Shown: piece after piece, positions 1 to 64,000 of the stretch | Position numbering within the stretch: the stretch's first letter is position 1 | Layout of the letters: every line of letters starts with the position of its first letter | Assembly (NCBI RefSeq): GCF_011039085.1 | Contig: NZ_JAAKEI010000003.1 | Span: 62,001-126,000, forward strand | Direction of reading: 5' to 3' | Source: Desulfovibrio sp. ZJ369 | Lineage (GTDB): Bacteria; Desulfobacterota; Desulfovibrionia; Desulfovibrionales; Desulfovibrionaceae | DNA length: 64,000 nucleotides | Notes under the pieces: generated by a model | What the model was told of the DNA's origin: nothing | What the model saw: the letters and a program-made list of their open reading frames with translations, nothing else | Database searches by the model: none | Translations under genes and position numbers: made by a program

Positions 1-38
1 CTTTGAAAATGCTCTAGTTTCATTGGCAAACCGCTCTA
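1..38. repeat. Decayed ends of family A and family B intergenic repeats
   Basis: Bases 5-16 match the 3' end of the family A repeat (GAAAATGCTCTA). Bases 16-38 match the outer end of family B (the stretch reading TTTCATTRGCAAAMCGCTCTA) at about 20 of 23 positions. The window therefore seems to open inside or at the edge of one or two old copies. Intact copies lie at 35569-35709, 43165-43305, 28126-28275 and 54113-54262. Confidence 0.5.
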
Positions 39-93
39 CTGTGCGCGAAATATCCTGCAACCCCCGGCAAAATATGCGCGTTTTGCGGAGCTG

Positions 94-123
94 TTGACGA
101 ATCTTGCCGCAACAGCGTATCCT
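94..123 (+). promoter_or_regulatory. Possible sigma-70 promoter for the STAS gene
   Basis: TTGACG at 94-99 and TATCCT at 118-123 are separated by 18 bases. The -35 box is good and the -10 box is moderate. It lies about 105 bases before the STAS start codon and is the best candidate in this 230-base upstream region, which otherwise holds only repeat remnants. Confidence 0.35.
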
Positions 124-230
124 TCAGCAAACTCGCGGCAAGGAATCAGGCACGATCCTGCGGGCATCGCGCCCCAGAGCCGCGGAATTTTCAGCACATG
201 CTGTGACCCGACTGCTCAGGAGGCTCAGCC

Positions 231-584
231 ATGTTTACTTTGTTTGCAGAGTCTCACAGGGATGTAACCATAGTGCGCCTGTCCGGCGACATGCTGCTGG
301 CTGACGTGGCTCAGCTCAACCAGGAACTGGATCAATATCTGCTGGCGCCCGACGTATCGCAAATAGTGCTTGATCTCAGCCGTATCGAACGGGTGGATAC
401 GTCCGGGCTGGGCGTTCTGGTAAGCGAGAGTACGAAAGTCCGCAATATGGGGCGCAGGCTGATCCTTCTTACTCCTTCCCCACAGGTGGCACAACTTTTG
501 AAAGAAGCGGAGATAGAAGGTTTTTTCCCCACCTTTGAAAGTGAGGAAGAACTGAATGGCTATATCCCCAATGCGGCGGAATAA
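231..584 (+). CDS. STAS-domain protein (anti-sigma-factor-antagonist type)
   Basis: This 117-residue protein is a single STAS domain, the fold of SpoIIAA/RsbV-like proteins that bind anti-sigma kinases in partner-switching systems. The helix-cap motif DTSGLGVL (residues 57-64) carries the serine (Ser58) that is phosphorylated in this family. An AGGAGG ribosome site lies eight bases before the ATG. It is followed after about 100 bases by a FapA-like gene and then glycosyltransferase and flagellar genes. No anti-sigma kinase is visible nearby, so its partner is unknown. The domain call is firm; the process it controls is not known. Confidence 0.85.
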   Translation: MFTLFAESHRDVTIVRLSGDMLLADVAQLNQELDQYLLAPDVSQIVLDLSRIERVDTSGLGVLVSESTKVRNMGRRLILLTPSPQVAQLLKEAEIEGFFPTFESEEELNGYIPNAAE

Positions 585-682
585 AAGCGTTGGCGCAAAA
601 GGCCGGAATGTCGGCTGTGCCCCACGGGCTTGAGCGGCAAACCGGCGGCGGCAGTTTTTGCAACGCAGACGGAGGGGGCAGC

Positions 683-1816
683 GTGCAATACTATTTGCGG
701 CATTATTTCAATCCTGACTTTGATCACCTTCACCTCAAACCGTGCGGGGAAGGCGACGCTTCAAACATTTACTGCCTCGGCTATGTGCAGAATGTGATTG
801 ACGGCCAGGTTCTGGCTGAAATCATCCCCCTGGAAGAAGCCGGCCCCAACCCCGACCCCCGGCATGTGCTGCAGAAACCTGTCCTGCCTGCGGGCATCAA
901 TACGCGCGTGGATCCCGCGCATCCCAACTATCTGCTTGCCGCGGCCAATGGCTATGTCTTTTATGATGAAGACAGAATCACGGTCAAATGCCTGCTCAAT
1001 GTTCGGCAGGATATAAGCTTTCAGACCGGCAACATCTTTTTTGTGGGCGATATGGCCGTGCACGGCTCCGTGCGGGCAGGCTTTTCCGTGCAGGCCAACA
1101 ACATCCGGATCATGGGCATGGTTGAAGGCGGGGTTGTGCGCGCCCGCCGCGATCTGATGCTGGACGGAGGCGCCCGCGGCGGCGCCGGGCAGCACTGCCT
1201 GGTGGATGCCGGAGGCAAGCTGCTCGCGCCTTTTCTTGAAAAAGTCGAGGCCCGCACCCGCGGCAACATGGTTGTTGCGAAATACTGCCTGTACTCCACG
1301 GTCTACGCCGGAGCCAGCATGGTGGTGCGCGATCAGGTTTACGGCAGCGCCATCAATGCGTACGGCAGCGTGTATGTGGGCAAGCAACTGGGCAACAAGG
1401 CCGCCATTTCCACCAAAGTATATCTCGGCTATGACCCCGCGAGAATCCGGCACCTGGAAAAGATTGACGGCATTATTGCAAGCCAGTCCCAGGCCATTAC
1501 GCATCTCAGGGCCGTGGTCGGTCATTTGCCGCCCGACGCCGGGGAAGCCAGCCAAAAGCTGGCCCGCCTGACCAGGCAGCGTGAACAGTTGATGCAACGG
1601 CGCGCTGAGTTGGGGGCCAAGCTGCATCTTGATGAAAATTACATGCAGAACTGCCGCCTGATGGTGCCGGGCAAGGTTTTCCCCGGAGTGGAGATTTCCA
1701 TCGGCCAGGCGTTTATGCTGGTTGAGCAGCCATATGAAAATGTGCTTTTCCGCTTGAGCTATGACGACATCATAGTGGAACCTCTGCCGCCTGCCGCTGC
1801 CAAGGGCAAAAAATAA
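683..1816 (+). CDS. FapA/DUF342-family polymer-forming protein
   Basis: About 377 residues. The central part (roughly residues 80-250) has the repeating beta-helix character of FapA/DUF342 proteins, with short glycine-valine-rich turns such as GDMAVHGSV. It is followed by a coiled-coil-like helical stretch (around residues 255-320) and a C-terminal beta segment, the usual order in the family. The chosen start is GTG 683, because GGAGG at 671-675 sits seven bases upstream; the reading frame stays open upstream to ATG 590, but that start has no clear ribosome site. The stop overlaps the next start by one base (TAATG), implying coupling. The family's biochemical role is unclear. Confidence 0.75.
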
Positions 1817-3657
1817 TGAAGCCGGAAGCAGAGCCGCTTTTTGAGGCTGTCTGCCGCGGGCCAGAGGGCAAGCCCGCCGGACGGCCCGCGGATGTCATTG
1901 CCTGTGTCGCGGGCCGCCGCTTCGCCATGCTGGCGCCGGGCGGCCCGGAGCGGGAAAAGGCGTGCGTTGAGAGCATTGCGCCGGAGCAATGGCGCGACAG
2001 CCTGCCGGTGCTTCTGGGCGCGGGCATGGGGCATGCTCTTCATCTGATACTTGAAAGATCCCAGGGGCCCGTTGCTGTTGTTGAAAAAGAACAGCCCCTG
2101 CAACGGCTCACCGGCGTGTTGTCCGGACTGCCTGAAAGGTTGCGGCAACGCGTGCTGCTGGTGGACGCGGCCTCTTTGCAGGACGCGCTCAGGGAACTGA
2201 CGCACTGGCAGATGCAGCATGGCGGCAAACGCCTGCTGCCTGTGGCCCTGCCCTTCTATCTGCGCCTGGACCGCGCATACTACGGCGGGCTGCGCGACAA
2301 ACTCGCTGCCAGCGCCCGCTATGACTTCTGGGGCCGCGTTGTGCAGCCGCGCTTTCGCAGCGCCAGACCCCGCGTGCTGCTGTTGACCAGCAAATATTTC
2401 CTGATGGGCGAGCTGGAGGGGGCCTGCCGCAAACTGGGGCTTGAGCACAGGCTCGTCACCCTTGCAAGCGACAACCTTGCCCATACGGATTTTGTGCAAC
2501 AGTTGCTTGAAGTCGTTCTTGAATTCAAGCCCGACTGCTGCGTGACGCTCAATCACATGGGCGTGGATGTGGAAGGCGTGCTCATGGATCTTCTGGCGCG
2601 CCTTGAACTGCCCCTGGCCTCCTGGTTCGTGGACAATCCGCATCTGATCATCCACTTGTACGCGCGCTGCGTCAGCCCCTGGGCCGCTCTGTTCACCTGG
2701 GACGCCGACAACATCGAAAGCTTGCGGCGCGCGGGCTTTGAGCATGTTTTCTATTTGCCCCTGGGCACGGATCCGCAACGATTCGCGCCGCGTGCCGCCG
2801 CGTCCGTGCCTGCTACCTGGAAGGCAGACGTTTCCTTTGTGGGCAATTCCATGCTCTACAAGGTGGGCGGTCGTCTGAAAAATGGCCGTTTTCCGCGCGG
2901 CCTGCTGCTGCCTTTCCGCACTGTTTCCCAAGCTTTTATGGAGAGCGAGCAGCGCTCGGTATCGGATTTTCTGCGTGAATCCTTTCCCGATGTTCATGCG
3001 CGCTATGCCGCCCTGCCGGACAATGAAGCGCGGCTGGCCTATGAAACGGCAATCACCTGGCAGGCCACGCGCCTGTACCGTAACGGCTGCGTGCGCAAGC
3101 TCCTCCCTTTCCGGCCTTTGCTTGTGGGCGACAGCGGCTGGAAAATCGAATTCCGGCATGAGGCCCGCCAGCCCCGCTATCTGGACGCCTTGAGCTACTA
3201 TACCCAACTCCCTTTATTTTATGGACATTCTTCAATTAATTTCAACTGCACCAGCAAGCAGATGAAAGGAGCCGTGAACCAGCGCGTTTTTGACGTGCCC
3301 GCCGCCGGGGGCTTTGTGCTCACGGACTGGCGTCCGCAGATGGAACAGCTCTTTGCGCCGGACGAGATGGCCTGTTACCATGATCCCGAAGAAATCCCGG
3401 ATCTGACGCGCCACTATCTCGCCCATCCCCAGGAGCGCCGCAGGCTTAGTGAGGCTGCGCGCAAGCGCGTGCTCGCCTGCCATACCTGGGAACACAGACT
3501 TCAGGAAATGCTTGAACATATGCGCCGGGTATACGGAACGCCTGGGGCGCGCGGCCTTTCTTCAGGTAAAACAGCAAGCCGGACCAGGGGGGCGGCGGCA
3601 TTGGCGGCCGCTGCCCCGGATGCGGCCCGCAGGCCGGGCGGCAAGGCTCCCGCATGA
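1816..3657 (+). CDS. CgeB/DUF3880-type glycosyltransferase
   Basis: This 613-residue soluble protein resembles the CgeB group of GT-B glycosyltransferases. The N-terminal ~170 residues are variable. A DUF3880-like Rossmann region follows (for example [11 protein letters not shown] and SWFVDNPH). The C-terminal nucleotide-sugar-binding segment lies near residues 470-510, with [19 protein letters not shown], the usual signature of the family. The C-terminal 30 residues are Ala/Arg/Gly-rich low complexity. It is translationally coupled to the genes on both sides and overlaps the next gene by 4 bp. Its position directly before flagellar hook and flagellin genes suggests flagellin or surface glycosylation, which is inference. 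Confidence 0.75.
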
Positions 3658-5081
3658 GCGCGGATCCGGTGCTGGTTCTGCAGTTGCAGCGCATGGGGGA
3701 TTTAATTCTCACCTTTCCGCTGCTCACCCGGCTCAAACAGCGCTGGCCCGGACATCCTGTCTGGGTAGTCGCGGAACCGCAATTTTTCCGGGATCTCATG
3801 CCGCTTGCGCCGGAGGCAGTCTTTTTTCCGCCGCAGCACTGCCCTGCCCTGGCTCGCGGCCGGTATGCCGCGGCCGTGAACCTCAGCGGACGCCCGGAGG
3901 CCAGCGCCTGCCTGGCCCGGCTTGAGGCCGGCCGTAAAATAGGCGCGGCCGCCCTGCCCGGCGGCCTGCATGTCTTTGGCTATTGGCAGCTCTATCGAAC
4001 CGCCTTGACCCAGAATAACCACAACAACGCTTTTCATTGGTCCGATCTCTCCCTGCTGGATCTGGATCCCACGGCCAGGCTGACGGATGTGGGACATTCG
4101 CTGCCCAAAGGCGCGGGCACGGGGCGGATCGGCCTGATCCTCGGAGCCAGCGAGGCGGCCAAGCGCCCCGACGCCGCCTTTTGGGCGCGGCTGGCCGCAC
4201 GGCTGGCAAAAGCGGGCGCAACGCCGGTTTTTCTGGGCGGCCCTGCCGAGGCCGGGCTGGGGAGAGAGGTCGCCAGGCTTTCAGGTCTTGGAGGAGCCAA
4301 TCTTTGCGGCCGCCTCTCGCTCAGGGAAGTGGCCGGGGTCTTGCAAACCCTGGATCTGTGCGTCACGCCGGATACCGGGCCCATGCATCTGGCCGACTGG
4401 CTGGGCGTTCCGGTGCTTAATCTCTCCATGGGGCCGGTACATGCCCGGGAAACCGGCCCCTCCTCGCCCGGCCAATGGGTGCTGCGCGCCAGGATGAGTT
4501 GCGTGGGCTGCTGGCAATGCCGGCGCGCCAGGCTCTATTGCAAGCAGGCTTTTACCCCCTCTGCCGTGGCGGACGTGGCCTTGGCTCTTGTGAACAAATC
4601 TCCGGCCCTCCCCTCCGCAGCGTCAGGGCTGCGCGAGCCCGCGGGCCTGGCCCTGTACCGCACGGGCCGGGATTGCCTGGGCCTGCACACGCTTGAACGC
4701 GCCGGGGCTCAGAACAGGCAGGCCGTATCCTGCCGCCCCCTGCTGGAGGACTTCTGGCAGGCCGCATTTTTATTCCTCTATGATCCTTCCTTGCGGGCTT
4801 TGGCGCAACAACGCCTGAGCAACCTGCAGAACGCCTTCCCGGCGCTCGCCCATCGCCTGGGCAGCGGCTTTGCACGCCTCTGCGCCCAATGCGCCGCGCA
4901 CCTCAAACGCCGCAGCCCGGCCTTGCCCGCGACATTCTGGCGCGCGGAGCCGCCTTTGCTGCGCCTTTTTGCCGGGCATCTGCATATGTTTCTGCAAAAT
5001 GCCGACTATGCCCCCACCGGCTGGCAAACGGCCGTGGATCGCCTGACCGCGCTCTGCGGGCTGTTTGCCTCGCAAAAATAA
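3654..5081 (+). CDS. Glycosyltransferase family 9 (heptosyltransferase-like)
   Basis: 475 residues. The N-terminal motif [17 protein letters not shown] and the C-terminal [17 protein letters not shown] (near residue 240) are typical of GT9 ADP-heptose:LPS heptosyltransferases. A short cysteine cluster, CVGCWQC followed by another Cys (around residues 282-295), sits where several deltaproteobacterial homologues carry one. About 150 C-terminal residues are outside the usual domain. It overlaps the preceding glycosyltransferase by 4 bp (ATGA). The pair is likely to act on the same glycan; whether that is LPS core or flagellin is not shown by the sequence. Confidence 0.8.
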
Positions 5082-5175
5082 GCCCTTTGCGCCCACGGCT
5101 TCAGGCAATGGGCAAGTCTTGCCTATCCTTCTGAGATCCTCTGTTATCTTGCTTGAATTAATATCTTTTTCTTTT

Positions 5176-5191
5176 TGGAACACTCCTTGAA
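5176..5191 (+). promoter_or_regulatory. Candidate sigma-54 promoter before fliK
   Basis: TGGAAC-N5-TTGAA has the GG element and ten-base gap of a -24/-12 promoter, but the second dinucleotide is GA rather than GC. It lies 26 bases before the fliK start and resembles the better sites before the flagellin (10545) and FlgO-like (44478) genes. Plausible but weaker than those two. Confidence 0.4.
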
Positions 5192-5217
5192 TACTCAGGC
5201 CTGCAAGGAGTGCGAAG

Positions 5218-7110
5218 ATGCAAATTATTCCCGCCAGCAGCGCCGGTTTCGGTTCGGATCTTTGGAGCAATGCGGCTCAAAGCTCGCAGGGCGATTCTCC
5301 TTACGCCGATTTTCTGCAATCCATCCATGAAGCCATTGAGAGCGTACAGCGCGGGCAATCCGGCTCGGTGGACACGGCTCTGGCGGATTCCGGGGAGCAG
5401 GCCAGACCGCTGGTGCAAGGCCCCTACAGCCGCAACAGCGTTGACGGCGTGACCTATACGCTGGATGAAGTCTGCTTTACCAAAAACGAGCTTTTTGAGC
5501 TGCGCCGGGAGCTGATCAAAGTGGGCGCGCCCGCCCAAAGCCTGAAAAAATTCGATGTGCTGGCCGACCAGCCCGACGGCGCGACCCTGGCCCAGGTCAT
5601 GGCCAGTCTTCAGGCGTACGGCGATCCGTCCGACCTGAGTGATGAAGACCTTACAAACATTACCGCTCTGCTGGGAAAAATCGATCCCACCGGCGATCTT
5701 TCGGCGCAGGCCCTGCAACTCATGCGGGATGGCAACGGTTCGGCCGCGCTTGCTCTGATCTCGGAAACCTTTGCCTCCCTTGCTTCGGCCGAAGGCATTG
5801 AAATCAGCCGGGACGAAGCGCTTGCCCTGGGCAGGGGCCTGGGCCTCAATCAAAACAGCCTGCAAACTCTGGCAAACAGCTTCGGCAATCAGCAGACCCT
5901 GATCGGCACAAGCGCGCAGTTTGCACATCTTATGGCCCCGGCGGCCGCGCAGTTCGCCGAGGAGGCGGCCCAACGCCAAAAGCTGGATGCCGCGCTGGAG
6001 CAGACGCTCAAGCCGATCATCAGCAAGGCCCGCAACCGCATGGAAAAGGAAAAGGCCGCCGCCGCCCTGCGCAATCGCGAAGTCGAGCAAAGCAAGATCC
6101 TGATCAACAGGACAGTGGAGAAAAAAAGCCGGGAAATTCTCGATCAGACACTGCAAAGCGGCCGGGAGTCGGCAAATCCCAACGACGCGGAAGCGCGGGA
6201 CGAAGCCATCAGCAGAAAGCTTGACCAAAGCCAAAGCGCGGCTCTGGGCGATGCGGGCACAAGCGAAAAAAACAACCGGGCTCAAACTGCCGAAGTCTCT
6301 GCGCGCGCGGCTTCCAATGCCGAAAGCGCCGCGAACAGCCGCAACAATCCCGGTGTCGAACACGCGGATTTTGTTCAGAGCGGCCACAGCGCGCAAAGCA
6401 AAACCGGCTATGTCGCGGGCCTGGGCAATGAAGGGGCCCACGGCGAGGCCCGCCCAGGCAGCGAACAGGGCACGAGCAGGGAATGGAGCGAGCTGCTTCA
6501 CAAAATTGAGGCCAACGCCGCGCAACCCGCAGGCAGTAACGGCAATTCCGTCCTTTTTTCCATGCTTCAGGGCAATGCCGAGTCGTCTGCGACGCTCGAA
6601 AACATGCCCGGCGCAAACTCCCGGACGCTTTCCAGGCATGTGGCGCAGCAGGTGGAGCAGGGTCTGCTTACCGCGCTCAAGGGCGGGGGCGCCCGTCTGG
6701 ATTTGCAGCTTCATCCTCAGGAGCTGGGGGCCATCACCATCACCCTCACCGCCCGCAACGGCGAGGTGAGCGCGCGCATCCGCTCGGAAAAAACCGAAAC
6801 CGCGGAAATGGTCACCCGCCAACTGGACGCGATACGTATCAATCTGGAACAACAGGGCATCAAGGTCGACAAGATCGAGGTCCAGCTTGAAAACAGGCAG
6901 CAGGACGACCACAGCCAGTGGCAGGATCTGGATCAGCATAATTCCTGGCAGGAAGAAGAAGCCCGCCGGGAAGAACTTGCCCGCCTGAAAAATCTTTCAG
7001 CTATGCGTAACTCCTCAAGAAATATGGAAATTGAGCATTTGGAACAGCCTGTGCATTCTCTGGGCCAAACGGCAGGATATTCCACCCGCGCCTTGCACGT
7101 GGTGGCCTGA
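5218..7110 (+). CDS. fliK: Flagellar hook-length control protein FliK
   Basis: This 630-residue protein has the conserved FliK C-terminal domain at about residues 480-565, with LDLQLHPQELGAITITL followed by the helix that ends in the GIKVDKIEVQLENR segment. The long N-terminal part is Ala/Ser/Gln-rich and poorly conserved, as expected for the molecular-ruler region, and contains a Lys/Glu-rich helical stretch around residues 255-310. FliK is exported and switches secretion specificity when the hook reaches its length. AAGGAG lies seven bases before the ATG. flgD and flgE follow on the same strand, forming a hook-assembly unit. Confidence 0.9.
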   Translation: MQIIPASSAGFGSDLWSNAAQSSQGDSPYADFLQSIHEAIESVQRGQSGSVDTALADSGEQARPLVQGPYSRNSVDGVTYTLDEVCFTKNELFELRRELIKVGAPAQSLKKFDVLADQPDGATLAQVMASLQAYGDPSDLSDEDLTNITALLGKIDPTGDLSAQALQLMRDGNGSAALALISETFASLASAEGIEISRDEALALGRGLGLNQNSLQTLANSFGNQQTLIGTSAQFAHLMAPAAAQFAEEAAQRQKLDAALEQTLKPIISKARNRMEKEKAAAALRNREVEQSKILINRTVEKKSREILDQTLQSGRESANPNDAEARDEAISRKLDQSQSAALGDAGTSEKNNRAQTAEVSARAASNAESAANSRNNPGVEHADFVQSGHSAQSKTGYVAGLGNEGAHGEARPGSEQGTSREWSELLHKIEANAAQPAGSNGNSVLFSMLQGNAESSATLENMPGANSRTLSRHVAQQVEQGLLTALKGGGARLDLQLHPQELGAITITLTARNGEVSARIRSEKTETAEMVTRQLDAIRINLEQQGIKVDKIEVQLENRQQDDHSQWQDLDQHNSWQEEEARREELARLKNLSAMRNSSRNMEIEHLEQPVHSLGQTAGYSTRALHVVA

Positions 7111-7132
7111 GCACAAGGGAAGGGAGCACAGC

Positions 7133-7981
7133 ATGTCCAGCATCAATCAGGCTCTTACCGCAACCAACACTGAGTTTAATCAGGCCTTGAGCAAGCAGAA
7201 AGGCAGCGCCCTGGACAAGGACTCCTTCATGCTGCTCCTGGTCACCCAGTTCAAATATCAGGATCCGCTCAATCCCATGGAGGATAAGGAATTTATTGCC
7301 CAGATGGCGCAGTTCTCAAGCCTGGAACAGCTCATGAACCTGAATACGAGCATGGAGGGCCTGACCACCGCCACCAACAACGGGCAGATGATCAACGCTA
7401 CCTCCTATATCGGCAAGCGGGTGAGCGTCGGCGGCGATACCATCGGCAAGGCCGACGGAATGGTCACCTCCAGCTTCCGCTATGCGCCAGTGGATCATGT
7501 GACTGCGGGCCAGATCAATGTCTGCGACAGCGACGGCAACGTGGTATACTCCGAGAAGCTGCCTCCCAAGAGCGCCAACGTCACCTACACCTTTGAGTGG
7601 AACGGCAAGAACAACAACGGCGACGCGGCTCCGGACGGCGTGTATCAGGTGAACATCGCCCTGCTCAACGCCAAGGGCGAAAGCGTGCTCTGCGATCAGG
7701 TGGTGGACGACACGGTCACCGGCGTGGTGAACGACAACGGGATCGTCTGCCTCGGCCTGAGCGGCGGCCAGTTGATGGCTCTGGCCAATGTGCGCCAGGT
7801 CACCAATCCACCGGTGAAGAACGATGGCAACGGTGACGGCTCAGGCACTGGTGGCGGAACTGGTGGCGGATCGGGTGATGGCGGCACCGAGGGTTCCGGC
7901 GATACGGCGGGCTCCGGCGGCGCTGAGGGCACTGAAGGTTCCGGCGGCGCTGCATCCGGCGACGTGGCCCGGGCCGCCTGA
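7133..7981 (+). CDS. flgD: Flagellar hook-capping protein FlgD with Gly-rich tail
   Basis: 282 residues from ATG 7133, chosen because GGGAG lies just upstream; the frame is open further upstream but overlaps fliK. The N-terminal signature LLLVTQFKYQDPLNPMEDKE is typical of FlgD, the scaffold that caps the growing hook and is later replaced. The FLG_D central region (FEWNGKNNNGDAAPDGVY) is also present. The last ~55 residues are almost entirely Gly, Ser, Thr, Asp and Glu (repeats such as GSGTGGGTGGGSGDGG), which is unusual for FlgD and may be a flexible tail. The gene order fliK-flgD-flgE supports the call. Confidence 0.92.
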   Translation: MSSINQALTATNTEFNQALSKQKGSALDKDSFMLLLVTQFKYQDPLNPMEDKEFIAQMAQFSSLEQLMNLNTSMEGLTTATNNGQMINATSYIGKRVSVGGDTIGKADGMVTSSFRYAPVDHVTAGQINVCDSDGNVVYSEKLPPKSANVTYTFEWNGKNNNGDAAPDGVYQVNIALLNAKGESVLCDQVVDDTVTGVVNDNGIVCLGLSGGQLMALANVRQVTNPPVKNDGNGDGSGTGGGTGGGSGDGGTEGSGDTAGSGGAEGTEGSGGAASGDVARAA

Positions 7982-7992
7982 GTAAAGCATTC

Positions 7993-8008
7993 GGCGGCTT
8001 CAGCCGCC
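7993..8008 (+). other. Small hairpin between flgD and flgE
   Basis: GGCGGC-TTCA-GCCGCC forms a six-base-pair stem in the 71-base gap, with no U-run after it. It may modulate read-through or mRNA stability rather than terminate. Confidence 0.3.
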
Positions 8009-8052
8009 TGTCAGGACGAAACAACTATCCCAATACATATACGGAGGAAGTC

Positions 8053-10197
8053 ATGAGTCTCTCAGCCAGCATGTGGACCAGCGTTTCCGGCCTGCTCACG
8101 CACGGCGACAAAATGAATGTGGTGGGCAACAATATCGCCAATGTGAGCACCATCGGCTTCAAAGGCCAGCGCATGGATTTCAACGATTATTTGTACATGG
8201 ACGGCGGAAGCGCCAGCGGTCCCACCCAGATCGGCGCGGGCGTGGGCATCAATGCGGTGCTGGGCGATTATTCGCAGGGCTCTTTTGAATCAACCAACTC
8301 CGCCACGGATCTGGCCCTTGACGGCAACGGCTTTTTCGGGGTGCGCAAGCCGGGCAGCGATCGAAAATACTACACCCGCGCCGGGGATTTTTACTTCAAT
8401 CAAAACCGGGAGCTGCAAAATCCCCAGGGCCTGCTGGTGCAGGGCTGGGAGGTGGAAAACAAGAAAAAGATTACCTTCAATGGCGGTACCACCACCGTGA
8501 GCGGCAAGAGCGAATCCGCCTATGTGGGCAGCGGCTCCCCCACGGACATTGTGCTGAACAGTTGGCATATCCCGGCACAGCAGACCACCAATGTGACCTT
8601 CAACATGCAGCTCTCCACGGATCAAGGCACGGACAGGACCATCAACACAGCCAGTCCCCTGACCGCTCTCTTCGATCAGTGGAACGCCGGCAACGAACCG
8701 CCTCTGCCCAAAGAAGGTTACGCCACCCAGTCCGCCATCAAGGTCTATGACGAAGGCGGCACCAAGCATGAGCTGACCACCTATTACGACAGGGTGGAAA
8801 CCTCCGGCATCAAGGGCCTGCCCGAAGGCTATACGGTCTATGAATATCTGGTGACCATCCCCCCGTCCGAGGATATGCGTTCCTACGGCGGCGAGGGCTA
8901 TGACGACGCCACCAAGACCTGGACCAAAGAGCCCACGAAATTCTATGACGATCCTGTGGCGGGCACCAACAAGCAGGCCGGCGTGCTCATGAGCGGCGTG
9001 ATGATTTTCAACGCCAGCGGCGAGATGGTCAACCAGACCGCCTACACTTTCGGGGCCACGGGCACCCAGGATCCTAATGATCAATACGCCGGCAACCCGG
9101 ACGACAAGAACTCCTGGCAGCCCACCAGGATGTCCAGCAACGGTCTGCCCGTGTTCACGCCCAATTTCACGGGCCAGCCCCTGGCCAACAGCGTGAGCGA
9201 AACCATGACCACGCCCGGCGGCACCACGCCCTTCAGCCAGGCCCAGAACTACATCGTTGAGCTGGATTTCGGCCTGCGCAACACCAGCAACAGTTGGCTG
9301 AACAACGTCACCAACACCATGAGCCTGGACGCCAACGGCAATCCCGTGACCGCGGACGACGTGTCCCTGGGCGTGGATCCGGACGGCTACGGGTACTACG
9401 CCCTGGAGGACAATTCCTACGGAACCGACGGTGGCGCTAAGGTATTCAGGGATCAGTACGGCTTCTACACCAAGAACGGCGCCAATAATGTGTACGGCAC
9501 GTATAATGGACATGAGGTTCTGCATGACGGCACGGGCTACTATTATATGGATGCCGGGGCGAAGCATACCATTGATATCACCGACCCCGGTGTCACCAGA
9601 ACGCAGCCTGACAACAGGCTTACCCCGGAGATTCTCTCGCAGAAGAACAGTCTGGCCAGCCTGCACACCAATCTGGTCCAGAACGGCGTGAACCCTGACG
9701 GCTCCCCCAGATATGTGAGCCAGATGAACTATAATGACAGCGTGCCGGTAATGGCTACCGCCCAGCGCAGTGAAAACGCCTCCGTGGCCGCGGCGGGCAC
9801 GGGCGTCACGCGCTCTCCCTCCCAGGACGGCTATGCATCGGGCAACCTGAGCGGCTACAACATTGATGAAAACGGCATTATTTACGGTAAGTATGACAAC
9901 GGCGCCAATCTGGCCCTCTGGCAGATCAGCATCTATGATGTGCAGAACTACCAGGGCCTGTACCGCGAAGGCGGCAACCTCTTCTCGACCACCAGGGAAT
10001 CGGGCGAGCCCAGCGTGGGCGTGGCGGGCAGCCACGGCTTCGGCAAGACAAAATCCTATTATATCGAGATGTCCAACGTGGACATGGCCCGGGAGTTCGT
10101 GCAGATGATCACCACCCAGCGCGGTTTCCAGGCCAACTCCAAGGGCGTCACCACGGTTGACACCATGCTGGAAACCGTCATCGGCATGAAGCGGTAA
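8053..10197 (+). CDS. flgE: Flagellar hook protein FlgE
   Basis: 714 residues. The N-terminus (SVSGLLTHGDKMNVVGNNIA, then NVSTIGFKG) and the C-terminus (EFVQMITTQRGFQANSK) are the paired rod/hook helices that define FlgE-type axial proteins. The middle ~450 residues are a variable, Gly/Asn/Thr-rich exposed domain, making the protein much longer than the roughly 400-residue enteric FlgE, as in other deltaproteobacteria. GGAGG lies six bases before the ATG. It ends the fliK-flgD-flgE unit and is followed by two hairpin terminators. Confidence 0.93.
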   Translation: MSLSASMWTSVSGLLTHGDKMNVVGNNIANVSTIGFKGQRMDFNDYLYMDGGSASGPTQIGAGVGINAVLGDYSQGSFESTNSATDLALDGNGFFGVRKPGSDRKYYTRAGDFYFNQNRELQNPQGLLVQGWEVENKKKITFNGGTTTVSGKSESAYVGSGSPTDIVLNSWHIPAQQTTNVTFNMQLSTDQGTDRTINTASPLTALFDQWNAGNEPPLPKEGYATQSAIKVYDEGGTKHELTTYYDRVETSGIKGLPEGYTVYEYLVTIPPSEDMRSYGGEGYDDATKTWTKEPTKFYDDPVAGTNKQAGVLMSGVMIFNASGEMVNQTAYTFGATGTQDPNDQYAGNPDDKNSWQPTRMSSNGLPVFTPNFTGQPLANSVSETMTTPGGTTPFSQAQNYIVELDFGLRNTSNSWLNNVTNTMSLDANGNPVTADDVSLGVDPDGYGYYALEDNSYGTDGGAKVFRDQYGFYTKNGANNVYGTYNGHEVLHDGTGYYYMDAGAKHTIDITDPGVTRTQPDNRLTPEILSQKNSLASLHTNLVQNGVNPDGSPRYVSQMNYNDSVPVMATAQRSENASVAAAGTGVTRSPSQDGYASGNLSGYNIDENGIIYGKYDNGANLALWQISIYDVQNYQGLYREGGNLFSTTRESGEPSVGVAGSHGFGKTKSYYIEMSNVDMAREFVQMITTQRGFQANSKGVTTVDTMLETVIGMKR

Positions 10198-10224
10198 GCC
10201 CGCCGCCTCGCCTGACATGGCCCT

Positions 10225-10254
10225 GTGGGGCGGTGAGCCGCCCCACGGAGTTTT
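10225..10254 (+). terminator. Hairpin terminator after flgE
   Basis: A nine-base-pair stem, GTGGGGCGG-TGAG-CCGCCCCAC, at 10225-10246 is followed by GGAGTTTT. It lies 28 bases after the flgE stop. Confidence 0.55.
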
Positions 10255-10348
10255 ACAAAATCTTCGCGGCTTGCGAGCCGCAGACAATGCCTTTCCAAAT
10301 GAAGAAGGCAGCGTCGGGATAGCGCTGCCATTGGCTTCTTCCGTGTGG

Positions 10349-10382
10349 AGCGCCGACCATTGGGGTCGGCGCTCTGTTTTTT
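10349..10382 (+). terminator. Strong intrinsic terminator between flgE and flagellin
   Basis: A perfect ten-base-pair stem, AGCGCCGACC / GGTCGGCGCT with loop ATTGG, is followed by CTGTTTTTT. It separates the hook operon from the flagellin gene, so flagellin must have its own promoter. Confidence 0.85.
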
Positions 10383-10544
10383 GTCGGGCGCATCCGCTTT
10401 TGGCAAACCGTGATGTGATGGAGGGCAAAAGCCGACCGCCCCCCCCTTTACAGCGCGTCAAAATTGCAGCGCGAACCCTGGGAAAATTTTTCCCGCCGAC
10501 ATTCTTTTTATATAACTATTGGAAAATACATAATAAAATAGTAG

Positions 10545-10560
10545 TGGCACATGGATTGCA
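10545..10560 (+). promoter_or_regulatory. Sigma-54 promoter for flagellin
   Basis: TGGCAC-ATGGA-TTGCA is an almost perfect -24/-12 promoter, with exactly ten bases between the GG and GC dinucleotides. It sits in an AT-rich stretch 46 bases before the flagellin start and just after a strong terminator. Sigma-54 control of flagellin requires an activator of the FlrC/FlgR type, which is not in this window. Confidence 0.85.
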
Positions 10561-10605
10561 GTACCAAGGACACAGCTTAGCCAACCCACCCGAAGGAGGT
10601 GTCCC

Positions 10606-11511
10606 ATGTCTTTGGTTATCAACCATAATATGATGGCCGCCAACACGGCCCGAAACCTGAATTCGCATTACGCGCAACTGAGCAAATCCACGCAACGGCT
10701 TTCCACCGGCCTGCGCGTCAACAGCGCGGCGGACGACGCCGCGGGTCTGGCCATTCGAGAATTACAGCGCGCGGACATTGCCACCCTGCAGCAGGGCGCG
10801 CGCAACGCCAACGACGCCATTTCCCTCATTCAGACCGCCGACGGCGCCCTGAGCATCATCGACGAAAAGCTCGTCCGCATGAAAGAGCTGGCCGAACAGG
10901 CCGCTACCGGCACCTATGATTCCACGCAGCGTCTGATGATCGAGTCCGAATATCAGGCCATGGCCTCGGAAATCACCCGTATCGCCAACGCCACGGACTT
11001 TAACGGCATCAAGCTGCTGGACGGCACGCTTTCTTCCAACACGCACGACGGCAGCGGCCTGACCGCCACCGGCAAGCTGAAGGTCCACTTCGGCACGGGC
11101 AACGACTCGGCCGAGGATTATTATTACATTAAAATCGGCCAGAGCACCGCCTCCGCGCTGGGCGTGGGCAATCAGGCCATTGACTCGAAGGGCGAATTGC
11201 GCGCGGGCGGCACCATTTCCACCCAGGAAGCCGCGCAAAAGTCCCTGGAAGCGCTTACCCAGGCCATTGTTTCCAAGGACAAGATTCGCGCGCACCTGGG
11301 CGCGATGCAAAACCGCCTGGAAAATACCATCACCAACCTGAATACGCAGGCTGAAAACCTCCAGGCCGCGGAATCCCGCATTTCGGACGTGGACGTGGCC
11401 ACGGAAATGACGCAATTCGTGCGCACCCAGATTTTGAGTCAGAGTGCGGTAGCCATGCTTTCGCAAGCTAACTCGCTGCCCAAGATGGCCATGCAGCTCA
11501 TCGGCGGCTAG
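10606..11511 (+). CDS. Flagellin
   Basis: 301 residues. The N-terminal D0/D1 region (INHNMMAANTARNLN, then RLSTGLRVNSAADDAAGLAI) and the C-terminal D1/D0 region (RISDVDVATEMTQFVRTQIL) are conserved, with a very short central variable part. AAGGAGGTG is an excellent ribosome site. It is monocistronic, preceded by a strong terminator and a sigma-54 promoter and followed by a hairpin shared with the convergent rnc gene. It forms the flagellar filament; the two glycosyltransferases about 6 kb upstream could modify it, but nothing in the sequence proves that. Confidence 0.95.
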   Translation: MSLVINHNMMAANTARNLNSHYAQLSKSTQRLSTGLRVNSAADDAAGLAIRELQRADIATLQQGARNANDAISLIQTADGALSIIDEKLVRMKELAEQAATGTYDSTQRLMIESEYQAMASEITRIANATDFNGIKLLDGTLSSNTHDGSGLTATGKLKVHFGTGNDSAEDYYYIKIGQSTASALGVGNQAIDSKGELRAGGTISTQEAAQKSLEALTQAIVSKDKIRAHLGAMQNRLENTITNLNTQAENLQAAESRISDVDVATEMTQFVRTQILSQSAVAMLSQANSLPKMAMQLIGG

Positions 11512-11549
11512 GCCATTTCGACATAGGCTGTGGCAGACCAAAGACGGGA

Positions 11550-11574
11550 GGCCCGGGGGCCGTGCCCCCGGGCC
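11550..11574. terminator. GC-rich hairpin between convergent flagellin and rnc
   Basis: A perfect 11-base-pair stem, GGCCCGGGGGC-CGT-GCCCCCGGGCC, lies between the two convergent genes. There is no long U-run on either side, so it may act as a bidirectional 3'-end hairpin rather than a classic intrinsic terminator. Confidence 0.6.
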
Positions 11575-11610
11575 GGGTTGCGAGCCGGCTGAACCGCCAG
11601 GCTATGCGTC

Positions 11611-12372
11611 TTACGCTTGGGTTCCCGGTTCGCCGCAAGGGCTTGCAGCGGCTTCCAGCGCTTCCAGAGCAAGGCGCGCGGCTTCCTGTTCCGCTTTTTT
11701 GCAACTGCTGCCGCTGGCCAGAAATTCCCGGCCGTCAGGCAGGCGCAACGAAACTTCAAAAACTTTGGCATGTTCTGGCCCGTGGCTGGCCAACTGCGCA
11801 TAGGCCGGACGTTCCTTGAAAAGTTGCAGCGCCGCTTCCTGCAGGCGCGTTTTGTTGTCTTTCAGCCGGGGCTGTTTCTCGGCCGACTGCGGCCAATGCG
11901 CCGCAAAAATGCGGCGCACGCTCCCCCTGGCAGCCTCATAGCCGCCGTCTTCGTACACCGCGGCCAGCACCGCCTCCAGCGCGTCGCTGAGAACCGCATC
12001 ACGGCTGCGTCCCCCCTGATTTTCCTCGCCCCTGCCCAGTTTTATCAGAGCGTCCAGACCAAGCTCGCGCGCGCGTTGCGCCAAACTCACCGTGCTCACA
12101 AGCAAAGCGCGCATTTTGGTCAGTTCTCCCTCGCGCGCCTCCGGGAAGCGGCAAAACAATTCCCAGGAAACAGACAGTTCCAGAACCGCGTCGCCCAGAA
12201 ATTCCTGCCGCTCATTGTGCTTCTGGCCCATGCCGTATTCGTTGGACCACGAACTGTGCGTCAGGGCCAGTTCCAGCAATTCAGGCCGCTCAAAGACATG
12301 ACCGAGCTTTTCTTCCAGGGCGGCGCGGGCTTCGGCCGTCTTTGCTCCGTCGATGGCGTGGCTGTTTCTCAT
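11611..12372 (-). CDS. rnc: Ribonuclease III
   Basis: 253 residues. The catalytic signature NERQEFLGDAVLEL (around residues 53-66) supplies the acidic metal ligands, and the second acidic site lies in DALEAVLAAVYED. A double-stranded-RNA-binding domain occupies about residues 175-245 (KTRLQEAALQLF, then KKAEQEAARLALEAL). RNase III processes rRNA precursors and structured mRNAs in the cytoplasm. Length and domain order are normal. It stands alone, convergent with flagellin and divergent from the next gene. Confidence 0.95.
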   Translation of the reverse strand: MRNSHAIDGAKTAEARAALEEKLGHVFERPELLELALTHSSWSNEYGMGQKHNERQEFLGDAVLELSVSWELFCRFPEAREGELTKMRALLVSTVSLAQRARELGLDALIKLGRGEENQGGRSRDAVLSDALEAVLAAVYEDGGYEAARGSVRRIFAAHWPQSAEKQPRLKDNKTRLQEAALQLFKERPAYAQLASHGPEHAKVFEVSLRLPDGREFLASGSSCKKAEQEAARLALEALEAAASPCGEPGTQA

Positions 12373-12417
12373 GCCTCTAATGTAGCCGTTTTACGGCTGA
12401 TGGCAACAGAAAATCCC

Positions 12418-12446
12418 TTGACATGACGTGCGCCAGTGCCTACCTA
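12418..12446 (+). promoter_or_regulatory. Sigma-70 promoter for the 12474 gene
   Basis: TTGACA at 12418-12423 and TACCTA at 12441-12446 are separated by 17 bases, with the start codon 27 bases further on. The -35 hexamer is a perfect match. Confidence 0.55.
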
Positions 12447-12473
12447 AAGCAAATTACTTATGAGGAGTTACGC

Positions 12474-12812
12474 ATGGCTTACGATATTCGTTTGATGAAA
12501 TTGGTGACGGGCGAGCTCGTCATCGGCAAATACGACCAGGAAAAAGACTGCCTCAACGAAGTGGCCGCCATCCAGAGCATCCCCACCCAGCAGGGCGTGC
12601 AGATGATGATGCTGCCGTATGGGTATCCTTTTGAAGCCAATTTCAGCGGCACGCTGGAAGGCAAAACCTTCCTCTACCGCTATGCCGATACGCCCAAGGA
12701 GCTTCAGGATAAATATATTGAAGCCATCACCAACCTCACTGTGGCGGGCGGTCTCGGCAAGCTGCAATTCGGCTCCGCTCCGATGGGCAGCGGCAGCGGG
12801 CTGATCAAGTAG
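12474..12812 (+). CDS. Conserved small protein, possibly Sm-like fold
   Basis: 112 residues starting at ATG 12474, preceded by GAGGAG at six bases; it has its own promoter and terminator, so it is a well-defined single-gene unit. The N-terminus (IRLMKLVTGELVIGKYDQ) resembles the first strands of Sm/LSm-like domains that begin with a 'TGE.viGk' turn, but the similarity is short and I do not claim it as established. The C-terminus is Gly/Ser-rich. No membrane segment or signal peptide. Function unknown. Confidence 0.75.
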   Translation: MAYDIRLMKLVTGELVIGKYDQEKDCLNEVAAIQSIPTQQGVQMMMLPYGYPFEANFSGTLEGKTFLYRYADTPKELQDKYIEAITNLTVAGGLGKLQFGSAPMGSGSGLIK

Positions 12813-12837
12813 TTCGGGCACATTCGGTCTTTTCACG

Positions 12838-12862
12838 GGCGGCGCTCAACGCCGCCTTTTTT
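12838..12862 (+). terminator. Intrinsic terminator after the 12474 gene
   Basis: GGCGGCG-CTCAA-CGCCGCC followed directly by six T residues; 26 bases after the stop codon. Confidence 0.88.
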
Positions 12863-12956
12863 CTGCCCGTGCCGGAAGCGGCGGCAGGCTTTTTCGCCTC
12901 TCAGGCGCAAGCCGCGTCTCTTTCATCCCACACGCTCAAACGACCGGGGAAAAACC

Positions 12957-15659
12957 ATGCGCTCCCTTCTGCCTCTGTTGCCCAGGCCCAGCCGCTTTGC
13001 CGGCATTGAAGACGGAGCCTGCCGCAAAGATCCCGCCGCAATGCGCCTGCGTCTGGCCCTGGCTTTTCCCGATACCTATGAAGTGGGCATGTCGTATCTG
13101 GGTCAGAAAATCCTGTACGGCATCGCCAATGCCGAACCAGCCTGGTGGGCCGAAAGGGTCATGGCCCCGGATCGCGAAGCCGGGGCAGTGCTGCGGGCGC
13201 ACAACAGCCCGCTCTGTACCCTGGAGTCCGACACGCCCCTGGCGGATCTGCATTGTGTTTCCTTTTCCATCACGCATGAGCTCTGTTACACCAACGTGCT
13301 TTATATGCTCGATCTGGCGGGCATCCCTTTGCGCACTGCGGATCGCAGCCCGGATTTGCGCGTCTGCCCGCTGGTCATTGCCGGGGGCGGCGCGCTGCTG
13401 AGCGCCGAGCCTCTGGCCCCGTTCATGGATCTCATGGTTCTGGGCGACGGGGAGGAAAGCCTGCCCGATGTGCTGCGCCTGCTGGAAAAAGCTTTGGAAA
13501 AAGGCTGGACCCGCGACCGGCTCCTGCATGAGGCCCGCCTCGTGCCCGGCGTGTACGTTCCTTCCCTGTTTGAGCCGGAACCGGCGGATCCCGGGCATGG
13601 TCTTCGCGCTTTGCTGGCGGATTACACGCGGCCCACGCGCCGCATTGTGACGGATTTGAACAAGGCCGCCTACCCTACCCGGCAGGTTGTTCCGGTGGGC
13701 GCGGTGCACAACCGCCTTTCCCTGGAGATTGCCAGAGGCTGCACGCGCGGTTGCCGTTTCTGCCATGCGGGCATGGTCTACCGACCGGTGCGCGAGCGCT
13801 CTCTGGAGAATATTGCCTCCTTGCTGCAGGATTGCCTGCGCGAAACGGGCTTTGATGAAATATCCTTCCTCTCCCTGAGCACAGGTGACTTTTCCGCCCT
13901 GAAGACGCTCTGCCACGGCGTGCTTGACCGTTGCGCGCGCGAGCAGATCAGTCTTTCTCTGCCCTCGCTGCGGGTGGGCTCCATTGATGACGAGATCATT
14001 GAGCGCATGGCCGATTTGCGCCGCACGGGCTGCACTCTGGCCCCGGAAGCGGGCAGCCAGCGCCTGCGCGATGTGATCAACAAAGGCGTCAGCGAGGATG
14101 CCCTGCTTTTGCACGCCCAAAAGCTGCTGGAGCACGGCTGGCGGCAGGTCAAGCTCTACTTCATGATTGGCCTGCCCACGGAAAACGACGAGGATCTGGC
14201 CGCCATTGCCGAGCTCTGCCGCAAAGTGCGTGATGCCGCGGGGCGCGGTGGCCCGCGTTTGCAGGTCACGGCAGCGCTTTCCCCCTTTGTGCCCAAGCCG
14301 TTTACGCCCTTTCAGTGGGAAGCGCAGATCGATCAGGCGGAAATGCGCCGCCGGGTGGATCTGGTGCGCGAGCTTTTCAAAGGCCAAAAATGTCTTAAGC
14401 TGCGCTGGCATGAGCCTGCCATGAGCCATCTGGAAGGCATTTTGTCGCGGGCTGACCGCCGCATGGCGGACGTGGTGGAAAAAGCCTACCGCAAGGGCGC
14501 GATTTTTTGCAGCTGGATGGAAAGTTTCGATCTTGCGCCCTGGCTCGCGGCCCTGGAGGAATGCGGGATACAGCCCGAAGACTGCACCGGCCCGCGCGAA
14601 GTGGGCGGCAGCCTGCCTTGGAGCCATCTGGAAGCGGGCATCTCGGAGGACTTTCTGCTGCGGGAGCGCGCCCGCGCCCTGCAAGGCAAAATCACCGAGG
14701 ATTGCCGCTACGGCGTTTGCCGCCACTGCGGCGCTTGCGACACCAAGGCCGGGCCGTCGCTGCTGACCGGATCCGCGCCAGGATCCGGGCCAGGAAGCGG
14801 GGCACGTTCCGCAACAGACGCCGAGGCCGGAATCCCGCGGTATGGTCACAGGCTTAATTTTCCGCAACGCGACCAAAAGGCCCATGAAGCCCGGCGCGAC
14901 GCCGAGGGCCGCCTGATCTGCCGTGCGCAGGCGAACCGGCCGCCGCAGATTGCCCCCGCGCTTGCCGTCAAGGCAGCCCAATACAGGATATGGCACAGCA
15001 AAATGGGCGGCAGCGCCTATTTGAGCCAATTAGAGCTTCAGGCCATTCTGGAGCGGGCCCTGCGCAGAGCGGGCCTGCCCCTGGCCTTTTCGCAGGGTTT
15101 TCACCCTTTGCCCCTGCTCTCTTTTGGCAGGGCCTTGCCGGTGGGCGTGCAAAGCCGGGCCGAATGGTTTGCGTTGACTTTGCACAAAGCTCTGGATCCA
15201 AAGGAAGTGGAGGCCCGTCTCGCGCCCTTGCTGCCGCCGGGCATGGATCTGGCGCGCGTTGAAATTACAGCTAAAAGCCGCCGCACCGAACAGGCCGAAG
15301 CCGAGGCCTTTTGCCTGAGACTGCCTACGGAGCGGGAAAACCAGGCTGCCGTATGCTGTTTTGAAAAATTCTTCGCGCTGGCGGGCCGGATGTACAGCCG
15401 CGAGACCAAAAACGGCCCGCGCAGCATGGACATTCGCCCCTTGCTGCGCGATTGGGCTGTCTCGCAGGAGGCAGCGGACAAGGAAAACGAGGCGGGTCAG
15501 GCCGTGACATTTGTGGCTGACTGGCGTACCGGTTATTTGTCGCCCTTGTTGCTCAGCATGGCCATTCTTGAACCACTGGCCGCCGAGCGTGATCTGCGCT
15601 CGCGCCTTCACTTGCTGAAAACAGCGCAGATTTTTGCCAACGCGGAAATCTATCCATAA
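12957..15659 (+). CDS. Radical SAM protein fused to DUF2344 (TIGR03960/TIGR03936 type)
   Basis: 900 residues. The N-terminal ~600 residues form a B12-binding-like plus radical SAM protein of the TIGR03960 kind, with the cluster motif GCTRGCRFCHAG (CxxxCxxC, near residues 262-269). A second cysteine group, CRHCGACD, follows near residue 585. After a Gly/Ser/Ala linker (around 600-625) comes the DUF2344/TIGR03936 domain (from about residue 680, WHSKMGGSAYLSQLE). In many bacteria these are two adjacent genes; here they are one. Members are often encoded near RNase E/G genes and may act on RNA or ribosome components, but the reaction is not established. Confidence 0.88.
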   Translation: MRSLLPLLPRPSRFAGIEDGACRKDPAAMRLRLALAFPDTYEVGMSYLGQKILYGIANAEPAWWAERVMAPDREAGAVLRAHNSPLCTLESDTPLADLHCVSFSITHELCYTNVLYMLDLAGIPLRTADRSPDLRVCPLVIAGGGALLSAEPLAPFMDLMVLGDGEESLPDVLRLLEKALEKGWTRDRLLHEARLVPGVYVPSLFEPEPADPGHGLRALLADYTRPTRRIVTDLNKAAYPTRQVVPVGAVHNRLSLEIARGCTRGCRFCHAGMVYRPVRERSLENIASLLQDCLRETGFDEISFLSLSTGDFSALKTLCHGVLDRCAREQISLSLPSLRVGSIDDEIIERMADLRRTGCTLAPEAGSQRLRDVINKGVSEDALLLHAQKLLEHGWRQVKLYFMIGLPTENDEDLAAIAELCRKVRDAAGRGGPRLQVTAALSPFVPKPFTPFQWEAQIDQAEMRRRVDLVRELFKGQKCLKLRWHEPAMSHLEGILSRADRRMADVVEKAYRKGAIFCSWMESFDLAPWLAALEECGIQPEDCTGPREVGGSLPWSHLEAGISEDFLLRERARALQGKITEDCRYGVCRHCGACDTKAGPSLLTGSAPGSGPGSGARSATDAEAGIPRYGHRLNFPQRDQKAHEARRDAEGRLICRAQANRPPQIAPALAVKAAQYRIWHSKMGGSAYLSQLELQAILERALRRAGLPLAFSQGFHPLPLLSFGRALPVGVQSRAEWFALTLHKALDPKEVEARLAPLLPPGMDLARVEITAKSRRTEQAEAEAFCLRLPTERENQAAVCCFEKFFALAGRMYSRETKNGPRSMDIRPLLRDWAVSQEAADKENEAGQAVTFVADWRTGYLSPLLLSMAILEPLAAERDLRSRLHLLKTAQIFANAEIYP

Positions 15660-15673
15660 GGATTGCACATATC

Positions 15674-16312
15674 ATGTCACGCGCATTTACTCACGCCTGG
15701 TTCTTTTTCGGCGATTCACTGACCCTTGGGGTCAATGACTGCAGGATGCCCGGCGGCTGGGTCAGCCGTCTGGCGCTTTTGGGACGTGAAGCGGGCTTGT
15801 ATCGCCTCCCCCCGGCGACATTTTACAATTTGGGCGCGCGGCGGCAAAACGTCGCTGATCTGGCGCGCCGTTGGCGGCAGGAAGTGGATTGCAGGCAGAT
15901 GCCCGGCCTTGTGCCGCGCCTGGCTTTTTGCGCCGGCGTGGTGGACATGGCCTCCCCGGGCGGCGGCCAGCCGGCCGCTCTCGTCAAAACCGCGCGCATC
16001 CTGCGGGCCATGTTGACCGAAGCCGCCTCTCTTGCGCCCACCCTGTTGATCAGCCCGCCGCCCGTGGCGGATGCCGAGGCGCGCCGCCGCATAGAAAGCC
16101 TGAATGAAGCGCAGGCCGAGCTCTGCGCCGCAATGGCTTTGCCCTTTGCCAATATCCATGCCACACTCGCGGCTTCCCGCGCCTATATGGACGATTTGAG
16201 CGACGGTCTGCATCCCGGCCCCGAAGGCTGCGCGATTATGGCTGAAACCCTGTTGTCGCAAAAGGTCGTTCAGGACTTTCTGCGCACGGACATGGAACCG
16301 GAGGTGGCGTGA
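15674..16312 (+). CDS. SGNH/GDSL-type hydrolase
   Basis: 212 residues. Block I (FFGDSLTLG, nucleophile Ser15) and block V (DGLHPGPEG, catalytic Asp/His near residue 178) identify an SGNH hydrolase such as a lipase, esterase or acyl-CoA thioesterase. There is no signal peptide, so it is likely cytoplasmic. It starts 14 bases after the radical SAM gene and is probably cotranscribed with it. The substrate is unknown. Confidence 0.85.
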   Translation: MSRAFTHAWFFFGDSLTLGVNDCRMPGGWVSRLALLGREAGLYRLPPATFYNLGARRQNVADLARRWRQEVDCRQMPGLVPRLAFCAGVVDMASPGGGQPAALVKTARILRAMLTEAASLAPTLLISPPPVADAEARRRIESLNEAQAELCAAMALPFANIHATLAASRAYMDDLSDGLHPGPEGCAIMAETLLSQKVVQDFLRTDMEPEVA

Positions 16313-16313
16313 A

Positions 16314-16559
16314 ATGGGATCGTGCATGCCGTTCAGTGACGAAGATTCTTTTGCCGAACGCGTAAAAAGCCTGGCGGATGACGAGTTGCTGCAAATCTGG
16401 GAAGAAACCCAGCAGATTGAAAGCCTGCTTTCCACGGAGCTGCATACGGATCTTTCCATTGCGCCGGATTATGAAAAGGCCATTGTGGCGGAATTGCGCC
16501 TGCGCTCAAGCCGGAAGCTGCGCGCGCCGCAATCCGGCGATTGCGCCAGGAATGGTTGA
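16314..16559 (+). CDS. Small hypothetical acidic protein
   Basis: 81 residues. GGAGGTG lies seven bases before ATG 16314, supporting this start, one base after the hydrolase stop. The N-terminal half is acidic and helical (DDELLQIWEETQQIESLL); the C-terminus is basic. No recognised domain. Its tight spacing and good ribosome site suggest it is real and translated with the SGNH hydrolase. Confidence 0.65.
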   Translation: MGSCMPFSDEDSFAERVKSLADDELLQIWEETQQIESLLSTELHTDLSIAPDYEKAIVAELRLRSSRKLRAPQSGDCARNG

Positions 16560-16601
16560 ACCCTGATTCCTGGCCGCGGCATGGGCAAAGGCGGGGCTTC
16601 C

Positions 16602-17045
16602 TCAGAGGCTTTTTTTAAGGCAGATCATATCCACGAGCCGCACGCCGCACTCCACAATGGGCTCGCGGTAGTTGACCGTGAAAAAATTTTTCAGACGATG
16701 GGAAAAGCGGAAGCCCAGACGCTCATAAAAAGCCAGAAGGCCCGGAACTTCCCCTGTTCCCACCACCATGGCGGCATATTTGCCGTGATAGTGCCGGAAA
16801 AGATACTCCACCAGTCGCGTCCCATAGCCCCGGCCCTGAAAAGCCGCGTAGGTGGCCAGATTTTTCAGCTCGCAGGTGGCGTTGCCTTCGTCGGTCACCA
16901 CACAGATACTTTTTAGATCCGGATCAAAAAGCGCGAATACTTCCCCCCGCTCCAGATAGCGATCAATCATGTCCTCCTGCTCGTCCCCCAGCAAAAGGAG
17001 CTCCAAAAAGCGCTTTTTGCGCTCCGTAATTTTTTCAATGCGCAT
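16602..17045 (-). CDS. GNAT-family N-acetyltransferase
   Basis: 147 residues with a GNAT fold. The acetyl-CoA pyrophosphate-binding loop is QGRGYGTRLVEYLF (residues 70-83), followed by the typical FYERLGFRFSHR segment near residue 108. GGAAAG lies about eight bases before the ATG. It is convergent with the preceding genes. The substrate cannot be deduced. Confidence 0.85.
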   Translation of the reverse strand: MRIEKITERKKRFLELLLLGDEQEDMIDRYLERGEVFALFDPDLKSICVVTDEGNATCELKNLATYAAFQGRGYGTRLVEYLFRHYHGKYAAMVVGTGEVPGLLAFYERLGFRFSHRLKNFFTVNYREPIVECGVRLVDMICLKKSL

Positions 17046-17122
17046 GGCAAGACTTTCCGTGGCAATGAACCCACGTCCACGACAGACATCCCGGCAAGGC
17101 GAGCTCCGCTTTTCAACCGGAG

Positions 17123-17157
17123 ATGCGGCGCACTGCCGGTGGGGCAGTGCGCCGCAT
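17123..17157. terminator. Long hairpin between the GNAT gene and cheW
   Basis: A perfect 15-base-pair stem, ATGCGGCGCACTGCC with its complement and a five-base loop. It lacks a U-run. It lies in the 201-base gap downstream of cheW and upstream of the GNAT gene. Confidence 0.5.
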
Positions 17158-17182
17158 TCAGGAACAAATGCCCTGAGAGCAA

Positions 17183-17216
17183 ATCAAGGTTGAAAATTTC
17201 GATTCTCAACCTTGAT
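17183..17216 (-). terminator. Probable cheW terminator hairpin
   Basis: An 11-base-pair stem (ATCAAGGTTGA / TCAACCTTGAT) begins 31 bases after the cheW stop. On the minus strand it is followed by TTTGC, so the U-run is short. Confidence 0.5.
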
Positions 17217-17246
17217 GGTAATCCGCCTCAGGCGCGTCAAAAGCGT

Positions 17247-17723
17247 TTACAGGGTGCTCAGCATATCCATGTCTTCACTGGAAAGCAGCTTGTCCAAATC
17301 CAGCATTATCAACAGGCGATCCTGCAATTTGCCGACCCCGCTGATATAATCGGATTCCACGCCCGCCACCACAGGCGGCGGCGGTTCCACCGTGCTCGCG
17401 GGTATGCGCAGAACCTCGGAAACGGCGTCCACGACAAAGCCCACGATAATGTTGTTGATCTCAATCACAATGATCCGTGTGTTTTTATCATGCGCTTTGG
17501 GCACAAGGCCGAAACGACGCCGCAGATCAATGATCGGGATCACTTTGCCGCGCAAGTTGATGACGCCTTCCACGAACTCCGGCGCGCGGGGAACCTTGGT
17601 AATCTCCATAGTGCGGATGATTTCCTGCACCTTGAGGATATTAACCCCGAATTCCTCTTCGCCGATGCTGAACGTCACCAGTTGCAGGAGCTCATCATCC
17701 TGCTTTTTCTGGTTTTGATCCAT
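17247..17723 (-). CDS. cheW: Chemotaxis coupling protein CheW
   Basis: 158 residues from ATG 17723, chosen over an upstream start because AAGGGAG precedes it. The CheW fold is clear: LVTFSIGEEEFGVNILKVQE, GVINLRGKVIPIIDLRRRFG and the C-terminal LLIMLDLDKLLS. CheW links chemoreceptors to the histidine kinase CheA in the membrane-associated array. It is a lone gene here, with no cheA, receptor or other che gene adjacent. The upstream region contains GTCGATAA on the same strand, close to a sigma-28 -10 box, but the -35 box is poor. Confidence 0.93.
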   Translation of the reverse strand: MDQNQKKQDDELLQLVTFSIGEEEFGVNILKVQEIIRTMEITKVPRAPEFVEGVINLRGKVIPIIDLRRRFGLVPKAHDKNTRIIVIEINNIIVGFVVDAVSEVLRIPASTVEPPPPVVAGVESDYISGVGKLQDRLLIMLDLDKLLSSEDMDMLSTL

Positions 17724-17940
17724 ATCTGCTCCCTTGTCGCATATACGCTTTTCAAGCTGTTTCAAAAAACCCCGACATCCGGAGGCAACAGAACCTGGGG
17801 CCCCGACCTGCGGTTTGCGGGTACGGCCGCGGCAGAGCTGATCGCCCGGCCTGTGAGCAGTGTTTGGACAGACTTATGCAATGCACATATTCCTTATCGA
17901 CAGTTCCGTAAAGTGCCATAGGCCGATAGCGAAAAAATTC

Positions 17941-19857
17941 TTACTTTCCTCCGAAAGTCTCGCCCAGGGCCTGCTCAAGAGCCTCCACGCCGTAAACATC
18001 CCGCAGAACCAGGGGAGATGAGGCCCCGTCTCCGGCCGCGAACAATGCCGTCAAAGGGATGCTCTTGCTGCCCAGAGCCTGTAGAAGACGCACGGCATAG
18101 GCATTGGCGTCAGTCAGGTCAACGCGCACAAGTTCCATGCCGTAACGGGCCTGCCAGGCGCGCAGGCGCTCATCCGTCAGCACTGTTGCCTCCATGAACT
18201 TGCAATTGGGGCACCAGTCGGCGGTAAATTCAAGAAGCATGGGCTTTTTGCCCAGTTGGGAGGTAAAGTATTCGGGGCTGAAATCGCGCCATTGCGGCAG
18301 AGGCGTTACAGGCCGCAGTACCCAGACCACGGCGGCGCACAAAAGCAGAATGCCCGCGATGCCCGCCAGACGACGGCGGAAGGGGGGGGCGTCCATGCCG
18401 CAATACCGGCCCCAGAACCAGGCGCAGAAGGAGACCAGCAAGAGCACGCTGAGAACCTGCATATGCTTTTCCACAGGCAGGATGGAGAGCAGATACAGTG
18501 CTGTGCCTAACAGAAAAAAGCCCACAATGCGCTCAAAAACCTGCATCCAGGGGCCGGGCCGGGGCAAGATCCTTGCCATATTCGGCCAGAGGCAGAACAA
18601 CAGGTACGGCAAGGCCATGCCCAGGCCCACAGCCCAGAACACCACCATGAGAATCACCAGGGACTGGGTAAAGGCCCAGCCCAGAACGCCGCCCAGAAGC
18701 GGCCCGCTGCACGGCGTTGCCAGAAAAGTGGACACCAGGCCGGTCAGGTAGGATTGCACGCGGGGATTTTTGGCGTTTTGGCCGGGTTTGAGGTCAATCA
18801 CCGGCAGGGTGAACACCCCAAGCATGGAGAGGCCCATCAGAAAAACAATGAGCAGCATGAACAGGAGGATTCCCTGATTCTGATAGAGCTGCCCCCACAT
18901 CAGATCCGCCAGCCCGAGGACCAGGGCCAGCCCGGTGAACAAGGTCATCACGCCCGCGGCAAACCAGATGTTGTGCTCGCGGAAGCGTCTGAGCCCGTTT
19001 TTGTCCCCAATGCCGCCCATCAGCAGCAGGCCGCTGATCTTGAAGGTAAGCACCGGCAGCACGCACGGCATGGCGTTCAGCAGCAGACCGGCCAGGATCC
19101 CCAGCAAAAGGGCTTTGCCCAGGCTGGATATTTCCACGGAGGCGTCCGCATAGCGCGGCGTCAGTTGCAGATCAAAACCGTCGCCTGAGGGCGGGATCTC
19201 ACGCCCTGAAGCTGCATCCGGCGCAGTCGCGCTCAGCGGCGGAGCCACCCTTCCGGCCGGAGCCCTGACCACAGCATCGGGCGCGTCAGGCGTTTCCGAC
19301 ACATGCGCGAGGCTGGGTTGATTGCCGTTAAGTTTTTGCCATTGGCCGCTCCAGGCCGCTTCCGAAATGAGGGGCATCGCCTGCGGCACTGTGCCGGTGA
19401 AACTTTGATTGACCGGCAGGCAATGGCGATTTGAGCAGAGCAAAAGGCTCATGCCGATGGTGTAGGGCTTGCCGGTGGCCTGCACGGGCAGCGCCGAAAA
19501 AAACACGACCTCGCCTTCATAGACGAAAACCGTGGCTTCGGTATCATAGAAATCACGCTGCATGGTTCCGGCCGGATACCAGACGGGCAGCATCCGGCCG
19601 CCCTCAAGCGCAAAATCCAGCACCGTGGGACGCCCCGCGTCGCCTGATTCATGGGCATAGGCGTGATAGCCGGCTGGGATTGCGAGACGCATGGCAGCAA
19701 CAATATTTTCACCGTCGCGGGCAAACTCCACTTGCAGGGGAACGCTTTCTGCCTTTGCCTGGAAGGGGAAGAACGCAACGCAACTGAAAAAGGCCAGAAG
19801 GCATACTGCGCCAGGAACATGCCGACGCAAGATCTGAAAAATAGTTTTTAAATACAA
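17941..19857 (-). CDS. dsbD: Thiol:disulfide interchange protein DsbD
   Basis: About 638 residues. A signal peptide (hydrophobic LLAFFSCVAFFPF, then AKA) leads into the periplasmic N-terminal domain with a CSNRHC cysteine pair. Eight or so membrane helices follow, with the conserved NAMPCVLPVL and ATPCSGPLLGG cysteines. The C-terminal thioredoxin domain carries WCPNC near residue 548. DsbD moves electrons from cytoplasmic thioredoxin to periplasmic substrates, including cytochrome c maturation, which matters in a cytochrome-rich sulfate reducer. No ATG start is available; the frame begins at TTG 19857, and an in-frame TTG at 19830 is the alternative. Confidence 0.9.
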   Translation of the reverse strand: MYLKTIFQILRRHVPGAVCLLAFFSCVAFFPFQAKAESVPLQVEFARDGENIVAAMRLAIPAGYHAYAHESGDAGRPTVLDFALEGGRMLPVWYPAGTMQRDFYDTEATVFVYEGEVVFFSALPVQATGKPYTIGMSLLLCSNRHCLPVNQSFTGTVPQAMPLISEAAWSGQWQKLNGNQPSLAHVSETPDAPDAVVRAPAGRVAPPLSATAPDAASGREIPPSGDGFDLQLTPRYADASVEISSLGKALLLGILAGLLLNAMPCVLPVLTFKISGLLLMGGIGDKNGLRRFREHNIWFAAGVMTLFTGLALVLGLADLMWGQLYQNQGILLFMLLIVFLMGLSMLGVFTLPVIDLKPGQNAKNPRVQSYLTGLVSTFLATPCSGPLLGGVLGWAFTQSLVILMVVFWAVGLGMALPYLLFCLWPNMARILPRPGPWMQVFERIVGFFLLGTALYLLSILPVEKHMQVLSVLLLVSFCAWFWGRYCGMDAPPFRRRLAGIAGILLLCAAVVWVLRPVTPLPQWRDFSPEYFTSQLGKKPMLLEFTADWCPNCKFMEATVLTDERLRAWQARYGMELVRVDLTDANAYAVRLLQALGSKSIPLTALFAAGDGASSPLVLRDVYGVEALEQALGETFGGK

Positions 19858-19896
19858 TGTATTATCTCAATTATGTTGAAATTTTCGCAAAATTGC

Positions 19897-19925
19897 TTGA
19901 CAAGTGAGCCACATATGCGTAAACC
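19897..19925 (+). promoter_or_regulatory. Promoter for tRNA-Lys
   Basis: TTGACA at 19897-19902 and a weak TAAACC at 19920-19925, 17 bases apart, placing the transcription start about ten bases before the tRNA. Confidence 0.5.
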
Positions 19926-19941
19926 CCTTTTCACGCCTGTC

Positions 19942-20017
<76 letters not shown>

Positions 20018-20025
20018 AAAATTTG

Positions 20026-20057
20026 GGGTTTGCGGCATTGCCGCAAACCCTTTTTTT
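20026..20057 (+). terminator. Intrinsic terminator after tRNA-Lys
   Basis: An 11-base-pair stem, GGGTTTGCGGC-ATT-GCCGCAAACCC, followed by seven T residues. Confidence 0.93.
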
Positions 20058-20162
20058 CGGAGTTCAGAACAAACTCGAAGGCGTGCGGCCGCGCGCGGGC
20101 ATCCATTTTATCCGCACGCGGCCGCCAAGTCCAGTTGCCGCCAGGGCGGCAGGCAAAAGCAT

Positions 20163-21476
20163 TTAAAGGATATACTGGCTCAAATCCTGATCCTTGCGCA
20201 CATCCTGCAGATGCTCCGCAACATAGTTGCGGTTGACCAGCACCTGCGCCCCGGGCATGTCCGGGGCATCAAAAGAGATGTCGGCCAGAATTTTCTCCAT
20301 GATTGTGTACAGGCGGCGTGCGCCGATGTTTTCCGTGCGCGAATTGGTATCCTCCGCAAAGGCCGCGATTTCCTCAAGGCCGTCCTCGGTGAAGCTGAGC
20401 CGGATTTGCTCGGTGCCCAGCAAAGCCTCGTACTGCTTGGTCAAGGCATTGTCCGGCTCTTTGAGGATGCGCAGAAATTCCTCTTTGCCCAGAGCCTGCA
20501 ACTCCACGCGCAAAGGAAAGCGGCCCTGAAGTTCGGGAATCATGTCCGAAGGCTTGCTGAAGTGAAAGGCTCCGGCCGCAATGAACAGGATATGATCCGT
20601 GCGGACCATGCCGTATTTTGTGTTCACGGCGCTGCCTTCCACAATGGGCAGAAGATCGCGCTGCACGCCCTCGCGTGAAATGTCGGACGTGCGGTTTTGC
20701 GACGAGCTGGCGATCTTGTCGATTTCATCAATAAAAATAATGCCGCTCTGCTCCACACGCTCTTTGGCCCGCTCGCGGAGCGCTTCCTGATCCACAAGTT
20801 TGCCTGACTCTTCCTGCACGAGCACATTGAAGGCGTCGCGGATTTTCATCTTGCGGCGGCTGCGTCGCGGCGGAAAAGCCTTGCTGAACATGTCCTTGAC
20901 CTGGCCGCCCACCTGCTCCATGCCCGGAATGGCAAAGATGTCGATGCCCTGGCCGCCCTGCTCCATGACTTCCATTTCCACTTCGCGCTGATCCAGAAAG
21001 CCCAGACGAAACTGCTGCAGCAGTTTCTCACGGGTTGAGGCGCGTTCTTCCTGCCCGAACGAGCTTGGCAGAAGCAAGTCCAGAAGGCGGGACTCGGCGG
21101 CAGCTTCCGCGGCTTTGCGCACGCGTTCGTTTTCCTCCTCGCGCACCAGGGTGACGCCGATTTCCATGAGATCGCGCACCATGGATTCCACATCACGGCC
21201 CACATATCCCACTTCAGTGAATTTCGTAGCCTCCACCTTGATGAACGGAGCTCCGGAAAGTTTGGCCAGACGCCGCGCTATCTCGGTCTTGCCCACGCCG
21301 GTGGGGCCCATCATGATGATGTTCTTGGGAGCCACTTCGTCGCGCAATTCCGGCGCAAGGCGCTGCCGCCGCCAGCGGTTGCGCACGGCCACGGCCACCA
21401 TGCGCTTGGCCTGTTCCTGCCCCACCACGAATTTATCCAGCTCAGCCACGATTTCACGAGGTGTCAAGGTGCTCAT
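20163..21476 (-). CDS. hslU: ATP-dependent protease ATPase subunit HslU
   Basis: 437 residues from ATG 21476, where AGGAG sits six bases upstream; the frame is open further upstream but without homology. The N-terminus [16 protein letters not shown], Walker A GPTGVGKT (residues 57-64), Walker B IIFIDEID (near 249) and the extreme C-terminus DLSQYIL are all characteristic. HslU unfolds substrates for the HslV peptidase in the cytoplasm. hslV is not adjacent, unlike in many bacteria, so it must lie elsewhere if present. Confidence 0.95.
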
Positions 21477-21735
21477 CAACTGCTCCTGCTGTTTCTGCGT
21501 ACAGGCCTTACTATACGCACTCTCCACAGTCTGACAATGGCGAAGCGCAGATTTGTCGCAGCCCCGGTTTGCAGGCCGGTGCCGACGCGCACTGCCAGGC
21601 CCGCAAAGCATAGTTTTTTTCGCCTTCAACGCCGCGGATTGCCGGGTGAAAATCATTGTTTTCATCCGGCAATCCTGCAAAGCTCGCGCGCAACAGGAAC
21701 TGGTTATTTTTTCCCTGAAGAGCTAGCATTGCCGC

Positions 21736-22026
21736 ATGGAAGCAATCCAGCTTGCGCGCTTTGCCGAGACGGCCGCTGAGCAAACAGCGGCATGCCGGCA
21801 TATTCTTCTCAATGATGCTCTGCCGCTCTGGCTTTTTCCTCTTTTACTGCTGAGCGGCGCATTGCTGCAACTGGCTTTTCTGCGACTGCGCCGCCGCCGG
21901 CTCCTGCTTTTGGGCGCGCTTCTTGTGCTCGGCGCAGCCGCTGTTGATCGCGATCTCACGCTGGCTGTGGGCCAAATTTTTGTTGCCGCAGGTCTTTTGC
22001 GTCTTTTCGATGCCAACGGGGCCTGA
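21736..22026 (+). CDS. Small two-helix membrane protein, possibly LAB_N-like
   Basis: 96 residues with two or three hydrophobic segments (LWLFPLLLLSGALLQLAFL, then LLLLGALLVLGAAAV) separated by an Arg-rich loop, so a cytoplasmic-side loop is likely. The C-terminal stretch DRDLTLAVGQIFVAAGLLRL is reminiscent of the end of LAB_N (lipid-A-disaccharide-synthase N-terminal) membrane domains, but this is weak. No good ribosome site is visible (GAAGAG is 13 bases away). Antisense frames are also open here, so the gene is likely but not certain. Confidence 0.5.
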   Translation: MEAIQLARFAETAAEQTAACRHILLNDALPLWLFPLLLLSGALLQLAFLRLRRRRLLLLGALLVLGAAAVDRDLTLAVGQIFVAAGLLRLFDANGA

Positions 22027-22029
22027 GAG

Positions 22030-22044
22030 TAGCAAAACGCTCTA
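22030..22044. repeat. Fragment of family B repeat end
   Basis: TAGCAAAACGCTCTA is an exact 15-base match to the outer end of the family B repeats (for example 54248-54262). Nothing else of the element remains. Confidence 0.5.
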
Positions 22045-22054
22045 AAACCAGGGC

Positions 22055-22081
22055 GCAAAAAAACCCCGGCGAGCCGGGGTT
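22055..22081 (-). terminator. Intrinsic terminator of the pyrophosphatase gene
   Basis: On the minus strand AACCCCGGC-TC-GCCGGGGTT runs into a seven-base U-run; it lies 20 bases after the gene's stop codon. Confidence 0.93.
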
Positions 22082-22101
22082 CTTGCGTTTACTGCGGCAG
22101 C

Positions 22102-23019
22102 TTACTTAAAGGCCTTTTCAAAATTGGGCACCACCTGCTTTTTACGGCTCATGACGCCGGGCAGCCAGACGGAACTGCCTTCCGGCTTGACGCCGAAAGC
22201 CTTTTCCACCACCGCCGGATTATCGGAAACGATCAGCATTTCCGAACCTTCCTTCATGATGTCCGTGAGCAGCAGGAAAACGCTGTGGCGTCCCTCGCCC
22301 TTGACCTTGGCAATTTCTTCCTGAAGACCGGCCTTGACGTTATCCAGTATGGAAAGATCCACCACTTCCAACTGGCCGATGCCCACCTTATTGCCGTTCA
22401 TGTCAAAGTCCTTGTAGTCGCGGAAGACCAGATCATGCATGGATGTGCCCTCCACCGCGCTCTTGACCTTGAACATTTCCATGCCCAGCGCCGTTACGTC
22501 GCTCACGCCCGCGATTTTGGCCAGAGCCTCCACGGCCTTCCTGTCGGCCTCGGTGCAGGTGGGAGACTTGAAGATGACCGTGTCGGAAAGTATGGCGCAC
22601 AACATGCCGCCGGCGATATTTTTGGGAATCTCCACCCCGTAAAAGTCATACATATTCTTGAGCACGGTGCAGGTGCAGCCCACGGGCCAGATCCAGGCCT
22701 CAAGGGGCGTGGAGGTGGTCACGTCGCCAAGTTTATGATGGTCGGCAATGCCCAGCACTGTGGCGGAATCCATGCCCTGCGGAGCCTGGGGCAGATCCGA
22801 GAAATCCACCAGATACAATTCCTTGCCCGCCACGTCGTTGACGATCTGCGGCGCGGAAAGGCCGAATTTTTTGAGCACGAATTCGGTTTCCGGGGTGGGC
22901 GCGCCCTGAGCCGCGGGGGTGACGTCAAAACCGCGTTTGCCGTACAGATCGGCGGCGGCGATGGCGGAAATAATGCTGTCGGTATCGGGATTCATATGGC
23001 CAAGAACGAATGCGGGCAT
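22102..23019 (-). CDS. ppaC: Manganese-dependent (family II) inorganic pyrophosphatase
   Basis: 305 residues from ATG 23019, with AAGGAG seven bases upstream. GHMNPDTDS (residues 7-15) and ADHH are the DHH-family metal ligands, and the C-terminal SRKKQVVP is the substrate-binding signature of family II pyrophosphatases. No CBS regulatory insert is present. It hydrolyses pyrophosphate to phosphate; in a sulfate reducer this pulls ATP sulfurylase forward, so high demand is expected. It is a single-gene unit with its own terminator. Confidence 0.95.
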   Translation of the reverse strand: MPAFVLGHMNPDTDSIISAIAAADLYGKRGFDVTPAAQGAPTPETEFVLKKFGLSAPQIVNDVAGKELYLVDFSDLPQAPQGMDSATVLGIADHHKLGDVTTSTPLEAWIWPVGCTCTVLKNMYDFYGVEIPKNIAGGMLCAILSDTVIFKSPTCTEADRKAVEALAKIAGVSDVTALGMEMFKVKSAVEGTSMHDLVFRDYKDFDMNGNKVGIGQLEVVDLSILDNVKAGLQEEIAKVKGEGRHSVFLLLTDIMKEGSEMLIVSDNPAVVEKAFGVKPEGSSVWLPGVMSRKKQVVPNFEKAFK

Positions 23020-23199
23020 GACATGACTCCTTCCGGTATGATTCTTGAAGATAACGAACGATGGCCGATTTGTTATCTTTAGCACAAGGGCGCGGCCATG
23101 CCAAGACCTTTGGCGCAAATTTCCCGGCTCCGAAGAAAAACGGCAGATGTTCCGGGCTTGAACTTCAGAGAAAAAGCCCCAAAACGGCTCGTGATTTTT

Positions 23200-24165
23200 T
23201 TACTTTTTCCCTGAACGCGGATGGGCCTGATCATAGGCTTGCACGAGATGCTCAAGGCTCACCTGGGTATAGCGCTGGGTGGTCGTCAGGCGTCTGTGCC
23301 CCAGAAGTTCCTGCACGCTGCGCAAATCCGCCCCTGCGGTCAGCAAATGGGTGGCAAAAGAATGGCGCAGGCTGTGCGGAGAAACCGTGACATCCAGCCC
23401 GGCCCGGCGGCAGAGCCGGGCAATGATCCGGGCTGCCTCGCGCCGGTTGAGACGTGCGCCGCGCGCGCCCACAAAAAGCGCCGCTTCCTCAGGCAAAGCC
23501 AGCAAGGGGCGCTCGTCCAGCCAGGCCGCCAGACTGCTGCAGGAAGTGTCGGAAAGCGGCGCCAGGCGCTCGCGCGAGCCCTTGCCCATGACCCGCAGCA
23601 CGCGGGAAGTCAACTGCACGTCGTCCACGTCCAGGCCCAGCGCCTCGGAGATACGCAAGCCGGAACCATAGAGCAGCTCGGCCAGGGCCAGATCCCTGCA
23701 AAGCAAGCGCGCCTTGTGAGCATCCGTGGGCGCGTCGGCCCTGGGCGCGTCCAGCAAGGCAAATGTTTCATCCACGTTCAACGCGCGGGGGTGATGCCTT
23801 TCCTGACGCGGATTGCGCACAGCGGCAGCCACATTTTCGCCAACCTGCCCGCTGCGTTGCAGAAAACGAAAGAAAGAACGCGCGGCGGCCAGTTTGCGGG
23901 CCATGGAGCTTTTAGCCGTGCCCTTGCGAAAAAGCCAGACCAGAAAGGCCTGAATATGCTTGCGGCTTATCTCGCCCGGCCGGGCCAGATCCGCGCCCTG
24001 TTCATGCAAAAAAACCGCCAGTTGCGTCAGATCCGCAGCATAGGCTTTTTGCGTTGCCTCGGCAGCGCCTTTTTGCACGGCAAGCCAGGCCAGGAACGCC
24101 TCGATCAGAGGCCGGGCTTTTCCGGCCCCGTCCAGAGAAGACGGCATACTTTTGCCCGCTCTCAC
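23200..24165 (-). CDS. Tyrosine recombinase XerC/XerD type
   Basis: 321 residues starting at GTG 24165, which overlaps the dprA stop by 4 bp (GTGA). The N-terminal SAM-like domain (EAFLAWLAVQKGAAEATQKA) is followed by the catalytic domain with Arg in GSGLRISEAL, HSLRHSFATHLL (His-x-x-Arg), LGHRRL and the nucleophile Tyr in TTQRYTQV. All five catalytic residues are present. It resolves chromosome dimers at dif. The operon with dprA, as in several bacteria, and the absence of mobile genes nearby favour a housekeeping Xer enzyme; XerC and XerD cannot be told apart here. Confidence 0.9.
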   Translation of the reverse strand: MRAGKSMPSSLDGAGKARPLIEAFLAWLAVQKGAAEATQKAYAADLTQLAVFLHEQGADLARPGEISRKHIQAFLVWLFRKGTAKSSMARKLAAARSFFRFLQRSGQVGENVAAAVRNPRQERHHPRALNVDETFALLDAPRADAPTDAHKARLLCRDLALAELLYGSGLRISEALGLDVDDVQLTSRVLRVMGKGSRERLAPLSDTSCSSLAAWLDERPLLALPEEAALFVGARGARLNRREAARIIARLCRRAGLDVTVSPHSLRHSFATHLLTAGADLRSVQELLGHRRLTTTQRYTQVSLEHLVQAYDQAHPRSGKK

Positions 24166-25484
24166 GGCAAAGCCTCATAGCGGGCCCCGGGCAGCCGCTT
24201 GATCCTCCCCAGCATTTCCAAGCCGATCAGCAAGGTGTTCAGTTCCGGGACGGAAATATCCAGGGCAAGCGCCAGAGCATCGGCCTGCATGGCTCCCTGG
24301 GCGCGCAGGCAGGCAAGCAGCCGCTCTTTGCGCTCTTCCGGAACCAGCGCGTCGGCAGAAGGGCAAACAGGCCCGGCCGCGGGCCATGAATTTTTTCCGG
24401 GTACGGCAGCGGCGTTGCGCGTCGTCGCAGCCGCGGGTTCCTCCTCCGGACGGGGAAAAGGCGCTCTTTTTTCCTCTTCCGGCAGGGTTTCGTGGCTGAT
24501 CCCGAAGGGCCGCAACTGCTCGGCCAGATCCAGCAGCACGTCTTCGGCGCTGAATACCGGCCGCGCGCCCTGACGCACCAATTGCTGACAGCCCAGGCAG
24601 TGCGCGTCCAAAGCCGGGCCGGGCACGGCATATACCTCGCGGTTTTGTTCCAGAGCCAGCCTGGCGGTGATCAGACTGCCGGAGCGGCTTGCCGCTTCCA
24701 CCACCAGCACGCCCAAAGCCAACCCGCTGATAATCCTGTTGCGGATGGGAAAGTGTTCCGCCAGCGGCAAGGCCCCGGGGGCAAATTCCGTTACCAGGAG
24801 GCCTTTTTCCGCCATTTCCCCGAAGAGCCGGGCGTTGCTCCTGGGGTAGATTTGATCAATGCCGGTGCCCAGCACGCCTATGCTCCGCCCTACCCGCGCC
24901 AGGGCAGCCTCATGGGCCACCTTGTCGATGCCCAGGGCCATGCCGGAAATAACGGCTATGCCGCAGGCCGAAAGGCAACGCGCCATGTAGGATGCCATAC
25001 TGCGCCCCTGAAACGTGGCGCGTCGCGATCCCACAACGGCAAAAGCCGGGGAATGCAGCAGGGAAAGGTCGCCGCGGCAATAGAGCAGAACCGGCGCGTC
25101 TGGAAGCTCGCGGAGTCGTTGCGGATAGCGCGGGTCAGACCAGAGCAGAATGTGCGCCTGCACTGTTTGCGCGCGGTTCCACTCTTCCTTTGCTGTGACT
25201 CGCCAGGAGCCGGTCGCCATCTCCGCGGCCTGACGGCGGGTAAGCCCGGCTTCGGGCCAGCGCTCCCGGGCTTGCACGGCGTTATATGCCGAACCGAAGG
25301 TCTTGAGCAGCCGCGCGCGGGAGAGCGCGCCCAGCCCCCGGCAATGCCGCAGGGCCAGGCTGGCCCAGAATTCGGTGCGCGCCGCCTGATCCATATACGC
25401 CCAGGTGGGGACAGAGGCAGCCCTATGGTCGGGCCCGCCGCGCCCTGCAGCGTGCAGGTCAGTGTCTTGCTTGCACAAAGCCAT
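24162..25484 (-). CDS. dprA: DNA-processing protein DprA
   Basis: Up to 440 residues. The Rossmann-like core carries the family motifs VVGSRRATFQGR, SGMALGIDKVAHEAAL, GVLGTGIDQIYP and SGSLITARLALEQNREVYAVPG. A C-terminal winged-helix-like region (around residues 375-440, DALALALDISVPELNTLLIGLEMLGRI) is the usual DprA tail. DprA binds incoming single-stranded DNA and loads RecA. The start is uncertain: ATG 25484 lies two bases after the upstream stop without a clear ribosome site, and ATG 25394 would give about 410 residues. Overlaps the Xer gene by 4 bp. Confidence 0.93.
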   Translation of the reverse strand: MALCKQDTDLHAAGRGGPDHRAASVPTWAYMDQAARTEFWASLALRHCRGLGALSRARLLKTFGSAYNAVQARERWPEAGLTRRQAAEMATGSWRVTAKEEWNRAQTVQAHILLWSDPRYPQRLRELPDAPVLLYCRGDLSLLHSPAFAVVGSRRATFQGRSMASYMARCLSACGIAVISGMALGIDKVAHEAALARVGRSIGVLGTGIDQIYPRSNARLFGEMAEKGLLVTEFAPGALPLAEHFPIRNRIISGLALGVLVVEAASRSGSLITARLALEQNREVYAVPGPALDAHCLGCQQLVRQGARPVFSAEDVLLDLAEQLRPFGISHETLPEEEKRAPFPRPEEEPAAATTRNAAAVPGKNSWPAAGPVCPSADALVPEERKERLLACLRAQGAMQADALALALDISVPELNTLLIGLEMLGRIKRLPGARYEALP

Positions 25485-25486
25485 GT

Positions 25487-26818
25487 TCAGCGCGCAAGCC
25501 CGCGTGAGCGCGCCAGGCGGGCGGCCTCGGAATTGGGAAAATCAGCCAGAAGCGTCTTGTACTTGCTCGCCGCGCCCTGCTTATCGCCAAGGCGGCTCAG
25601 GCACATGCCCGCCTTGAGCAAGGCGTCGGCATTCTTATGATGGCGCGGATACGCGGCATTGACTTTCTCAAACTGGGCCAGAGCTTCCCGCAACTTGCCC
25701 TGGGCATACAGACATTCGCCAGTCCAGTATTCAGCATTGGCCGCGTAGCGGCCCTGGGGATAGTGCTGCAAAAATTCCTGAAAGCGGGCAATTCCCTCGG
25801 TTGAACGCCCGGAAAGCGCCACCTGCAATGCCGCTTTATATGCCCGGTCCTCGCCTTTTCCGGCTCTGGGAGCGGCAACGGTTTGGGGAGGCGCGGCTTG
25901 CGGCGCAACGGCACTCTCCCGCGAAACGGGCGGCACGCTTGTCTCGGCGGCGGCCGCGCCCAGCGGAGGCAAGCCCGGATGCTCCGGCGGCAGCGACAGA
26001 GTCGAAGGGGGCAATGCCGGCACCTGCACCGCGGCATTGCCGTCAGTGCCGCCTTGGGCAGCAAGAGGCGTGCCGGCGGCGGGCGGCGCGGAGACACTCT
26101 TTCCTCCCGCAGCGTTGGCAGCCGGGGCTGCGTCCTTTTGAGACGTCGCAAGCGCAGGGTTTTCAACCGGCGGAAGGGCCAGACTGCCGGGCGCAGGCTC
26201 GCTTGCGGCCAACTGTCCTGTAGGGCCGGCCACCCTGTCGGGGCTGCCCACCTGACCCGCAGGGCCGGCTACGCCGGATTTGCGGGAAGCGTCGGGGCTA
26301 TTGCCGACTTTGGCGCGCGCGCCATCGGTTTTGCCGGGCAAGGGCGTGGGCGGCGCGGCCGGATTGATCACCCGGCCGGACGGGGACGATGGGCCTGCAT
26401 CCCTTGTGGATGCAGCGGCGGACTGAGAATTGTGCCCCTTTTGCGCGCTTTGATCCGCCTGTAGTGACCGGGCGGGCATGTTGCGCGAAGTCGGCATGCC
26501 CGCCGGAACAGAAGCAGAAGAAAGCGGCGGGCTGTAGGCAGCGGCCCTGGCGGTCTGTGCCGGAATAATCGGCACAACGGTCATGCCGGTTTTGCGGCCG
26601 CCACGAGTGCGCACTTCATAGGCCCGGTTGTTGAGCATGGCGACCTGGCTATCCAGCGCCGCAACGCTCTGTTCCAGCTTTTGCAGGCGATGCTCCGTTT
26701 CGCGCAGCGTCGCCTGGTTTGTGCGGTTGCTTTCTTCAAGCTTGCGCATCTGAGCCGTTGAAGCGCAACCGCCTGCCAAAAGCAGGCAGGCTGCCGGTAT
26801 CATCAAGAGCTTTTTCAT
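25487..26818 (-). CDS. CpoB/YbgF-like TPR lipoprotein
   Basis: 443 residues from ATG 26818 (GGGGAG upstream). A signal peptide ends in the lipobox LLAGGC (Cys18). A coiled coil follows (about residues 25-65, TLRETEHRLQKLEQSVAAL), as in the trimerising N-terminus of YbgF/CpoB. The middle ~230 residues are a Pro/Ala/Gly-rich low-complexity linker. The C-terminal ~120 residues hold TPR repeats (RFQEFLQHYPQGRYAANAEY, AQFEKVNAAYPRHHKNADAL). YbgF coordinates Tol-Pal and peptidoglycan synthesis in the periplasm; no tol or pal genes are adjacent here. It heads an operon with dprA and the Xer gene. Confidence 0.8.
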   Translation of the reverse strand: MKKLLMIPAACLLLAGGCASTAQMRKLEESNRTNQATLRETEHRLQKLEQSVAALDSQVAMLNNRAYEVRTRGGRKTGMTVVPIIPAQTARAAAYSPPLSSASVPAGMPTSRNMPARSLQADQSAQKGHNSQSAAASTRDAGPSSPSGRVINPAAPPTPLPGKTDGARAKVGNSPDASRKSGVAGPAGQVGSPDRVAGPTGQLAASEPAPGSLALPPVENPALATSQKDAAPAANAAGGKSVSAPPAAGTPLAAQGGTDGNAAVQVPALPPSTLSLPPEHPGLPPLGAAAAETSVPPVSRESAVAPQAAPPQTVAAPRAGKGEDRAYKAALQVALSGRSTEGIARFQEFLQHYPQGRYAANAEYWTGECLYAQGKLREALAQFEKVNAAYPRHHKNADALLKAGMCLSRLGDKQGAASKYKTLLADFPNSEAARLARSRGLAR

Positions 26819-27183
26819 AGTACTCCCCACACCCTTTTTCCGCCGCAAGTCCGGCCGCTCTTTGGGGCATTTCCTGATTGAATTTGTCCAGAGCTCATTT
26901 CATACATCGTCATACAAACGAGTTATGAGGATCACTTTGCCAAAAAACGCGGCTTCTTCCAGAATCCACGCCGCTGCGCGGCGCAACGCGCCATGTGCGG
27001 CAAGAGAGCATTTTCTCTGGCATACTGCGCTGAGAACTCTTGCGGCGACCGTAATTTTGAGGCAAAAACAGGCCTGTATGCGTTTTCCTCAGGGTACAGA
27101 ACACAGCCGGTCAGCGCAATACCGCAAGGAGTAAGCATGAATATTTACAGCCGGTCCTTTTGCCGGGCGCAAGGCGGTGCTCA
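26819..27183. other. 365-base intergenic region with a decayed family A repeat
   Basis: This divergent gap separates the CpoB-like gene (minus) from a membrane-protein gene (plus). Its middle, about 26935-27014, resembles the family A repeat in order of motifs: AAAAACGCGG, then CACGCCGCTGCGCGGCG, then AGAGCATTTTCT, but with many changes. No clear sigma-70 or sigma-54 promoter was recognised, and no convincing gene. Open frames here have no features of a real protein. Confidence 0.45.
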
Positions 27184-28128
27184 ATGAACTCGGTGCATGA
27201 GTTTCTCCGCGCCAATCCTCTGCTGCAAACCGGTCTGGACGTACTGGGGATTGTCATTCCGCTGGCCATGCTCCTGGCTTTTGCCGGCATGGGCTTTATG
27301 TCCGCCACAGCCAAAATTCTGTCCCATACGCGTGGACGATCCTCATATGACAAATGCGCCCGCCAGCTTGCTGCCCTGGGCCTCATTCTGGGCTGGCTGT
27401 TGCTGATCGGCGGCCGTATCTGGCTTTTTTTCACCCAGGAAGGCTACACCCCGGACTCTCTGCCGGGTTTCATGGTGGAGATGACCTGGATCCTGCTGGG
27501 GGTGGGAGTTCTGATCGGCAGCCTCTACCATGCGCTTTGGAAACCCTTGGCCACTATGCCCGTTCTGCATGTGACCCTGGGCATTTTGAGCGGGGTGCAG
27601 GGCAGCGCGGCAGTGGTGGCGGCTCTGGCCTCAGCCCGCTTTTTGACGGCGCTTGCGCAGCCTGACGCCGCAACCATGACCCTGGGCGATCTTTTTCGGC
27701 CGGAATGGGGCTCCCCCTTCTGGAGCGCGTTATGCTATACGCCGCTGCTGATTCTGGCCATGCCTGCGGCCTTCGGCGCGCTGTGGCTCCCTCTGCGGCG
27801 CGCCCACGACGATTTCGGCAGGGATCATTACAATACCATGATCCCTTGGTGCGCGGCCTGGGCCCGCAATGCCTGGGGTCTGTTCTGGCTTCTGCTGCTC
27901 ATATCCAGCGGCATGCAGATCGCCCAGCACTGGCAGGCTGGAGTTTTCACAATGCAGGACGCGATTATCCAGACCTCCCGCCTGCTGCTCTGGCTGATTC
28001 CGGCTCTGCTCTGGACGCTGGTCTGCCACAGCGCCATAGCCCTCCGTCACAAGTTGACATTGCTGGCGGCGCTGGTGATCAGCATTACCTTCATGCTGCC
28101 CTATTATCTGGAAGCCACGGCCATGTAG
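27184..28128 (+). CDS. Multi-pass membrane protein of unknown function
   Basis: About 314 residues from ATG 27184, with roughly eight hydrophobic helices (for example IVIPLAMLLAFAGMGF, LGLILGWLLLIGGRIWLFF, LFWLLLLISSGMQIAQHW). Several His and Arg residues lie in or beside helices (SLYHALW, AIALRHKL), which could suit a haem or quinone site, but no known quinol-oxidase signature is present. The ribosome site is weak (AAGGCGG). The TAG stop codon is contributed by the outer end of a family B repeat that begins there. No assigned family; conserved membrane protein is as far as I can go. Confidence 0.65.
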   Translation: MNSVHEFLRANPLLQTGLDVLGIVIPLAMLLAFAGMGFMSATAKILSHTRGRSSYDKCARQLAALGLILGWLLLIGGRIWLFFTQEGYTPDSLPGFMVEMTWILLGVGVLIGSLYHALWKPLATMPVLHVTLGILSGVQGSAAVVAALASARFLTALAQPDAATMTLGDLFRPEWGSPFWSALCYTPLLILAMPAAFGALWLPLRRAHDDFGRDHYNTMIPWCAAWARNAWGLFWLLLLISSGMQIAQHWQAGVFTMQDAIIQTSRLLLWLIPALLWTLVCHSAIALRHKLTLLAALVISITFMLPYYLEATAM

Positions 28129-28275
28129 AACGTTTTGCTAATGAAATTAGCTAAACGCTCTGGCGACAGCGTTAGCTGGCGCCCGCGCCGAATGAGCGTC
28201 CAGACCGCGTTCTGGACGCGAAATGATGGCAGCGCAGTGATTGAAAATGGATATTTTCAATCAAAGAATGCTCTA
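28126..28275 (+). repeat. Family B intergenic repeat, copy 1 (150 bp)
   Basis: This element starts at TAGAACGTTTTGC and ends at AATGCTCTA. It matches the reverse complement of 54113-54262 at about 145 of 150 positions. It is a chain of hairpins: TTTTGCTAAT-GAA-ATTAGC(T)AAA, GCGTCCAGA-CCGCG-TTCTGGACGC and TTGAAAAT-GGAT-ATTTTCAA. The ends share TAGAGC/GCTCTA with family A. It encodes no protein, and its first three bases are the stop codon of the preceding membrane-protein gene. Confidence 0.85.
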
Positions 28276-28396
28276 GGGTCCGCGTCACGCATACAGACGC
28301 ACAGCCCGGCATCTGAATGAGCGGAGAAGACGCTGCGACGCGCAGCGCGCAGCCGCTCTGCCTGCGCGGGCCCTGGGCGCGAAGGCTTACCAAGGC

Positions 28397-29665
28397 TTAC
28401 CGCTGCAAATATTGCCTGCGCCATTCGTCCAGAAAAAGCAGACTTGTTTCCAGATCGCTGAGCGCGCCGCTCTGCTGGCGCAAGCGCGCCAGCACGTCCT
28501 CAAAGGAGGCATGCGGCCCCAGGCCCAGTTTTCGGGCCAGTTGCGCCAGCTCCGCCTGCAGTTCCACAGGCAGTTCCGGCAGGGGCGCTTTTTCCGGGCC
28601 GCTTTCCTGCCAGGGGCCCAGGCTTTGTTCACAGTATTCCAGCAAGGCGGCCATGCGCCGCGCATAAGTGTGCTCCCGCACAACCCGCGCCTGGCCGCGC
28701 GCGGCGTAGGCCGCGCGCTCCTCAGGCCGGGCAAGAAAATAGTCGATTTTTTCGTAAAATTCTTCCAGGCTGGCAAAGGTGGCCAGTTCATCCGGGGCAA
28801 ACAATTCGGGCAGCAGCGTGCGCTCGTCCACCAGTTGAAAGGCGCGCATGGCGGCCAGCTCAAAGGTGCGCGGATTGACGAAATCCCCGTGGCTGACCAG
28901 ATCGTTGGTCTGCAAACTGGAATGCAGGTTAAGGTTGACCCGCGTGGCGTTATAAATTTTGACGCTTTCCTCTTCGCCAATGCGCGCGCCCTGGCGCTGG
29001 ACGTGACCAGCCAGAAGGCTTTCCCCTTCCCAGTCCGATCCCCAGATTTTGAAATCGCGGCCGGCCAGCCGCCGGAAGGCCAGCCGCCGGTTGGGATAGC
29101 CGGCCCCGAGAAAGCCGATGTCCGCCCCGTATTCACGTTGCTCGGCCGGGCTGAGCGCAAGCGGTTTGTGGAAGTCGGGCAGGGCCGCCAGGGGCAGATA
29201 CAAGGAGCGGACGCCCAGCGCCGCCAGTTCCGAAAGAAAGGGTTCTTTCTGAATCACCGCGAAAACATCGTAAAGCGGCGCATAGGCTCGCCAGTAAGTG
29301 AACAGGCGGTAATCTTCCACAAACCACATGGCCGTGCGCACGCCGCTGCGCTGCAGACGCTGCAGCAGGCTGCGGCTGACCGGAGCCTGGGCCAGCGCCA
29401 GCATCAGATGCGGCTCCACGGACTCAACCTGGGCCCAGATGGCCTGAGAAAGCACTTGCAAAAAAGAATGTTCCAGTTGCGCGGCCCGGTTCGGCGTGAG
29501 CGCCAGGCCTTGCAGGCCGGTAAATGCCGGATACATCAGCGGCGACTCAAAGACATGCGCGGTGTGGCCGAGCTCACGCAGCGCAGCCGCGCAATACCGG
29601 CCAATGGGCAAGGAACCGCCGTACATGGGCAGAATCACCAGAATACGCAGGGGCGCAACAGCCAT
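28397..29665 (-). CDS. CgeB-type glycosyltransferase (second pair)
   Basis: 422 residues from ATG 29665, preceded by GGGAGGT. The N-terminal Rossmann part (LRILVILPMYGGSLPIGRY) and the C-terminal sugar-nucleotide segment (SHGDFVNPRTFELAAMRAFQ, then LLPELFAPDELATFASLEEF) mark a CgeB/GT-B glycosyltransferase related in type to the protein at 1816-3657 but shorter. The start overlaps the GT9 stop by one base (TGATG), so the two are coupled. A C-terminal helical extension of about 80 residues is of unknown use. Substrate unknown; glycosylation of a surface structure is likely. Confidence 0.78.
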   Translation of the reverse strand: MAVAPLRILVILPMYGGSLPIGRYCAAALRELGHTAHVFESPLMYPAFTGLQGLALTPNRAAQLEHSFLQVLSQAIWAQVESVEPHLMLALAQAPVSRSLLQRLQRSGVRTAMWFVEDYRLFTYWRAYAPLYDVFAVIQKEPFLSELAALGVRSLYLPLAALPDFHKPLALSPAEQREYGADIGFLGAGYPNRRLAFRRLAGRDFKIWGSDWEGESLLAGHVQRQGARIGEEESVKIYNATRVNLNLHSSLQTNDLVSHGDFVNPRTFELAAMRAFQLVDERTLLPELFAPDELATFASLEEFYEKIDYFLARPEERAAYAARGQARVVREHTYARRMAALLEYCEQSLGPWQESGPEKAPLPELPVELQAELAQLARKLGLGPHASFEDVLARLRQQSGALSDLETSLLFLDEWRRQYLQR

Positions 29666-30939
29666 CAGCAATACCTCCCGGGCGGCAGCATCCAATCAAG
29701 GTCCTGGCACAGCCAGTCATCCGGAACCGCCGGAGCGGGTGCGCTTTCGGTCTGGAGCGCCGCAGCGTCGAAAACATCCCCCGCAGCTTTGGGCAGCCGC
29801 AAAAATTCAGTCAGCGCGGCACGCACGGCAGCCCGTTGCCGAGCCTGCGGATCCGACCCGGCTTGCAGACGCAAGACGCAGCCAAGCGCGTCCAGATCGC
29901 TCTGCCAGAGTTGCAGATCATCCGGCAAAGGCGCCTGCGAGCCTGTTTCGCCCCGCAGGCAGGTGGCCAGGGAGCGCAGGAGTTCCGATTGGCGAAAGGG
30001 AGCAAGACAGGCTGTCGCATGGGGGCAGGGAGCCGACTCCAGACAGGGAGCGCAGGCCCGCGCTGCCTGCCAGATAAAATGCCCCCGGCCGTAAGGCCCG
30101 GTTTCATGTGCGCTTGCCGAGGAGAGAAAAAAAGCCAGCACAGGCACGCCCAGATGAGCCGCCAGATGCATGATGCCCGTATCCGGGGTGATCAATGCGT
30201 CCAGGCCGCGCACGGCGTCCACAAGACCCGGCCAGTCGGTTTTTCCGCTGAGATCCCTTGTCCGTTCCTGGATTCGGAGCGGCAAGAGCCGCAAAAGCTT
30301 GCGGGCGGCGGCCTGTTCGGCTTTGGAGCCCAGCAGGCGGACGGGTGGCCCGTCCAGCGCCTTGAAGGCCGTTTCCAGCACTGCGGCCAGCACGGGAACC
30401 GGCAGGGAGCGGCGCGATTCGCGCCCGGCCAGAACCACCCCCAGACCTTGCCCGCCGGGCCGGGCCTGGGGATTGACCTGATCCGCCGCCACTGGGGAAT
30501 CTGCAAAATGAGCCCAGAAATCCACGAGATTGAGCGGCGAAACCGCGCGCCGCTCACTGAGGCGAAAGGCTTTGCGCGCCCAGGCGGAACGCAGGATGCC
30601 CCCCGGCGCGGGGCGGTAGCCGTGCACCAGTTCCGGCTCGAAGCAGCGGCAAAGAGCCGTCGTCATGCCGGAAAAGTTGCAGTTGTACACGGCCTGAAAG
30701 TCGGTTGCCTGCCACTGGGCCAGGATTTCCCTGTTGTGCTTGAGGGCCTGATATTGCGGCTGCGCGTGCAGATGCAGGGCGTGAATTTCAGCCGCCGGGT
30801 ACAACAGCCGGGCCAGGGGAGCGAGCCCCGCCTCAATGCCGAGATGGACCCGGCCACGGCTTTCCAGCGTGCGGATCAGGCGCTTGCTCTGCACAAGGTC
30901 GCCGAAGCGTGCCGCTTGCAAGACCAGAAAAGCAGCCAT
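29665..30939 (-). CDS. Glycosyltransferase family 9 (second pair)
   Basis: 424 residues. LQAARFGDLVQSKRLIRTL at the N-terminus and TPDTGIMHLAAHLGVPVLAF near residue 250 identify a GT9 heptosyltransferase-like enzyme. As in the protein at 3654-5081, a cysteine cluster (CAPCLESAPCPHATAC) follows the second domain motif. It is the first gene of a two-gene operon with the CgeB-type enzyme. The acceptor could be LPS or a protein; the sequence does not decide. Confidence 0.8.
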   Translation of the reverse strand: MAAFLVLQAARFGDLVQSKRLIRTLESRGRVHLGIEAGLAPLARLLYPAAEIHALHLHAQPQYQALKHNREILAQWQATDFQAVYNCNFSGMTTALCRCFEPELVHGYRPAPGGILRSAWARKAFRLSERRAVSPLNLVDFWAHFADSPVAADQVNPQARPGGQGLGVVLAGRESRRSLPVPVLAAVLETAFKALDGPPVRLLGSKAEQAAARKLLRLLPLRIQERTRDLSGKTDWPGLVDAVRGLDALITPDTGIMHLAAHLGVPVLAFFLSSASAHETGPYGRGHFIWQAARACAPCLESAPCPHATACLAPFRQSELLRSLATCLRGETGSQAPLPDDLQLWQSDLDALGCVLRLQAGSDPQARQRAAVRAALTEFLRLPKAAGDVFDAAALQTESAPAPAVPDDWLCQDLDWMLPPGRYC

Positions 30940-31277
30940 CAGCCATCCTTAACAGATAGATATTTTCTCCGGCACAGGCCGGGCGTCGGCAGGAGAAATT
31001 CGCGGCAGTGTGCAGAGAACTCCCGGCGGGGCTGCCTCCGGTCGCTTGCGCTCACTCACGGCGGCTGCGCCGCCACATCCTCCGGGCGTTGCCCTGTTTT
31101 TTTTGCATGTGGACGCCAGCCCTGGCCCGGGACGGCGGCCAGAGAGAAAATCTAGCGCATTCATCCGCCTGAGGCAAGCCGCGCGCCCTTTGCAAAACGC
31201 CGCTCTTTGTATATTCTTTTCCTTCCCTGCATGTTCGCCGTGCCCTGCTGCCGCGGCTGAAAGGCAAAGGCCGGATT
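30940..31277. other. 338-base structured region before the siroheme gene
   Basis: This divergent gap contains several short hairpins on the plus strand: TTTCTCC...GGAGAAA at about 30963-30997, GGCGGC-TGC-GCCGCC at 31060-31074, and GGGC-GTT-GCCC followed by eight T residues (31084-31104). TATATT at 31210-31215 could be a -10 box for the tetrapyrrole operon, but its -35 is poor. No protein-coding gene is supported. Confidence 0.4.
31083..31104 (+). terminator. Possible terminator or attenuator ahead of the tetrapyrrole operon
   Basis: A short GC stem (CGGGC-GTT-GCCC) followed by TG and eight T residues, preceded by a six-base-pair GGCGGC/GCCGCC hairpin. It points toward the siroheme gene and lies 174 bases before it, with no gene upstream on the same strand in the last 3 kb. 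Confidence 0.4.
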
Positions 31278-31982
31278 ATGAATGCACTACATGCCAGCGC
31301 GCCGCTCTACCCTCTTTTTCTCTCGCTGGAGGGCAAACACTGTTTGCTGGCGGGCCTGGGTGAAGTGGGCCGCCGTAAACTCTCTGGCCTGCTGTGCTGC
31401 GCGCCCGCCTCGGTGCTCGTGCTGGACACGGCGGCAGCGGCAGCCACGTCCCCGGACGCCGTTCCCCTGCTGGCGCATGAGCATGTGCGGTTTGAAAAAC
31501 GCGCCTGCACGCCGGAAGATGTGCAGGGCCGCGCACTGGTTTTTGCCGCCACCGGCGATGCGCGGGAGAATGCCCGGATTGCCGCCTGGTGCCGCGAGGC
31601 TGCCGTGCCGTGCAATTGCGTCAGCGCGCCGGAGCTGGGTTCTTTTCTGGTCCCTGCCGTTGCCCGGCATGGGGATCTGGCGGTCGCGCTTTCCACCGGC
31701 GGAGCCAGCCCGGCACTGGCCCGGCGCTGGCGCAGCGAGCTTGAGCTCTGGCTTGCGCCGCGGGCCCGCATGGCCTGCCTGATGGGCCGTCTGCGGCCGC
31801 TGGTTCTTGCCTTGCACCTTGAGACAGGGCAGAATGCGCAATTGTTCCGCAGAGTGGCGGCATCGCCCTTGCAGCAATGGCTGGGCGAGGGTGATTTTCA
31901 ACGCTGCCGCCAGTGGCTTCTGGCGGAATTGCCGCCGGTTTTGCATACACATCTAGCGGAGTTGCTTGATGATCTCCCCTGA
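31278..31982 (+). CDS. Precorrin-2 dehydrogenase / siroheme synthase N-terminal type
   Basis: 234 residues. The NAD-binding motif GLGEVGRRKLSGLL, the LVFAATGD segment and AVPCNCVSAPELGSFLVPA match the Met8p/CysG N-terminal family, which oxidises precorrin-2 to sirohydrochlorin and may chelate iron. There is no uroporphyrinogen methyltransferase domain. Siroheme is the cofactor of dissimilatory sulfite reductase and, in these bacteria, a heme precursor, so its place next to hemA fits. It overlaps the next gene by 14 bp. Confidence 0.88.
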   Translation: MNALHASAPLYPLFLSLEGKHCLLAGLGEVGRRKLSGLLCCAPASVLVLDTAAAAATSPDAVPLLAHEHVRFEKRACTPEDVQGRALVFAATGDARENARIAAWCREAAVPCNCVSAPELGSFLVPAVARHGDLAVALSTGGASPALARRWRSELELWLAPRARMACLMGRLRPLVLALHLETGQNAQLFRRVAASPLQQWLGEGDFQRCRQWLLAELPPVLHTHLAELLDDLP

Positions 31983-32796
31983 AGTCTCCACCCTGGTCAC
32001 CCTGATCCTGTATGCTTTGGCAAGCATTGCGGGCATTGCGGGCATGGTGGCGCGCAGCCTTTTCTGGCGGCGTCTGGGCTGCTGGCTGGCGCTGGCCGGT
32101 TTTGCCTGCCAGACCCTGATGCTGGCCCTGGGTTTTCATACCGCCTTGCCCGGCGGCCTGAGCCTTGGCGCGTATCTGCAGATGCTGGCCTGGTTTGTGC
32201 TGCTCTGCGGCCTGGCTGTCTGGTTCAAAATGCGCCAGGAAACGGCGCTGCTCTTTGCCGCGCCCCTTGGATTAATACTCTTTGCCATGTCCGGCCCGTA
32301 TCTGAGCGCCCTGATTCATGTGCCGCCCTCGCTGAAAGCGCCCTTTTACGCCCTGCACATCGGCGCGCTCTTTCTGAGCCTGGGGCTGACCGCGCTTGCC
32401 TTTGCCGCCGGGGCCCTGTTTCTTTTTCTGGAAGGCAGGATCAAAAGCAAACAGCGCATGCGCGGTTTCTGGCAAGACATGCCCGCGCTCTCCATCCTGG
32501 ATAAAATCAACGCCTTCACCACCCTGACGGCCTTTCCGCTCTATACCCTGGGCATTGTTGCCGGGCTGATCTGGGCCAAGCCCGTGTTTGGGGCCACGGT
32601 CACGGGCGATCCCAAGGAAGTTGTCAGCATCGTGGTCTGGCTGCTTTTTGCCGTGCTCTTTCACAATCGTCTGGCGAACGGCTGGAAGGGCCGCAAGCCC
32701 GCGCGCCTGGCTGTGTTCATCTTTGTGCTCTGTCTTTTCTCGATAATTGTGGTGAATACCTTTATGGTCACGCACCACGCCTTCATCCGCCGTTAA
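31969..32796 (+). CDS. CcsA/HemX-like cytochrome c assembly family membrane protein
   Basis: 275 residues from ATG 31969, with GGAG seven bases upstream. It has about eight membrane helices and the region around HIGALFLSLGLTALAFAAGALF and FPLYTLGIVAGLIWA typical of the CcsA/ResC/HemX family. Conserved His residues at HIGALF, near LFHNRL and HHAFIRR could bind haem. The family has heme-handling members (CcsA) and HemX, which affects HemA levels; position directly before hemA favours a HemX-like role, but this is inference. Confidence 0.82.
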   Translation: MISPEVSTLVTLILYALASIAGIAGMVARSLFWRRLGCWLALAGFACQTLMLALGFHTALPGGLSLGAYLQMLAWFVLLCGLAVWFKMRQETALLFAAPLGLILFAMSGPYLSALIHVPPSLKAPFYALHIGALFLSLGLTALAFAAGALFLFLEGRIKSKQRMRGFWQDMPALSILDKINAFTTLTAFPLYTLGIVAGLIWAKPVFGATVTGDPKEVVSIVVWLLFAVLFHNRLANGWKGRKPARLAVFIFVLCLFSIIVVNTFMVTHHAFIRR

Positions 32797-32808
32797 GCAG
32801 GCTGGGCT

Positions 32809-34101
32809 ATGGACTGCGACATTTTTCTTGTGGGCCTCAATCACCGCACTGCCGGAGTGGACGTGCGCGAGCGTTTTGCCCTGACCAATTACTGCGACCA
32901 GGAGCACTGGGCATTGCCCTGCGCCGGCGCCGTGAACGAGGCCATGATTCTTTCCACCTGCAATCGCGTTGAGCTGCTTGCCGCGGGCACGGGCGACGTG
33001 TCCGGCCAGATGCTTGACTGCTGGGCCAGGGCGCGCGACGCCGACGCCCGGGAACTCGCGCCCTACGTTTACATTCACAAAAATCTGGAAGCCGTGCGCC
33101 ACCTTTTTTCCGTGGCCTCCAGCCTGGACTCCATGGTCCTGGGCGAGCCGCAGATTCTGGGGCAGTTGAAGACCGCCTACCGCAAGGCGGTGGACTGCCG
33201 CGCCACCGGCCTGATTCTCAACCGTCTGCTGCACAAGGCCTTTTCAGTGGCCAAGCGGGTCCGCACCGAGACGGCCGTGGCCTCCAGCGCCGTTTCCATC
33301 AGTTATGCGGCCGTGGAGCTCGCCAAGCGCATCTTCGGGGACATGCATCCCCACAAGGCCCTGCTGGTGGGCGCCGGGGAAATGGCCGAACTGGCGGCCA
33401 CGCATCTTTTGCAGGCGGGCATTGACGAAATTCTGGTGGCCAACCGCACCCTGGCCCGGGGTGAAGAGCTGGCCGCGCAGTTCCGCGGCCGCGCCGTGGC
33501 CTTTGAGCGCTTGACGGAGCATCTGACCGAGGTCGACATCATTATCACCTCCACGGGCTCGCCCGAACCGATCATCCGGGCCAGGGACATCCGGGCCGTG
33601 CTCAGGGCGCGTAAAAACCGGCCCATGTTTTTCATCGACATTGCAGTGCCCCGCGATATTGATCCCGATGTCAACGGCCTGGACAACGTCTATCTTTACG
33701 ACATTGACGATCTTAAAGAAGTTGTTGAAGAAAATCTGGCCAATCGCCGCGACGAGGCGGCCAAAGCCGTGGAAATCGTTAACGAGGAAGTGGATTTCTT
33801 TGCGCAATGGCTCAACAGCCTGGACGCGCAGCCCACCATCGTCGACTTGATCCGGCGCGGCGAGCGCATGGCCCAGGAAGAGCTGGCCCGCACCCTCAAA
33901 CGCTTGGGGCCGCTGAGCGATGAACAGCGTGAAGCGCTGTCGGCCATGACCAACGCTCTGGTCCGGAAGATGAACCATGACCCGATCATGTTTCTGAAAG
34001 GCGGCGGCATGGCCCAGGAAGGCAGCGCGCCGCGCATCAGCATTGTGCGGCGGATTTTCAATCTGGACAAGACAAGCGGCGCCTGTGGCAGGAAAAGCTG
34101 A
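32809..34101 (+). CDS. hemA: Glutamyl-tRNA reductase
   Basis: 430 residues. GLNHRTAGVDVRE at the N-terminus and the catalytic STCNRVEL (Cys51) are diagnostic. The NADPH-binding part (LLVGAGEMAELAATHLL) and the C-terminal dimerisation helices follow. It reduces glutamyl-tRNA to glutamate-1-semialdehyde, the first committed step of the C5 tetrapyrrole route. It starts 12 bases after the CcsA-like gene and its stop overlaps the next start by one base. Confidence 0.97.
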   Translation: MDCDIFLVGLNHRTAGVDVRERFALTNYCDQEHWALPCAGAVNEAMILSTCNRVELLAAGTGDVSGQMLDCWARARDADARELAPYVYIHKNLEAVRHLFSVASSLDSMVLGEPQILGQLKTAYRKAVDCRATGLILNRLLHKAFSVAKRVRTETAVASSAVSISYAAVELAKRIFGDMHPHKALLVGAGEMAELAATHLLQAGIDEILVANRTLARGEELAAQFRGRAVAFERLTEHLTEVDIIITSTGSPEPIIRARDIRAVLRARKNRPMFFIDIAVPRDIDPDVNGLDNVYLYDIDDLKEVVEENLANRRDEAAKAVEIVNEEVDFFAQWLNSLDAQPTIVDLIRRGERMAQEELARTLKRLGPLSDEQREALSAMTNALVRKMNHDPIMFLKGGGMAQEGSAPRISIVRRIFNLDKTSGACGRKS

Positions 34102-34436
34102 TGCGCTCCTATCTCATTGATGAACTGAACGCCGAGGATACTGCGCGGCTGGCCCGTACACTTCAGGATATGGGCCTGGGCGCGGGCATGGAAGGCCTTT
34201 TCTGGCTTCCCGTGCCGCTGGAGCTCTTATCTCCCGTGCAGCGCGAGCATGCACAAGACTGCGGCCCGTATGTCATGGGCCTGGAAGTCGAGGAGCACGG
34301 CGTGCGCCTGGAACTGCTGGTGCGGGCCCGCGGCCGCCTGCGCTGCGAATGTGTGCACTATGCATCATCCCCCTTGCGGGAGCATATGCAGGCCTATCTG
34401 GATCAGCTTTTGTGCGATCTGAATGTCACGGCCTGA
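34101..34436 (+). CDS. Conserved hypothetical protein in the hemA operon
   Basis: 111 residues starting at the ATG that overlaps the hemA stop (TGATG), implying coupled translation. The sequence is alpha/beta in appearance with no cysteine motif, signal peptide or membrane span (MRSYLIDELNAEDTARL, then YVMGLEVEEHGVRLELLVRA). No recognised domain. Coupling to hemA suggests a tetrapyrrole or tRNA-linked role, but nothing in the protein shows one. Confidence 0.75.
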   Translation: MRSYLIDELNAEDTARLARTLQDMGLGAGMEGLFWLPVPLELLSPVQREHAQDCGPYVMGLEVEEHGVRLELLVRARGRLRCECVHYASSPLREHMQAYLDQLLCDLNVTA

Positions 34437-34451
34437 TCTCTTCCCCTTTCC

Positions 34452-35597
34452 ATGAAGTTTTTGCCTGATCTGCGCGCACTCACCCCGGCATCGGCCCGGC
34501 TTTGCCTGAATGTGGAGCGATTCTGGCTGCGCGATCTGGGCATGCCGCGCGGCCTGCGCCTGTTGCTGGCGCTTTCCGGAGGGGCTGATTCCACGGCGCT
34601 GGCCCTCATTCTGCGCATTTTGGCCCCGCGTCTCAGGCTGGATCTCCGCGCTCTGACCGTGAACCACGGCCTGCGGCCGGAAGCCGGGGAGGATGCCCGC
34701 TGGACCCTGCATTTTTGCGCGCAACTGGATATTGCCTGCGCACTGCGTGAGACGAATGTCGCGGCTCTGGCCGCGCAGGAACGTCTGAGCCTGGAAGAAG
34801 CCGCGCGCGCGCGGCGTTACGCCTTATTGGAAACAGCGCGAAAAGAGCAGGATGCCGATTTTGTAGTCACAGGGCATCACAACGGAGATCTGGCTGAAGA
34901 TATCCTGCTGCGCCTTGTGCGGGGCACAGGCTGGCCGGCGCTGGGCGGCATGACGGCCAGAGACGGGCAGCGGCGATTGCTGCGGCCCCTTCTTTTCACG
35001 CAGCCGGAAGATCTCAGAAATTTACTGCGCGAATGCGGCATCCGCTGGCGGGAAGATGCCAGCAACCGGGATTGCGTCTTTACCCGCAACTTCATGCGCC
35101 ATGCGGTTCTGCCCCGTTTGCGCGCAAAAAACCCGGCCCTGAATCGGACGCTGGCCGATCTTTGGCGTTTGGCGCAATGGGACAAAGAGTATTGGCAATC
35201 CACCCTGAGCGCGGCTCTTGCCGCCTGCCCCTGGCAGGAAGACAGCGCCGGCATCGTTCTGCCCCGGATGCTGCTGGCCGCCCTGCACCCGGCAGCCCGC
35301 CTGCGCCTGTACCTTGCGGCGCTGCGCCGACTTGCCTCAGGCCCTGAAGGCAGCCAAAGCCGCAGCAGCGGCCAGGCCAGAGCGCGAACCCTGCTCAAGC
35401 TCGACGAGGCTTTGCGTGAGGGACGCGGCAACACCCGCTTTCAATTGCCCGGCGGTGTGGAAGCCCGGCTGAAAAGCGGCGAAATCCGCTTTTTCAAGTA
35501 CGACAAAAGCAAAAAACAGCGCAAAAGAAGAGAACAGCCGCTGGAGCGGAGTAACCTTGAGATTGCCTTAGAGCAGATTACCTTTGACTTTTTATGA
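34452..35597 (+). CDS. tilS: tRNA(Ile)-lysidine synthase TilS
   Basis: 381 residues. The PP-loop ATPase motif SGGADS (residues 42-47) and the later VVTGHHNGDLAEDILLRL identify TilS, which converts C34 of tRNA-Ile(CAU) to lysidine. The C-terminal substrate-binding region is short and ends in a very basic segment (KYDKSKKQRKRREQ). The last nine residues (LEQITFDFL) and the stop codon are encoded by the inserted family A repeat, so the original terminus has been replaced. No strong ribosome site precedes the ATG. Confidence 0.93.
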   Translation: MKFLPDLRALTPASARLCLNVERFWLRDLGMPRGLRLLLALSGGADSTALALILRILAPRLRLDLRALTVNHGLRPEAGEDARWTLHFCAQLDIACALRETNVAALAAQERLSLEEAARARRYALLETARKEQDADFVVTGHHNGDLAEDILLRLVRGTGWPALGGMTARDGQRRLLRPLLFTQPEDLRNLLRECGIRWREDASNRDCVFTRNFMRHAVLPRLRAKNPALNRTLADLWRLAQWDKEYWQSTLSAALAACPWQEDSAGIVLPRMLLAALHPAARLRLYLAALRRLASGPEGSQSRSSGQARARTLLKLDEALREGRGNTRFQLPGGVEARLKSGEIRFFKYDKSKKQRKRREQPLERSNLEIALEQITFDFL

Positions 35598-35709
35598 AAG
35601 TCAAAGGTGGCATTCAGGCGAAAAACGCGGTTTTCGCCTGAATGTACGCCGCGTTGCGGCGGCTGCCGCTTTCGCGTCAGCAGAGCATTTTCAAAGTGAA
35701 AATGCTCTA
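35569..35709 (+). repeat. Family A intergenic repeat, copy 1 (141 bp)
   Basis: Runs from TAGAGCAGATTACC to AAAATGCTCTA and is identical to 43165-43305 except at two positions. It is a row of hairpins: CCTTTGACTTT-TTAT-GAAAGTCAAAGG, TTCAGGCGAAAA-ACGCGG-TTTTCGCCTGAA, GCCGC-GTT-GCGGC and AGAGCATTTTCA-AAG-TGAAAATGCTCT. Its first part overlaps the 3' end of tilS. No transposase is encoded. The ends resemble those of family B. Confidence 0.9.
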
Positions 35710-35721
35710 AGGCCACAAAGC

Positions 35722-37626
35722 TCATGCACGGTGAGCCAATTCCCTGATGGCCTTGGCAATGCCTTGAGCGCGCAGACCTGCCAGCTCACGCAACTCCACC
35801 TGTTTGCCGTGTTCCACAAAACTGTCGGGCAGGCCCAGACGTCGAATCTGTTGCCCGCGCAACAGGCTGTTGTCATTCAAAAATTCCAGCACAGCTGAAG
35901 AAAAACCACCCGCCAGCACGCCTTCTTCCACAATCAGCAGGCGATCAAAACGGCGTGCGAGATCGGCCAGTTGCTCTTCGGGCAGGGGCTTGAGCCAGAC
36001 AGGGTCAAAAACCAGGGGGCTGAAGCCCAGTTCTTTTTCTGTGAGAGACGCGGCTTCCAGGGCCGGATGCGCGCGATTGCCCACGGCAATGACGGCTATT
36101 TTCTCGCCCTGGCGCAAGATTTCGCCGACGCCCGGCGCGAGCAGGCGCGGCTCGCCCGTCAGCGGCACGCCGAAGCCGGCGCCGCGGGGATAGCGCAGGG
36201 CGCAGGGCTCTTTGCCGCCCAGAGCCGTGCGCAGGCAGTGCCGCAGCATATCTTCGTCCCGTGGCGCAAGCAGGCGAATGTGCGGAATATGCCGCAAATA
36301 GGCAATGTCGAAAACGCCGTGGTGCGTGGCTCCGTCCTCCCCGACCAGGCCCGCTCTGTCCACGCAAAAGGTCACAGGCAGATTTTGCAGACACACGTCA
36401 TGGACGACCTGATCATAGGCGCGCTGCAGAAATGTCGAATAGATGGCCAGAGCCGGCCGGTATCCCTGGCTGGCCAGGCCCGCGGCAAAGGTGACCGCAT
36501 GCTGTTCGCAGATGCCCACGTCCACAAAGCGATCAGGGAAGCGTTCCCTGAAGCTGCTTGTCCCTGTGCCTTCAGGCATGGCCGCGGTGATCGCAATGAT
36601 CTTTTCGTCCTTTTCGGCCAGTTGCAAAAGTGTGTCGCTGAAAACCGAAGTAAACGAAGGCGCCTTGCCGCCGGAAGGGATCAGCATCCCGGTATCGGGC
36701 TCGAAGTGGCCCACGCCGTGGAATTGCGTGGGATCTTTTTCCGCCGGAGCGTAGCCCCTGCCCTTGTGGGTGCGCACATGCAAGAGCACAGGGCCGTCCT
36801 CCACGGCGGCCGCCATTTGCAAATGCCGCCGCAGAGCCGGAATATCGTGCCCGTCCACCGGGCCGATGTAGGTAAAGCGGAAGGCCTCGAAAAGCATGCC
36901 CGGCGTGAAAAAGGACTTGAAGCTCCACTCGCCGCGCATGGCGTACAAAGCCAGCTTTTGCCCGATGCGCGGTATGGAGCGCAAAAACTTGAGCACTTCC
37001 TTGCGGGTCTGGCGCACCCAGCGCCGCGAAAGCGTGCGGCTCAAAAAAAGCGAGAGCGCGCCCACATTGGACGAAATGGACATCTCATTGTCATTGAGCA
37101 CCACAATGAGCCGCCGCCCCATATGCCCGGCAAGGTTGAGCCCTTCAAAAGCTTCGCCCGCGGTCAGCGAACCGTCGCCGATAATTGCCAGCACATGATG
37201 ATGCAGGCCGGAAAGATCGCGCGCCAGGGCCATGCCCAGGGCCGCGGAAATGGATGTGGAAGAATGCCCCACCCCAAAGTGATCATAGGGGCTTTCCGCC
37301 ATGCGGGGAAAACCCGACAGGCCGCCCAGGGTGCGCAAACTGTCGAAACGATTCGCCCTGCCGGTCAGAAGCTTGAAGGCGTAGGACTGATGCCCCACAT
37401 CCCAGATCAGTTTGTCGTTGTCCAGATTGAATGTGGAAAGCAGGGCCAGGGTCAACTCGACCGCGCCCAGGGAAGGCGCCAGATGCCCTCCGTTGCGCGA
37501 AACCACGTCAATGATGCGCGCGCGCACTTCGCTCGCCAGTTGCTCCAGTTCAGCCTCGGAGAGTGCGGCCACTTGCCCGGGCTTTGTGATGCCGTCCAGA
37601 ATCGTTTTTTCTGCGGTTTGCGCCAT
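35722..37626 (-). CDS. dxs: 1-deoxy-D-xylulose-5-phosphate synthase
   Basis: 634 residues. The thiamine diphosphate site GDGSLTAGEAFEGLN...NDNEMSIS, the N-terminal VGHQSYAFKLLTGR and the transketolase-like C-terminal half (ICEQHAVTFAAGLA, then VDRAGLVGEDGATHHGVFD) are all present. It condenses pyruvate and glyceraldehyde-3-phosphate at the start of the MEP isoprenoid pathway. Its ATG follows the ispA stop with a one-base gap (TGAAATG), so the two are coupled. It is the last gene of the block. Confidence 0.97.
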   Translation of the reverse strand: MAQTAEKTILDGITKPGQVAALSEAELEQLASEVRARIIDVVSRNGGHLAPSLGAVELTLALLSTFNLDNDKLIWDVGHQSYAFKLLTGRANRFDSLRTLGGLSGFPRMAESPYDHFGVGHSSTSISAALGMALARDLSGLHHHVLAIIGDGSLTAGEAFEGLNLAGHMGRRLIVVLNDNEMSISSNVGALSLFLSRTLSRRWVRQTRKEVLKFLRSIPRIGQKLALYAMRGEWSFKSFFTPGMLFEAFRFTYIGPVDGHDIPALRRHLQMAAAVEDGPVLLHVRTHKGRGYAPAEKDPTQFHGVGHFEPDTGMLIPSGGKAPSFTSVFSDTLLQLAEKDEKIIAITAAMPEGTGTSSFRERFPDRFVDVGICEQHAVTFAAGLASQGYRPALAIYSTFLQRAYDQVVHDVCLQNLPVTFCVDRAGLVGEDGATHHGVFDIAYLRHIPHIRLLAPRDEDMLRHCLRTALGGKEPCALRYPRGAGFGVPLTGEPRLLAPGVGEILRQGEKIAVIAVGNRAHPALEAASLTEKELGFSPLVFDPVWLKPLPEEQLADLARRFDRLLIVEEGVLAGGFSSAVLEFLNDNSLLRGQQIRRLGLPDSFVEHGKQVELRELAGLRAQGIAKAIRELAHRA

Positions 37627-37627
37627 T

Positions 37628-38521
37628 TCAGGCCGCCCGGTTTACTGTGTAATCGGCCAGAGCGCGCAGAAAATCCGCCTCAACTCCTGTAAAAGCCGCC
37701 AGGGCCGCCCTGGCGTTTTCAGCCTGCTCCCGGGCCAGCTTGCGGCTCTTTTCCAGGCCCAGAAGGGAAGGATAGGTGTTTTTCCCCTGCGTCGCGTCGC
37801 TGCCCGCGGGTTTGCCCAATGTGGCCGTATCCGCAACCACATCCAGAATATCGTCGGCAATCTGAAAGGCCAGGCCCAGGGATGCGCCGAAATCGCTTAT
37901 GGCGCGCACGGCCGCGTCGTCCGCTTTGGCCAGCAGGGCTCCACAAACGCATGAGGCCCGCAATAAGGCGCCGGTTTTCATGGCCTGCATGCTGCGCAAC
38001 TCCTCAAGGCCGATCCCGGGCCGGCCGGTATAGATCATGTCCCATTCCTGGCCGCCCACCATGCCCGAAGATCCCGCGGCCAGAGCCAGCTCGGCCACGG
38101 CTTTGAGCACCGCGTCAGGGGCAAGGGGCGTGCGGCACATGATTACAAAAGCATCCGTAAGCAGGCCGTCTCCGGCCAGGATGGCCGTAGCCTCGTCAAA
38201 GGCCTTGTGGTTGGAAGGCTTGCCCCGGCGCAGATCATCATCGTCCATGGCCGGAAGATCGTCATGAATCAGAGAGTAGGTGTGGATCATTTCAATGGCC
38301 GAAGCAAAAGGCAGCACTTTTTCCGGCGCAAGGCCGCAGAGGGCCGCGCAGCTCATGCAAAGAACCGGCCTGAGCCGCTTGCCGCCAGCCTGCAAACTGT
38401 AGAGCATGGACTCCTTGAGTCGCGGGGGCAGGGGACGATTGTCCAGACATGTGGCGAGAAAAGCCTCCACTTCTTTGCCCCGGCTTTGCAGCAGGGTCTT
38501 CATTTCCGGCATGGGCATCAT
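37628..38521 (-). CDS. ispA: Polyprenyl synthetase (farnesyl/geranyl diphosphate synthase)
   Basis: 297 residues. The first aspartate-rich motif DDLPAMDDDDLRRGK and the second, QIADDILDVVAD, bind magnesium and the diphosphates; GKRLRPVL is the conserved N-terminal lysine/arginine site. Length and position between xseB and dxs match bacterial IspA. The start overlaps the xseB stop (ATGA); a second ATG immediately follows the first. Confidence 0.95.
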   Translation of the reverse strand: MMPMPEMKTLLQSRGKEVEAFLATCLDNRPLPPRLKESMLYSLQAGGKRLRPVLCMSCAALCGLAPEKVLPFASAIEMIHTYSLIHDDLPAMDDDDLRRGKPSNHKAFDEATAILAGDGLLTDAFVIMCRTPLAPDAVLKAVAELALAAGSSGMVGGQEWDMIYTGRPGIGLEELRSMQAMKTGALLRASCVCGALLAKADDAAVRAISDFGASLGLAFQIADDILDVVADTATLGKPAGSDATQGKNTYPSLLGLEKSRKLAREQAENARAALAAFTGVEADFLRALADYTVNRAA

Positions 38522-38778
38522 GATTGATCCGCCTTCTCCTCTGCCCCGCCGGGCAGATCGTTTACGACTTCAAGAGATTTCAGCTCGCCGTCCTGCCAGA
38601 GAGAAAGCTCGTGGCGGGCCTTTTCCAATTGCTTGCGGCAAAAGCGCGAGCATTCCGCGCCTTCCTTATACAGGGCCATGCCTTTTTCAAGCGGCAGATC
38701 GCCGGATTCCAGGGCGCTGACGATTTCCTGCAAGCGGGCCATTTTTACTTCAAAAAGATTATCTTTCGTGGGGCTCAT
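38518..38778 (-). CDS. xseB: Exodeoxyribonuclease VII small subunit
   Basis: 86 residues from ATG 38778. The two-helix pattern MARLQEIVSALESGDLPLEKGMALYKEGAE is typical of XseB. It binds the large subunit XseA, encoded just upstream beyond the peptidase gene. It overlaps ispA by 4 bp. The C-terminus is acidic and unstructured. Confidence 0.93.
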   Translation of the reverse strand: MSPTKDNLFEVKMARLQEIVSALESGDLPLEKGMALYKEGAECSRFCRKQLEKARHELSLWQDGELKSLEVVNDLPGGAEEKADQS

Positions 38779-38794
38779 GGCTTTGTCTCCGAAT

Positions 38795-39754
38795 TCAGCG
38801 GGCATTGCCGGAAGAAATGGCAGCCGCCCCGGGCTTTGCCCCTGCGGCCGGAGCAGCCAGAAAGGGCTGCGGATCCACGGATTGCCCCTGCACAATGAGC
38901 GAAAGATGCAGATGCGGGCCGGTCACGCGCCCGGTTGCGCCCACCAGACCGACAACCTGGCCTTTGCGCACGCGCTCGCCGGCTTTGACTTTGCTCTCCG
39001 ACATATGCAGATAGGCGCTGAAGACCCCTTCCCCGTGATTGATATACACCGCATTGCCGGAAAAATACAAATTATCCGCCAGGGCCACTTCGCCGTCCGC
39101 GCATGCCCGGATGGGCGTGCCCTGCGCGCCGCGCAGATCCAGCCCGCGGTGCACGCTGCGCGGTTGGCCGTTGAAAACGCGCTTCATGCCGAACAGGCTG
39201 GAGACGCCGCCCGGCACAGGGCGCTCAAAGGGCAGCGTCCAGTACCGTTCCGGCAGATAGACGGAGAGAATCCGGCGCACTTTTTCGCGATCCTTTTTGA
39301 TCCGCTCCTGCTGCGCGGCAGGCGGATTGACGTACTTTTTGTCCACCGTAAGCTTTTGTACCGGCCGCTCCCTGTCATACAGCGCAATAGCCATGTTCGC
39401 TTTCGCCACGTCGTCGGAAGCGCGCGACCCCGGCCCCTCGCGCCCGGACGTTACGGCAAGCTCAAGCCGTTGCGCTTTTTCATCCAGGGGCACAGGCAAC
39501 AGGATAACCGCCTGCCATTGCCCGCCCGCATCCGCCGCACGCTGCGCCACAGCTTTGTAAGACTTGCCCCGCCAGTGAAACGTAAAGCATGTAGCAGGCT
39601 GATCGGCGGCAGCCAGCGCCAGAAAGGCATCGCCCCGGGCCGCCCTGGCCGGAGCCTCCAGACGCACGCCCGCCAGCGCGCAGACATGGGTCAGAAGACA
39701 CGCAATCAGTATGGGGAGTATCCGAAAGATTTTATCATGCCTCATGCGAACCAT
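38795..39754 (-). CDS. M23-family peptidase (LytM/NlpD-like)
   Basis: About 319 residues from ATG 39754, where GGAG lies seven bases upstream; ATG 39745 is an alternative. A signal peptide (ILPILIACLLTHVCALA) sends it to the periplasm. The C-terminal LytM domain has the zinc ligands in HRGLDLR and HLHLSL, plus YLHMSESKVKAGERVRKGQ, so it should be an active endopeptidase cutting peptidoglycan cross-links. Its start overlaps xseA by 20 bp and it sits between the two exonuclease VII subunit genes. Confidence 0.9.
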   Translation of the reverse strand: MVRMRHDKIFRILPILIACLLTHVCALAGVRLEAPARAARGDAFLALAAADQPATCFTFHWRGKSYKAVAQRAADAGGQWQAVILLPVPLDEKAQRLELAVTSGREGPGSRASDDVAKANMAIALYDRERPVQKLTVDKKYVNPPAAQQERIKKDREKVRRILSVYLPERYWTLPFERPVPGGVSSLFGMKRVFNGQPRSVHRGLDLRGAQGTPIRACADGEVALADNLYFSGNAVYINHGEGVFSAYLHMSESKVKAGERVRKGQVVGLVGATGRVTGPHLHLSLIVQGQSVDPQPFLAAPAAGAKPGAAAISSGNAR

Positions 39755-41240
39755 CCTGTTGCTCCGAAAGCTTTTTTTTCTCAGGCTTGACGTCACTGAT
39801 CACCGCGTCGACACGGCCGTCGCAGAGGCGCACCTCAATGGGCAGGCCGGGAGACGCGCTGCGTACCGAACGCAGAATATCCCCTTGTTTTGTACGCACC
39901 AGCGCATAACCGCGGCGCAAGGGCGTCAGGGGATTTTGGGCTTCCAGCGCCAGTTGGAGACTCTCCAGCCTGCGCTCATGGCCTGCCAGCAGGTTGCGGC
40001 TCGCCGTCTGCAAACGGTTCTGCGCCAAAGCCAGCCCATGCTCCGCATCCATGATCCGGCGCGGCAGAGCCGCGCGCAACGTTGAAGTCAGCACTTCCAA
40101 ACGCGCATTGCGCATGGCCAGGTTTTCCGTAGTGAAGCTGTTCCGGCGGCATTGCTCAAGGTGCTCCCAAGCCTGTTTTTTTGCATTGAACCAGTAAGCG
40201 GCCGCGCGCTGGAGATGGGAGCAAAGCCCTGCCAAGCGCTCGTCAAGGCGGGTCAGATGGCGGCCGGGCGAAAACCAGCGCAGGGCGTTTTCGTTTTCTT
40301 TGAGTTTTTGCTCCGCCCGCGCCACAAGCTGGCTCACGGCCCGTTGCAAGGCCGCATTTGCTTCGTCCAGGCGCTGCCAAAGCTCGGCGCGCAGGGGCCA
40401 GAGCAACTGGGCGGCATGGGAGGGCGTGGACGCGCGCAGATCCGCGGTCATGTCCGCAAGGGTAAAATCCACCTCATGCCCGATCCCCGCCAGAACAGGC
40501 AGGCGCGACTGGAAAACCGCAGCAGCCACTTCTTCCTCATTGAAAGCCCAGAGATCCTCCAAAGAGCCGCCGCCCCGGATCAGCACAATGGCCTGGGCCC
40601 AGCCCTGGGCGTTGGCTTCGGCCAGGGCCCGCACAATCTCCGGCGCGGCGTTCTCGCCCTGAACCAGAACCGGGAAAAGTCGAATCTGCGCGCCGCTACC
40701 CCGGTTTTGCGCCAACTCCAGGAAGTCGTGAATGGCCGCGCCTGTGCGGGAAGTGATCAGCGCCACCCGCTGCGGATCCCGCGGCAAGGGGCGTTTGCGT
40801 TCCCGGCTGAAATAGCCGAGGCCGGCCAGCTTCCGCTTGCGCTCTTCAAAAGCCTGGGCCAGCAGGCCCAGGCCCGCGGGTTGGATCAGTTCAATCAACA
40901 ACTGGTACTGGCCGCGCGGCGCATAGACGCTGAGCCGCCCGGCGCACAACACATCCAGGCCGTTACTCAGGAGTTCCTGAGCCGCGGGCCGGGGTTTGTC
41001 GAAAACCTCGCCGGTAAGCGGATCAAACTGCCTCCCCTGCTCCGGCTCCCGCTGCTGGGATCTGAACCAGACGCACTGCAACTGCGCGTCCTGATCCTTG
41101 AGGCTGAAATAGATATGCCCGGAACCGGGACGCGAGAGATTGCTCACCTCGCCGCGCACCCAGACAAAAGGAAAGCGCGCTTCCAGACTTTTCCGCAAGA
41201 GCTCCGTGAGCTCCCGGACAGTCAGAATGCCGTCCCGCAT
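39735..41240 (-). CDS. xseA: Exodeoxyribonuclease VII large subunit
   Basis: 501 residues. The N-terminal OB-fold (VWVRGEVSNLSRPGSGHIYF, then SLKDQDAQLQCVWF) and the catalytic region (RVALITSRTGAAIHDFLEL and LIRGGGSLEDLWAFNEE) identify XseA. The C-terminal part is a long coiled coil. The enzyme degrades single-stranded DNA. Start at ATG 41240, 23 bases after proS. Confidence 0.96.
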   Translation of the reverse strand: MRDGILTVRELTELLRKSLEARFPFVWVRGEVSNLSRPGSGHIYFSLKDQDAQLQCVWFRSQQREPEQGRQFDPLTGEVFDKPRPAAQELLSNGLDVLCAGRLSVYAPRGQYQLLIELIQPAGLGLLAQAFEERKRKLAGLGYFSRERKRPLPRDPQRVALITSRTGAAIHDFLELAQNRGSGAQIRLFPVLVQGENAAPEIVRALAEANAQGWAQAIVLIRGGGSLEDLWAFNEEEVAAAVFQSRLPVLAGIGHEVDFTLADMTADLRASTPSHAAQLLWPLRAELWQRLDEANAALQRAVSQLVARAEQKLKENENALRWFSPGRHLTRLDERLAGLCSHLQRAAAYWFNAKKQAWEHLEQCRRNSFTTENLAMRNARLEVLTSTLRAALPRRIMDAEHGLALAQNRLQTASRNLLAGHERRLESLQLALEAQNPLTPLRRGYALVRTKQGDILRSVRSASPGLPIEVRLCDGRVDAVISDVKPEKKKLSEQQDGSHEA

Positions 41241-41263
41241 GGTTCAGCGGCTCCGGCAAAGGC

Positions 41264-43018
41264 TCAAAGCGCAGGGCCGGATCGCTCAGGCCCCTGCTGC
41301 TTTTCCCAGCCGTTGCGCACCGCCGCGGCCCAGGCCGAAAAATCCCGGGCCAGGTTTTCCACGGAAAGTTCCCCTTTTTCGCCGCTGCGACGATCCTTGC
41401 ATTCCACAATGCCGCGCGCGAGGCCTTTGCCGCCCACCACCAACTGCATGGGCACGCCCAGGAGGTCGGCATCCTTGAATTTAACCCCCGGCCTCTCATC
41501 CCGGTCGTCCAGCAAGACATCAACGTCCATCTCCCGAAGCAAGGCGTAGATTGCTTCAGCCCTGGCGTTGACTTCGGCGTTGCGCGGGTCAAGATTGAGC
41601 AGAATACATGTAAAGGGAGCCAGCGGCGGCGGGAACACAATGCCGTTTTGATCGTGGTTCTGTTCAATGGCGGCAGCGGCCACGCGCGAGACGCCGATAC
41701 CGTAACAGCCCATGATCATCAGCTTTTCCTTCCCGGTTTCATCCAGAAAGGCCGCATGCATGGCCTCACTGTATTTAAGGCCCAGCATGAAGATGTGCCC
41801 CACCTCAATACCCCTGGTAAGCTCAATGCGGCCGCCGCAACGCGGGCAGACATCCTCCGGGGTGATGGCGCGCAGATCCGCCCAGGCCGTGATTGTTGCG
41901 TCGCGGCGCAGGTCCACATGCCTGAAATGGGCGTCAGCGGCGTTGGCCCCGACAATGTAATCCGTGCCCCCCTGCAATTCAAAATCCGCGTACACGGGCA
42001 CGGACAGGCCAATGGGGCCCGCGAAGCCCACCGGCGCATGGGTCAGGCCTTCCACCACGGCGGCCCCGGCCAGTTCCGCATCCTGCGCCTTGAGCAGATT
42101 CTTGAGCTTGACGGCATTGACCTCGCGGTCGCCGCGCACCAGCACGGCAACGGTTTTGCCGTCCACAGTCAAGAGCATGGTTTTGACGATGCTCGCGGCA
42201 GGCACATGCAGCATGTTTGCCACTTCTTCCACGCTGTGCGCACCCGGAGTAGCGACTTTTTCGCAAGGCGGGCAGGCGGCGGCGCATGCTTCGCCCTGCC
42301 AGGTCACTTCAGCGCGCTCCACGTTGGCCGCGTAATCGCAGTTATGGCAGAAGGCGATGGTATCCTCGCCGGTATCGGCCAGGACCATGAACTCATGGGA
42401 AAAATTGCCGCCGATGGAGCCGGTGTCGGCTTCAACTGCCCTGAACCTGAGGCCCAGGCGGCTGAAAATGCGGGTATAGGCGTCGTACATCAGTTTGTAG
42501 CTCCGCTCCGCGCCCGCGCTGTCGGCGTCAAAGGAATACGCATCCTTCATCATGAATTCGCGGCCGCGCATCAGACCGAAGCGGGGGCGGATTTCATCGC
42601 GGAACTTGCTCTGGATCTGATAGAGACGCACCGGCAGTTGCCGGTAGGAACGCACTTCGCCGCGCACCAGATCCGTGATCACTTCCTCATGCGTGGGGCC
42701 CAGGCAATACTCGCGCTCATTGCGATCTTTGAAACGCAAAAGCTCCTTGCCGTAGTGCTCCCACCGGCCGGTCTCTTTCCAGAGATCCCCTGGCTGGACC
42801 ATGGGCATGAGCAATTCCTGAAAACCGGCCGCGTTCATCTCTTCGCGCACGATCCCGGCGATTTTTTCCATGACCTTGAGGCCCAGGGGCAGATAAATAT
42901 AAAGCCCGGAGGTGAGTCGGCGCACCATGCCGGCGCGCAGCAAAAGCTTGTGACTGATCACCTCGGCGTCTGCCGGGGATTCCTTGAGCGTGGGAATGTA
43001 ACAGGAACTGAAGCGCAT
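41264..43018 (-). CDS. proS: Prolyl-tRNA synthetase (bacterial type)
   Basis: 584 residues from ATG 43018, just where homology begins ([20 protein letters not shown]). Class II motifs are present: [11 protein letters not shown], the motif 2 loop around [18 protein letters not shown], and GCYGIGVSR for motif 3. A YbaK-like editing insert lies between motifs 2 and 3 (around residues 225-400). The anticodon-binding domain ends the protein. The upstream 146 bases hold an AT-rich palindrome and then a family A repeat. Confidence 0.96.
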
Positions 43019-43130
43019 GGATTTTGCATCCTTTACATGAAGTTTTACCGCGCGGCGCAACGGCGTGAGCAAGCCGCAACGACCGGAGCGCATTCCGTGA
43101 AAAGCCACGTTGTTCCACGGCATGACAACG

Positions 43131-43151
43131 TTGAAATTTGTAAAATTTCAA
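43131..43151. repeat. AT-rich palindrome upstream of proS
   Basis: TTGAAATTT-GTA-AAATTTCAA is a perfect nine-base-pair inverted repeat between the family A repeat and proS. It could be an operator or a hairpin in the proS leader. Confidence 0.35.
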
Positions 43152-43164
43152 AGCTTATCCGGTC

Positions 43165-43305
43165 TAGAACAGATTACCTTTGACTTTTTATGAAAGTCAA
43201 AGGTGGCATTCAGGCGAAAAACGCGGTTTTCGCCTGAATGTACGCCGCGTTGCGGCGGCTGCCGCTTTCGCGTCAGCAGAGCATTTTCAAAGAGAAAATG
43301 CTCTA
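43165..43305 (+). repeat. Family A intergenic repeat, copy 2 (141 bp)
   Basis: Same length and direction as 35569-35709, with 139 of 141 bases identical (changes only in GAGC/GAAC near the start and AAGTG/AAGAG in the last loop). It lies between proS and ispG, both read on the minus strand. Its terminal CTA (43303-43305) is the TAG stop codon of ispG. Confidence 0.92.
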
Positions 43306-44376
43306 AAGGCCGCCTTTTTCATCCAACAGTCTTTGCAGCTCTTCCATAAAGGCCGCGAGCAGGGCCTCCTGGCCTCTGATCGAGCGGATGACTTTGCCCT
43401 TGCGGAAGATGATGCCTTTGTCCCGGCCTCCGGCCAGGCCCAGATCCGCCTCGCGCGCCTCGCCCGGGCCGTTGACCACGCAACCCATGACCGCGACCTT
43501 GATGTCTGCGGTGGACCCGGCCAGTCGATCCTCCACGGCGCGGGCCAGGCTGAAGAGATCGATTTCCGTGCGGCCGCAGGTGGGGCAGGAAATGATTTCC
43601 GGCCCGCGCGAGCGCAAGCCCAGCGCGCGCAGAATTTCCCAGGCCACACTGACCTCTTCGGCCGGATCGGCGGTCAACGAAACCCGCATGGTGTCGCCGA
43701 TGCCCTGGTGCAGCAAAATCCCGATGCCTACGGAAGATTTGACCGCGCCGCGCACAAGGCCGCCCGCTTCCGTGATGCCGATATGCAGGGGATAGTCGCA
43801 GGCCTCGGACAGCAAGCGGTATGCCGCGATGGTATCCGGGACCGAAGATGATTTGAGCGAAATCTTGATGTCATAAAAACCCCGGCCTTCCAGCAGACGC
43901 ACATGCCCCAGGGCGCTTTGCACCAGGGCCTTGGGGCAAGGCCCTCCATACTCCTGGAGCAGGCGCTTTTCCAGAGAGCCGGAGTTGACGCCCACACGGA
44001 TCACCGCCTTGTGGGCTTTGGCGGCATCCACCACTCTATCCACATGCGCTTTCGGGCCGATATTGCCGGGGTTGATGCGCAGGCCTTCAAGCCCTGCCTC
44101 CAGTGCGGCAATTGCCAGACGGTGATCAAAATGAATGTCCGCGATCAGCGGCAGGGACGTGCCGCTGCGGATGGCGGGCAGAGCTCTGGCGGCCGTTTCG
44201 TCCGGCACGGCCAGGCGCACGGCTTCGCAGCCGCGTTCCGCGAGGCGCGCGATCTGCGCCAGGGTGGCCGCAACGTCGCGGGTATCGGTATTGGTCATGC
44301 TCTGCACCATGACCGGCGCGCCGCCGCCGATGGTCAGCCCGCCCAGCCTGATGGCGCGGGTTTGTGTCTTGCGCAT
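43303..44376 (-). CDS. ispG: 4-hydroxy-3-methylbut-2-enyl diphosphate synthase (IspG/GcpE)
   Basis: 357 residues from ATG 44376, preceded by GGGAG at six bases; the frame extends upstream only to a TTG. The N-terminal TIM barrel (PVMVQSMTNTDTRDVAATLA, INPGNIG) and the C-terminal [4Fe-4S] domain (CPTCGR, then GCVVNGPGEA) are complete. It makes HMBPP in the MEP pathway, the same route as dxs in this block. The stop codon comes from the end of a family A repeat. Confidence 0.96.
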   Translation of the reverse strand: MRKTQTRAIRLGGLTIGGGAPVMVQSMTNTDTRDVAATLAQIARLAERGCEAVRLAVPDETAARALPAIRSGTSLPLIADIHFDHRLAIAALEAGLEGLRINPGNIGPKAHVDRVVDAAKAHKAVIRVGVNSGSLEKRLLQEYGGPCPKALVQSALGHVRLLEGRGFYDIKISLKSSSVPDTIAAYRLLSEACDYPLHIGITEAGGLVRGAVKSSVGIGILLHQGIGDTMRVSLTADPAEEVSVAWEILRALGLRSRGPEIISCPTCGRTEIDLFSLARAVEDRLAGSTADIKVAVMGCVVNGPGEAREADLGLAGGRDKGIIFRKGKVIRSIRGQEALLAAFMEELQRLLDEKGGL

Positions 44377-44477
44377 CTCCGGCTCCCACAAAAAAACTGC
44401 CTGTCAGCTCTCTGCCGCCCTGTTCCACGGCAAAAAAACCTTGTACGCTATTTCCGGGCGCAAGCCAAGCCTGCGCC

Positions 44478-44493
44478 TGGAACATATCTTGCA
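44478..44493 (+). promoter_or_regulatory. Sigma-54 promoter before the FlgO-like cluster
   Basis: TGGAAC-ATATC-TTGCA, with ten bases between GG and GC, 111 bases before the first gene of the cluster. Nearly the same quality as the flagellin promoter. Confidence 0.72.
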
Positions 44494-44546
44494 TATATTT
44501 ATCGGGAACAACCGGGAAAAACATGCGGCTTTTTCGGCAATCACAC

Positions 44547-44573
44547 TCAAGTTCCGGGCCGCGCCGACGATAA
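44547..44573 (+). promoter_or_regulatory. Sigma-28 (FliA-type) promoter before the FlgO-like cluster
   Basis: TCAAGTTC and GACGATAA are separated by exactly 11 bases, close to the sigma-28 consensus TAAAGTTT-N11-GCCGATAA (six of eight and seven of eight matches). It lies 31 bases before the start codon. Confidence 0.6.
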
Positions 44574-44604
44574 GAAAAATATTAACGTGCTTGTTGAGGT
44601 CACT

Positions 44605-45288
44605 ATGCACAGTCTGTTGCGCCTTTTGCTGCTCTGCGCGCTTCTGCTGCCGCTTTTGCCGGGCTGCACAACAACGCCCGCGCCCAACGATCCCGCATAT
44701 GTGGACGCTGTGGAGCTGAAGCTTAAATGCCGCGAACTGGCGGATCAGATGCTGGCCACCATGCCCAATGACGCGATTCAGGGTTTTGTGGCCATGCCCA
44801 CGTCTTTTGTGGATCAAAACAACACCTCCCGCAGTTCCCCCCTGGGCAGGCTGCTGGGCGAGGCCATGTTCTACGAGTTCAACCAGCGCGGCTTTCCCAC
44901 GCGCGAGTACCGCCTGACCGGCCATATCTCGGTGGCGGGCGGCCGCGACGATCTGGCTCTGGCGGCCAGTCAGCTCGTATCCACCCAGGGCCAGAAATGG
45001 GCTGCCCTGGTCGTGGGCACCTATTATGTGGACAAGGACGCCACTTTCGTCAATGCCCGGCTGGTGCGCGCCGATGACGGCCTGGTGCTGCGCACCGGCC
45101 AGCTTGTGCTGGTCAACACGCCGATCATCGCGCGCATGGGCAAATCCGACCCGGTGGCTTCCAGGGCCGTCGCCGTGAAACCGGCCGCCGTTACGCCAGC
45201 CAGGCAACGGCAAGGCCTGTATCCTTCATTGTATACGCCCGCGAGCTCCATCAGCAGCGGCAGCATACCCATCAAGCAAGGCAAATAA
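44605..45288 (+). CDS. FlgO-family outer-membrane lipoprotein
   Basis: 227 residues from ATG 44605 (GAGGT five bases upstream); the reading frame is open far upstream but only antisense to ispG. A lipoprotein signal ends in LLPLLPGC (Cys21). The FlgO domain follows: SSPLGRLLGEAMFYEFNQRG, then a strand-rich half with ALVVGTYYVDKDATFVNARLV. FlgO-type proteins associate with the polar flagellum at the outer membrane. The sigma-54 and sigma-28 type promoters upstream support a flagellar link. It leads a three-gene operon. Confidence 0.8.
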   Translation: MHSLLRLLLLCALLLPLLPGCTTTPAPNDPAYVDAVELKLKCRELADQMLATMPNDAIQGFVAMPTSFVDQNNTSRSSPLGRLLGEAMFYEFNQRGFPTREYRLTGHISVAGGRDDLALAASQLVSTQGQKWAALVVGTYYVDKDATFVNARLVRADDGLVLRTGQLVLVNTPIIARMGKSDPVASRAVAVKPAAVTPARQRQGLYPSLYTPASSISSGSIPIKQGK

Positions 45289-45301
45289 TGCCGGAACAGC
45301 C

Positions 45302-45604
45302 ATGCGATACGCACTTGTTTTTTCTCTCATGCTCTGGATACTGCCGATCCTTTTTTCTCCCCTCCCGGCCCAATCGCTTTCCGCTCACGGGGAAGAGGTT
45401 CCAGGTGCCCCGCCTCTCAAGCTGGGACCGGACATAAGCGCCCAATATCTGGAGCAGGCCCGCGCATACAGAGCACAGGGCCGCTATGAGCTGGCGCGCC
45501 AATCGTATGCCCAGGCGCTTTCCACCTGCCAGTCAAATGAAGCCCTGGCCGTGATCAAACACGAGCTGGGCGGAGTTGAACTTCTGTTGCGCACTATGCG
45601 CTGA
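45302..45604 (+). CDS. Small secreted TPR-like protein
   Basis: 100 residues. A signal peptide (YALVFSLMLWILPILFSPLPAQS) is followed by one TPR-like helical pair (YLEQARAYRAQGRYELARQS, then YAQALSTCQSNEALAVI). It lies between two FlgO-type genes, 13 and eight bases from its neighbours, so it should be cotranscribed and probably works with them in the envelope. No closer family was recognised. Confidence 0.7.
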   Translation: MRYALVFSLMLWILPILFSPLPAQSLSAHGEEVPGAPPLKLGPDISAQYLEQARAYRAQGRYELARQSYAQALSTCQSNEALAVIKHELGGVELLLRTMR

Positions 45605-45612
45605 GGTCTGAC

Positions 45613-46221
45613 ATGAGCCGTTTTATTGTCGTTATTCTGGTTTTTGCCGCCCTGCTTTTTCCGCTGACCGCCGCGGCCATAGGCACCGTGCCCAAAGCGG
45701 CCAACAGCATTGCCGAGCAAATGGATGCGCAACTGATGATGCGCTATGCGGGCAATGATCCGGACATCGACAAAAAACAACGCTTCGCCCGGGCGCGGGC
45801 CGGGATCATGATCATGGGCACAACCCCGGTCAATTTGAACAACCTGGAAAAATCCTCCCCCCTGGGTCGCCAGATGACGGAAGAAATCTCCCGTTGGCTG
45901 ATCAACGCCGGCTATCGCTATCAGGAATTGCGCAAAGGGCGTTATATACGCTTTGACAGGCGCAAGGGCGAATTCATCCTGACCCGCGACGTGCGCAAGC
46001 TCGCCAGAACCGTGGGCACAAGCCAGGCCGTGCTGGCCGGAACCTATGTGGTCAGCAGCGAGCAGGTGCGGTTCAGCATCAGCCTTATTCACACCACCAG
46101 CAATGAAGTGCTGGCCAAGGGCACGGCCACGGTGCCCATTACCGATGATCTGCTGCCCCTGCTTGAGGATCCGCTCCCCGGCAGCGGTTATATGCCTACG
46201 GTATACACCCGCTTGCAGTGA
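45613..46221 (+). CDS. Second FlgO-family periplasmic/outer-membrane protein
   Basis: 202 residues with an ordinary signal peptide (IVVILVFAALLFPLTAAA), unlike the lipoprotein at 44605. The FlgO-like pattern is repeated: KSSPLGRQMTEEISRWLINAGY, then QAVLAGTYVVSSEQVRFSISLI. It is likely a diverged paralogue of the first gene, forming a lipoprotein-TPR-secreted trio. GAGGT precedes the ATG. Confidence 0.75.
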   Translation: MSRFIVVILVFAALLFPLTAAAIGTVPKAANSIAEQMDAQLMMRYAGNDPDIDKKQRFARARAGIMIMGTTPVNLNNLEKSSPLGRQMTEEISRWLINAGYRYQELRKGRYIRFDRRKGEFILTRDVRKLARTVGTSQAVLAGTYVVSSEQVRFSISLIHTTSNEVLAKGTATVPITDDLLPLLEDPLPGSGYMPTVYTRLQ

Positions 46222-46277
46222 TCGTCGCAGCGTCTTGCCGCCTCTGGCGGCAGGCGCGAACCGAAAGGGTACCGACT

Positions 46278-46347
46278 GCCCCGCGCCAGATTCGCAGCGG
46301 CGTCTTTTTGCCATCAAAAGACGCCACTTGCGAATCCTGTGCGGGGC
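46278..46347. other. Large imperfect hairpin between the FlgO cluster and ychF
   Basis: A 70-base structure with three paired blocks: GCCCCGC/GCGGGGC, GATTCGCA/TGCGAATC and GGCGTCTTTT/AAAAGACGCC, around a seven-base loop. On the plus strand it could end the FlgO transcript; a small GCCGCC/GGCGGC hairpin at about 46236-46250 precedes it. It has no similarity to families A or B. Confidence 0.5.
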
Positions 46348-46411
46348 TTTGCATTGGCGGCCGCATACGTCTGCCCTGCCGCGCCCGGATCGCATTCTCG
46401 ACATTTCATTC

Positions 46412-46430
46412 TGAAAATGCTTTAACGCTC
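46412..46430. repeat. Degenerate repeat end before ychF
   Basis: TGAAAATGCTTTAACGCTC resembles the 3' end of family A (TGAAAATGCTCTA) with one change, next to CGCTC as at family B ends. Probably a remnant. Confidence 0.35.
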
Positions 46431-46485
46431 CGAGGCATGCGAAGATTTCGCATATCAACATACGTCATACATTCAAGGAGTCGTC

Positions 46486-47586
46486 ATGGCGCTCAGCATC
46501 GGTATTGTGGGCTTGCCCAATGTAGGCAAATCCACCCTGTTCAACGCATTGACCAAAGCCCAGAACGCCCAGGCCGCCAATTACCCTTTTTGCACCATTG
46601 AGCCCAACAAAGCCACCGTGGCTGTGCCGGACGCGCGCGTGGACGCGCTTTCGGCCAAGGCCAGGCCGCAAAAAACCATCTACGCCAGCGTGGACTTTAT
46701 TGATATTGCAGGCCTGGTGCGCGGCGCGAGCAAGGGCGAAGGGCTGGGCAATCAGTTTTTGGCCAATATTCGCGAATGCGCGGCCATTGTTGAGGTGGTG
46801 CGTTGCTTTGAAGATGAAAACATCGCGCATGTGGATGGCGACGTGAACCCTTTGCGCGATATAGAAACCATTGAGACCGAGCTTCTGCTGGCCGATTTGC
46901 AGAGCGTGGAAAAGCGCCTTGAAAAACTGCAAAAAATGGCCAAGGGCAGCAAAGACGCCAAAAACGCGGCCGCAATCATGCAGGACTTGCTGGCGCATCT
47001 CAATGAGGGCAAAGCCGCGCGCGCTTTTCCCCTGCCCGACAATGAGGCCTTTTTGACCTCCTGGCGGGAACTGGGCTTGCTGACGGCCAAGCCTGTGATC
47101 TATTGCGCCAATGTGGACGAGGCCGCCCTGGCCCACGGCAACGCCCATGTGGAAGAAGTGCGCGCCCTGGCCGGGCAACGCCGGGCGGGCTTTGCCTGCA
47201 TTTGCGCCAAACTTGAAGAAGAACTTCAAGGTTTGTCTGACGAGGAACAAGCGGAAATGCTAACTTCCTACGGCATTACGGAAAGCGGGCTGGCGCGGAT
47301 CATTCATACCGGTTACGCCACGTTGGGCCTGTGCAGCTATTTTACTGCCGGGCCGGATGAAGTGCGCGCCTGGACCATTCGCCAAGGGTGGAAAGCCCCC
47401 CAGGCCGCGGGTGTGATTCATACGGATTTTGAGCGCGGCTTCATCAGAGCCGAAGTCATCTCCTTCGAGGAGTACATGAAGCATGAAAACGAAGCAGCAT
47501 GCCGCGCTGACGGCGTGCTGCGGGTGGAAGGCAAGGACTATGTGGTGCGGGATGGCGACGTGATGCACTTTTTGTTCAATGTGTAG
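46486..47586 (+). CDS. ychF: Redox-regulated ATPase YchF (Obg-family)
   Basis: 366 residues. P-loop [14 protein letters not shown], the YchF switch region [10 protein letters not shown], and [17 protein letters not shown] are diagnostic. A coiled-coil insertion (around 130-165) and the C-terminal TGS domain ([16 protein letters not shown], then [16 protein letters not shown]) complete the normal architecture. YchF binds ATP and the ribosome. It stands alone, with AAGGAG a few bases before the ATG. Confidence 0.97.
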
Positions 47587-47627
47587 AACGCGCTGCATTC
47601 GCAGTAACATTGCCGCTTTCTTCATAT

Positions 47628-47655
47628 TTGACAGATCTTGCGCATTGGGGATAAG
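47628..47655 (+). promoter_or_regulatory. Sigma-70 promoter for the cysteine-cluster gene
   Basis: TTGACA at 47628-47633 and GATAAG at 47650-47655, 16 bases apart, about 80 bases before the start codon at 47738. Confidence 0.45.
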
Positions 47656-47737
47656 CGAAAGACGTGCGGCGCACTGTACAATGCAGCCGGGCTAATGTTG
47701 CAGGCCGTTGTTTATAACGTCATGGAAGGATATGAGC

Positions 47738-48289
47738 ATGCAGAAAGGCTTTTGGCATTATCTTGAACTCTGGCGCGAACGTTTTCCACGCCCTCGCCCG
47801 CTGCAATGGCGCGGCCACTGGCTGGAAAATCCCTACTGCCAGGATTGCCGCTATTGCTGCGGCCCGCAGGATTCCAATACCCCCTTTCCCATGGCTCTGC
47901 TGCCAAGTCAGCTCCGCCCCAATCTTGACGATGACTTTTATCTGCTCAATGCGGACACGGCCTGTCTGGACGCGCGCGGCTGCAAGGCCGATACGGATCA
48001 AGGCTGCCGCCTGCCGCACGCGCAACGGCCCGTGGCCTGCGGCCTGTTCCCGCTGGTACTGGTCAACGGCAGTCTTTATCTCTACAAAACCTGCCCGGCC
48101 GTGATCTTTACGCCGCTGGAGCAGCTCGCGGCTCTTGGTCTGGAGGCCGGACGCTGGCTGACCGGCTTCAGCCTTGAGAATCTTCGCCACATCTCCCTGG
48201 ATCTGTGCGAGCAGACCCTTGCCGAACGCTATATCTCCCTGAGCATCGGCATTTTTGATGCAAAGGGCGTGCGCCTGGATCTGCGCTGA
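47738..48289 (+). CDS. YkgJ-type cysteine-cluster protein
   Basis: 183 residues from ATG 47738, seven bases after GGAAGGA. The cysteine pattern CQDCRYCCGPQ, then CLDARGC, CRLPHAQRPVACGLFP and CPA is that of CxxCxxCC (YkgJ/UPF0153-like) proteins, which probably bind zinc or an iron-sulfur cluster. No membrane segment. Function unknown. It is convergent with the mop cluster. Confidence 0.8.
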   Translation: MQKGFWHYLELWRERFPRPRPLQWRGHWLENPYCQDCRYCCGPQDSNTPFPMALLPSQLRPNLDDDFYLLNADTACLDARGCKADTDQGCRLPHAQRPVACGLFPLVLVNGSLYLYKTCPAVIFTPLEQLAALGLEAGRWLTGFSLENLRHISLDLCEQTLAERYISLSIGIFDAKGVRLDLR

Positions 48290-48337
48290 GCCTGGCGTGA
48301 GCCTGCCGGATCGCGCGGGCGGAACCGCGGCAAAGAG

Positions 48338-48952
48338 CTACCATCCGGGCAAAAAAGCGCGGCAGGCATAGGGCTGCGGAATGCGCAGCGCTTCGCTCAG
48401 GGGCAGGGCCAGATAGCGGGCCAGCAACGTCCGGTTCAAGCCCGCATGGCCCGCCAGCAGCAGTTGCCCTTCAGGATAGCGGGCCCGCCAGCGGGCCAGA
48501 GCCGCCAGAGCGCGGCGCTGCACATCAGCGAAACTCTCGCCTCCCGGCGGCCGGAATCGGGCCGGATCTTTGCCGCGCCGCTCGTATTGGCCGGGGAAGG
48601 CCTGCCGCACCTCCTGGGGTGTCAGTCCCTGCCAGGAGCCGAGATTGATTTCCCGCAAGTCCGCGTCCGCATGCAGTGGAACCGACGTTGCGGCAGTTGT
48701 GCCCTTTCCCTCTGCTCCGGCTGCCCAGGCTGCCGCAGTGGCAATAATCGCCGCGGTCTCCCGGCAACGCTCCAGATCAGAGGAAAGGACAGCCGCCAGC
48801 GCGCCGCTTTTCAAAACCGGCGCGAAATCACGGGCAAGCCCCCGGATCTGCGCGCGTCCGGCTTCGCTCAACGGCAGATCGCGCGCGCCCACGAAACGGC
48901 GCTCCGGATTGGGCGGCAAAGCCCCGTGGCGCACCAGCCAGAGACCGCTCAC
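48338..48952 (-). CDS. Histidine phosphatase (phosphoglycerate-mutase-like / CobC-like)
   Basis: 204 residues starting at GTG 48952, which overlaps the upstream stop (GTGA). LVRHGALPPNPERRFVGARD contains the phospho-accepting RHG histidine, and LAGHAGLNRTLLARYLALP the second catalytic histidine. The spacing resembles CobC-type alpha-ribazole phosphatases. It is the last gene of the mop cluster; the natural substrate is likely a phosphorylated intermediate of that pathway, which is inference. Confidence 0.85.
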   Translation of the reverse strand: MSGLWLVRHGALPPNPERRFVGARDLPLSEAGRAQIRGLARDFAPVLKSGALAAVLSSDLERCRETAAIIATAAAWAAGAEGKGTTAATSVPLHADADLREINLGSWQGLTPQEVRQAFPGQYERRGKDPARFRPPGGESFADVQRRALAALARWRARYPEGQLLLAGHAGLNRTLLARYLALPLSEALRIPQPYACRAFLPGW

Positions 48953-50124
48953 AAGCGCCCTTCCGTGCCGCTGAGGTCGGCCAGAACCCGCCGCGCTATG
49001 CGCGCGGGTTCCTGCCCCATCTCGCGGGCAAGACGCGCCTCCAGTGTCCGGGCCCGCCCCAGGCGCGCCCGGATGGCCGCGCAGGCCTCGGCGTCAGCGG
49101 CATAGAGCGCCAGTTTTTGGCCGAAGCGTTGCTCAAGGCTGACAAATTCTTTGCCGCGGCAGTATTTGTCGGCCAGATACACCACTTCCCGCTCGCCCAC
49201 AGGGCATCCTTCAGGCAGAGAAAGATCGCGGTGATCAACTGCCAGCGCGGCCATAACCGGCAGCCCCAGGCCGCGCAGCAAACGCCCGGCCGCGGCCTCA
49301 TGCCCGGCCTGGCCCTTGCAGATGTCGTGCAGCAGGCCTCCAGCCAGAGCCAGAGAGGGATCAATGCCCGGCGCAGATCCCTGGGCCGCGCGGCTCTCTT
49401 GCAGGGCCAGAGCCAGGCCCTGCGCCACGGCCCCCACCGCCTCGGCATGGCGCAGCCCTTTTTCCGGGATGCCCCGCTCGCGCAGCAGGCGGCGCGCCTC
49501 GGCGGGCGCAAGGGCCCCACGCCGCGCGGCCAGACCCCGCAGACGCGCATAATCTTCGGGCCTGTCCATGTCTTCAAGAACAAAGGAATCGGCGACCTCC
49601 ACCAGCCGCCGCGGCAAGGCTGCCAGCGCTCCGCGCAGACCGTCCCCGCCCTGGTAGTTGCAGATAGTTTTCGCAAAAGCCGCGGGCAACAGGGGCGGAT
49701 GCCCCTCCCTGCCCTCAAAGCCGGGAATCAGAACCGCGCGCGGCACAGCCCGCGCCTCCTCCAGCAAGGCCCGCACGGTCAGCGGACGAACCAGGGGCAC
49801 GTCCGCCGGATGCACGAATACCCGGTCGCAATCCGCGGCCACAGCCCGCAGCCCCACGCGCACCGAAGAAAACATGCCCTGCTCCGGATCGGGATTCCGC
49901 GCCGTCACAAGGTCCAGAGAACGGGCCGCCGTCTCCACCTCCGCCGCGTGATGGCCGCTGACCACAAGAATATCCCGCACTCCGGCCTCACGGTACAGGC
50001 GGGCAAGACCTTCCAGAGCCGGGCAATCCCGGCCGCCCGGCAGCAAGGGCAGGGGCAGGAGGGCTTTGACAGCCTTCATGCGCGAGGCCTGCCCGGCGGC
50101 CAGCACTACCGCGCAAATTTTCAT
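48949..50124 (-). CDS. MobA/MocA-like nucleotidyltransferase fused to HD domain
   Basis: 391 residues. The N-terminal ~200 residues are a GT-A nucleotidyltransferase of the MobA/MocA type (VLAAGQASRMKAVKALLPL, then HPADVPLVRPLTVRALLEEA), resembling molybdenum-cofactor cytidylyltransferases. The C-terminal half is an HD-type metal phosphohydrolase (GGLLHDICKGQAGHEAAAG, then AALAVDHRDLSLP). From memory this matches the family called DVU_1551 NTP transferase. A transferase and a hydrolase in one chain suggests control of a nucleotide-linked intermediate. It overlaps both neighbours by 4 bp. Confidence 0.85.
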   Translation of the reverse strand: MKICAVVLAAGQASRMKAVKALLPLPLLPGGRDCPALEGLARLYREAGVRDILVVSGHHAAEVETAARSLDLVTARNPDPEQGMFSSVRVGLRAVAADCDRVFVHPADVPLVRPLTVRALLEEARAVPRAVLIPGFEGREGHPPLLPAAFAKTICNYQGGDGLRGALAALPRRLVEVADSFVLEDMDRPEDYARLRGLAARRGALAPAEARRLLRERGIPEKGLRHAEAVGAVAQGLALALQESRAAQGSAPGIDPSLALAGGLLHDICKGQAGHEAAAGRLLRGLGLPVMAALAVDHRDLSLPEGCPVGEREVVYLADKYCRGKEFVSLEQRFGQKLALYAADAEACAAIRARLGRARTLEARLAREMGQEPARIARRVLADLSGTEGRL

Positions 50125-51266
50125 ACAGCCCCCTCAATGGCCGCTCGCGCGGCGATCCGCGCCTGTGCCCCTTTGGCTGGATGCGCAAGACGCATTTGCG
50201 CCGTTCCGCCGGAGCCGACCCGCTCCAGACGCCCCAGAACCGGCCCGATGCGGCGCAAGGGACTGCCGCAGGCGCAGGGGCCCGGCAAAAGCGCGGCCAC
50301 GTCGCCGGTGCGGTACCGGATCAGGGGCATGGCCTCGCGGTCAAGCGTGGTGATCACCACTTCGCCCGCCTCTCCAGGCGGCAGAGGCGCGCCGCTGGCC
50401 GCGTCCACGATTTCCGCCAGCACGTCCAGCTCGCGCAGATGATAGCCGTCGTGAGCCGCGCATTCCACAGCGCAGCCGAAAGCCGTTTCCGTGAGGCCGT
50501 AGTGATCCAGCAGCGCGCAGCCCCAGGCATGGCGCACGCGCCGGGCCAGGCCGGGATCAAGACGATCCGCGCTGGAAAGGACGCCGCGCAGGCCCGGCGG
50601 CCCCTGTTCGGGAAAAACGCGCAAAAGCAGGGCCAGTTGCGCGGGCGCGGCCACCAGACAATGCGGCGCGAAGTCCCTGAGCCAGCGGCGCAGATGGTCG
50701 GCATCGCCCCATATATGCCGGTCAGGAGCCTGATCCGCCCCGGAATGCGCCCCTGCCGGCGGGGGAACAGCCACGGCCACGCCCAGGGCAGCCAGAGCCT
50801 GCCGCAAAAGATCCGCCACGCCGTCAGGCCGCTCCGCGCCGGGCAAAAGCACGGCCAGGCGCTGGCCCGGCTCCACCAGTTGGCTCATGCCTGCCCGGAA
50901 AAAATCGCGGGTGCGGGCCAGATCCCGATCCGTAAAGGCCAGACGCTTGGGGCTGCCCGTGGTGCCTGAGGTTTGCAGGGTGACCATGCGCCGCACTTCG
51001 CCCTGCGAGACGCAGAGAAAATCGCGCCAGTTGCGCAAATCAGAAGGCTGTGTAAACGGCAGGCAAGGCAGATCTTCCGGGCCGCGCAGGTTGAGATCGC
51101 ACTGCGCCAGACGCCGCGCGTAAAAAGCGCTGCGCTCCAGAGCATAGCGCAACGTGCGGCGCAGGGCCGCAGCCTGAGCCTCGCGCAAACGCGCGGCCAG
51201 TTGCTTCGGCTCCCGCGCGCCGCAGGCCTGGGCAAGCCAGAGATCCAGACACGAGGGCCCGCTCAT
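50121..51266 (-). CDS. AMP-forming ligase-like protein (PaaK-like, DVU_1553 type)
   Basis: 381 residues from ATG 51266 (ATGA overlap; GTG 51272 is possible). The adenylate-forming motif LQTSGTTGSPKRLAFTDRDL, the DHYGLTETAFG motif and YRTGDVAALL identify an ANL-superfamily enzyme like phenylacetate-CoA ligase, though slightly short, with the C-terminal domain truncated. It probably activates a carboxylate with ATP. The substrate is unknown; its position in the cluster suggests a biosynthetic step rather than catabolism. Named from memory as the DVU_1553 family. Confidence 0.82.
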   Translation of the reverse strand: MSGPSCLDLWLAQACGAREPKQLAARLREAQAAALRRTLRYALERSAFYARRLAQCDLNLRGPEDLPCLPFTQPSDLRNWRDFLCVSQGEVRRMVTLQTSGTTGSPKRLAFTDRDLARTRDFFRAGMSQLVEPGQRLAVLLPGAERPDGVADLLRQALAALGVAVAVPPPAGAHSGADQAPDRHIWGDADHLRRWLRDFAPHCLVAAPAQLALLLRVFPEQGPPGLRGVLSSADRLDPGLARRVRHAWGCALLDHYGLTETAFGCAVECAAHDGYHLRELDVLAEIVDAASGAPLPPGEAGEVVITTLDREAMPLIRYRTGDVAALLPGPCACGSPLRRIGPVLGRLERVGSGGTAQMRLAHPAKGAQARIAARAAIEGAV

Positions 51267-52702
51267 GCCCACGGCTCTCCGTACAGCCGCGTTCCGTCAC
51301 GGGCCGTAAGATTGTGCAGACAAAAGGGAATCAGGCGCCCGTCGGGACGGACCACATGAATACAACAGCCGCGCACCCGTTCCAGATCCAGGTTGAGCGC
51401 GTCCTGAAAGGCCATGCCCGAAACGGTGAATCGCTGCCCGGCTCCGGCCCCGGCCAGAAATCGGTTGAAATCGCCCCCTGCGCCCGCTTCGTCCTTTGCG
51501 CCGCCCATGTCGCCCATGTCGCGCGGGCCCGCGCCCTTCCAGTGCAGGGCCACAAATTGTTTGGCCTTGCGCGCGCCTTCGGCCGCCGGGGGCGGCAACG
51601 GCGAACAGCAGCTCCTGTTGCTGTCGGGCAGCCATTCCAGATGGGCGCTTGCCCGTTTCCCGGCTTCTGCCCGGCCGGGCCGGCTCTGCGTGCTCACCCT
51701 GCGGTACAGCGCGCTGAAAGAGCACAAGGAATGTTCACAGCCCGGCGGATGAAAATGCGCGGCCCTGACCAACTCCGGCGCCTGGTGTTCCAATGCGGCC
51801 ATGATTTCGGGCAAGGTGAGCCGGGGCGCGTTTTCCAGGGGCCAGGGATAGCGCCCGAAGGAGGAAACAGGTTGAAAGTGCAGTCCGCGTACCGCAGGCC
51901 CCAGCGCAAGCGCAAGGCGCAGCAAGTCCCCCATTTCGCGATCATTGACGCCGCGGGCCACAGTGGCCACCAACACCACGCCCAGGCCCGCGGCCGCGCA
52001 GCGTTCCACGGCGCGGCGCTTCAGATCCAGGCAGGGCCTGCCGCGCAGGGTTTCAAAAACAGCCTCGCTGACGCCGTCCCATTGCAGATAAACCGAATCC
52101 AGCCCGGCCTCGCGCAGCCGCGTTGCATAGCCTTCTTCACGGCCCAGGCGCAGGCCGTTGGTATTGAGCTGCACCAGTCCGAAGCCGCGCTCCCGCGCAA
52201 GGCGGAGAATGGCGGGCAAATCCTCGCGCACTGTGGGCTCCCCGCCGGAAATCTGCACATTGCAAGGGCCTGAAGCGCTTCTGAGGCTATCCAGTTGCGC
52301 GGCCACAACGGCAAGCGGCGGGTCCGGGGGCAGCGCAGGCGCGCCCGCCCCGGCATAGCAGACCGGGCAGGACAAATCACAGCGCATGGTCACTTCCACC
52401 AGACCGGTGCAGGTATGCTGGGCATGCAGGCGGCAGAGCCCGCAGTCAAAGGGGCAGCCGCGCCGCACGGTCGTGCCGGGGTGAGCCGGATACGAAGGGC
52501 TTTTGGGCCGCGACCAGCTCTCAAAAAGCGGCGCGTTCTCCAAGCCGGGCCCCTCGCGCCAGACCGGCGCGCTGAACGGGCCGTGCTCCGGGCAGGTCTT
52601 GCGCAGCACAACGTCCCGGCAATCCCCGCCCACGCGCTGGTAAACGGCCTCCACGCGGCGCAGGCAGACGGGGCAGAGGCTTTGGGTGCGGCGCAGGATC
52701 AT
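51263..52702 (-). CDS. trsS: Radical SAM enzyme of the TrsS type
   Basis: 479 residues. The N-terminus has a zinc-ribbon-like CPVCLRRVEAVYQR and KTCPEHGPF, then CPFDCGLCRLHAQHTC. The radical SAM cluster motif is CDLSCPVCYAG (CxxxCxxC, near residues 108-115), followed by VQISGGEPTVREDL. Near residue 330 is a PPGCEHSLCSF cysteine group; in some relatives this family contains selenocysteine, here only cysteine codons are seen. A low-complexity insert lies around residues 345-420. The related tetraether-lipid and other SPASM-like enzymes join or methylate unactivated carbons. Substrate unknown. Confidence 0.85.
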   Translation of the reverse strand: MILRRTQSLCPVCLRRVEAVYQRVGGDCRDVVLRKTCPEHGPFSAPVWREGPGLENAPLFESWSRPKSPSYPAHPGTTVRRGCPFDCGLCRLHAQHTCTGLVEVTMRCDLSCPVCYAGAGAPALPPDPPLAVVAAQLDSLRSASGPCNVQISGGEPTVREDLPAILRLARERGFGLVQLNTNGLRLGREEGYATRLREAGLDSVYLQWDGVSEAVFETLRGRPCLDLKRRAVERCAAAGLGVVLVATVARGVNDREMGDLLRLALALGPAVRGLHFQPVSSFGRYPWPLENAPRLTLPEIMAALEHQAPELVRAAHFHPPGCEHSLCSFSALYRRVSTQSRPGRAEAGKRASAHLEWLPDSNRSCCSPLPPPAAEGARKAKQFVALHWKGAGPRDMGDMGGAKDEAGAGGDFNRFLAGAGAGQRFTVSGMAFQDALNLDLERVRGCCIHVVRPDGRLIPFCLHNLTARDGTRLYGEPWA

Positions 52703-53166
52703 GATGCGGCGGTCACATCCAGGTCATAGCTTTGCAGCAGTTCCAGAATCTTTTCCCAGCATTCGGCCAGCAGATCGCCGCAGGCCGCGGCATCCGGCGC
52801 GCCGCCGGTCTCGCCGCCCGCAACGGCGCCCAGCCCGGCCGCGATACAGCCGCAAGCCGTGCCGCCGTAGGGATTGACGCGCTCATAAAACCACAGGGCG
52901 TAGTCATTGAGCATGGGCGTGAGCATGGGATGCGCGGTTTCACTGTCCGCGCCCTTGCCGGTGGCAAGGGCCAGGGCGCAGGCCCCGCCGGTGAGCAGGC
53001 CGCAGGGCCCGTCGGACTGGCCGATGCCGTGGCAGAGGCCATGCATGGCGCGCACCAGCTCGGGATTTTGCCGGTCCCGCACTTGCAGCATGAGCAGGAT
53101 CAGCAGTTGGCTGCAGCAATAGCCCTGGCGCACCAAGGGCAGGAGTTCCAGCATCAGGGGATTCAT
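52699..53166 (-). CDS. C_GCAxxG_C_C family redox protein (DVU_1555 type)
   Basis: 155 residues from ATG 53166, with AAAGGAG five bases upstream. Cysteine pattern: GYCCSQLLIL, GQSDGPCGLLTGGACALAL, YGGTACGCIAAG and AACGDLLAECW, matching the C_GCAxxG_C_C family, whose members probably carry an iron-sulfur or other redox centre. No membrane span. Its ATGA overlap with the radical SAM gene suggests it supplies electrons or a partner surface for that enzyme; this is inference. Confidence 0.85.
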   Translation of the reverse strand: MNPLMLELLPLVRQGYCCSQLLILLMLQVRDRQNPELVRAMHGLCHGIGQSDGPCGLLTGGACALALATGKGADSETAHPMLTPMLNDYALWFYERVNPYGGTACGCIAAGLGAVAGGETGGAPDAAACGDLLAECWEKILELLQSYDLDVTAAS

Positions 53167-53879
53167 TGCGGCTCCTTTTGCGCTATCCACAGCCCGTAGC
53201 CCAGCGCGCGGCCTCCCTTGCAGGCACAATGCGCGGCCCGGCGATCCGGGCCCGGCGCGTCCGCGACATCGTACCAGATCAGGCGTGCCGCCAGCTCGGC
53301 CAGGGCCCGGCTGTGATCCTCAAAATAATGAAGAAAAAAACCGGCCCGCGCAAGCAGCCTTTCCCACTCCTCGCGCGCACGGGCTCCGTCCGCGCAGGAG
53401 AAGCGAGCCTCGGCACAACGCCCTGCTCTGCCGGAAGAGCCGCTCCCCCCAGGCGCGCGCAAAAAAAGATCGCTGACAAGCAGCGCGCCGCCGGGCCGCA
53501 AGACCCTTCGGCAGCCGCGCAGCACGGCACAAGGATCGTGCAGCAAAGAAAGCACGCACTCGCAGAGCACAGCGTCCAGACTGTTGTCCGTCAGGGGCAG
53601 ACAGGAGGCGTCGGCTTGCAGCGCGTTTATGCCTGACATTCGCTTCGGCCATGCCGCATGGGCGTTGCGATCCAGGCCCAGAGCGCGGTAGCCTTCCTGT
53701 GCCAGGAGATCCAGGCTTGCGCCACGGCCGCAGCCCAGATCCAGGACAAGGGAGCCGCGTTGCAGGCCGCAACGCTCCGCGCAGAGCTCAAGGCAGCGCC
53801 GGGTCAGTTCCGGGCCGCCGGGCCGCCAGACATCCCCTGCCACGCGCTGAAAATCGCGCTGTTCCCACAAAGGGCTCAT
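53163..53879 (-). CDS. SAM-dependent methyltransferase (TrsM/DVU_1556 type)
   Basis: 238 residues from ATG 53879, overlapping the upstream stop. The class I methyltransferase motif LVLDLGCGRGASLDLLAQEG, the acidic LGLDRN, LQADASCLPLTDNSLDAVL and VLRPGGALLVSD are complete. Extra cysteines near the C-terminus (HCACKGG) are unusual. A start 28 codons upstream is open but lies inside the preceding gene. It would methylate a small molecule or protein made in this cluster; the acceptor is unknown. Confidence 0.87.
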   Translation of the reverse strand: MSPLWEQRDFQRVAGDVWRPGGPELTRRCLELCAERCGLQRGSLVLDLGCGRGASLDLLAQEGYRALGLDRNAHAAWPKRMSGINALQADASCLPLTDNSLDAVLCECVLSLLHDPCAVLRGCRRVLRPGGALLVSDLFLRAPGGSGSSGRAGRCAEARFSCADGARAREEWERLLARAGFFLHYFEDHSRALAELAARLIWYDVADAPGPDRRAAHCACKGGRALGYGLWIAQKEPQ

Positions 53880-54091
53880 TTGTCTTCCAGCAAGGCTTCC
53901 ACTTCCAGCATCCTGCCCTGGGCCAGAGACTTGGGCACCAGGGTCAGCCCGCATTTCGGGCAACGTGGAAGATACACGTCAAATGCGCTGTTCAGATAGA
54001 ATGCCTGCACCTTGGCCTGCTCCAGCGGGCAGCGGCATTGGCCGCACACCCACTGGCCCGCGTCCGGCGGATAATTGGGCCCCATGCTCAT
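53876..54091 (-). CDS. Small CxxC/CxxC redox or zinc-ribbon protein (DVU_1557 type)
   Basis: 71 residues from ATG 54091, chosen because GGGGAGGG sits eight bases upstream. Two CxxC knuckles (WVCGQCRCPL and PRCPKCGLTL) give a rubredoxin- or zinc-ribbon-like fold. The frame is open upstream for another 54 codons, but 48 of these lie in the family B repeat, so that part is not protein. It is the first of seven genes joined by 4-bp overlaps. Confidence 0.8.
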   Translation of the reverse strand: MSMGPNYPPDAGQWVCGQCRCPLEQAKVQAFYLNSAFDVYLPRCPKCGLTLVPKSLAQGRMLEVEALLEDK

Positions 54092-54112
54092 GCGCTCTGC
54101 CCTCCCCGGTCC

Positions 54113-54262
54113 TAGAGCATTTTTTGATTGAAAATATTCATTTTCAATCACTTCGCTGCCATCATTTCGCGTCCAGAACGCGGTCTGGACGCTCATTCGG
54201 CGCGGGCGCCAGCTAACGCTGCCGCCAGAGCGTTTAGCTAATTTCATTAGCAAAACGCTCTA
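54113..54262 (-). repeat. Family B intergenic repeat, copy 2 (150 bp)
   Basis: Reverse complement of 28126-28275 with about five changes. It sits inside the mop operon between the oxidoreductase and the CxxC-protein gene, and its TAG (CTA at 54260-54262) is the stop codon of the oxidoreductase. The same hairpins are kept, with compensating or loop changes. Confidence 0.88.
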
Positions 54263-56605
54263 GCCGCTGTCCGCCACGCAGCCGCTCTGACCGCCGGAAC
54301 CGGGCACCTGCATCCGGTGGCACCAGGCGTCATGCAGCACCAGCACGCCGTCTTCATTGCTGTATTCAGCCCAGAAGGTCACATGGCGCGGCCGCCAGGA
54401 CGCCAGCCAATGCCCATTTTCCAGATTCTGAAAGCGTCCGCCCCCGGCTTCGGCGGCAGCTACGGCCCCTTCCACGTCCGAAAGCAGAATATGCCGCTCT
54501 TCCAGGCGCGCCAAAGTTTCCGGGGGCACATGCACAATGGCGGGCGCGGCTTCGTCCTCCTCTGTTCCCAAATATGCGCGCAGCAGCCTGCGGCGCAAAG
54601 CGGCCCGGTTGGCCCGGCGCGCGGAAAGACCCGGACCTTTTTGCGTCTCATCCGCAGCGCCCTGATCCGGAAACAGCAAATCCAGCAGATGACGGCACTT
54701 TTTGCCGTCCGCAACCAGCCTGTCCCGGCACATGATGCAGGAAGCCAGGGCCGTGTGCGGCAGCCCGGCGGCGCGATGTTCGCTCATAGCCCGCGCCAGA
54801 TCGGGCTGCGCGCACCAGACAAGGCCGCCGTAGCCGCAACAGGCCGTTGCCGCGCCGGAAAGGCGGGGCTCTTCCAGACGCGCGCCGCATTTGCGGGCCA
54901 GGCTGCGCACGGCGGTCAGCCAGGCCGCATCCCCGCGGGCCGTGCAGGGATCATGGATCGAAAATACTTCCGGCAAGGCTTGCGGGGATGCTTGTGGCAA
55001 CGGCAGGCCGTCCAGCACTTCCCAGACGGAAAGCGCTTTGGCCTCGGGCAGGGCGTCGCGCAATGCGCTCAAGCAGGAAGAGCAGGCCGCCATGATTTGA
55101 GGGCGGCCCAGTTGCTCCCACTGCTCCGCGAGCCGCGCCGCATGCTCCTTGAAAAGCGTTTCACGACCTGCCCAGCGCGCCGGAATCCCGCAGCAGGAAA
55201 GCAGCAGGGCCACGCCTGCCCTTTGCCCGGCCTGATCTTTCAGCGCGTCCCGCACATAGGCATAGAGCGCGCCCACCTGCTCCCCCCGCGAGGCCGCCAG
55301 CTGGCAACCGGGAAAGAAGAGCCAGGATGCGGGGCGTCCCTGGGGCAGGGAAACATCCGGCAGGGCCAGGGCGCACTCGGGGCCGGAGGCGCTTTCCATG
55401 TCTTCAAGCGCGAACTCATGGGCCGAGGGCGGCATGAAGTCGCGCTCCACCATATCCCGGCGCGCGGAAAGGCAGAGTTCCGCCATAGAGAAATTTTCAG
55501 GGCAGAGCTCCTGGCACTGGCCGCAGAGCGCGCAGCCGTTGACCAGGGCATTGGCTGTATGCAGGCCCTTGACGATGGAGGCATTATTGTAGATCTGGCG
55601 CGCATAGATCCGGGGATAGCCTTTGTATTTCTGGAGATACGCACATTCCCGGACGCAGAGCAGGCATTCGCATTGCAGGCAGCGGGCCGCCTCCCTGGCA
55701 GCCTCGTTTTCCGTATATATCTCTGCGGCGGGTTCCACACGCGGCTCAGGCTCCAGGCCCTCCAGGGAGGTGTGCAACGGACCCTGCTCTTTTTCGCGCG
55801 CGGCCGTCAATGAGACGCCACTTGCCAGCCGCTCCAGGGTCTGCGCGGCGCAACGCCCCTGCCCCGCCTGTGCTGAGGCCGAGGCATAACAATGGCCGGT
55901 GGCAGTGACGCTGAGCCATCCCGCGCAACAGATTTTGCCCCGCCAATGCAGGGTGGCAGCATCTATTGCGCTCTCAGGGGGGGCCAAAGCCTGAGCTGCA
56001 TCCGCGTCGATCAGCACGCCGTCGAATTCCGTTTCAGCGCGCTCCGCCAGGGCGGCGTCCAGAACAGCCTCGCTGAAAAGCACCTGGCGGCGAGCCAGCA
56101 TCTCCCGATCAGCCGCCAGAGGATCTTGTCCGGTCGTGACATCTTTTTTCAGGGCCGGATAGCGATCCCGCAAAAATTTCCACGCTTCTCCCTGGTGAAA
56201 AACAGTGACCGGGTAGCCCTTGGCCGCCAGATCATGGGCGGCGGCCAGACCGGCCAGGCCCGCGCCCAGGACGGCCATGCGGAACCGTTTGCGCGGCATG
56301 GGCAGCAGGCGTCTGGTCTGCTCGCCTGTTGTCACGCAGGCCAGCTCCAGGGCATGAATGGCAAGACTGCCGCCCAGATCCAAACGCAGGCAGACGTTTT
56401 CGCAAGGGTGATCGCAGATGCGCCCGATGATGCCCGGCAAGGGTAAATGCCGTTCCAGAACCTTACGGGCTTCAGCGGGCTTTTTTTCGGCCATGCGGGC
56501 CATGAAAGCGCGCACGTCCAAATGGAACGGGCAAGCGGCCCGGCAGTGCGGCGGGCTTTCCTGCGTGCAGCGGGCTTCAATCTCGTGGAGGCGACGTTGA
56601 TCCAT
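54260..56605 (-). CDS. FAD/pyridine-nucleotide and dicluster iron-sulfur oxidoreductase
   Basis: 781 residues with four parts. Residues 1-95 are a GltD-like [Fe-S] domain (CRAACPFHLDVRAFMA, CDHPCENVCLRLDL). Residues 105-290 are an FAD/NAD domain beginning AVLGAGLAGLAAAHDLAAKG. Next come two [4Fe-4S] motifs (CLQCECLLCVRECAYLQK, CALCGQCQELCPENF). Then CCG-type domains (FFPGCQLAAS, LLSCCGIPARWAGR, HDPCTARGDAAWL, CCGYGGLVWC). A C-terminal domain (AEYSNEDGVLVLHDAWCHRM) ends the protein. It should pass electrons between a pyridine nucleotide or flavin and the cluster's enzymes. Its stop codon is provided by a family B repeat. Confidence 0.87.
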   Translation of the reverse strand: MDQRRLHEIEARCTQESPPHCRAACPFHLDVRAFMARMAEKKPAEARKVLERHLPLPGIIGRICDHPCENVCLRLDLGGSLAIHALELACVTTGEQTRRLLPMPRKRFRMAVLGAGLAGLAAAHDLAAKGYPVTVFHQGEAWKFLRDRYPALKKDVTTGQDPLAADREMLARRQVLFSEAVLDAALAERAETEFDGVLIDADAAQALAPPESAIDAATLHWRGKICCAGWLSVTATGHCYASASAQAGQGRCAAQTLERLASGVSLTAAREKEQGPLHTSLEGLEPEPRVEPAAEIYTENEAAREAARCLQCECLLCVRECAYLQKYKGYPRIYARQIYNNASIVKGLHTANALVNGCALCGQCQELCPENFSMAELCLSARRDMVERDFMPPSAHEFALEDMESASGPECALALPDVSLPQGRPASWLFFPGCQLAASRGEQVGALYAYVRDALKDQAGQRAGVALLLSCCGIPARWAGRETLFKEHAARLAEQWEQLGRPQIMAACSSCLSALRDALPEAKALSVWEVLDGLPLPQASPQALPEVFSIHDPCTARGDAAWLTAVRSLARKCGARLEEPRLSGAATACCGYGGLVWCAQPDLARAMSEHRAAGLPHTALASCIMCRDRLVADGKKCRHLLDLLFPDQGAADETQKGPGLSARRANRAALRRRLLRAYLGTEEDEAAPAIVHVPPETLARLEERHILLSDVEGAVAAAEAGGGRFQNLENGHWLASWRPRHVTFWAEYSNEDGVLVLHDAWCHRMQVPGSGGQSGCVADSG

Positions 56606-56632
56606 ATCCGTTTACTCTGCAAAAGGCGCGGC

Positions 56633-56660
56633 GAAAAGGGGAGGTTGCCCTCCCCTTTTC
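56633..56660 (-). terminator. Hairpin after mop (partial terminator or attenuator)
   Basis: A perfect 12-base-pair stem, GAAAAGGGGAGG / CCTCCCCTTTTC with a four-base loop, lies 11 bases after the mop stop and 28 bases before the oxidoreductase start. The U-run is inside the stem, so termination may be incomplete. Confidence 0.6.
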
Positions 56661-56670
56661 TCAGTTGTTG

Positions 56671-59394
56671 TTACTTGGGCATGGCGGCCAGCACCTTTTC
56701 CGGCCGGGCGGGCAAATGCTTGACCCGCGCGCCGCAGGCGTTGGCAATGGCGTTGATGATCGCCGCATGGGGCGCGGAAAGGGGCATTTCGCCCACGCCC
56801 GATGCGCCGAAGGGGCCATCCGGCCGCGGGCTTTCCACATAGATGATTTCCATTTCATCGGGAATCATCCTGATGTCGGGTATGCCCGCGCCCGCGATGG
56901 TGCTGTGCTTTTTAATGTCCTCATAGTCCTCGCTCAGGGCCAGGCCCACGCCTTGAGCCATACCGCCGTAGATCTGGCCGTCAGTGACCAATCTGTTGCA
57001 GATGGAGCCGATGTCGGCCACGCAGGTCAGCTTTTCCACCTGGGTTTTGCCGGTATCCACGTCCACGGCCACTTCGGCCAGGAACAGGCCGTACATATAG
57101 CAGCAGAAGGGGTTGCCCTGACCGTTGGCGTCGCAATCCTTGGCCGGGGCGCTCCATTTGCCCGGCTGGCGCACGTCGCGGCCCTCCGCCTTCATGCCCG
57201 CGTAATCCAGAAAGCCGCCCGCGGGCTTGCGCATGGCTTCGATCAGCGTTTCGCAGGCCACGCGAATGGCATTGCCCACAACCACCTGGGAGCGCGAACC
57301 GCCGGCCGGGCCGGAGTTGGGCGCCTTGCTGGTGTCGTTGAGGACCAGACGGATTTTCTCCGCCGGAATCCCCAACGGCCGCAGAGCCGCATGCGCGGTG
57401 CCCAGCGTGCCGGAATCCGCGCCCTGGCCGTGATCTTCCCAGCATGCGCCGATGGTCACGCCGCCGTCCTCATTGAGCTCGGCCCAGGCTTCGGCCGTGT
57501 CCGGGCCGTCCAGGCCGGAACCATAGACGCCCAGAGACACGCCCACCCCGCGCTTGATCCTGCCCTCGGAATTGGCCTTGGCCTTTTCCAGGGCGGCCTT
57601 GTAACGGGGCCGCATCAGCTCGAACATTTCCGGCAGGCTGTACACTTCCGGCTCCTGGCCGGTGGGCGTGGTGTCGCCTTTGCGGTAGCAGTTGAGGGCG
57701 CGCAGTTCCAACGGGTCCATATGCAGCTTTTCGGCCAGCATGTCCATGAGCACTTCCGAAGGGAATTCGCTCTCCGGCGCGCCGTAGCCGCGGAAAGCCG
57801 CGCCCCAGCAGTGGTTGGTGCAGACCGTGCGCCCCTTGCCGCGGATATTGGGGATGCCGTAGCCCGCGCCGATATACTGGGCGCCGCGCAGGGTGAGCAG
57901 ATCCCCGAATTCGGAATACGGGCCATGATCCACGGACCAGTCGGTTTCCATGGCCAGCAATTTGCCGTTTTTGTCCGCCGCGTACCGCACTGTGGTCCAG
58001 AAGGGCGAGCGCTTGCCCGTATATTGCTGCTGCTGCTCATAGTTGTAGCGCAAATGGCAGGGACGGCCCGTGGCCAGCACGGCCACGCCCAGCAAGGCCT
58101 CCATGGTGGGGCTGAATTTATAGCCGAACGTGCCGCCCGTGGTGTTCTGGACCATAATCATATCGTTGGCGAAATCCAGGCCCAGGCCCGGCGCGATCAT
58201 CAGGCCGTGCAGATGCAGGCCGATGGACTTGGAATGGATGACCAGCTTGCCGTCCTCATTCAGATAGGCATAGCCCACGTCCGGCTCAATGGGCAGATGA
58301 GGCTGGCGCTGGGTGTAGAAGCTGTCTTCCACAACCACGTTGTTGGGGTCCTCGAAGAAGGGGCGGGTATCCTGGCCTTTTTCAATGTTCTGATCATAAT
58401 AGACATTGGGCGTGCCGGGGTGAATCTCAATGGCGTCCGGAGCCATGGCTTCGGGCGCGCTCATGTATTCGGGCAGCAGCTCCAGATCGAACTTGACTTT
58501 TTCCGCCGCCGCGCGGGCGTTGCATTCACTGTCGGCGCAGACAATGGCCAGAGCGTCCCCGTACTGAAAGACTTTTTCGTCATTAAGGATGGGCCGGTCC
58601 CAGCCGTCCCCCTTGTTGGTGGGGAAGGTGATCAGGCCGGTGATCCGGTTCTTGCCCTTGACGTCCTTGTGCGTCAGCACCTTGTAGACGCCGGGCATTT
58701 TTTCGGCTTCCGAAGTGTCGATGCCCTTGATCAGGGCATGGGACACTTTGGCCTGAGCCAAGGCCAGATGCAGGGTCTCAGGCGGCAGACGGTACGCGGC
58801 GTCGGCCCCGAATTCCGCAACGCCCGTAACCTTGGCCAGCGCGCTGGGCCGCGGCAGGCGCGTGCCCCAGATATGGCCGTCAGCCGGCATCTGGAACTCG
58901 ATCTCTTCGGGCTTTTTCTCGCCGCGCATGACCGCGGCCGCGTCCATGACGGCGTTGACCAGGGGCTGGTAGCCGGTGCAGCGGCAGATATTATGATGTT
59001 TCTGGAACCAGTCGCGCACGTCCTCCCGGCTCGGATTGGGGTTCACGTCCAGCAGGCCCTTGGCCGAAACAATGAATCCCGGCGTGCAGAAGCCGCACTG
59101 CGCTGCGCCGTGATATATCCAGGCCTTTTGCAGGGGGTGCAGGCAGGTGGGCGTGCCGATGCCCTCCAATGTGGTGATGGAGGCATTTTCCGGCACGCGG
59201 CGCATTTTGACGATGCAGGAGCGCACTACCTTGCCGTCCAGAATAACCGAACATGCGCCGCACTGGCCCTGACCGCAGCCCACCTTGACGCTGGTGATCT
59301 GCAACTGCCCGCGCAGCACATCGGCCAGCATGTCTTCGGAGTTGACCAGCAGCCGTCTGGGAATGCCGTTAACCACAAGCGTTTTTGTTTCCAT
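56671..59394 (-). CDS. mop: Aldehyde oxidoreductase (molybdenum hydroxylase, Mop type)
   Basis: 907 residues from ATG 59394 (AAGGAG six bases upstream), the length of D. gigas Mop. The first [2Fe-2S] ligands are Cys40, 45, 48 and 60 (GCGQGQCGACS); the second set begins Cys100/Cys103 (QCGFC) and continues with CRC. The molybdopterin-cytosine-dinucleotide domains follow, with FRGYGAPESEF, GPAGGSRSQVV and the catalytic glutamate in GASGVGEMPLSAPHAA near residue 869. There is no FAD domain, so electrons leave through the clusters. It oxidises aldehydes to acids. It is preceded by a molybdopterin-binding protein gene and followed by a hairpin. Confidence 0.96.
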   Translation of the reverse strand: METKTLVVNGIPRRLLVNSEDMLADVLRGQLQITSVKVGCGQGQCGACSVILDGKVVRSCIVKMRRVPENASITTLEGIGTPTCLHPLQKAWIYHGAAQCGFCTPGFIVSAKGLLDVNPNPSREDVRDWFQKHHNICRCTGYQPLVNAVMDAAAVMRGEKKPEEIEFQMPADGHIWGTRLPRPSALAKVTGVAEFGADAAYRLPPETLHLALAQAKVSHALIKGIDTSEAEKMPGVYKVLTHKDVKGKNRITGLITFPTNKGDGWDRPILNDEKVFQYGDALAIVCADSECNARAAAEKVKFDLELLPEYMSAPEAMAPDAIEIHPGTPNVYYDQNIEKGQDTRPFFEDPNNVVVEDSFYTQRQPHLPIEPDVGYAYLNEDGKLVIHSKSIGLHLHGLMIAPGLGLDFANDMIMVQNTTGGTFGYKFSPTMEALLGVAVLATGRPCHLRYNYEQQQQYTGKRSPFWTTVRYAADKNGKLLAMETDWSVDHGPYSEFGDLLTLRGAQYIGAGYGIPNIRGKGRTVCTNHCWGAAFRGYGAPESEFPSEVLMDMLAEKLHMDPLELRALNCYRKGDTTPTGQEPEVYSLPEMFELMRPRYKAALEKAKANSEGRIKRGVGVSLGVYGSGLDGPDTAEAWAELNEDGGVTIGACWEDHGQGADSGTLGTAHAALRPLGIPAEKIRLVLNDTSKAPNSGPAGGSRSQVVVGNAIRVACETLIEAMRKPAGGFLDYAGMKAEGRDVRQPGKWSAPAKDCDANGQGNPFCCYMYGLFLAEVAVDVDTGKTQVEKLTCVADIGSICNRLVTDGQIYGGMAQGVGLALSEDYEDIKKHSTIAGAGIPDIRMIPDEMEIIYVESPRPDGPFGASGVGEMPLSAPHAAIINAIANACGARVKHLPARPEKVLAAMPK

Positions 59395-59454
59395 GCGCGA
59401 CTCCTTAAAGTAAGAGGCTGACCGCACGTTGGCGGCGCAGCCCGTTTCGGATGC

Positions 59455-60498
59455 TCATTTGCCGAAAGGGCAGATCGGATAGCGGCACTGCGGGCAAGCG
59501 GCGCAAAAACCGCCGTGGCCGAGCGCGACCACGTCTTCGGCCGTAACTGTGAGCCCGGCCAGCAGGCGCGGGACCAGCAGGTCGAAAATACTTGCCTTGT
59601 GGTACATGACGCAGCCGGGCAGGCCCAGCACCGGCGCCTGCCCCTGGGGACCGTCCATATAGGCCAGCAAAAACATGGCTCCGGGGTAAACCGGCGCGCC
59701 GTAGCTGATTATCCGCGCGCCTGCCGCCCGGATGGCGGCCGGGGTTCGATCGTCCGGGTCCACCGACATGCCGCCGGTGACCACCACCATGTCCGCGCCC
59801 TGCGCAATGAAATCCCTGATGGCTGTGGCCGTCATGGCCACCTCGTCGCTGGTCAGGGTCTGGCCCAGGACCGTGCTGCCCAGCTCGGCGAATTTTTTGC
59901 GCAGCACCGGGCCGAAAGCGTCCTGAATCCGACCGGAAAAAACTTCGCTGCCTGTCGTCACGATGCCCACCTGCAGTTTCCGCAGGGGCAACACTTCAAT
60001 GATCGGCCTGGTGATCAGTGCCTCCACAGCCTGCAGTTTTTCTTCATCGATCAGTAAAGGCACAACGCGGGTTCCGGCCACGGCCCGGCCCTTATCCACC
60101 CGCTGCAAGGTATGCAGGCTGGCCAGAGTTATCTCCCCAAGGCTGTTGAGCCGGGTGAGCATGGGCACGTCCACCCGCAACAGCCCCGCGCAGGCGGCGG
60201 AAAAATCGATCCGGCCTTCTCTGGGCTCGCCTATTGCGATATTGCGGCCGGCAGCTACCGCGGCTATGCGGGCCGCCGCCTCATTTTCATGCACAAGGCC
60301 CGGCTGGGGCTCGAAGACGTACAGATGCTCCTTGCCCACATCCAGCAGCACAGGAATATCCTCCTGACGCACCACATGCCCCTTGCGGAACACCGGCCCC
60401 TTGGAGTCGCCCGGCACGATGCGGGTAATATCATGGCAGAGCACGCTCCCCACGGCCTCGCGCACGTTGATGGTTTTCATGGCGGCGTTTTTCGACAT
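59455..60498 (-). CDS. MoeA/MogA-like molybdopterin-binding protein with C-terminal Cys cluster
   Basis: 347 residues. The molybdopterin-binding core (about residues 175-290) has VGIVTTGSEVFSGRIQDAFG, VTGGMSVDPDDRTPAAIRAAG and VLGLPGCVMYHKASIFDLL. The N-terminal ~165 residues resemble the MoeA leading region but are shorter. The last 20 residues carry CAACPQCRYPIC, a CxxCxxCxxxxC group fit for zinc or an iron-sulfur cluster, not found in standard MoeA. It heads the mop operon and probably inserts or sorts the cofactor for Mop. ATG 60480 is a possible later start. Confidence 0.85.
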   Translation of the reverse strand: MSKNAAMKTINVREAVGSVLCHDITRIVPGDSKGPVFRKGHVVRQEDIPVLLDVGKEHLYVFEPQPGLVHENEAAARIAAVAAGRNIAIGEPREGRIDFSAACAGLLRVDVPMLTRLNSLGEITLASLHTLQRVDKGRAVAGTRVVPLLIDEEKLQAVEALITRPIIEVLPLRKLQVGIVTTGSEVFSGRIQDAFGPVLRKKFAELGSTVLGQTLTSDEVAMTATAIRDFIAQGADMVVVTGGMSVDPDDRTPAAIRAAGARIISYGAPVYPGAMFLLAYMDGPQGQAPVLGLPGCVMYHKASIFDLLVPRLLAGLTVTAEDVVALGHGGFCAACPQCRYPICPFGK

Positions 60499-60830
60499 GA
60501 CCCTACCCCATTCTTTCTGGCATATGCTTATTTTTACTTTAGCAGTGTTTCAATAAAAGGGCAAAACAAAAGTTAGGTTATGCAGAATCGTGGTAATCAC
60601 AACATATTGGTTTATAAAAATTTTACCTCGTTTTTTCTCGATTTGGGGAAAAAACGCGACTGCCTTGCATACAGAGGCGCAGTCTTTGCTGCGCAGGGCC
60701 CAACCCGTGGACGACCGGATCACGCGGCATTTGACAGCGGCCCTTTTCTCTGCAAGATGAAGCAAACGCCGCCCTGCTTTTTCAGGACGGGACGAACACG
60801 GTTACCTTGCCAAACGCCGGAGGGCTTGTC
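60499..60830. other. 332-base divergent intergenic region
   Basis: AT-rich in its first half. On the minus strand it holds the candidate promoter of the mop operon (60525-60553). An imperfect GACTGC/GCAGTC hairpin lies near 60658-60690. No clear promoter was found for the lipoprotein gene on the plus strand. No protein-coding gene is supported. Confidence 0.45.
60525..60553 (-). promoter_or_regulatory. Candidate promoter of the mop operon
   Basis: On the minus strand TTGAAA (60553-60548) and TAAGCA (60530-60525) are separated by 17 bases, 27 bases before the first start codon. The -10 box is only moderate. Confidence 0.38.
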
Positions 60831-61187
60831 ATGAGCGTATCCTTTCGCCCCTTGCCTTTGCTGAGCCTGCCCCTGGTTGTGCTGCTGCACGGCTGCGGAC
60901 TGTTTGGCGATGCGCCGCCCCTGCCGCCGCAAACGCCGCCCGGCCCGGTGGAGGCCTATATGATTTCAGCCAATCCCGGCGACTCCACGACCATTGACGA
61001 TCCGAATTTCGGCAAGAATGTGCGGGTAACTCTGGAGAACGGCTTCACCTCGGCCAAGGGCGAGGAGTGCAAACGGGCCAGCGTGCTTTCCGGCCAAAAA
61101 GAAGCCGAAGTCGTGGTGATCTGCCGCAACAGCGAGGGAGAATGGCGGATGGCGCCGCGGGTGTGGGGCCACGGCATAGGCCACTAA
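60831..61187 (+). CDS. Small lipoprotein (DVU3141-like)
   Basis: 118 residues from ATG 60831, seven bases after GGAGG. A signal peptide ends in the lipobox VVLLHGC (Cys19). The mature part has NVRVTLENGFTSAKGEECKRA and AEVVVICRNSEGEWRMAPRV, a pattern I associate, from memory, with a Desulfovibrio lipoprotein family called DVU3141. Two further cysteines may form a disulfide. Probably an outer-membrane lipoprotein; function unknown. Confidence 0.72.
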   Translation: MSVSFRPLPLLSLPLVVLLHGCGLFGDAPPLPPQTPPGPVEAYMISANPGDSTTIDDPNFGKNVRVTLENGFTSAKGEECKRASVLSGQKEAEVVVICRNSEGEWRMAPRVWGHGIGH

Positions 61188-61412
61188 GGCGGCAGGGATC
61201 TCACGGCGCGGGCCATGCCCTTGCTTCTGCCGTCCCCATGCGTGATTTCGCCCCCCCTGAAGCCCGGCGTAACGGGCGCAGTATGAATCGCAAGACCTTA
61301 CCCTGCATAACAAACTTGCAGCATTGCCGGAAACAAAAAAATTTCACATGTCGGACGTCATTCTCCGGACTCGCCCGCATGGTATTCTTCATCACAAGCC
61401 TGTAACCGCCCA

Positions 61413-62975
61413 ATGCACATCATGCTCAAATCACTTTGCCTTTCTCTTGTCCTGGCCTGCCTGGCGCTCAGCGTGGTAAGTCACGCCGCGGACGCGCCCA
61501 AGCCCTATGGAGCCAACCTTTTTCAGGGGAATTTCTCCCAAAGCGGGGAAGGCGCGGCAGTCGCGCCCGGCGACCGGGTAGTCTTGCGGCTCTGGGGCGG
61601 TGGCCTCACTGTGGACGATACCTTTATTGTGGATGCCGGCGGGCGCATCGAGCTGCCGGGTGTGGGGCCTCTGGCTGTGGCGGGCATTGCCCACGACAAG
61701 TTGGCAGAGGATTTGCGAAGCAAGCTGGCAGCCAGCGGGCACGGCGAAACTCAAATATATGTGGCCCCGCTGGACGCGCGGCCCGTATCGGTTTTTGTAA
61801 CCGGCGGCGTGGTCAGGCCCGGTCGCTACGCTGTTTCGCCGGGCGATCCGGTTCTCAGCCTTCTGGACAAGGCCGGAGGCATTGACCCCCGGCGCGGCAG
61901 CTACCGTTCCATCCGCCTGCTGCGCAACGGCGCGCTTGTCGGCAATCTGGATCTTTATCCCTTTGTGCGTGGGGGTGAGTTGCCAAACCTGCGCCTGCAG
62001 GACGGCGATACTCTTGTGGTGGGCAGCAAGGGGCCTGCGGTCACGGCCACGGGCGCGGTGCGCAATGAGGCGCGCTTTGAATTTTTGAAGGGGCAGGCCA
62101 CAGGCGCAGCGCTCATGGAACTGGCCGGGCCAGAGAGCCGGGCTTCGCACATCTCCCTTACCGGAACGCGCAACGGCGCGCCCTACAGCACCTATCTGCC
62201 TCTCAAGGAATTGGCGCATCTGCGTCTGGAAGACGGCGACCGCGTGCAGTTCATGGCCGACGCCACAGGAAATACGATTATGATCGAGGTCCAGGGCGCT
62301 GTGCGCGGCTCCTCGCGCTTCCCGGTGCGCCGGGGGGCGCGCCTCAGGGATGTGCAGGACTTCATTGCTGTGGAGCCGGGGCGGGCCAATCTCAAGGCTC
62401 TGTACATCAAACGCAAAAGCGTGGCGGCCCGGCAAAAGAAAGCCATTGCCGACTCTCTGCGCCGTCTGGAGGAAACCGCGCTTACCGCGTCCTCGTCCAG
62501 CACCGAGGAATCCCAGATCCGCGCCAAGGAAGCGGAAATGGTGGCCAAATTCGTGGAGCGGGCCAAAAGCGTGGAGCCGGAGGGAGTCGTCGTGCTTGAC
62601 GACGGCTCAAACAATGCGGATCTGACGCTGGAGGACGGCGACGTTATCGTGATCCCGGCCAAAAGCGACGTTGTTCTGGTCAGCGGCGAGGTGATGGTGC
62701 CGCAGGCCATGCTCTGGAGCGAGGAAAAGGATTTGGACGATTATGTCAGGGGGGCCGGGGGCTACGGCAACAGGGCTGACCGCGACAATGTGCTGATTAT
62801 GCATTCGAACGGCGCAGTTTCCAGAAACAGTGGAAAAATCAGCGCCGGCGATCAGATTCTGGTGCTGCCCAAAGTGGAATCCAAGAGTATGCAGGCAGTC
62901 AAGGACATTTCCCAGGTGCTTATGCAGGTGGCGGTATCCACCGGCGCGGTGCTCGGTCTGCCTTTCCTGCAGTAA
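61413..62975 (+). CDS. SLBB-domain polysaccharide export protein
   Basis: 520 residues. After a signal peptide (SLVLACLALSVVSHA), a Wza-like export domain (VAPGDRVVLRLWGGGLTVDD, then DAGGRIELPGVGPLAVAGI) and two or more SLBB segments (SVFVTGGVVRPGRYAVSPGD, VVLVSGEVMVPQAMLWSEEK) follow, separated by a helical insert (about residues 335-385). It probably forms or supports an outer-membrane channel for exopolysaccharide. No Wzc, Wzx or glycosyltransferase genes follow in the window. The start (61413 or 61422) is uncertain as no strong ribosome site is seen. Confidence 0.85.
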   Translation: MHIMLKSLCLSLVLACLALSVVSHAADAPKPYGANLFQGNFSQSGEGAAVAPGDRVVLRLWGGGLTVDDTFIVDAGGRIELPGVGPLAVAGIAHDKLAEDLRSKLAASGHGETQIYVAPLDARPVSVFVTGGVVRPGRYAVSPGDPVLSLLDKAGGIDPRRGSYRSIRLLRNGALVGNLDLYPFVRGGELPNLRLQDGDTLVVGSKGPAVTATGAVRNEARFEFLKGQATGAALMELAGPESRASHISLTGTRNGAPYSTYLPLKELAHLRLEDGDRVQFMADATGNTIMIEVQGAVRGSSRFPVRRGARLRDVQDFIAVEPGRANLKALYIKRKSVAARQKKAIADSLRRLEETALTASSSSTEESQIRAKEAEMVAKFVERAKSVEPEGVVVLDDGSNNADLTLEDGDVIVIPAKSDVVLVSGEVMVPQAMLWSEEKDLDDYVRGAGGYGNRADRDNVLIMHSNGAVSRNSGKISAGDQILVLPKVESKSMQAVKDISQVLMQVAVSTGAVLGLPFLQ

Positions 62976-63148
62976 GGCCGGCTTGCGCAGGCAGAGCCCC
63001 ACGCCAGCAGCTCAAGCGCGCCGGGCCCAGCAGTGGCTGCCGGCGCTTGGGCCAAGGAGAAGGCAGCCGCGGGCGAGATGAAAGCCCGGCGTACGCCGAG
63101 GCAATTTTGTGCATCTTTTGCCGGTTCCATTTCCGCACGCGACTTTTC

Positions 63149-63178
63149 TTGCCAGAGGCTGATGTTGCAGCCTATACT
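63149..63178 (+). promoter_or_regulatory. Sigma-70 promoter for the nitroreductase gene
   Basis: TTGCCA at 63149-63154 and TATACT at 63173-63178, 18 bases apart, 65 bases before the start codon. Confidence 0.5.
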
Positions 63179-63242
63179 ATGCGCAGTGCAGACCGTTTCT
63201 TTGTCGGACGGCTCGCGCATCATTCTCTCAAGGAGTTCGTAT

Positions 63243-64000
63243 ATGCTGCATTTCAGACTTGATAAAAATCTGTGCGTTTCCTGCGGGTCTTGTGCCAGGG
63301 ATTGTCTGCCGCAAGTTATTGAGATGGTGGATCAATACCCTGTGATCCGCAAGGAAGAGCAATGCATACGCTGCCTGCACTGTCTGGCGGTCTGTCCCAC
63401 AGGCGCTATTTCCATTCTGAACCATACGCCTGCCCAAAGCCGTTCCCTGAAAGGCAATTACCCGACGCCGGAGCAGTTGGAAACATTACTGAAAGGGCGC
63501 CGCTCCGTCCGACAGTACAGGAAAAGAAATGTCGACCCCGCTTTGCTCAAAAAAATTTTGGACGCCGCCTCCCACGCGCCCACAGGGGGCAACTCGCGCA
63601 AGCTCTGGATAACGGTTATTGACGACATCAAAGTCATGAACGCCTTTCGCGAAGACGTTTACCGGCGACTGGCGGAAGTGACGGCGCAGAATCTCATGCC
63701 GGAAAATCCGCGGCAAAAATTTTTCAGCACAGCCTCGGAACTTTGGCAAAAGGAACAAAAGGACAGCATCTTTCGCCATGCGCCGCACTGCATTCTGGTT
63801 TCCAACGCCAAGGATGCCACCTGCGTGGAACAAGATCCTCTGATCTATCTCTCCTCTTTTGAATTGCTGGCACAGACACAGGGGCTCGGCACGCTCTGGT
63901 GTGGCCTGCTGTACTGGTGCTTGCGGCTTGTGCTGCCGGAGTTTCTGCCGCGCCTGGGCATACCGGAAACACATACCCTGGGCTATGCCATGCTTTTCGG
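63243..64000 (+). CDS. Ferredoxin-nitroreductase fusion (3' end outside window)
   Basis: At least 252 residues, open to the window end. AGGAG lies seven bases before ATG 63243. Residues 1-60 hold two [4Fe-4S] motifs (CVSCGSCARDC and CIRCLHCLAVC, each followed by Pro later). A nitroreductase domain starts near residue 75 with the FMN-binding RRSVRQYRKRNVD and SHAPTGGNSRKLW. Such fusions use ferredoxin-type electrons to reduce small molecules and are common in anaerobes. A lone gene here; substrate unknown. Confidence 0.85.
   Translation, partial: MLHFRLDKNLCVSCGSCARDCLPQVIEMVDQYPVIRKEEQCIRCLHCLAVCPTGAISILNHTPAQSRSLKGNYPTPEQLETLLKGRRSVRQYRKRNVDPALLKKILDAASHAPTGGNSRKLWITVIDDIKVMNAFREDVYRRLAEVTAQNLMPENPRQKFFSTASELWQKEQKDSIFRHAPHCILVSNAKDATCVEQDPLIYLSSFELLAQTQGLGTLWCGLLYWCLRLVLPEFLPRLGIPETHTLGYAMLF

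Follow-up and report, generated by a model that had tools for sequence, protein, structure and literature searches.

A radical SAM gene core resembling tetraether synthase, separable from the aldehyde oxidoreductase Mop, in an operon of Desulfovibrio sp. ZJ369

According to passages of a review (PMC10223205), the aldehyde oxidoreductase (AOR) of Desulfovibrio gigas was the first member of the xanthine oxidase family to have its crystal structure solved; its cytosine-dinucleotide cofactor, visible at 1.28 Å, is an ordinary one, and it has two Fe/S centres. Those passages deal with the enzyme and with flavodoxin in vitro and leave the other nine operon genes aside. Most genes travelling with this enzyme family are still without an assigned function. 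Tetraether synthase (Tes, GDGT-MAS; MJ0619, PDB 7tol) is described in part of PMC9433317 as capturing a radical as a C-S bond; the authors of that paper could not corroborate an earlier proposal that MJ0619 methylates a pterin. NCBIfam catalogues a DVU_1551-DVU_1557/TrsS neighbourhood, whose family names assign no product. An excerpt of PMC10920352 gives the aldehyde oxidoreductase as DVU_1559, and PMC13188914 lists TrsS as a selenoprotein, citing Haft & Tolstoy 2025.

The window, a stretch of 64,000 nucleotides from the sulfate reducer Desulfovibrio sp. ZJ369, contains ten genes on the minus strand at 48338-60498 (Table 1). Each reads open from its start codon to one stop at the end, and the six successive junctions from HPase to DVU1557 each overlap by 4 to 10 bases. 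The raw ORF list placed four starts too far upstream; using family models and relatives, we re-placed those of Mop (59394), DVU1557 (54091), MTase (53879) and CGCA (53166), each an ATG, and the Mop start coincides with residue 1 of 1dgj. Eight of the ten genes exceed NCBI curated cut-offs (DVU_155x, TrsS, dicluster and Mop families), families common to the window and the catalogued neighbourhood, to which the operon belongs. Mop is the same enzyme as the Desulfovibrio aldehyde oxidoreductase (1dgj, 1sij/1vlb), its NF045668 match being full length (positions 2-904 of 905). MoCF matches generic MoCF models only, and HPase falls under the alpha-ribazole phosphatase cut-off (TIGR03162, 132 of 162.9). 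The DC domain occupies about residues 650-770 of diclust, and the match of the ligase to its own model stops at 355 of 470, the C-terminal domain being lost in the window and in relatives. An earlier note on this DNA had listed these ten genes on one strand and likened them to D. vulgaris DVU1551-DVU1559; the list was borne out, and the likeness fits both the NCBI family names and the assignment of DVU_1559.

Table 1. Genes of the operon and the matches that support their assignment.
Gene	Product	Position	Strand	Support
MoCF	MoeA/MogA-like molybdopterin-binding protein, C-terminal Cys tail; first gene	59455..60498	-	PF00994 83.7 bits
Mop	Molybdopterin-dependent aldehyde oxidoreductase, two 2Fe-2S domains and Mo domains	56671..59394	-	NF045668 1648 bits, cut-off 1100; PDB 1dgj, 1sij
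diclust	Fer4_20/NAD-binding, 4Fe-4S dicluster, CCG domain and C-terminal DC domain	54260..56605	-	NF045663 890 bits, cut-off 530; Pfam
DVU1557	DUF7479, four-Cys zinc-ribbon or redox protein, 71 aa	53876..54091	-	NF045645 89.6 bits, cut-off 60
MTase	DVU1556 SAM methyltransferase	53163..53879	-	NF045667 220 bits, cut-off 155
CGCA	DVU1555 C_GCAxxG_C_C redox protein	52699..53166	-	NF045669 156 bits, cut-off 103
TrsS	Radical SAM protein, predicted tetraether-synthase fold	51263..52702	-	NF045646 568 bits, cut-off 490; 7tol/7tom
Ligase	DVU1553 PaaK-like adenylate-forming ligase without C-terminal lid domain	50121..51272	-	NF045666 407 bits, cut-off 300; alignment
NTPHD	MocA-like nucleotidyltransferase and HD domain fusion	48949..50124	-	NF045665 396 bits, cut-off 315
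HPase	Histidine phosphatase, alpha-ribazole-phosphatase-like; last gene	48338..48952	-	PF00300 160 bits

We compared the occurrence of Mop and TrsS in a phylum sample of 218 genomes and a distant class sample of 157 (the sample names Desulfobacterota, Clostridia and Desulfuromonadia were inferred from relatives of the window and from the titles of the central loci). TrsS exceeded its cut-off in every genome with Mop over cut-off, 16 of 16 in the phylum sample and five of five in the class sample (Fisher 3.5e-19 and 1.3e-9, kinship ignored). An exception is G330, in which a Mop fragment stands in a cluster reading Mop-diclust-DVU1557-MTase-CGCA-ligase and TrsS is absent. Of the 23 genomes in the phylum sample with TrsS over cut-off, 6 lacked Mop over cut-off; four of these six (G212, G131, G075 and G108, which are 85 to 100% complete) had no match to the Mop model NF045668 at E <= 0.001, a threshold at which 111 of the 218 genomes have matches. 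Single TrsS genes over cut-off accompany two Mops in G088 and three in G319, which points to action in trans. G222 and G480 have two TrsS copies over cut-off and G340 has three, which fits partner-specific roles better than a single shared product. In the genomes sampled, Mop is almost never found without the Trs core, and the core also occurs where Mop is missing.

The Trs core, consisting of the DC domain, DVU1557, the methyltransferase, CGCA, TrsS and the ligase, is separable from Mop. We surveyed partners in 150 loci, 9 kb on each side of TrsS, at least three pairs of which share a record or an identical TrsS (L031/L065, L121/L201, L095/L175). Mop-less loci were found with the core directly downstream of an AFOR-family enzyme (seven loci) or a DMSO-reductase-family (DMSOR) enzyme (three). 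The AFOR loci follow the order AFOR-(small gene)-DC/DVU1557-MTase-(CGCA)-TrsS-ligase (L132, L133, L196, where the ligase is absent, and L203-L206), and a DMSOR-type partner precedes the core in L209, L210 and L212. From L175 on, these partners were called by custom small models, that for AFOR built on 7 sequences (3 Pfam-checked) and that for DMSOR on members of 8 loci (1 Pfam-checked); the adjacent small gene was checked against Pfam in L133, L205 and L210 only. In Mop clusters diclust ends in the DC domain; in Mop-less clusters this domain is separate or fused to DVU1557, a fusion seen in 15 distinct proteins, all from Mop-less loci (row L042:14912 of the DC-domain listing is not a DC domain). 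Together, the fusion and the position on diclust tie the core to a redox partner. Genes of the MoCF type occur in 39 of 88 Mop-type loci versus none of 19 AFOR, DMSOR or HGD-D loci without Mop, and L132 has a full MoeA in place of the MoCF type. The earlier note had proposed a single molybdenum-hydroxylase pathway that included the nucleotidyltransferase; this is not supported: the core is found without Mop beside AFOR and DMSOR enzymes, NTPHD exceeds its cut-off in 1 of 11 Mop-less TrsS genomes, and the four genomes named above have TrsS over cut-off with no match to the Mop model, so that the refuting condition given in the note, occurrence apart from any molybdenum hydroxylase, holds for the core. 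Its suggestion that a radical SAM enzyme, a methyltransferase and a ligase exceed the cofactor needs of Mop is supported.

No partner was in reach in 38 of the 150 loci, some of them at contig ends and seven being sub-cut-off TrsS paralogues (L054-L059, L062); these 38 include NTPHD in 10, XdhC in 10 and HPase in 4. The contig scan for relatives covered the best 80 of at least 540, ranked by likeness to one Mop-type TrsS, and so favours Mop-type loci. The TrsS tree was built with 44 of the 88 Mop rows and without L065 and the nine loci L054-L062, except for two of these nine, which were restored as outgroup; its AFOR clade takes in L209, a locus with DMSOR upstream and a piece of AFOR where the contig ends. 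Some members of the deepest Mop-less clade have 2-hydroxyacyl-CoA dehydratase-like or corrinoid/RACo genes nearby and no directly adjacent pterin enzyme. A DMSOR gene is present but further off in L052 and L215-L217.

The predicted structure of the window TrsS matched 7tol over its full length (TM 0.74; next fold 0.40). Tes motif residues map to C10, C13, C37 and H40; C83, C87, C90 and H93; and C108, C112 and C115, and the ligands of the rubredoxin, N-auxiliary and radical SAM clusters are kept in 31 of 31 rows of one alignment (A3) and 17 of 17 of another (A1), which includes five Mop-less sequences. Tes ligand positions were taken from PMC9433317, the N-cluster His being mapped by position. 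M430 aligns with the labile Met439 of the Tes C-terminal cluster and is invariant in both alignments, and the invariant C327, C446 and C461 are candidate Cys ligands of that cluster. TrsS thus resembles Tes in modelled fold, rubredoxin site, N-terminal cluster motif, radical SAM motif and labile Met, but differs in falling below the Tes cut-off (NF045702, 307.6 of 450 bits), in carrying V450 at the position of Tyr459, which is reportedly fully conserved among archaeal Tes, and in its bacterial operon context; Tes itself joins two lipid tails. The predicted fold of DC-DVU1557 (pLDDT 89) gave no Foldseek match under E 0.001, and we did not read its likeness to a RelE/BrnT-like small fold (Z 7.5) as function, such Z values being common for unmatched models. 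Partner swap, DC-DVU1557 fusion and Tes ligand conservation were not met in the papers cited here, although Haft & Tolstoy 2025 may cover part of this.

The N-terminal domain of NTPHD is MocA-like, recalling the maturation of xanthine-oxidase-family enzymes by MocA and XdhC; unlike those systems, it is fused to an HD domain and XdhC lies outside the window operon. NTPHD is the best MocA match of its own genome (113 bits; next 33) and stays under the cut-off for MocA-type MCD synthases (TIGR03310, 111 of 186 bits). In the phylum sample it fell short of its family cut-off in 5 of the 17 Mop genomes. It exceeded that cut-off in 1 of 11 Mop-less TrsS genomes and occurred in 4 of 10 hand-picked genomes lacking TrsS, selected partly for XdhC or Mop-like matches. 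The XdhC family occurs in 45 of 114 loci, and 33 of its members lie two genes downstream of TrsS. The window genome has its homologue elsewhere (G000:C21, 304 of 350 bits), and we therefore rejected the idea that Desulfovibrio Mop is without a sulfido ligand for want of XdhC.

We tentatively favour an operon of separable modules, in which the Trs core supplies a carrier for the electron partner of several pyranopterin enzymes. Mop would convert aldehyde to acid, and NTPHD with the unlinked XdhC homologue would most likely make and finish its cytosine-dinucleotide cofactor. The core would form a separate module on the electron-transfer side of several pyranopterin enzymes: the ligase would adenylate a carboxylate, TrsS would take a hydrogen from an unactivated carbon and, with its C-terminal 4Fe-4S cluster trapping the radical, form a C-S or C-C bond, as Tes does, and the methyltransferase would trim the product. 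CGCA, DVU1557 and the CCG cluster may then carry out thiol or disulfide redox of this product, which would land on or near the DC-DVU1557 pair as part of, or adjoining, the redox partner of the enzyme. The proposal draws on the genes present, the way they co-occur, the exchange of partner enzymes, the DC-DVU1557 fusion and the conserved TrsS metal ligands, together with the modelled TrsS fold, and from these we infer the substrate, reaction, carrier role and electron-transfer role of the core. Its bolder form, a new organic redox group (made on an activated acid by Tes-type radical chemistry that forms a C-S or C-C bond) borne by DC-DVU1557 and linking three unrelated Mo/W enzyme families, Mop, AFOR and DMSO-reductase-type, to electron partners in anaerobes, is rather unlikely. 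Counting against the model are the truncated ligase of the window and its relatives, the loss of the Tes tyrosine, the TrsS-less cluster of G330, the two or three TrsS copies of G222, G480 and G340, the dehydratase-like or corrinoid/RACo neighbours of the deepest Mop-less clade, and the limited generality of the NTPHD part, as its sub-cut-off Mop genomes show.

That the core instead belongs to a catabolic pathway, converting a particular carboxylate or aldehyde with the pterin enzyme, corrinoid system or dehydratase as the adjoining step, is possible though doubtful. Aldehydes are the substrates on which both Mop and AFOR families act, and L217, where the core is surrounded by a TRAP transporter, a fumarate-reductase-like flavoprotein, a second AMP ligase, a corrinoid protein, RACo and an IclR regulator, looks like a catabolic operon. 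Several TrsS copies within one genome point the same way, as do two families in the set of 114 loci, Fe-ADH (7 loci) and a sigma-54 activator whose representative is DhaR/PrdR-like (23 loci). However, G088 has one TrsS beside two Mops and G319 one beside three, Mop depends near-strictly on TrsS in two distant samples while catabolic steps are usually dispensable, and the loci share no transporter, the commonest such family being an ABC ATPase in 21 of 114, several at TrsS-paralogue loci.

We regard as rather unlikely a dedicated maturation role, in which the core would act directly on the Mo/W enzyme or on its Fe-S partner, modifying or loading it by post-translational modification or cluster insertion. 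It would account for a core that adjoins three unrelated pterin enzyme families, for Mop implying TrsS in both samples, and for the MoeA gene of L132 and a binding-protein-dependent transporter in L091 that may carry molybdate or tungstate. An AMP ligase and a methyltransferase nevertheless fit a small molecule better, and D. gigas AOR has its ordinary cofactor and two Fe/S centres in the review passages, which are silent on modified residues. A modified molybdenum cofactor for Mop only would agree with the tight linkage to Mop, the MocA-like nucleotidyltransferase and the former pterin proposal for MJ0619, yet that proposal went uncorroborated in the cited text of PMC9433317, the cofactor of D. 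gigas AOR is ordinary MCD in the review passages, and the core occurs without Mop, beside AFOR or DMSO-reductase-family enzymes, 6 of 23 TrsS genomes being without Mop over cut-off and 4 without any Mop-model match. This last explanation is therefore very unlikely and largely refuted.

Should the core make a carrier or cofactor, as in the model we favour, then past work on a class of anaerobic Mo/W enzymes has proceeded with one component missing, and a radical enzyme of the Tes type would have a second task unrelated to lipids. A barcoded D. vulgaris transposon library (PMC10102598) makes the role of the Trs core testable now; the main text of that paper names none of the DVU155x loci.

AFOR was present in 12 of 14 whole genomes, a count set aside because its background rate is not known. 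An opposite-strand ORF of about 390 aa, with no Pfam or NCBIfam family, recurs in five loci and probably lies antisense to XdhC. Viral contigs gave no match to patterns drawn from TrsS of the window. The window trsS gene has no in-frame TGA. A loose scan for in-frame TGA was swamped by read-through beyond true stops; a strict scan left one plausible case, which is in TrsS, with its remaining rows resembling gene-end read-through. G612 has one TGA, and the TrsS of L134 has an in-frame TGA at PPG(U)ENALCSF.

Ten genes follow one another in tight succession on the minus strand (see table): molybdopterin-binding protein (MoCF), molybdopterin aldehyde oxidoreductase (Mop), FAD/FeS dicluster protein (diclust), DVU1557, SAM methyltransferase (MTase), C_GCAxxG_C_C protein (CGCA), radical SAM protein (TrsS), ligase, MocA-like nucleotidyltransferase with an HD domain (NTPHD) and histidine phosphatase (HPase). 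In a frame check of the window each had a single terminal stop, and all six junctions between DVU1557 and HPase are overlaps of 4 to 10 bases. Eight of the ten exceeded NCBI curated cut-offs: the DVU_1551, 1553, 1555, 1556 and 1557 families, TrsS, the dicluster protein and Mop. The one-strand cluster described in the earlier note, and its likeness to the D. vulgaris DVU155x genes, are therefore correct, and the cluster is of a kind already catalogued, in NCBI entries that give no product. PMC13188914 carries an entry 'Radical SAM selenoprotein TrsS', citing Haft & Tolstoy 2025, and published papers, PMC10920352 among them, list DVU1559 in tables. The C-terminus of MoCF is a CRYPxCxFGK-like Cys tail, also found in L067, L075, L117 and other loci around TrsS relatives. 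The longest gap in the otherwise tightly packed operon, a 168-base spacer between diclust and DVU1557, contains an inverted repeat, GCGTCCAGA...TCTGGACGC.

Features of the operon and of related loci (window positions unless a locus, L, or genome and contig, G and C, is named; G000 is the organism's own genome)
Feature	Position or loci	Strand	Description
Operon	60498 down to 48338	minus	MoCF, Mop, diclust, DVU1557, MTase, CGCA, TrsS, ligase, NTPHD, HPase, in gene order
MoCF Cys tail	59455-59510		C-terminus of MoCF
Spacer	54092-54259		diclust/DVU1557
DC-DVU1557 fusions	L108, L121, L132, L196, L197, L201, L203-L206, L210-L214		DC, C-terminal domain of diclust
Transporter genes	L091:15547-17162		directly after HPase; SBP_bac_11, BPD_transp_1
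Paired TrsS genes	L176:6885-9474; L191		two per cluster
TrsS with in-frame TGA	L134:9747-11315		
Further molybdenum-hydroxylase Mo-binding domain	G000:C69:4499-5209		120 bits

Gene order was compared around TrsS homologues. Among the best 80 of at least 540 relatives, which are the eighty named loci, many share the order Mop-diclust-DVU1557-MTase-CGCA-TrsS-ligase, frequently followed by XdhC (NF045664), NTPHD, HPase and a sigma-54 activator. Records with this Mop-type order are titled Clostridium, Acetobacterium, Sporomusa, Desulfosporosinus, Anaerolineae, Campylobacterales, Geobacter and sulfate reducers. The linked XdhC is missing from the window operon, and a homologue lies at G000:C21. The L091 solute-binding protein and ABC permease genes possibly serve molybdate or tungstate transport; related families occur in L098, and L185, L186 and L188 are similar in ORF sizes.

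The core, comprising the diclust C-terminal domain (DC), DVU1557, MTase, CGCA, TrsS and ligase, also adjoins other enzymes. Mop-less loci carry AFOR (PF01314/PF02730; L078, L132, L133) or DMSO-reductase-family enzymes (DMSOR; L108, L121), although the L078 genome has Mop elsewhere. The partner swap was seen again in extra loci drawn from the classes of genomes G222 and G152. The order AFOR-small gene-DC-MTase-(CGCA)-TrsS-ligase recurs in L132, L133, L196 (where no ligase was found) and L203-L206, and DMSOR-small gene-DC-MTase-CGCA-TrsS-ligase in L209, L210 and L212; AFOR lies nearby in L197 and L201, but in a different gene order. In the three loci checked, the small gene encodes a 4Fe-4S protein (L133, L205) or an FmdE-like protein (L210), and a MoeA-like gene follows it in L132 and L203. 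Gene content was counted in 150 loci, including 88 of Mop type and 19 with AFOR, DMSOR or HGD-D (2-hydroxyacyl-CoA dehydratase-like) and no Mop. Ligase, MTase and diclust/DC were present in 84, 84 and 87 of the 88 and in 14, 17 and 19 of the 19, whereas NTPHD (52/88), XdhC (56/88), HPase (50/88) and window-type MoCF (39/88) were each found in 0 of the 19. Locus L217 holds the core amid a TRAP transporter, a fumarate-reductase-like flavoprotein, a second AMP ligase, a corrinoid protein and RACo, and L215 and L216 resemble it by ORF sizes. L176 and L191 have two TrsS genes per cluster.

Of 218 genomes of the phylum, 23 had TrsS over the cut-off. Mop passed its own cut-off in 16 genomes, each of which had TrsS as well; in 157 genomes from the class of Clostridium drakei, the same five had both over cut-off (Fisher test, 3.5e-19 and 1.3e-9 for the two samples, kinship ignored). 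Among the seven further TrsS genomes of the phylum sample, G104 has Mop split across two contigs and six (G212, G131, G075, G108, G125, G152) have no Mop over the cut-off; the first four of these lack any Mop-model match at E <= 0.001. With 4 of 23 TrsS genomes thus lacking any match to the Mop model, the earlier note's question whether the ten families co-occur with Mop-type enzymes only is answered in the negative for the core. For nine genomes with no Mop seen at the TrsS locus, Mop exceeded the cut-off elsewhere in four (G218, G219, G225, G226), G220 had Mop-like fragments, and G221-G224 had none over the cut-off genome-wide. A counter-example to Mop always coming with TrsS is G330: there a Mop piece at a contig end, which at 793 bits falls short of the cut-off, accompanies diclust, DVU1557, MTase, CGCA and ligase in a cluster in which TrsS was not found. 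The window organism's own genome has a further molybdenum-hydroxylase Mo-binding domain.

NTPHD and XdhC follow a different pattern. Of the 17 Mop genomes in the phylum sample, 12 had NTPHD over the cut-off, as had 3 of the 5 in the Clostridium sample, one (G221) of 11 Mop-less TrsS genomes, counting G039, whose TrsS is split, and 4 of 10 hand-chosen TrsS-less genomes (G040, G089, G161, G134); in G040, G161 and G134, NTPHD adjoins XdhC. It is also the top MocA match in its own genome (113 bits; runner-up, 33). This distribution and match suggest that NTPHD and XdhC carry out the usual finishing of the cytosine-dinucleotide cofactor, a step distinct from the core.

Fifteen distinct proteins join the DC domain, roughly 90 residues, to DVU1557; they come from loci with AFOR, loci with DMSOR and loci without a partner in reach. 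DC stands alone in other Mop-less clusters and is unfused in L078, L133 and L209. The fusion, together with the presence of DC within diclust, ties DC and DVU1557 to each other and, in Mop clusters, DC to the redox partner. A structure search with the predicted DC-DVU1557 fold gave no clear relative.

The top solved relative of the window TrsS is the archaeal tetraether synthase Tes (MJ0619; 7tol/7tom, 271 bits), and the AlphaFold model of the window protein (pTM 0.89) matches Tes at TM 0.74, against 0.40 for the next fold. The positions mapped with PMC9433317 were those of the rubredoxin site, the N-terminal cluster, the radical SAM cluster, the labile Met and Tyr459. The first four are all retained in 31/31 and 17/17 TrsS sequences of two alignments, but Tes Tyr459 is not retained. 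From this fold and these ligands, TrsS probably works like Tes, although it is not filed as Tes. The same paper reports a bond between the substrate and a sulfur of an auxiliary cluster, and mentions bacterial homologues from organisms that are not known as makers of such lipids. A link to pterin chemistry through MJ0619 was dropped, since that paper could not corroborate the earlier pterin-methylating assignment. In the L134 TrsS, an in-frame TGA, likely encoding selenocysteine, occupies a position that is Cys or Ser in relatives and precedes an invariant Cys by five residues. Loci L054-L059 and L062 lack core genes and encode TrsS-like proteins below the cut-off, a further putative Tes-like bacterial family; L056-L059 also contain LivG-type ABC ATPase family members.

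What the core does can be weighed against its partners. The solved chains closest to the window Mop are 1dgj (1767 bits), then 1sij and 1vlb (1456 bits). According to a review (PMC10223205), D. gigas AOR has a cytosine-dinucleotide cofactor, resolved at 1.28 A, is active without a sulfido ligand and uses flavodoxin as in vitro electron acceptor. One TrsS occurs alongside two Mops over the cut-off in G088 and three in G319. We tentatively favor a module that would serve several pterin enzymes, most probably in electron transfer; this fits the action in trans that the shared TrsS suggests, the link through DC and the ordinary cofactor. A catabolic role, which the gene content of L217 and genomes with several TrsS copies would fit, is possible if doubtful; maturation of the partner enzyme is slightly less probable still, and a cofactor pathway for Mop only is unlikely.

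In a quick LG+G4 tree of 101 TrsS rows, an AFOR clade of 10 rows (support 100) has as its sister a seven-row clade (support 99; four DMSOR, three without a partner in reach), and an 88-row clade (support 100) encloses both together with all 44 Mop rows of the tree. Outside it lies a clade of ten Mop-less rows (support 89), some near HGD-D, RACo or corrinoid genes. The core likely came first, Mop then joined, and AFOR or DMSOR later replaced it; this order is only likely because several inner supports fall below 95 and some branches are long.

The catalytic lysine of related adenylate-forming ligases lies in a KR motif. In alignment, the window ligase retains the adenylation motifs, whose names we presume from related ligases, and ends near position 350 of 470 in the model, as do those of L035, L039, L044-L046, L049, L050 and L180. 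These ligases are without the C-terminal part bearing the KR motif, which other ligases retain; four further short ones, in L097, L114, L129 and L184, sit at record ends.
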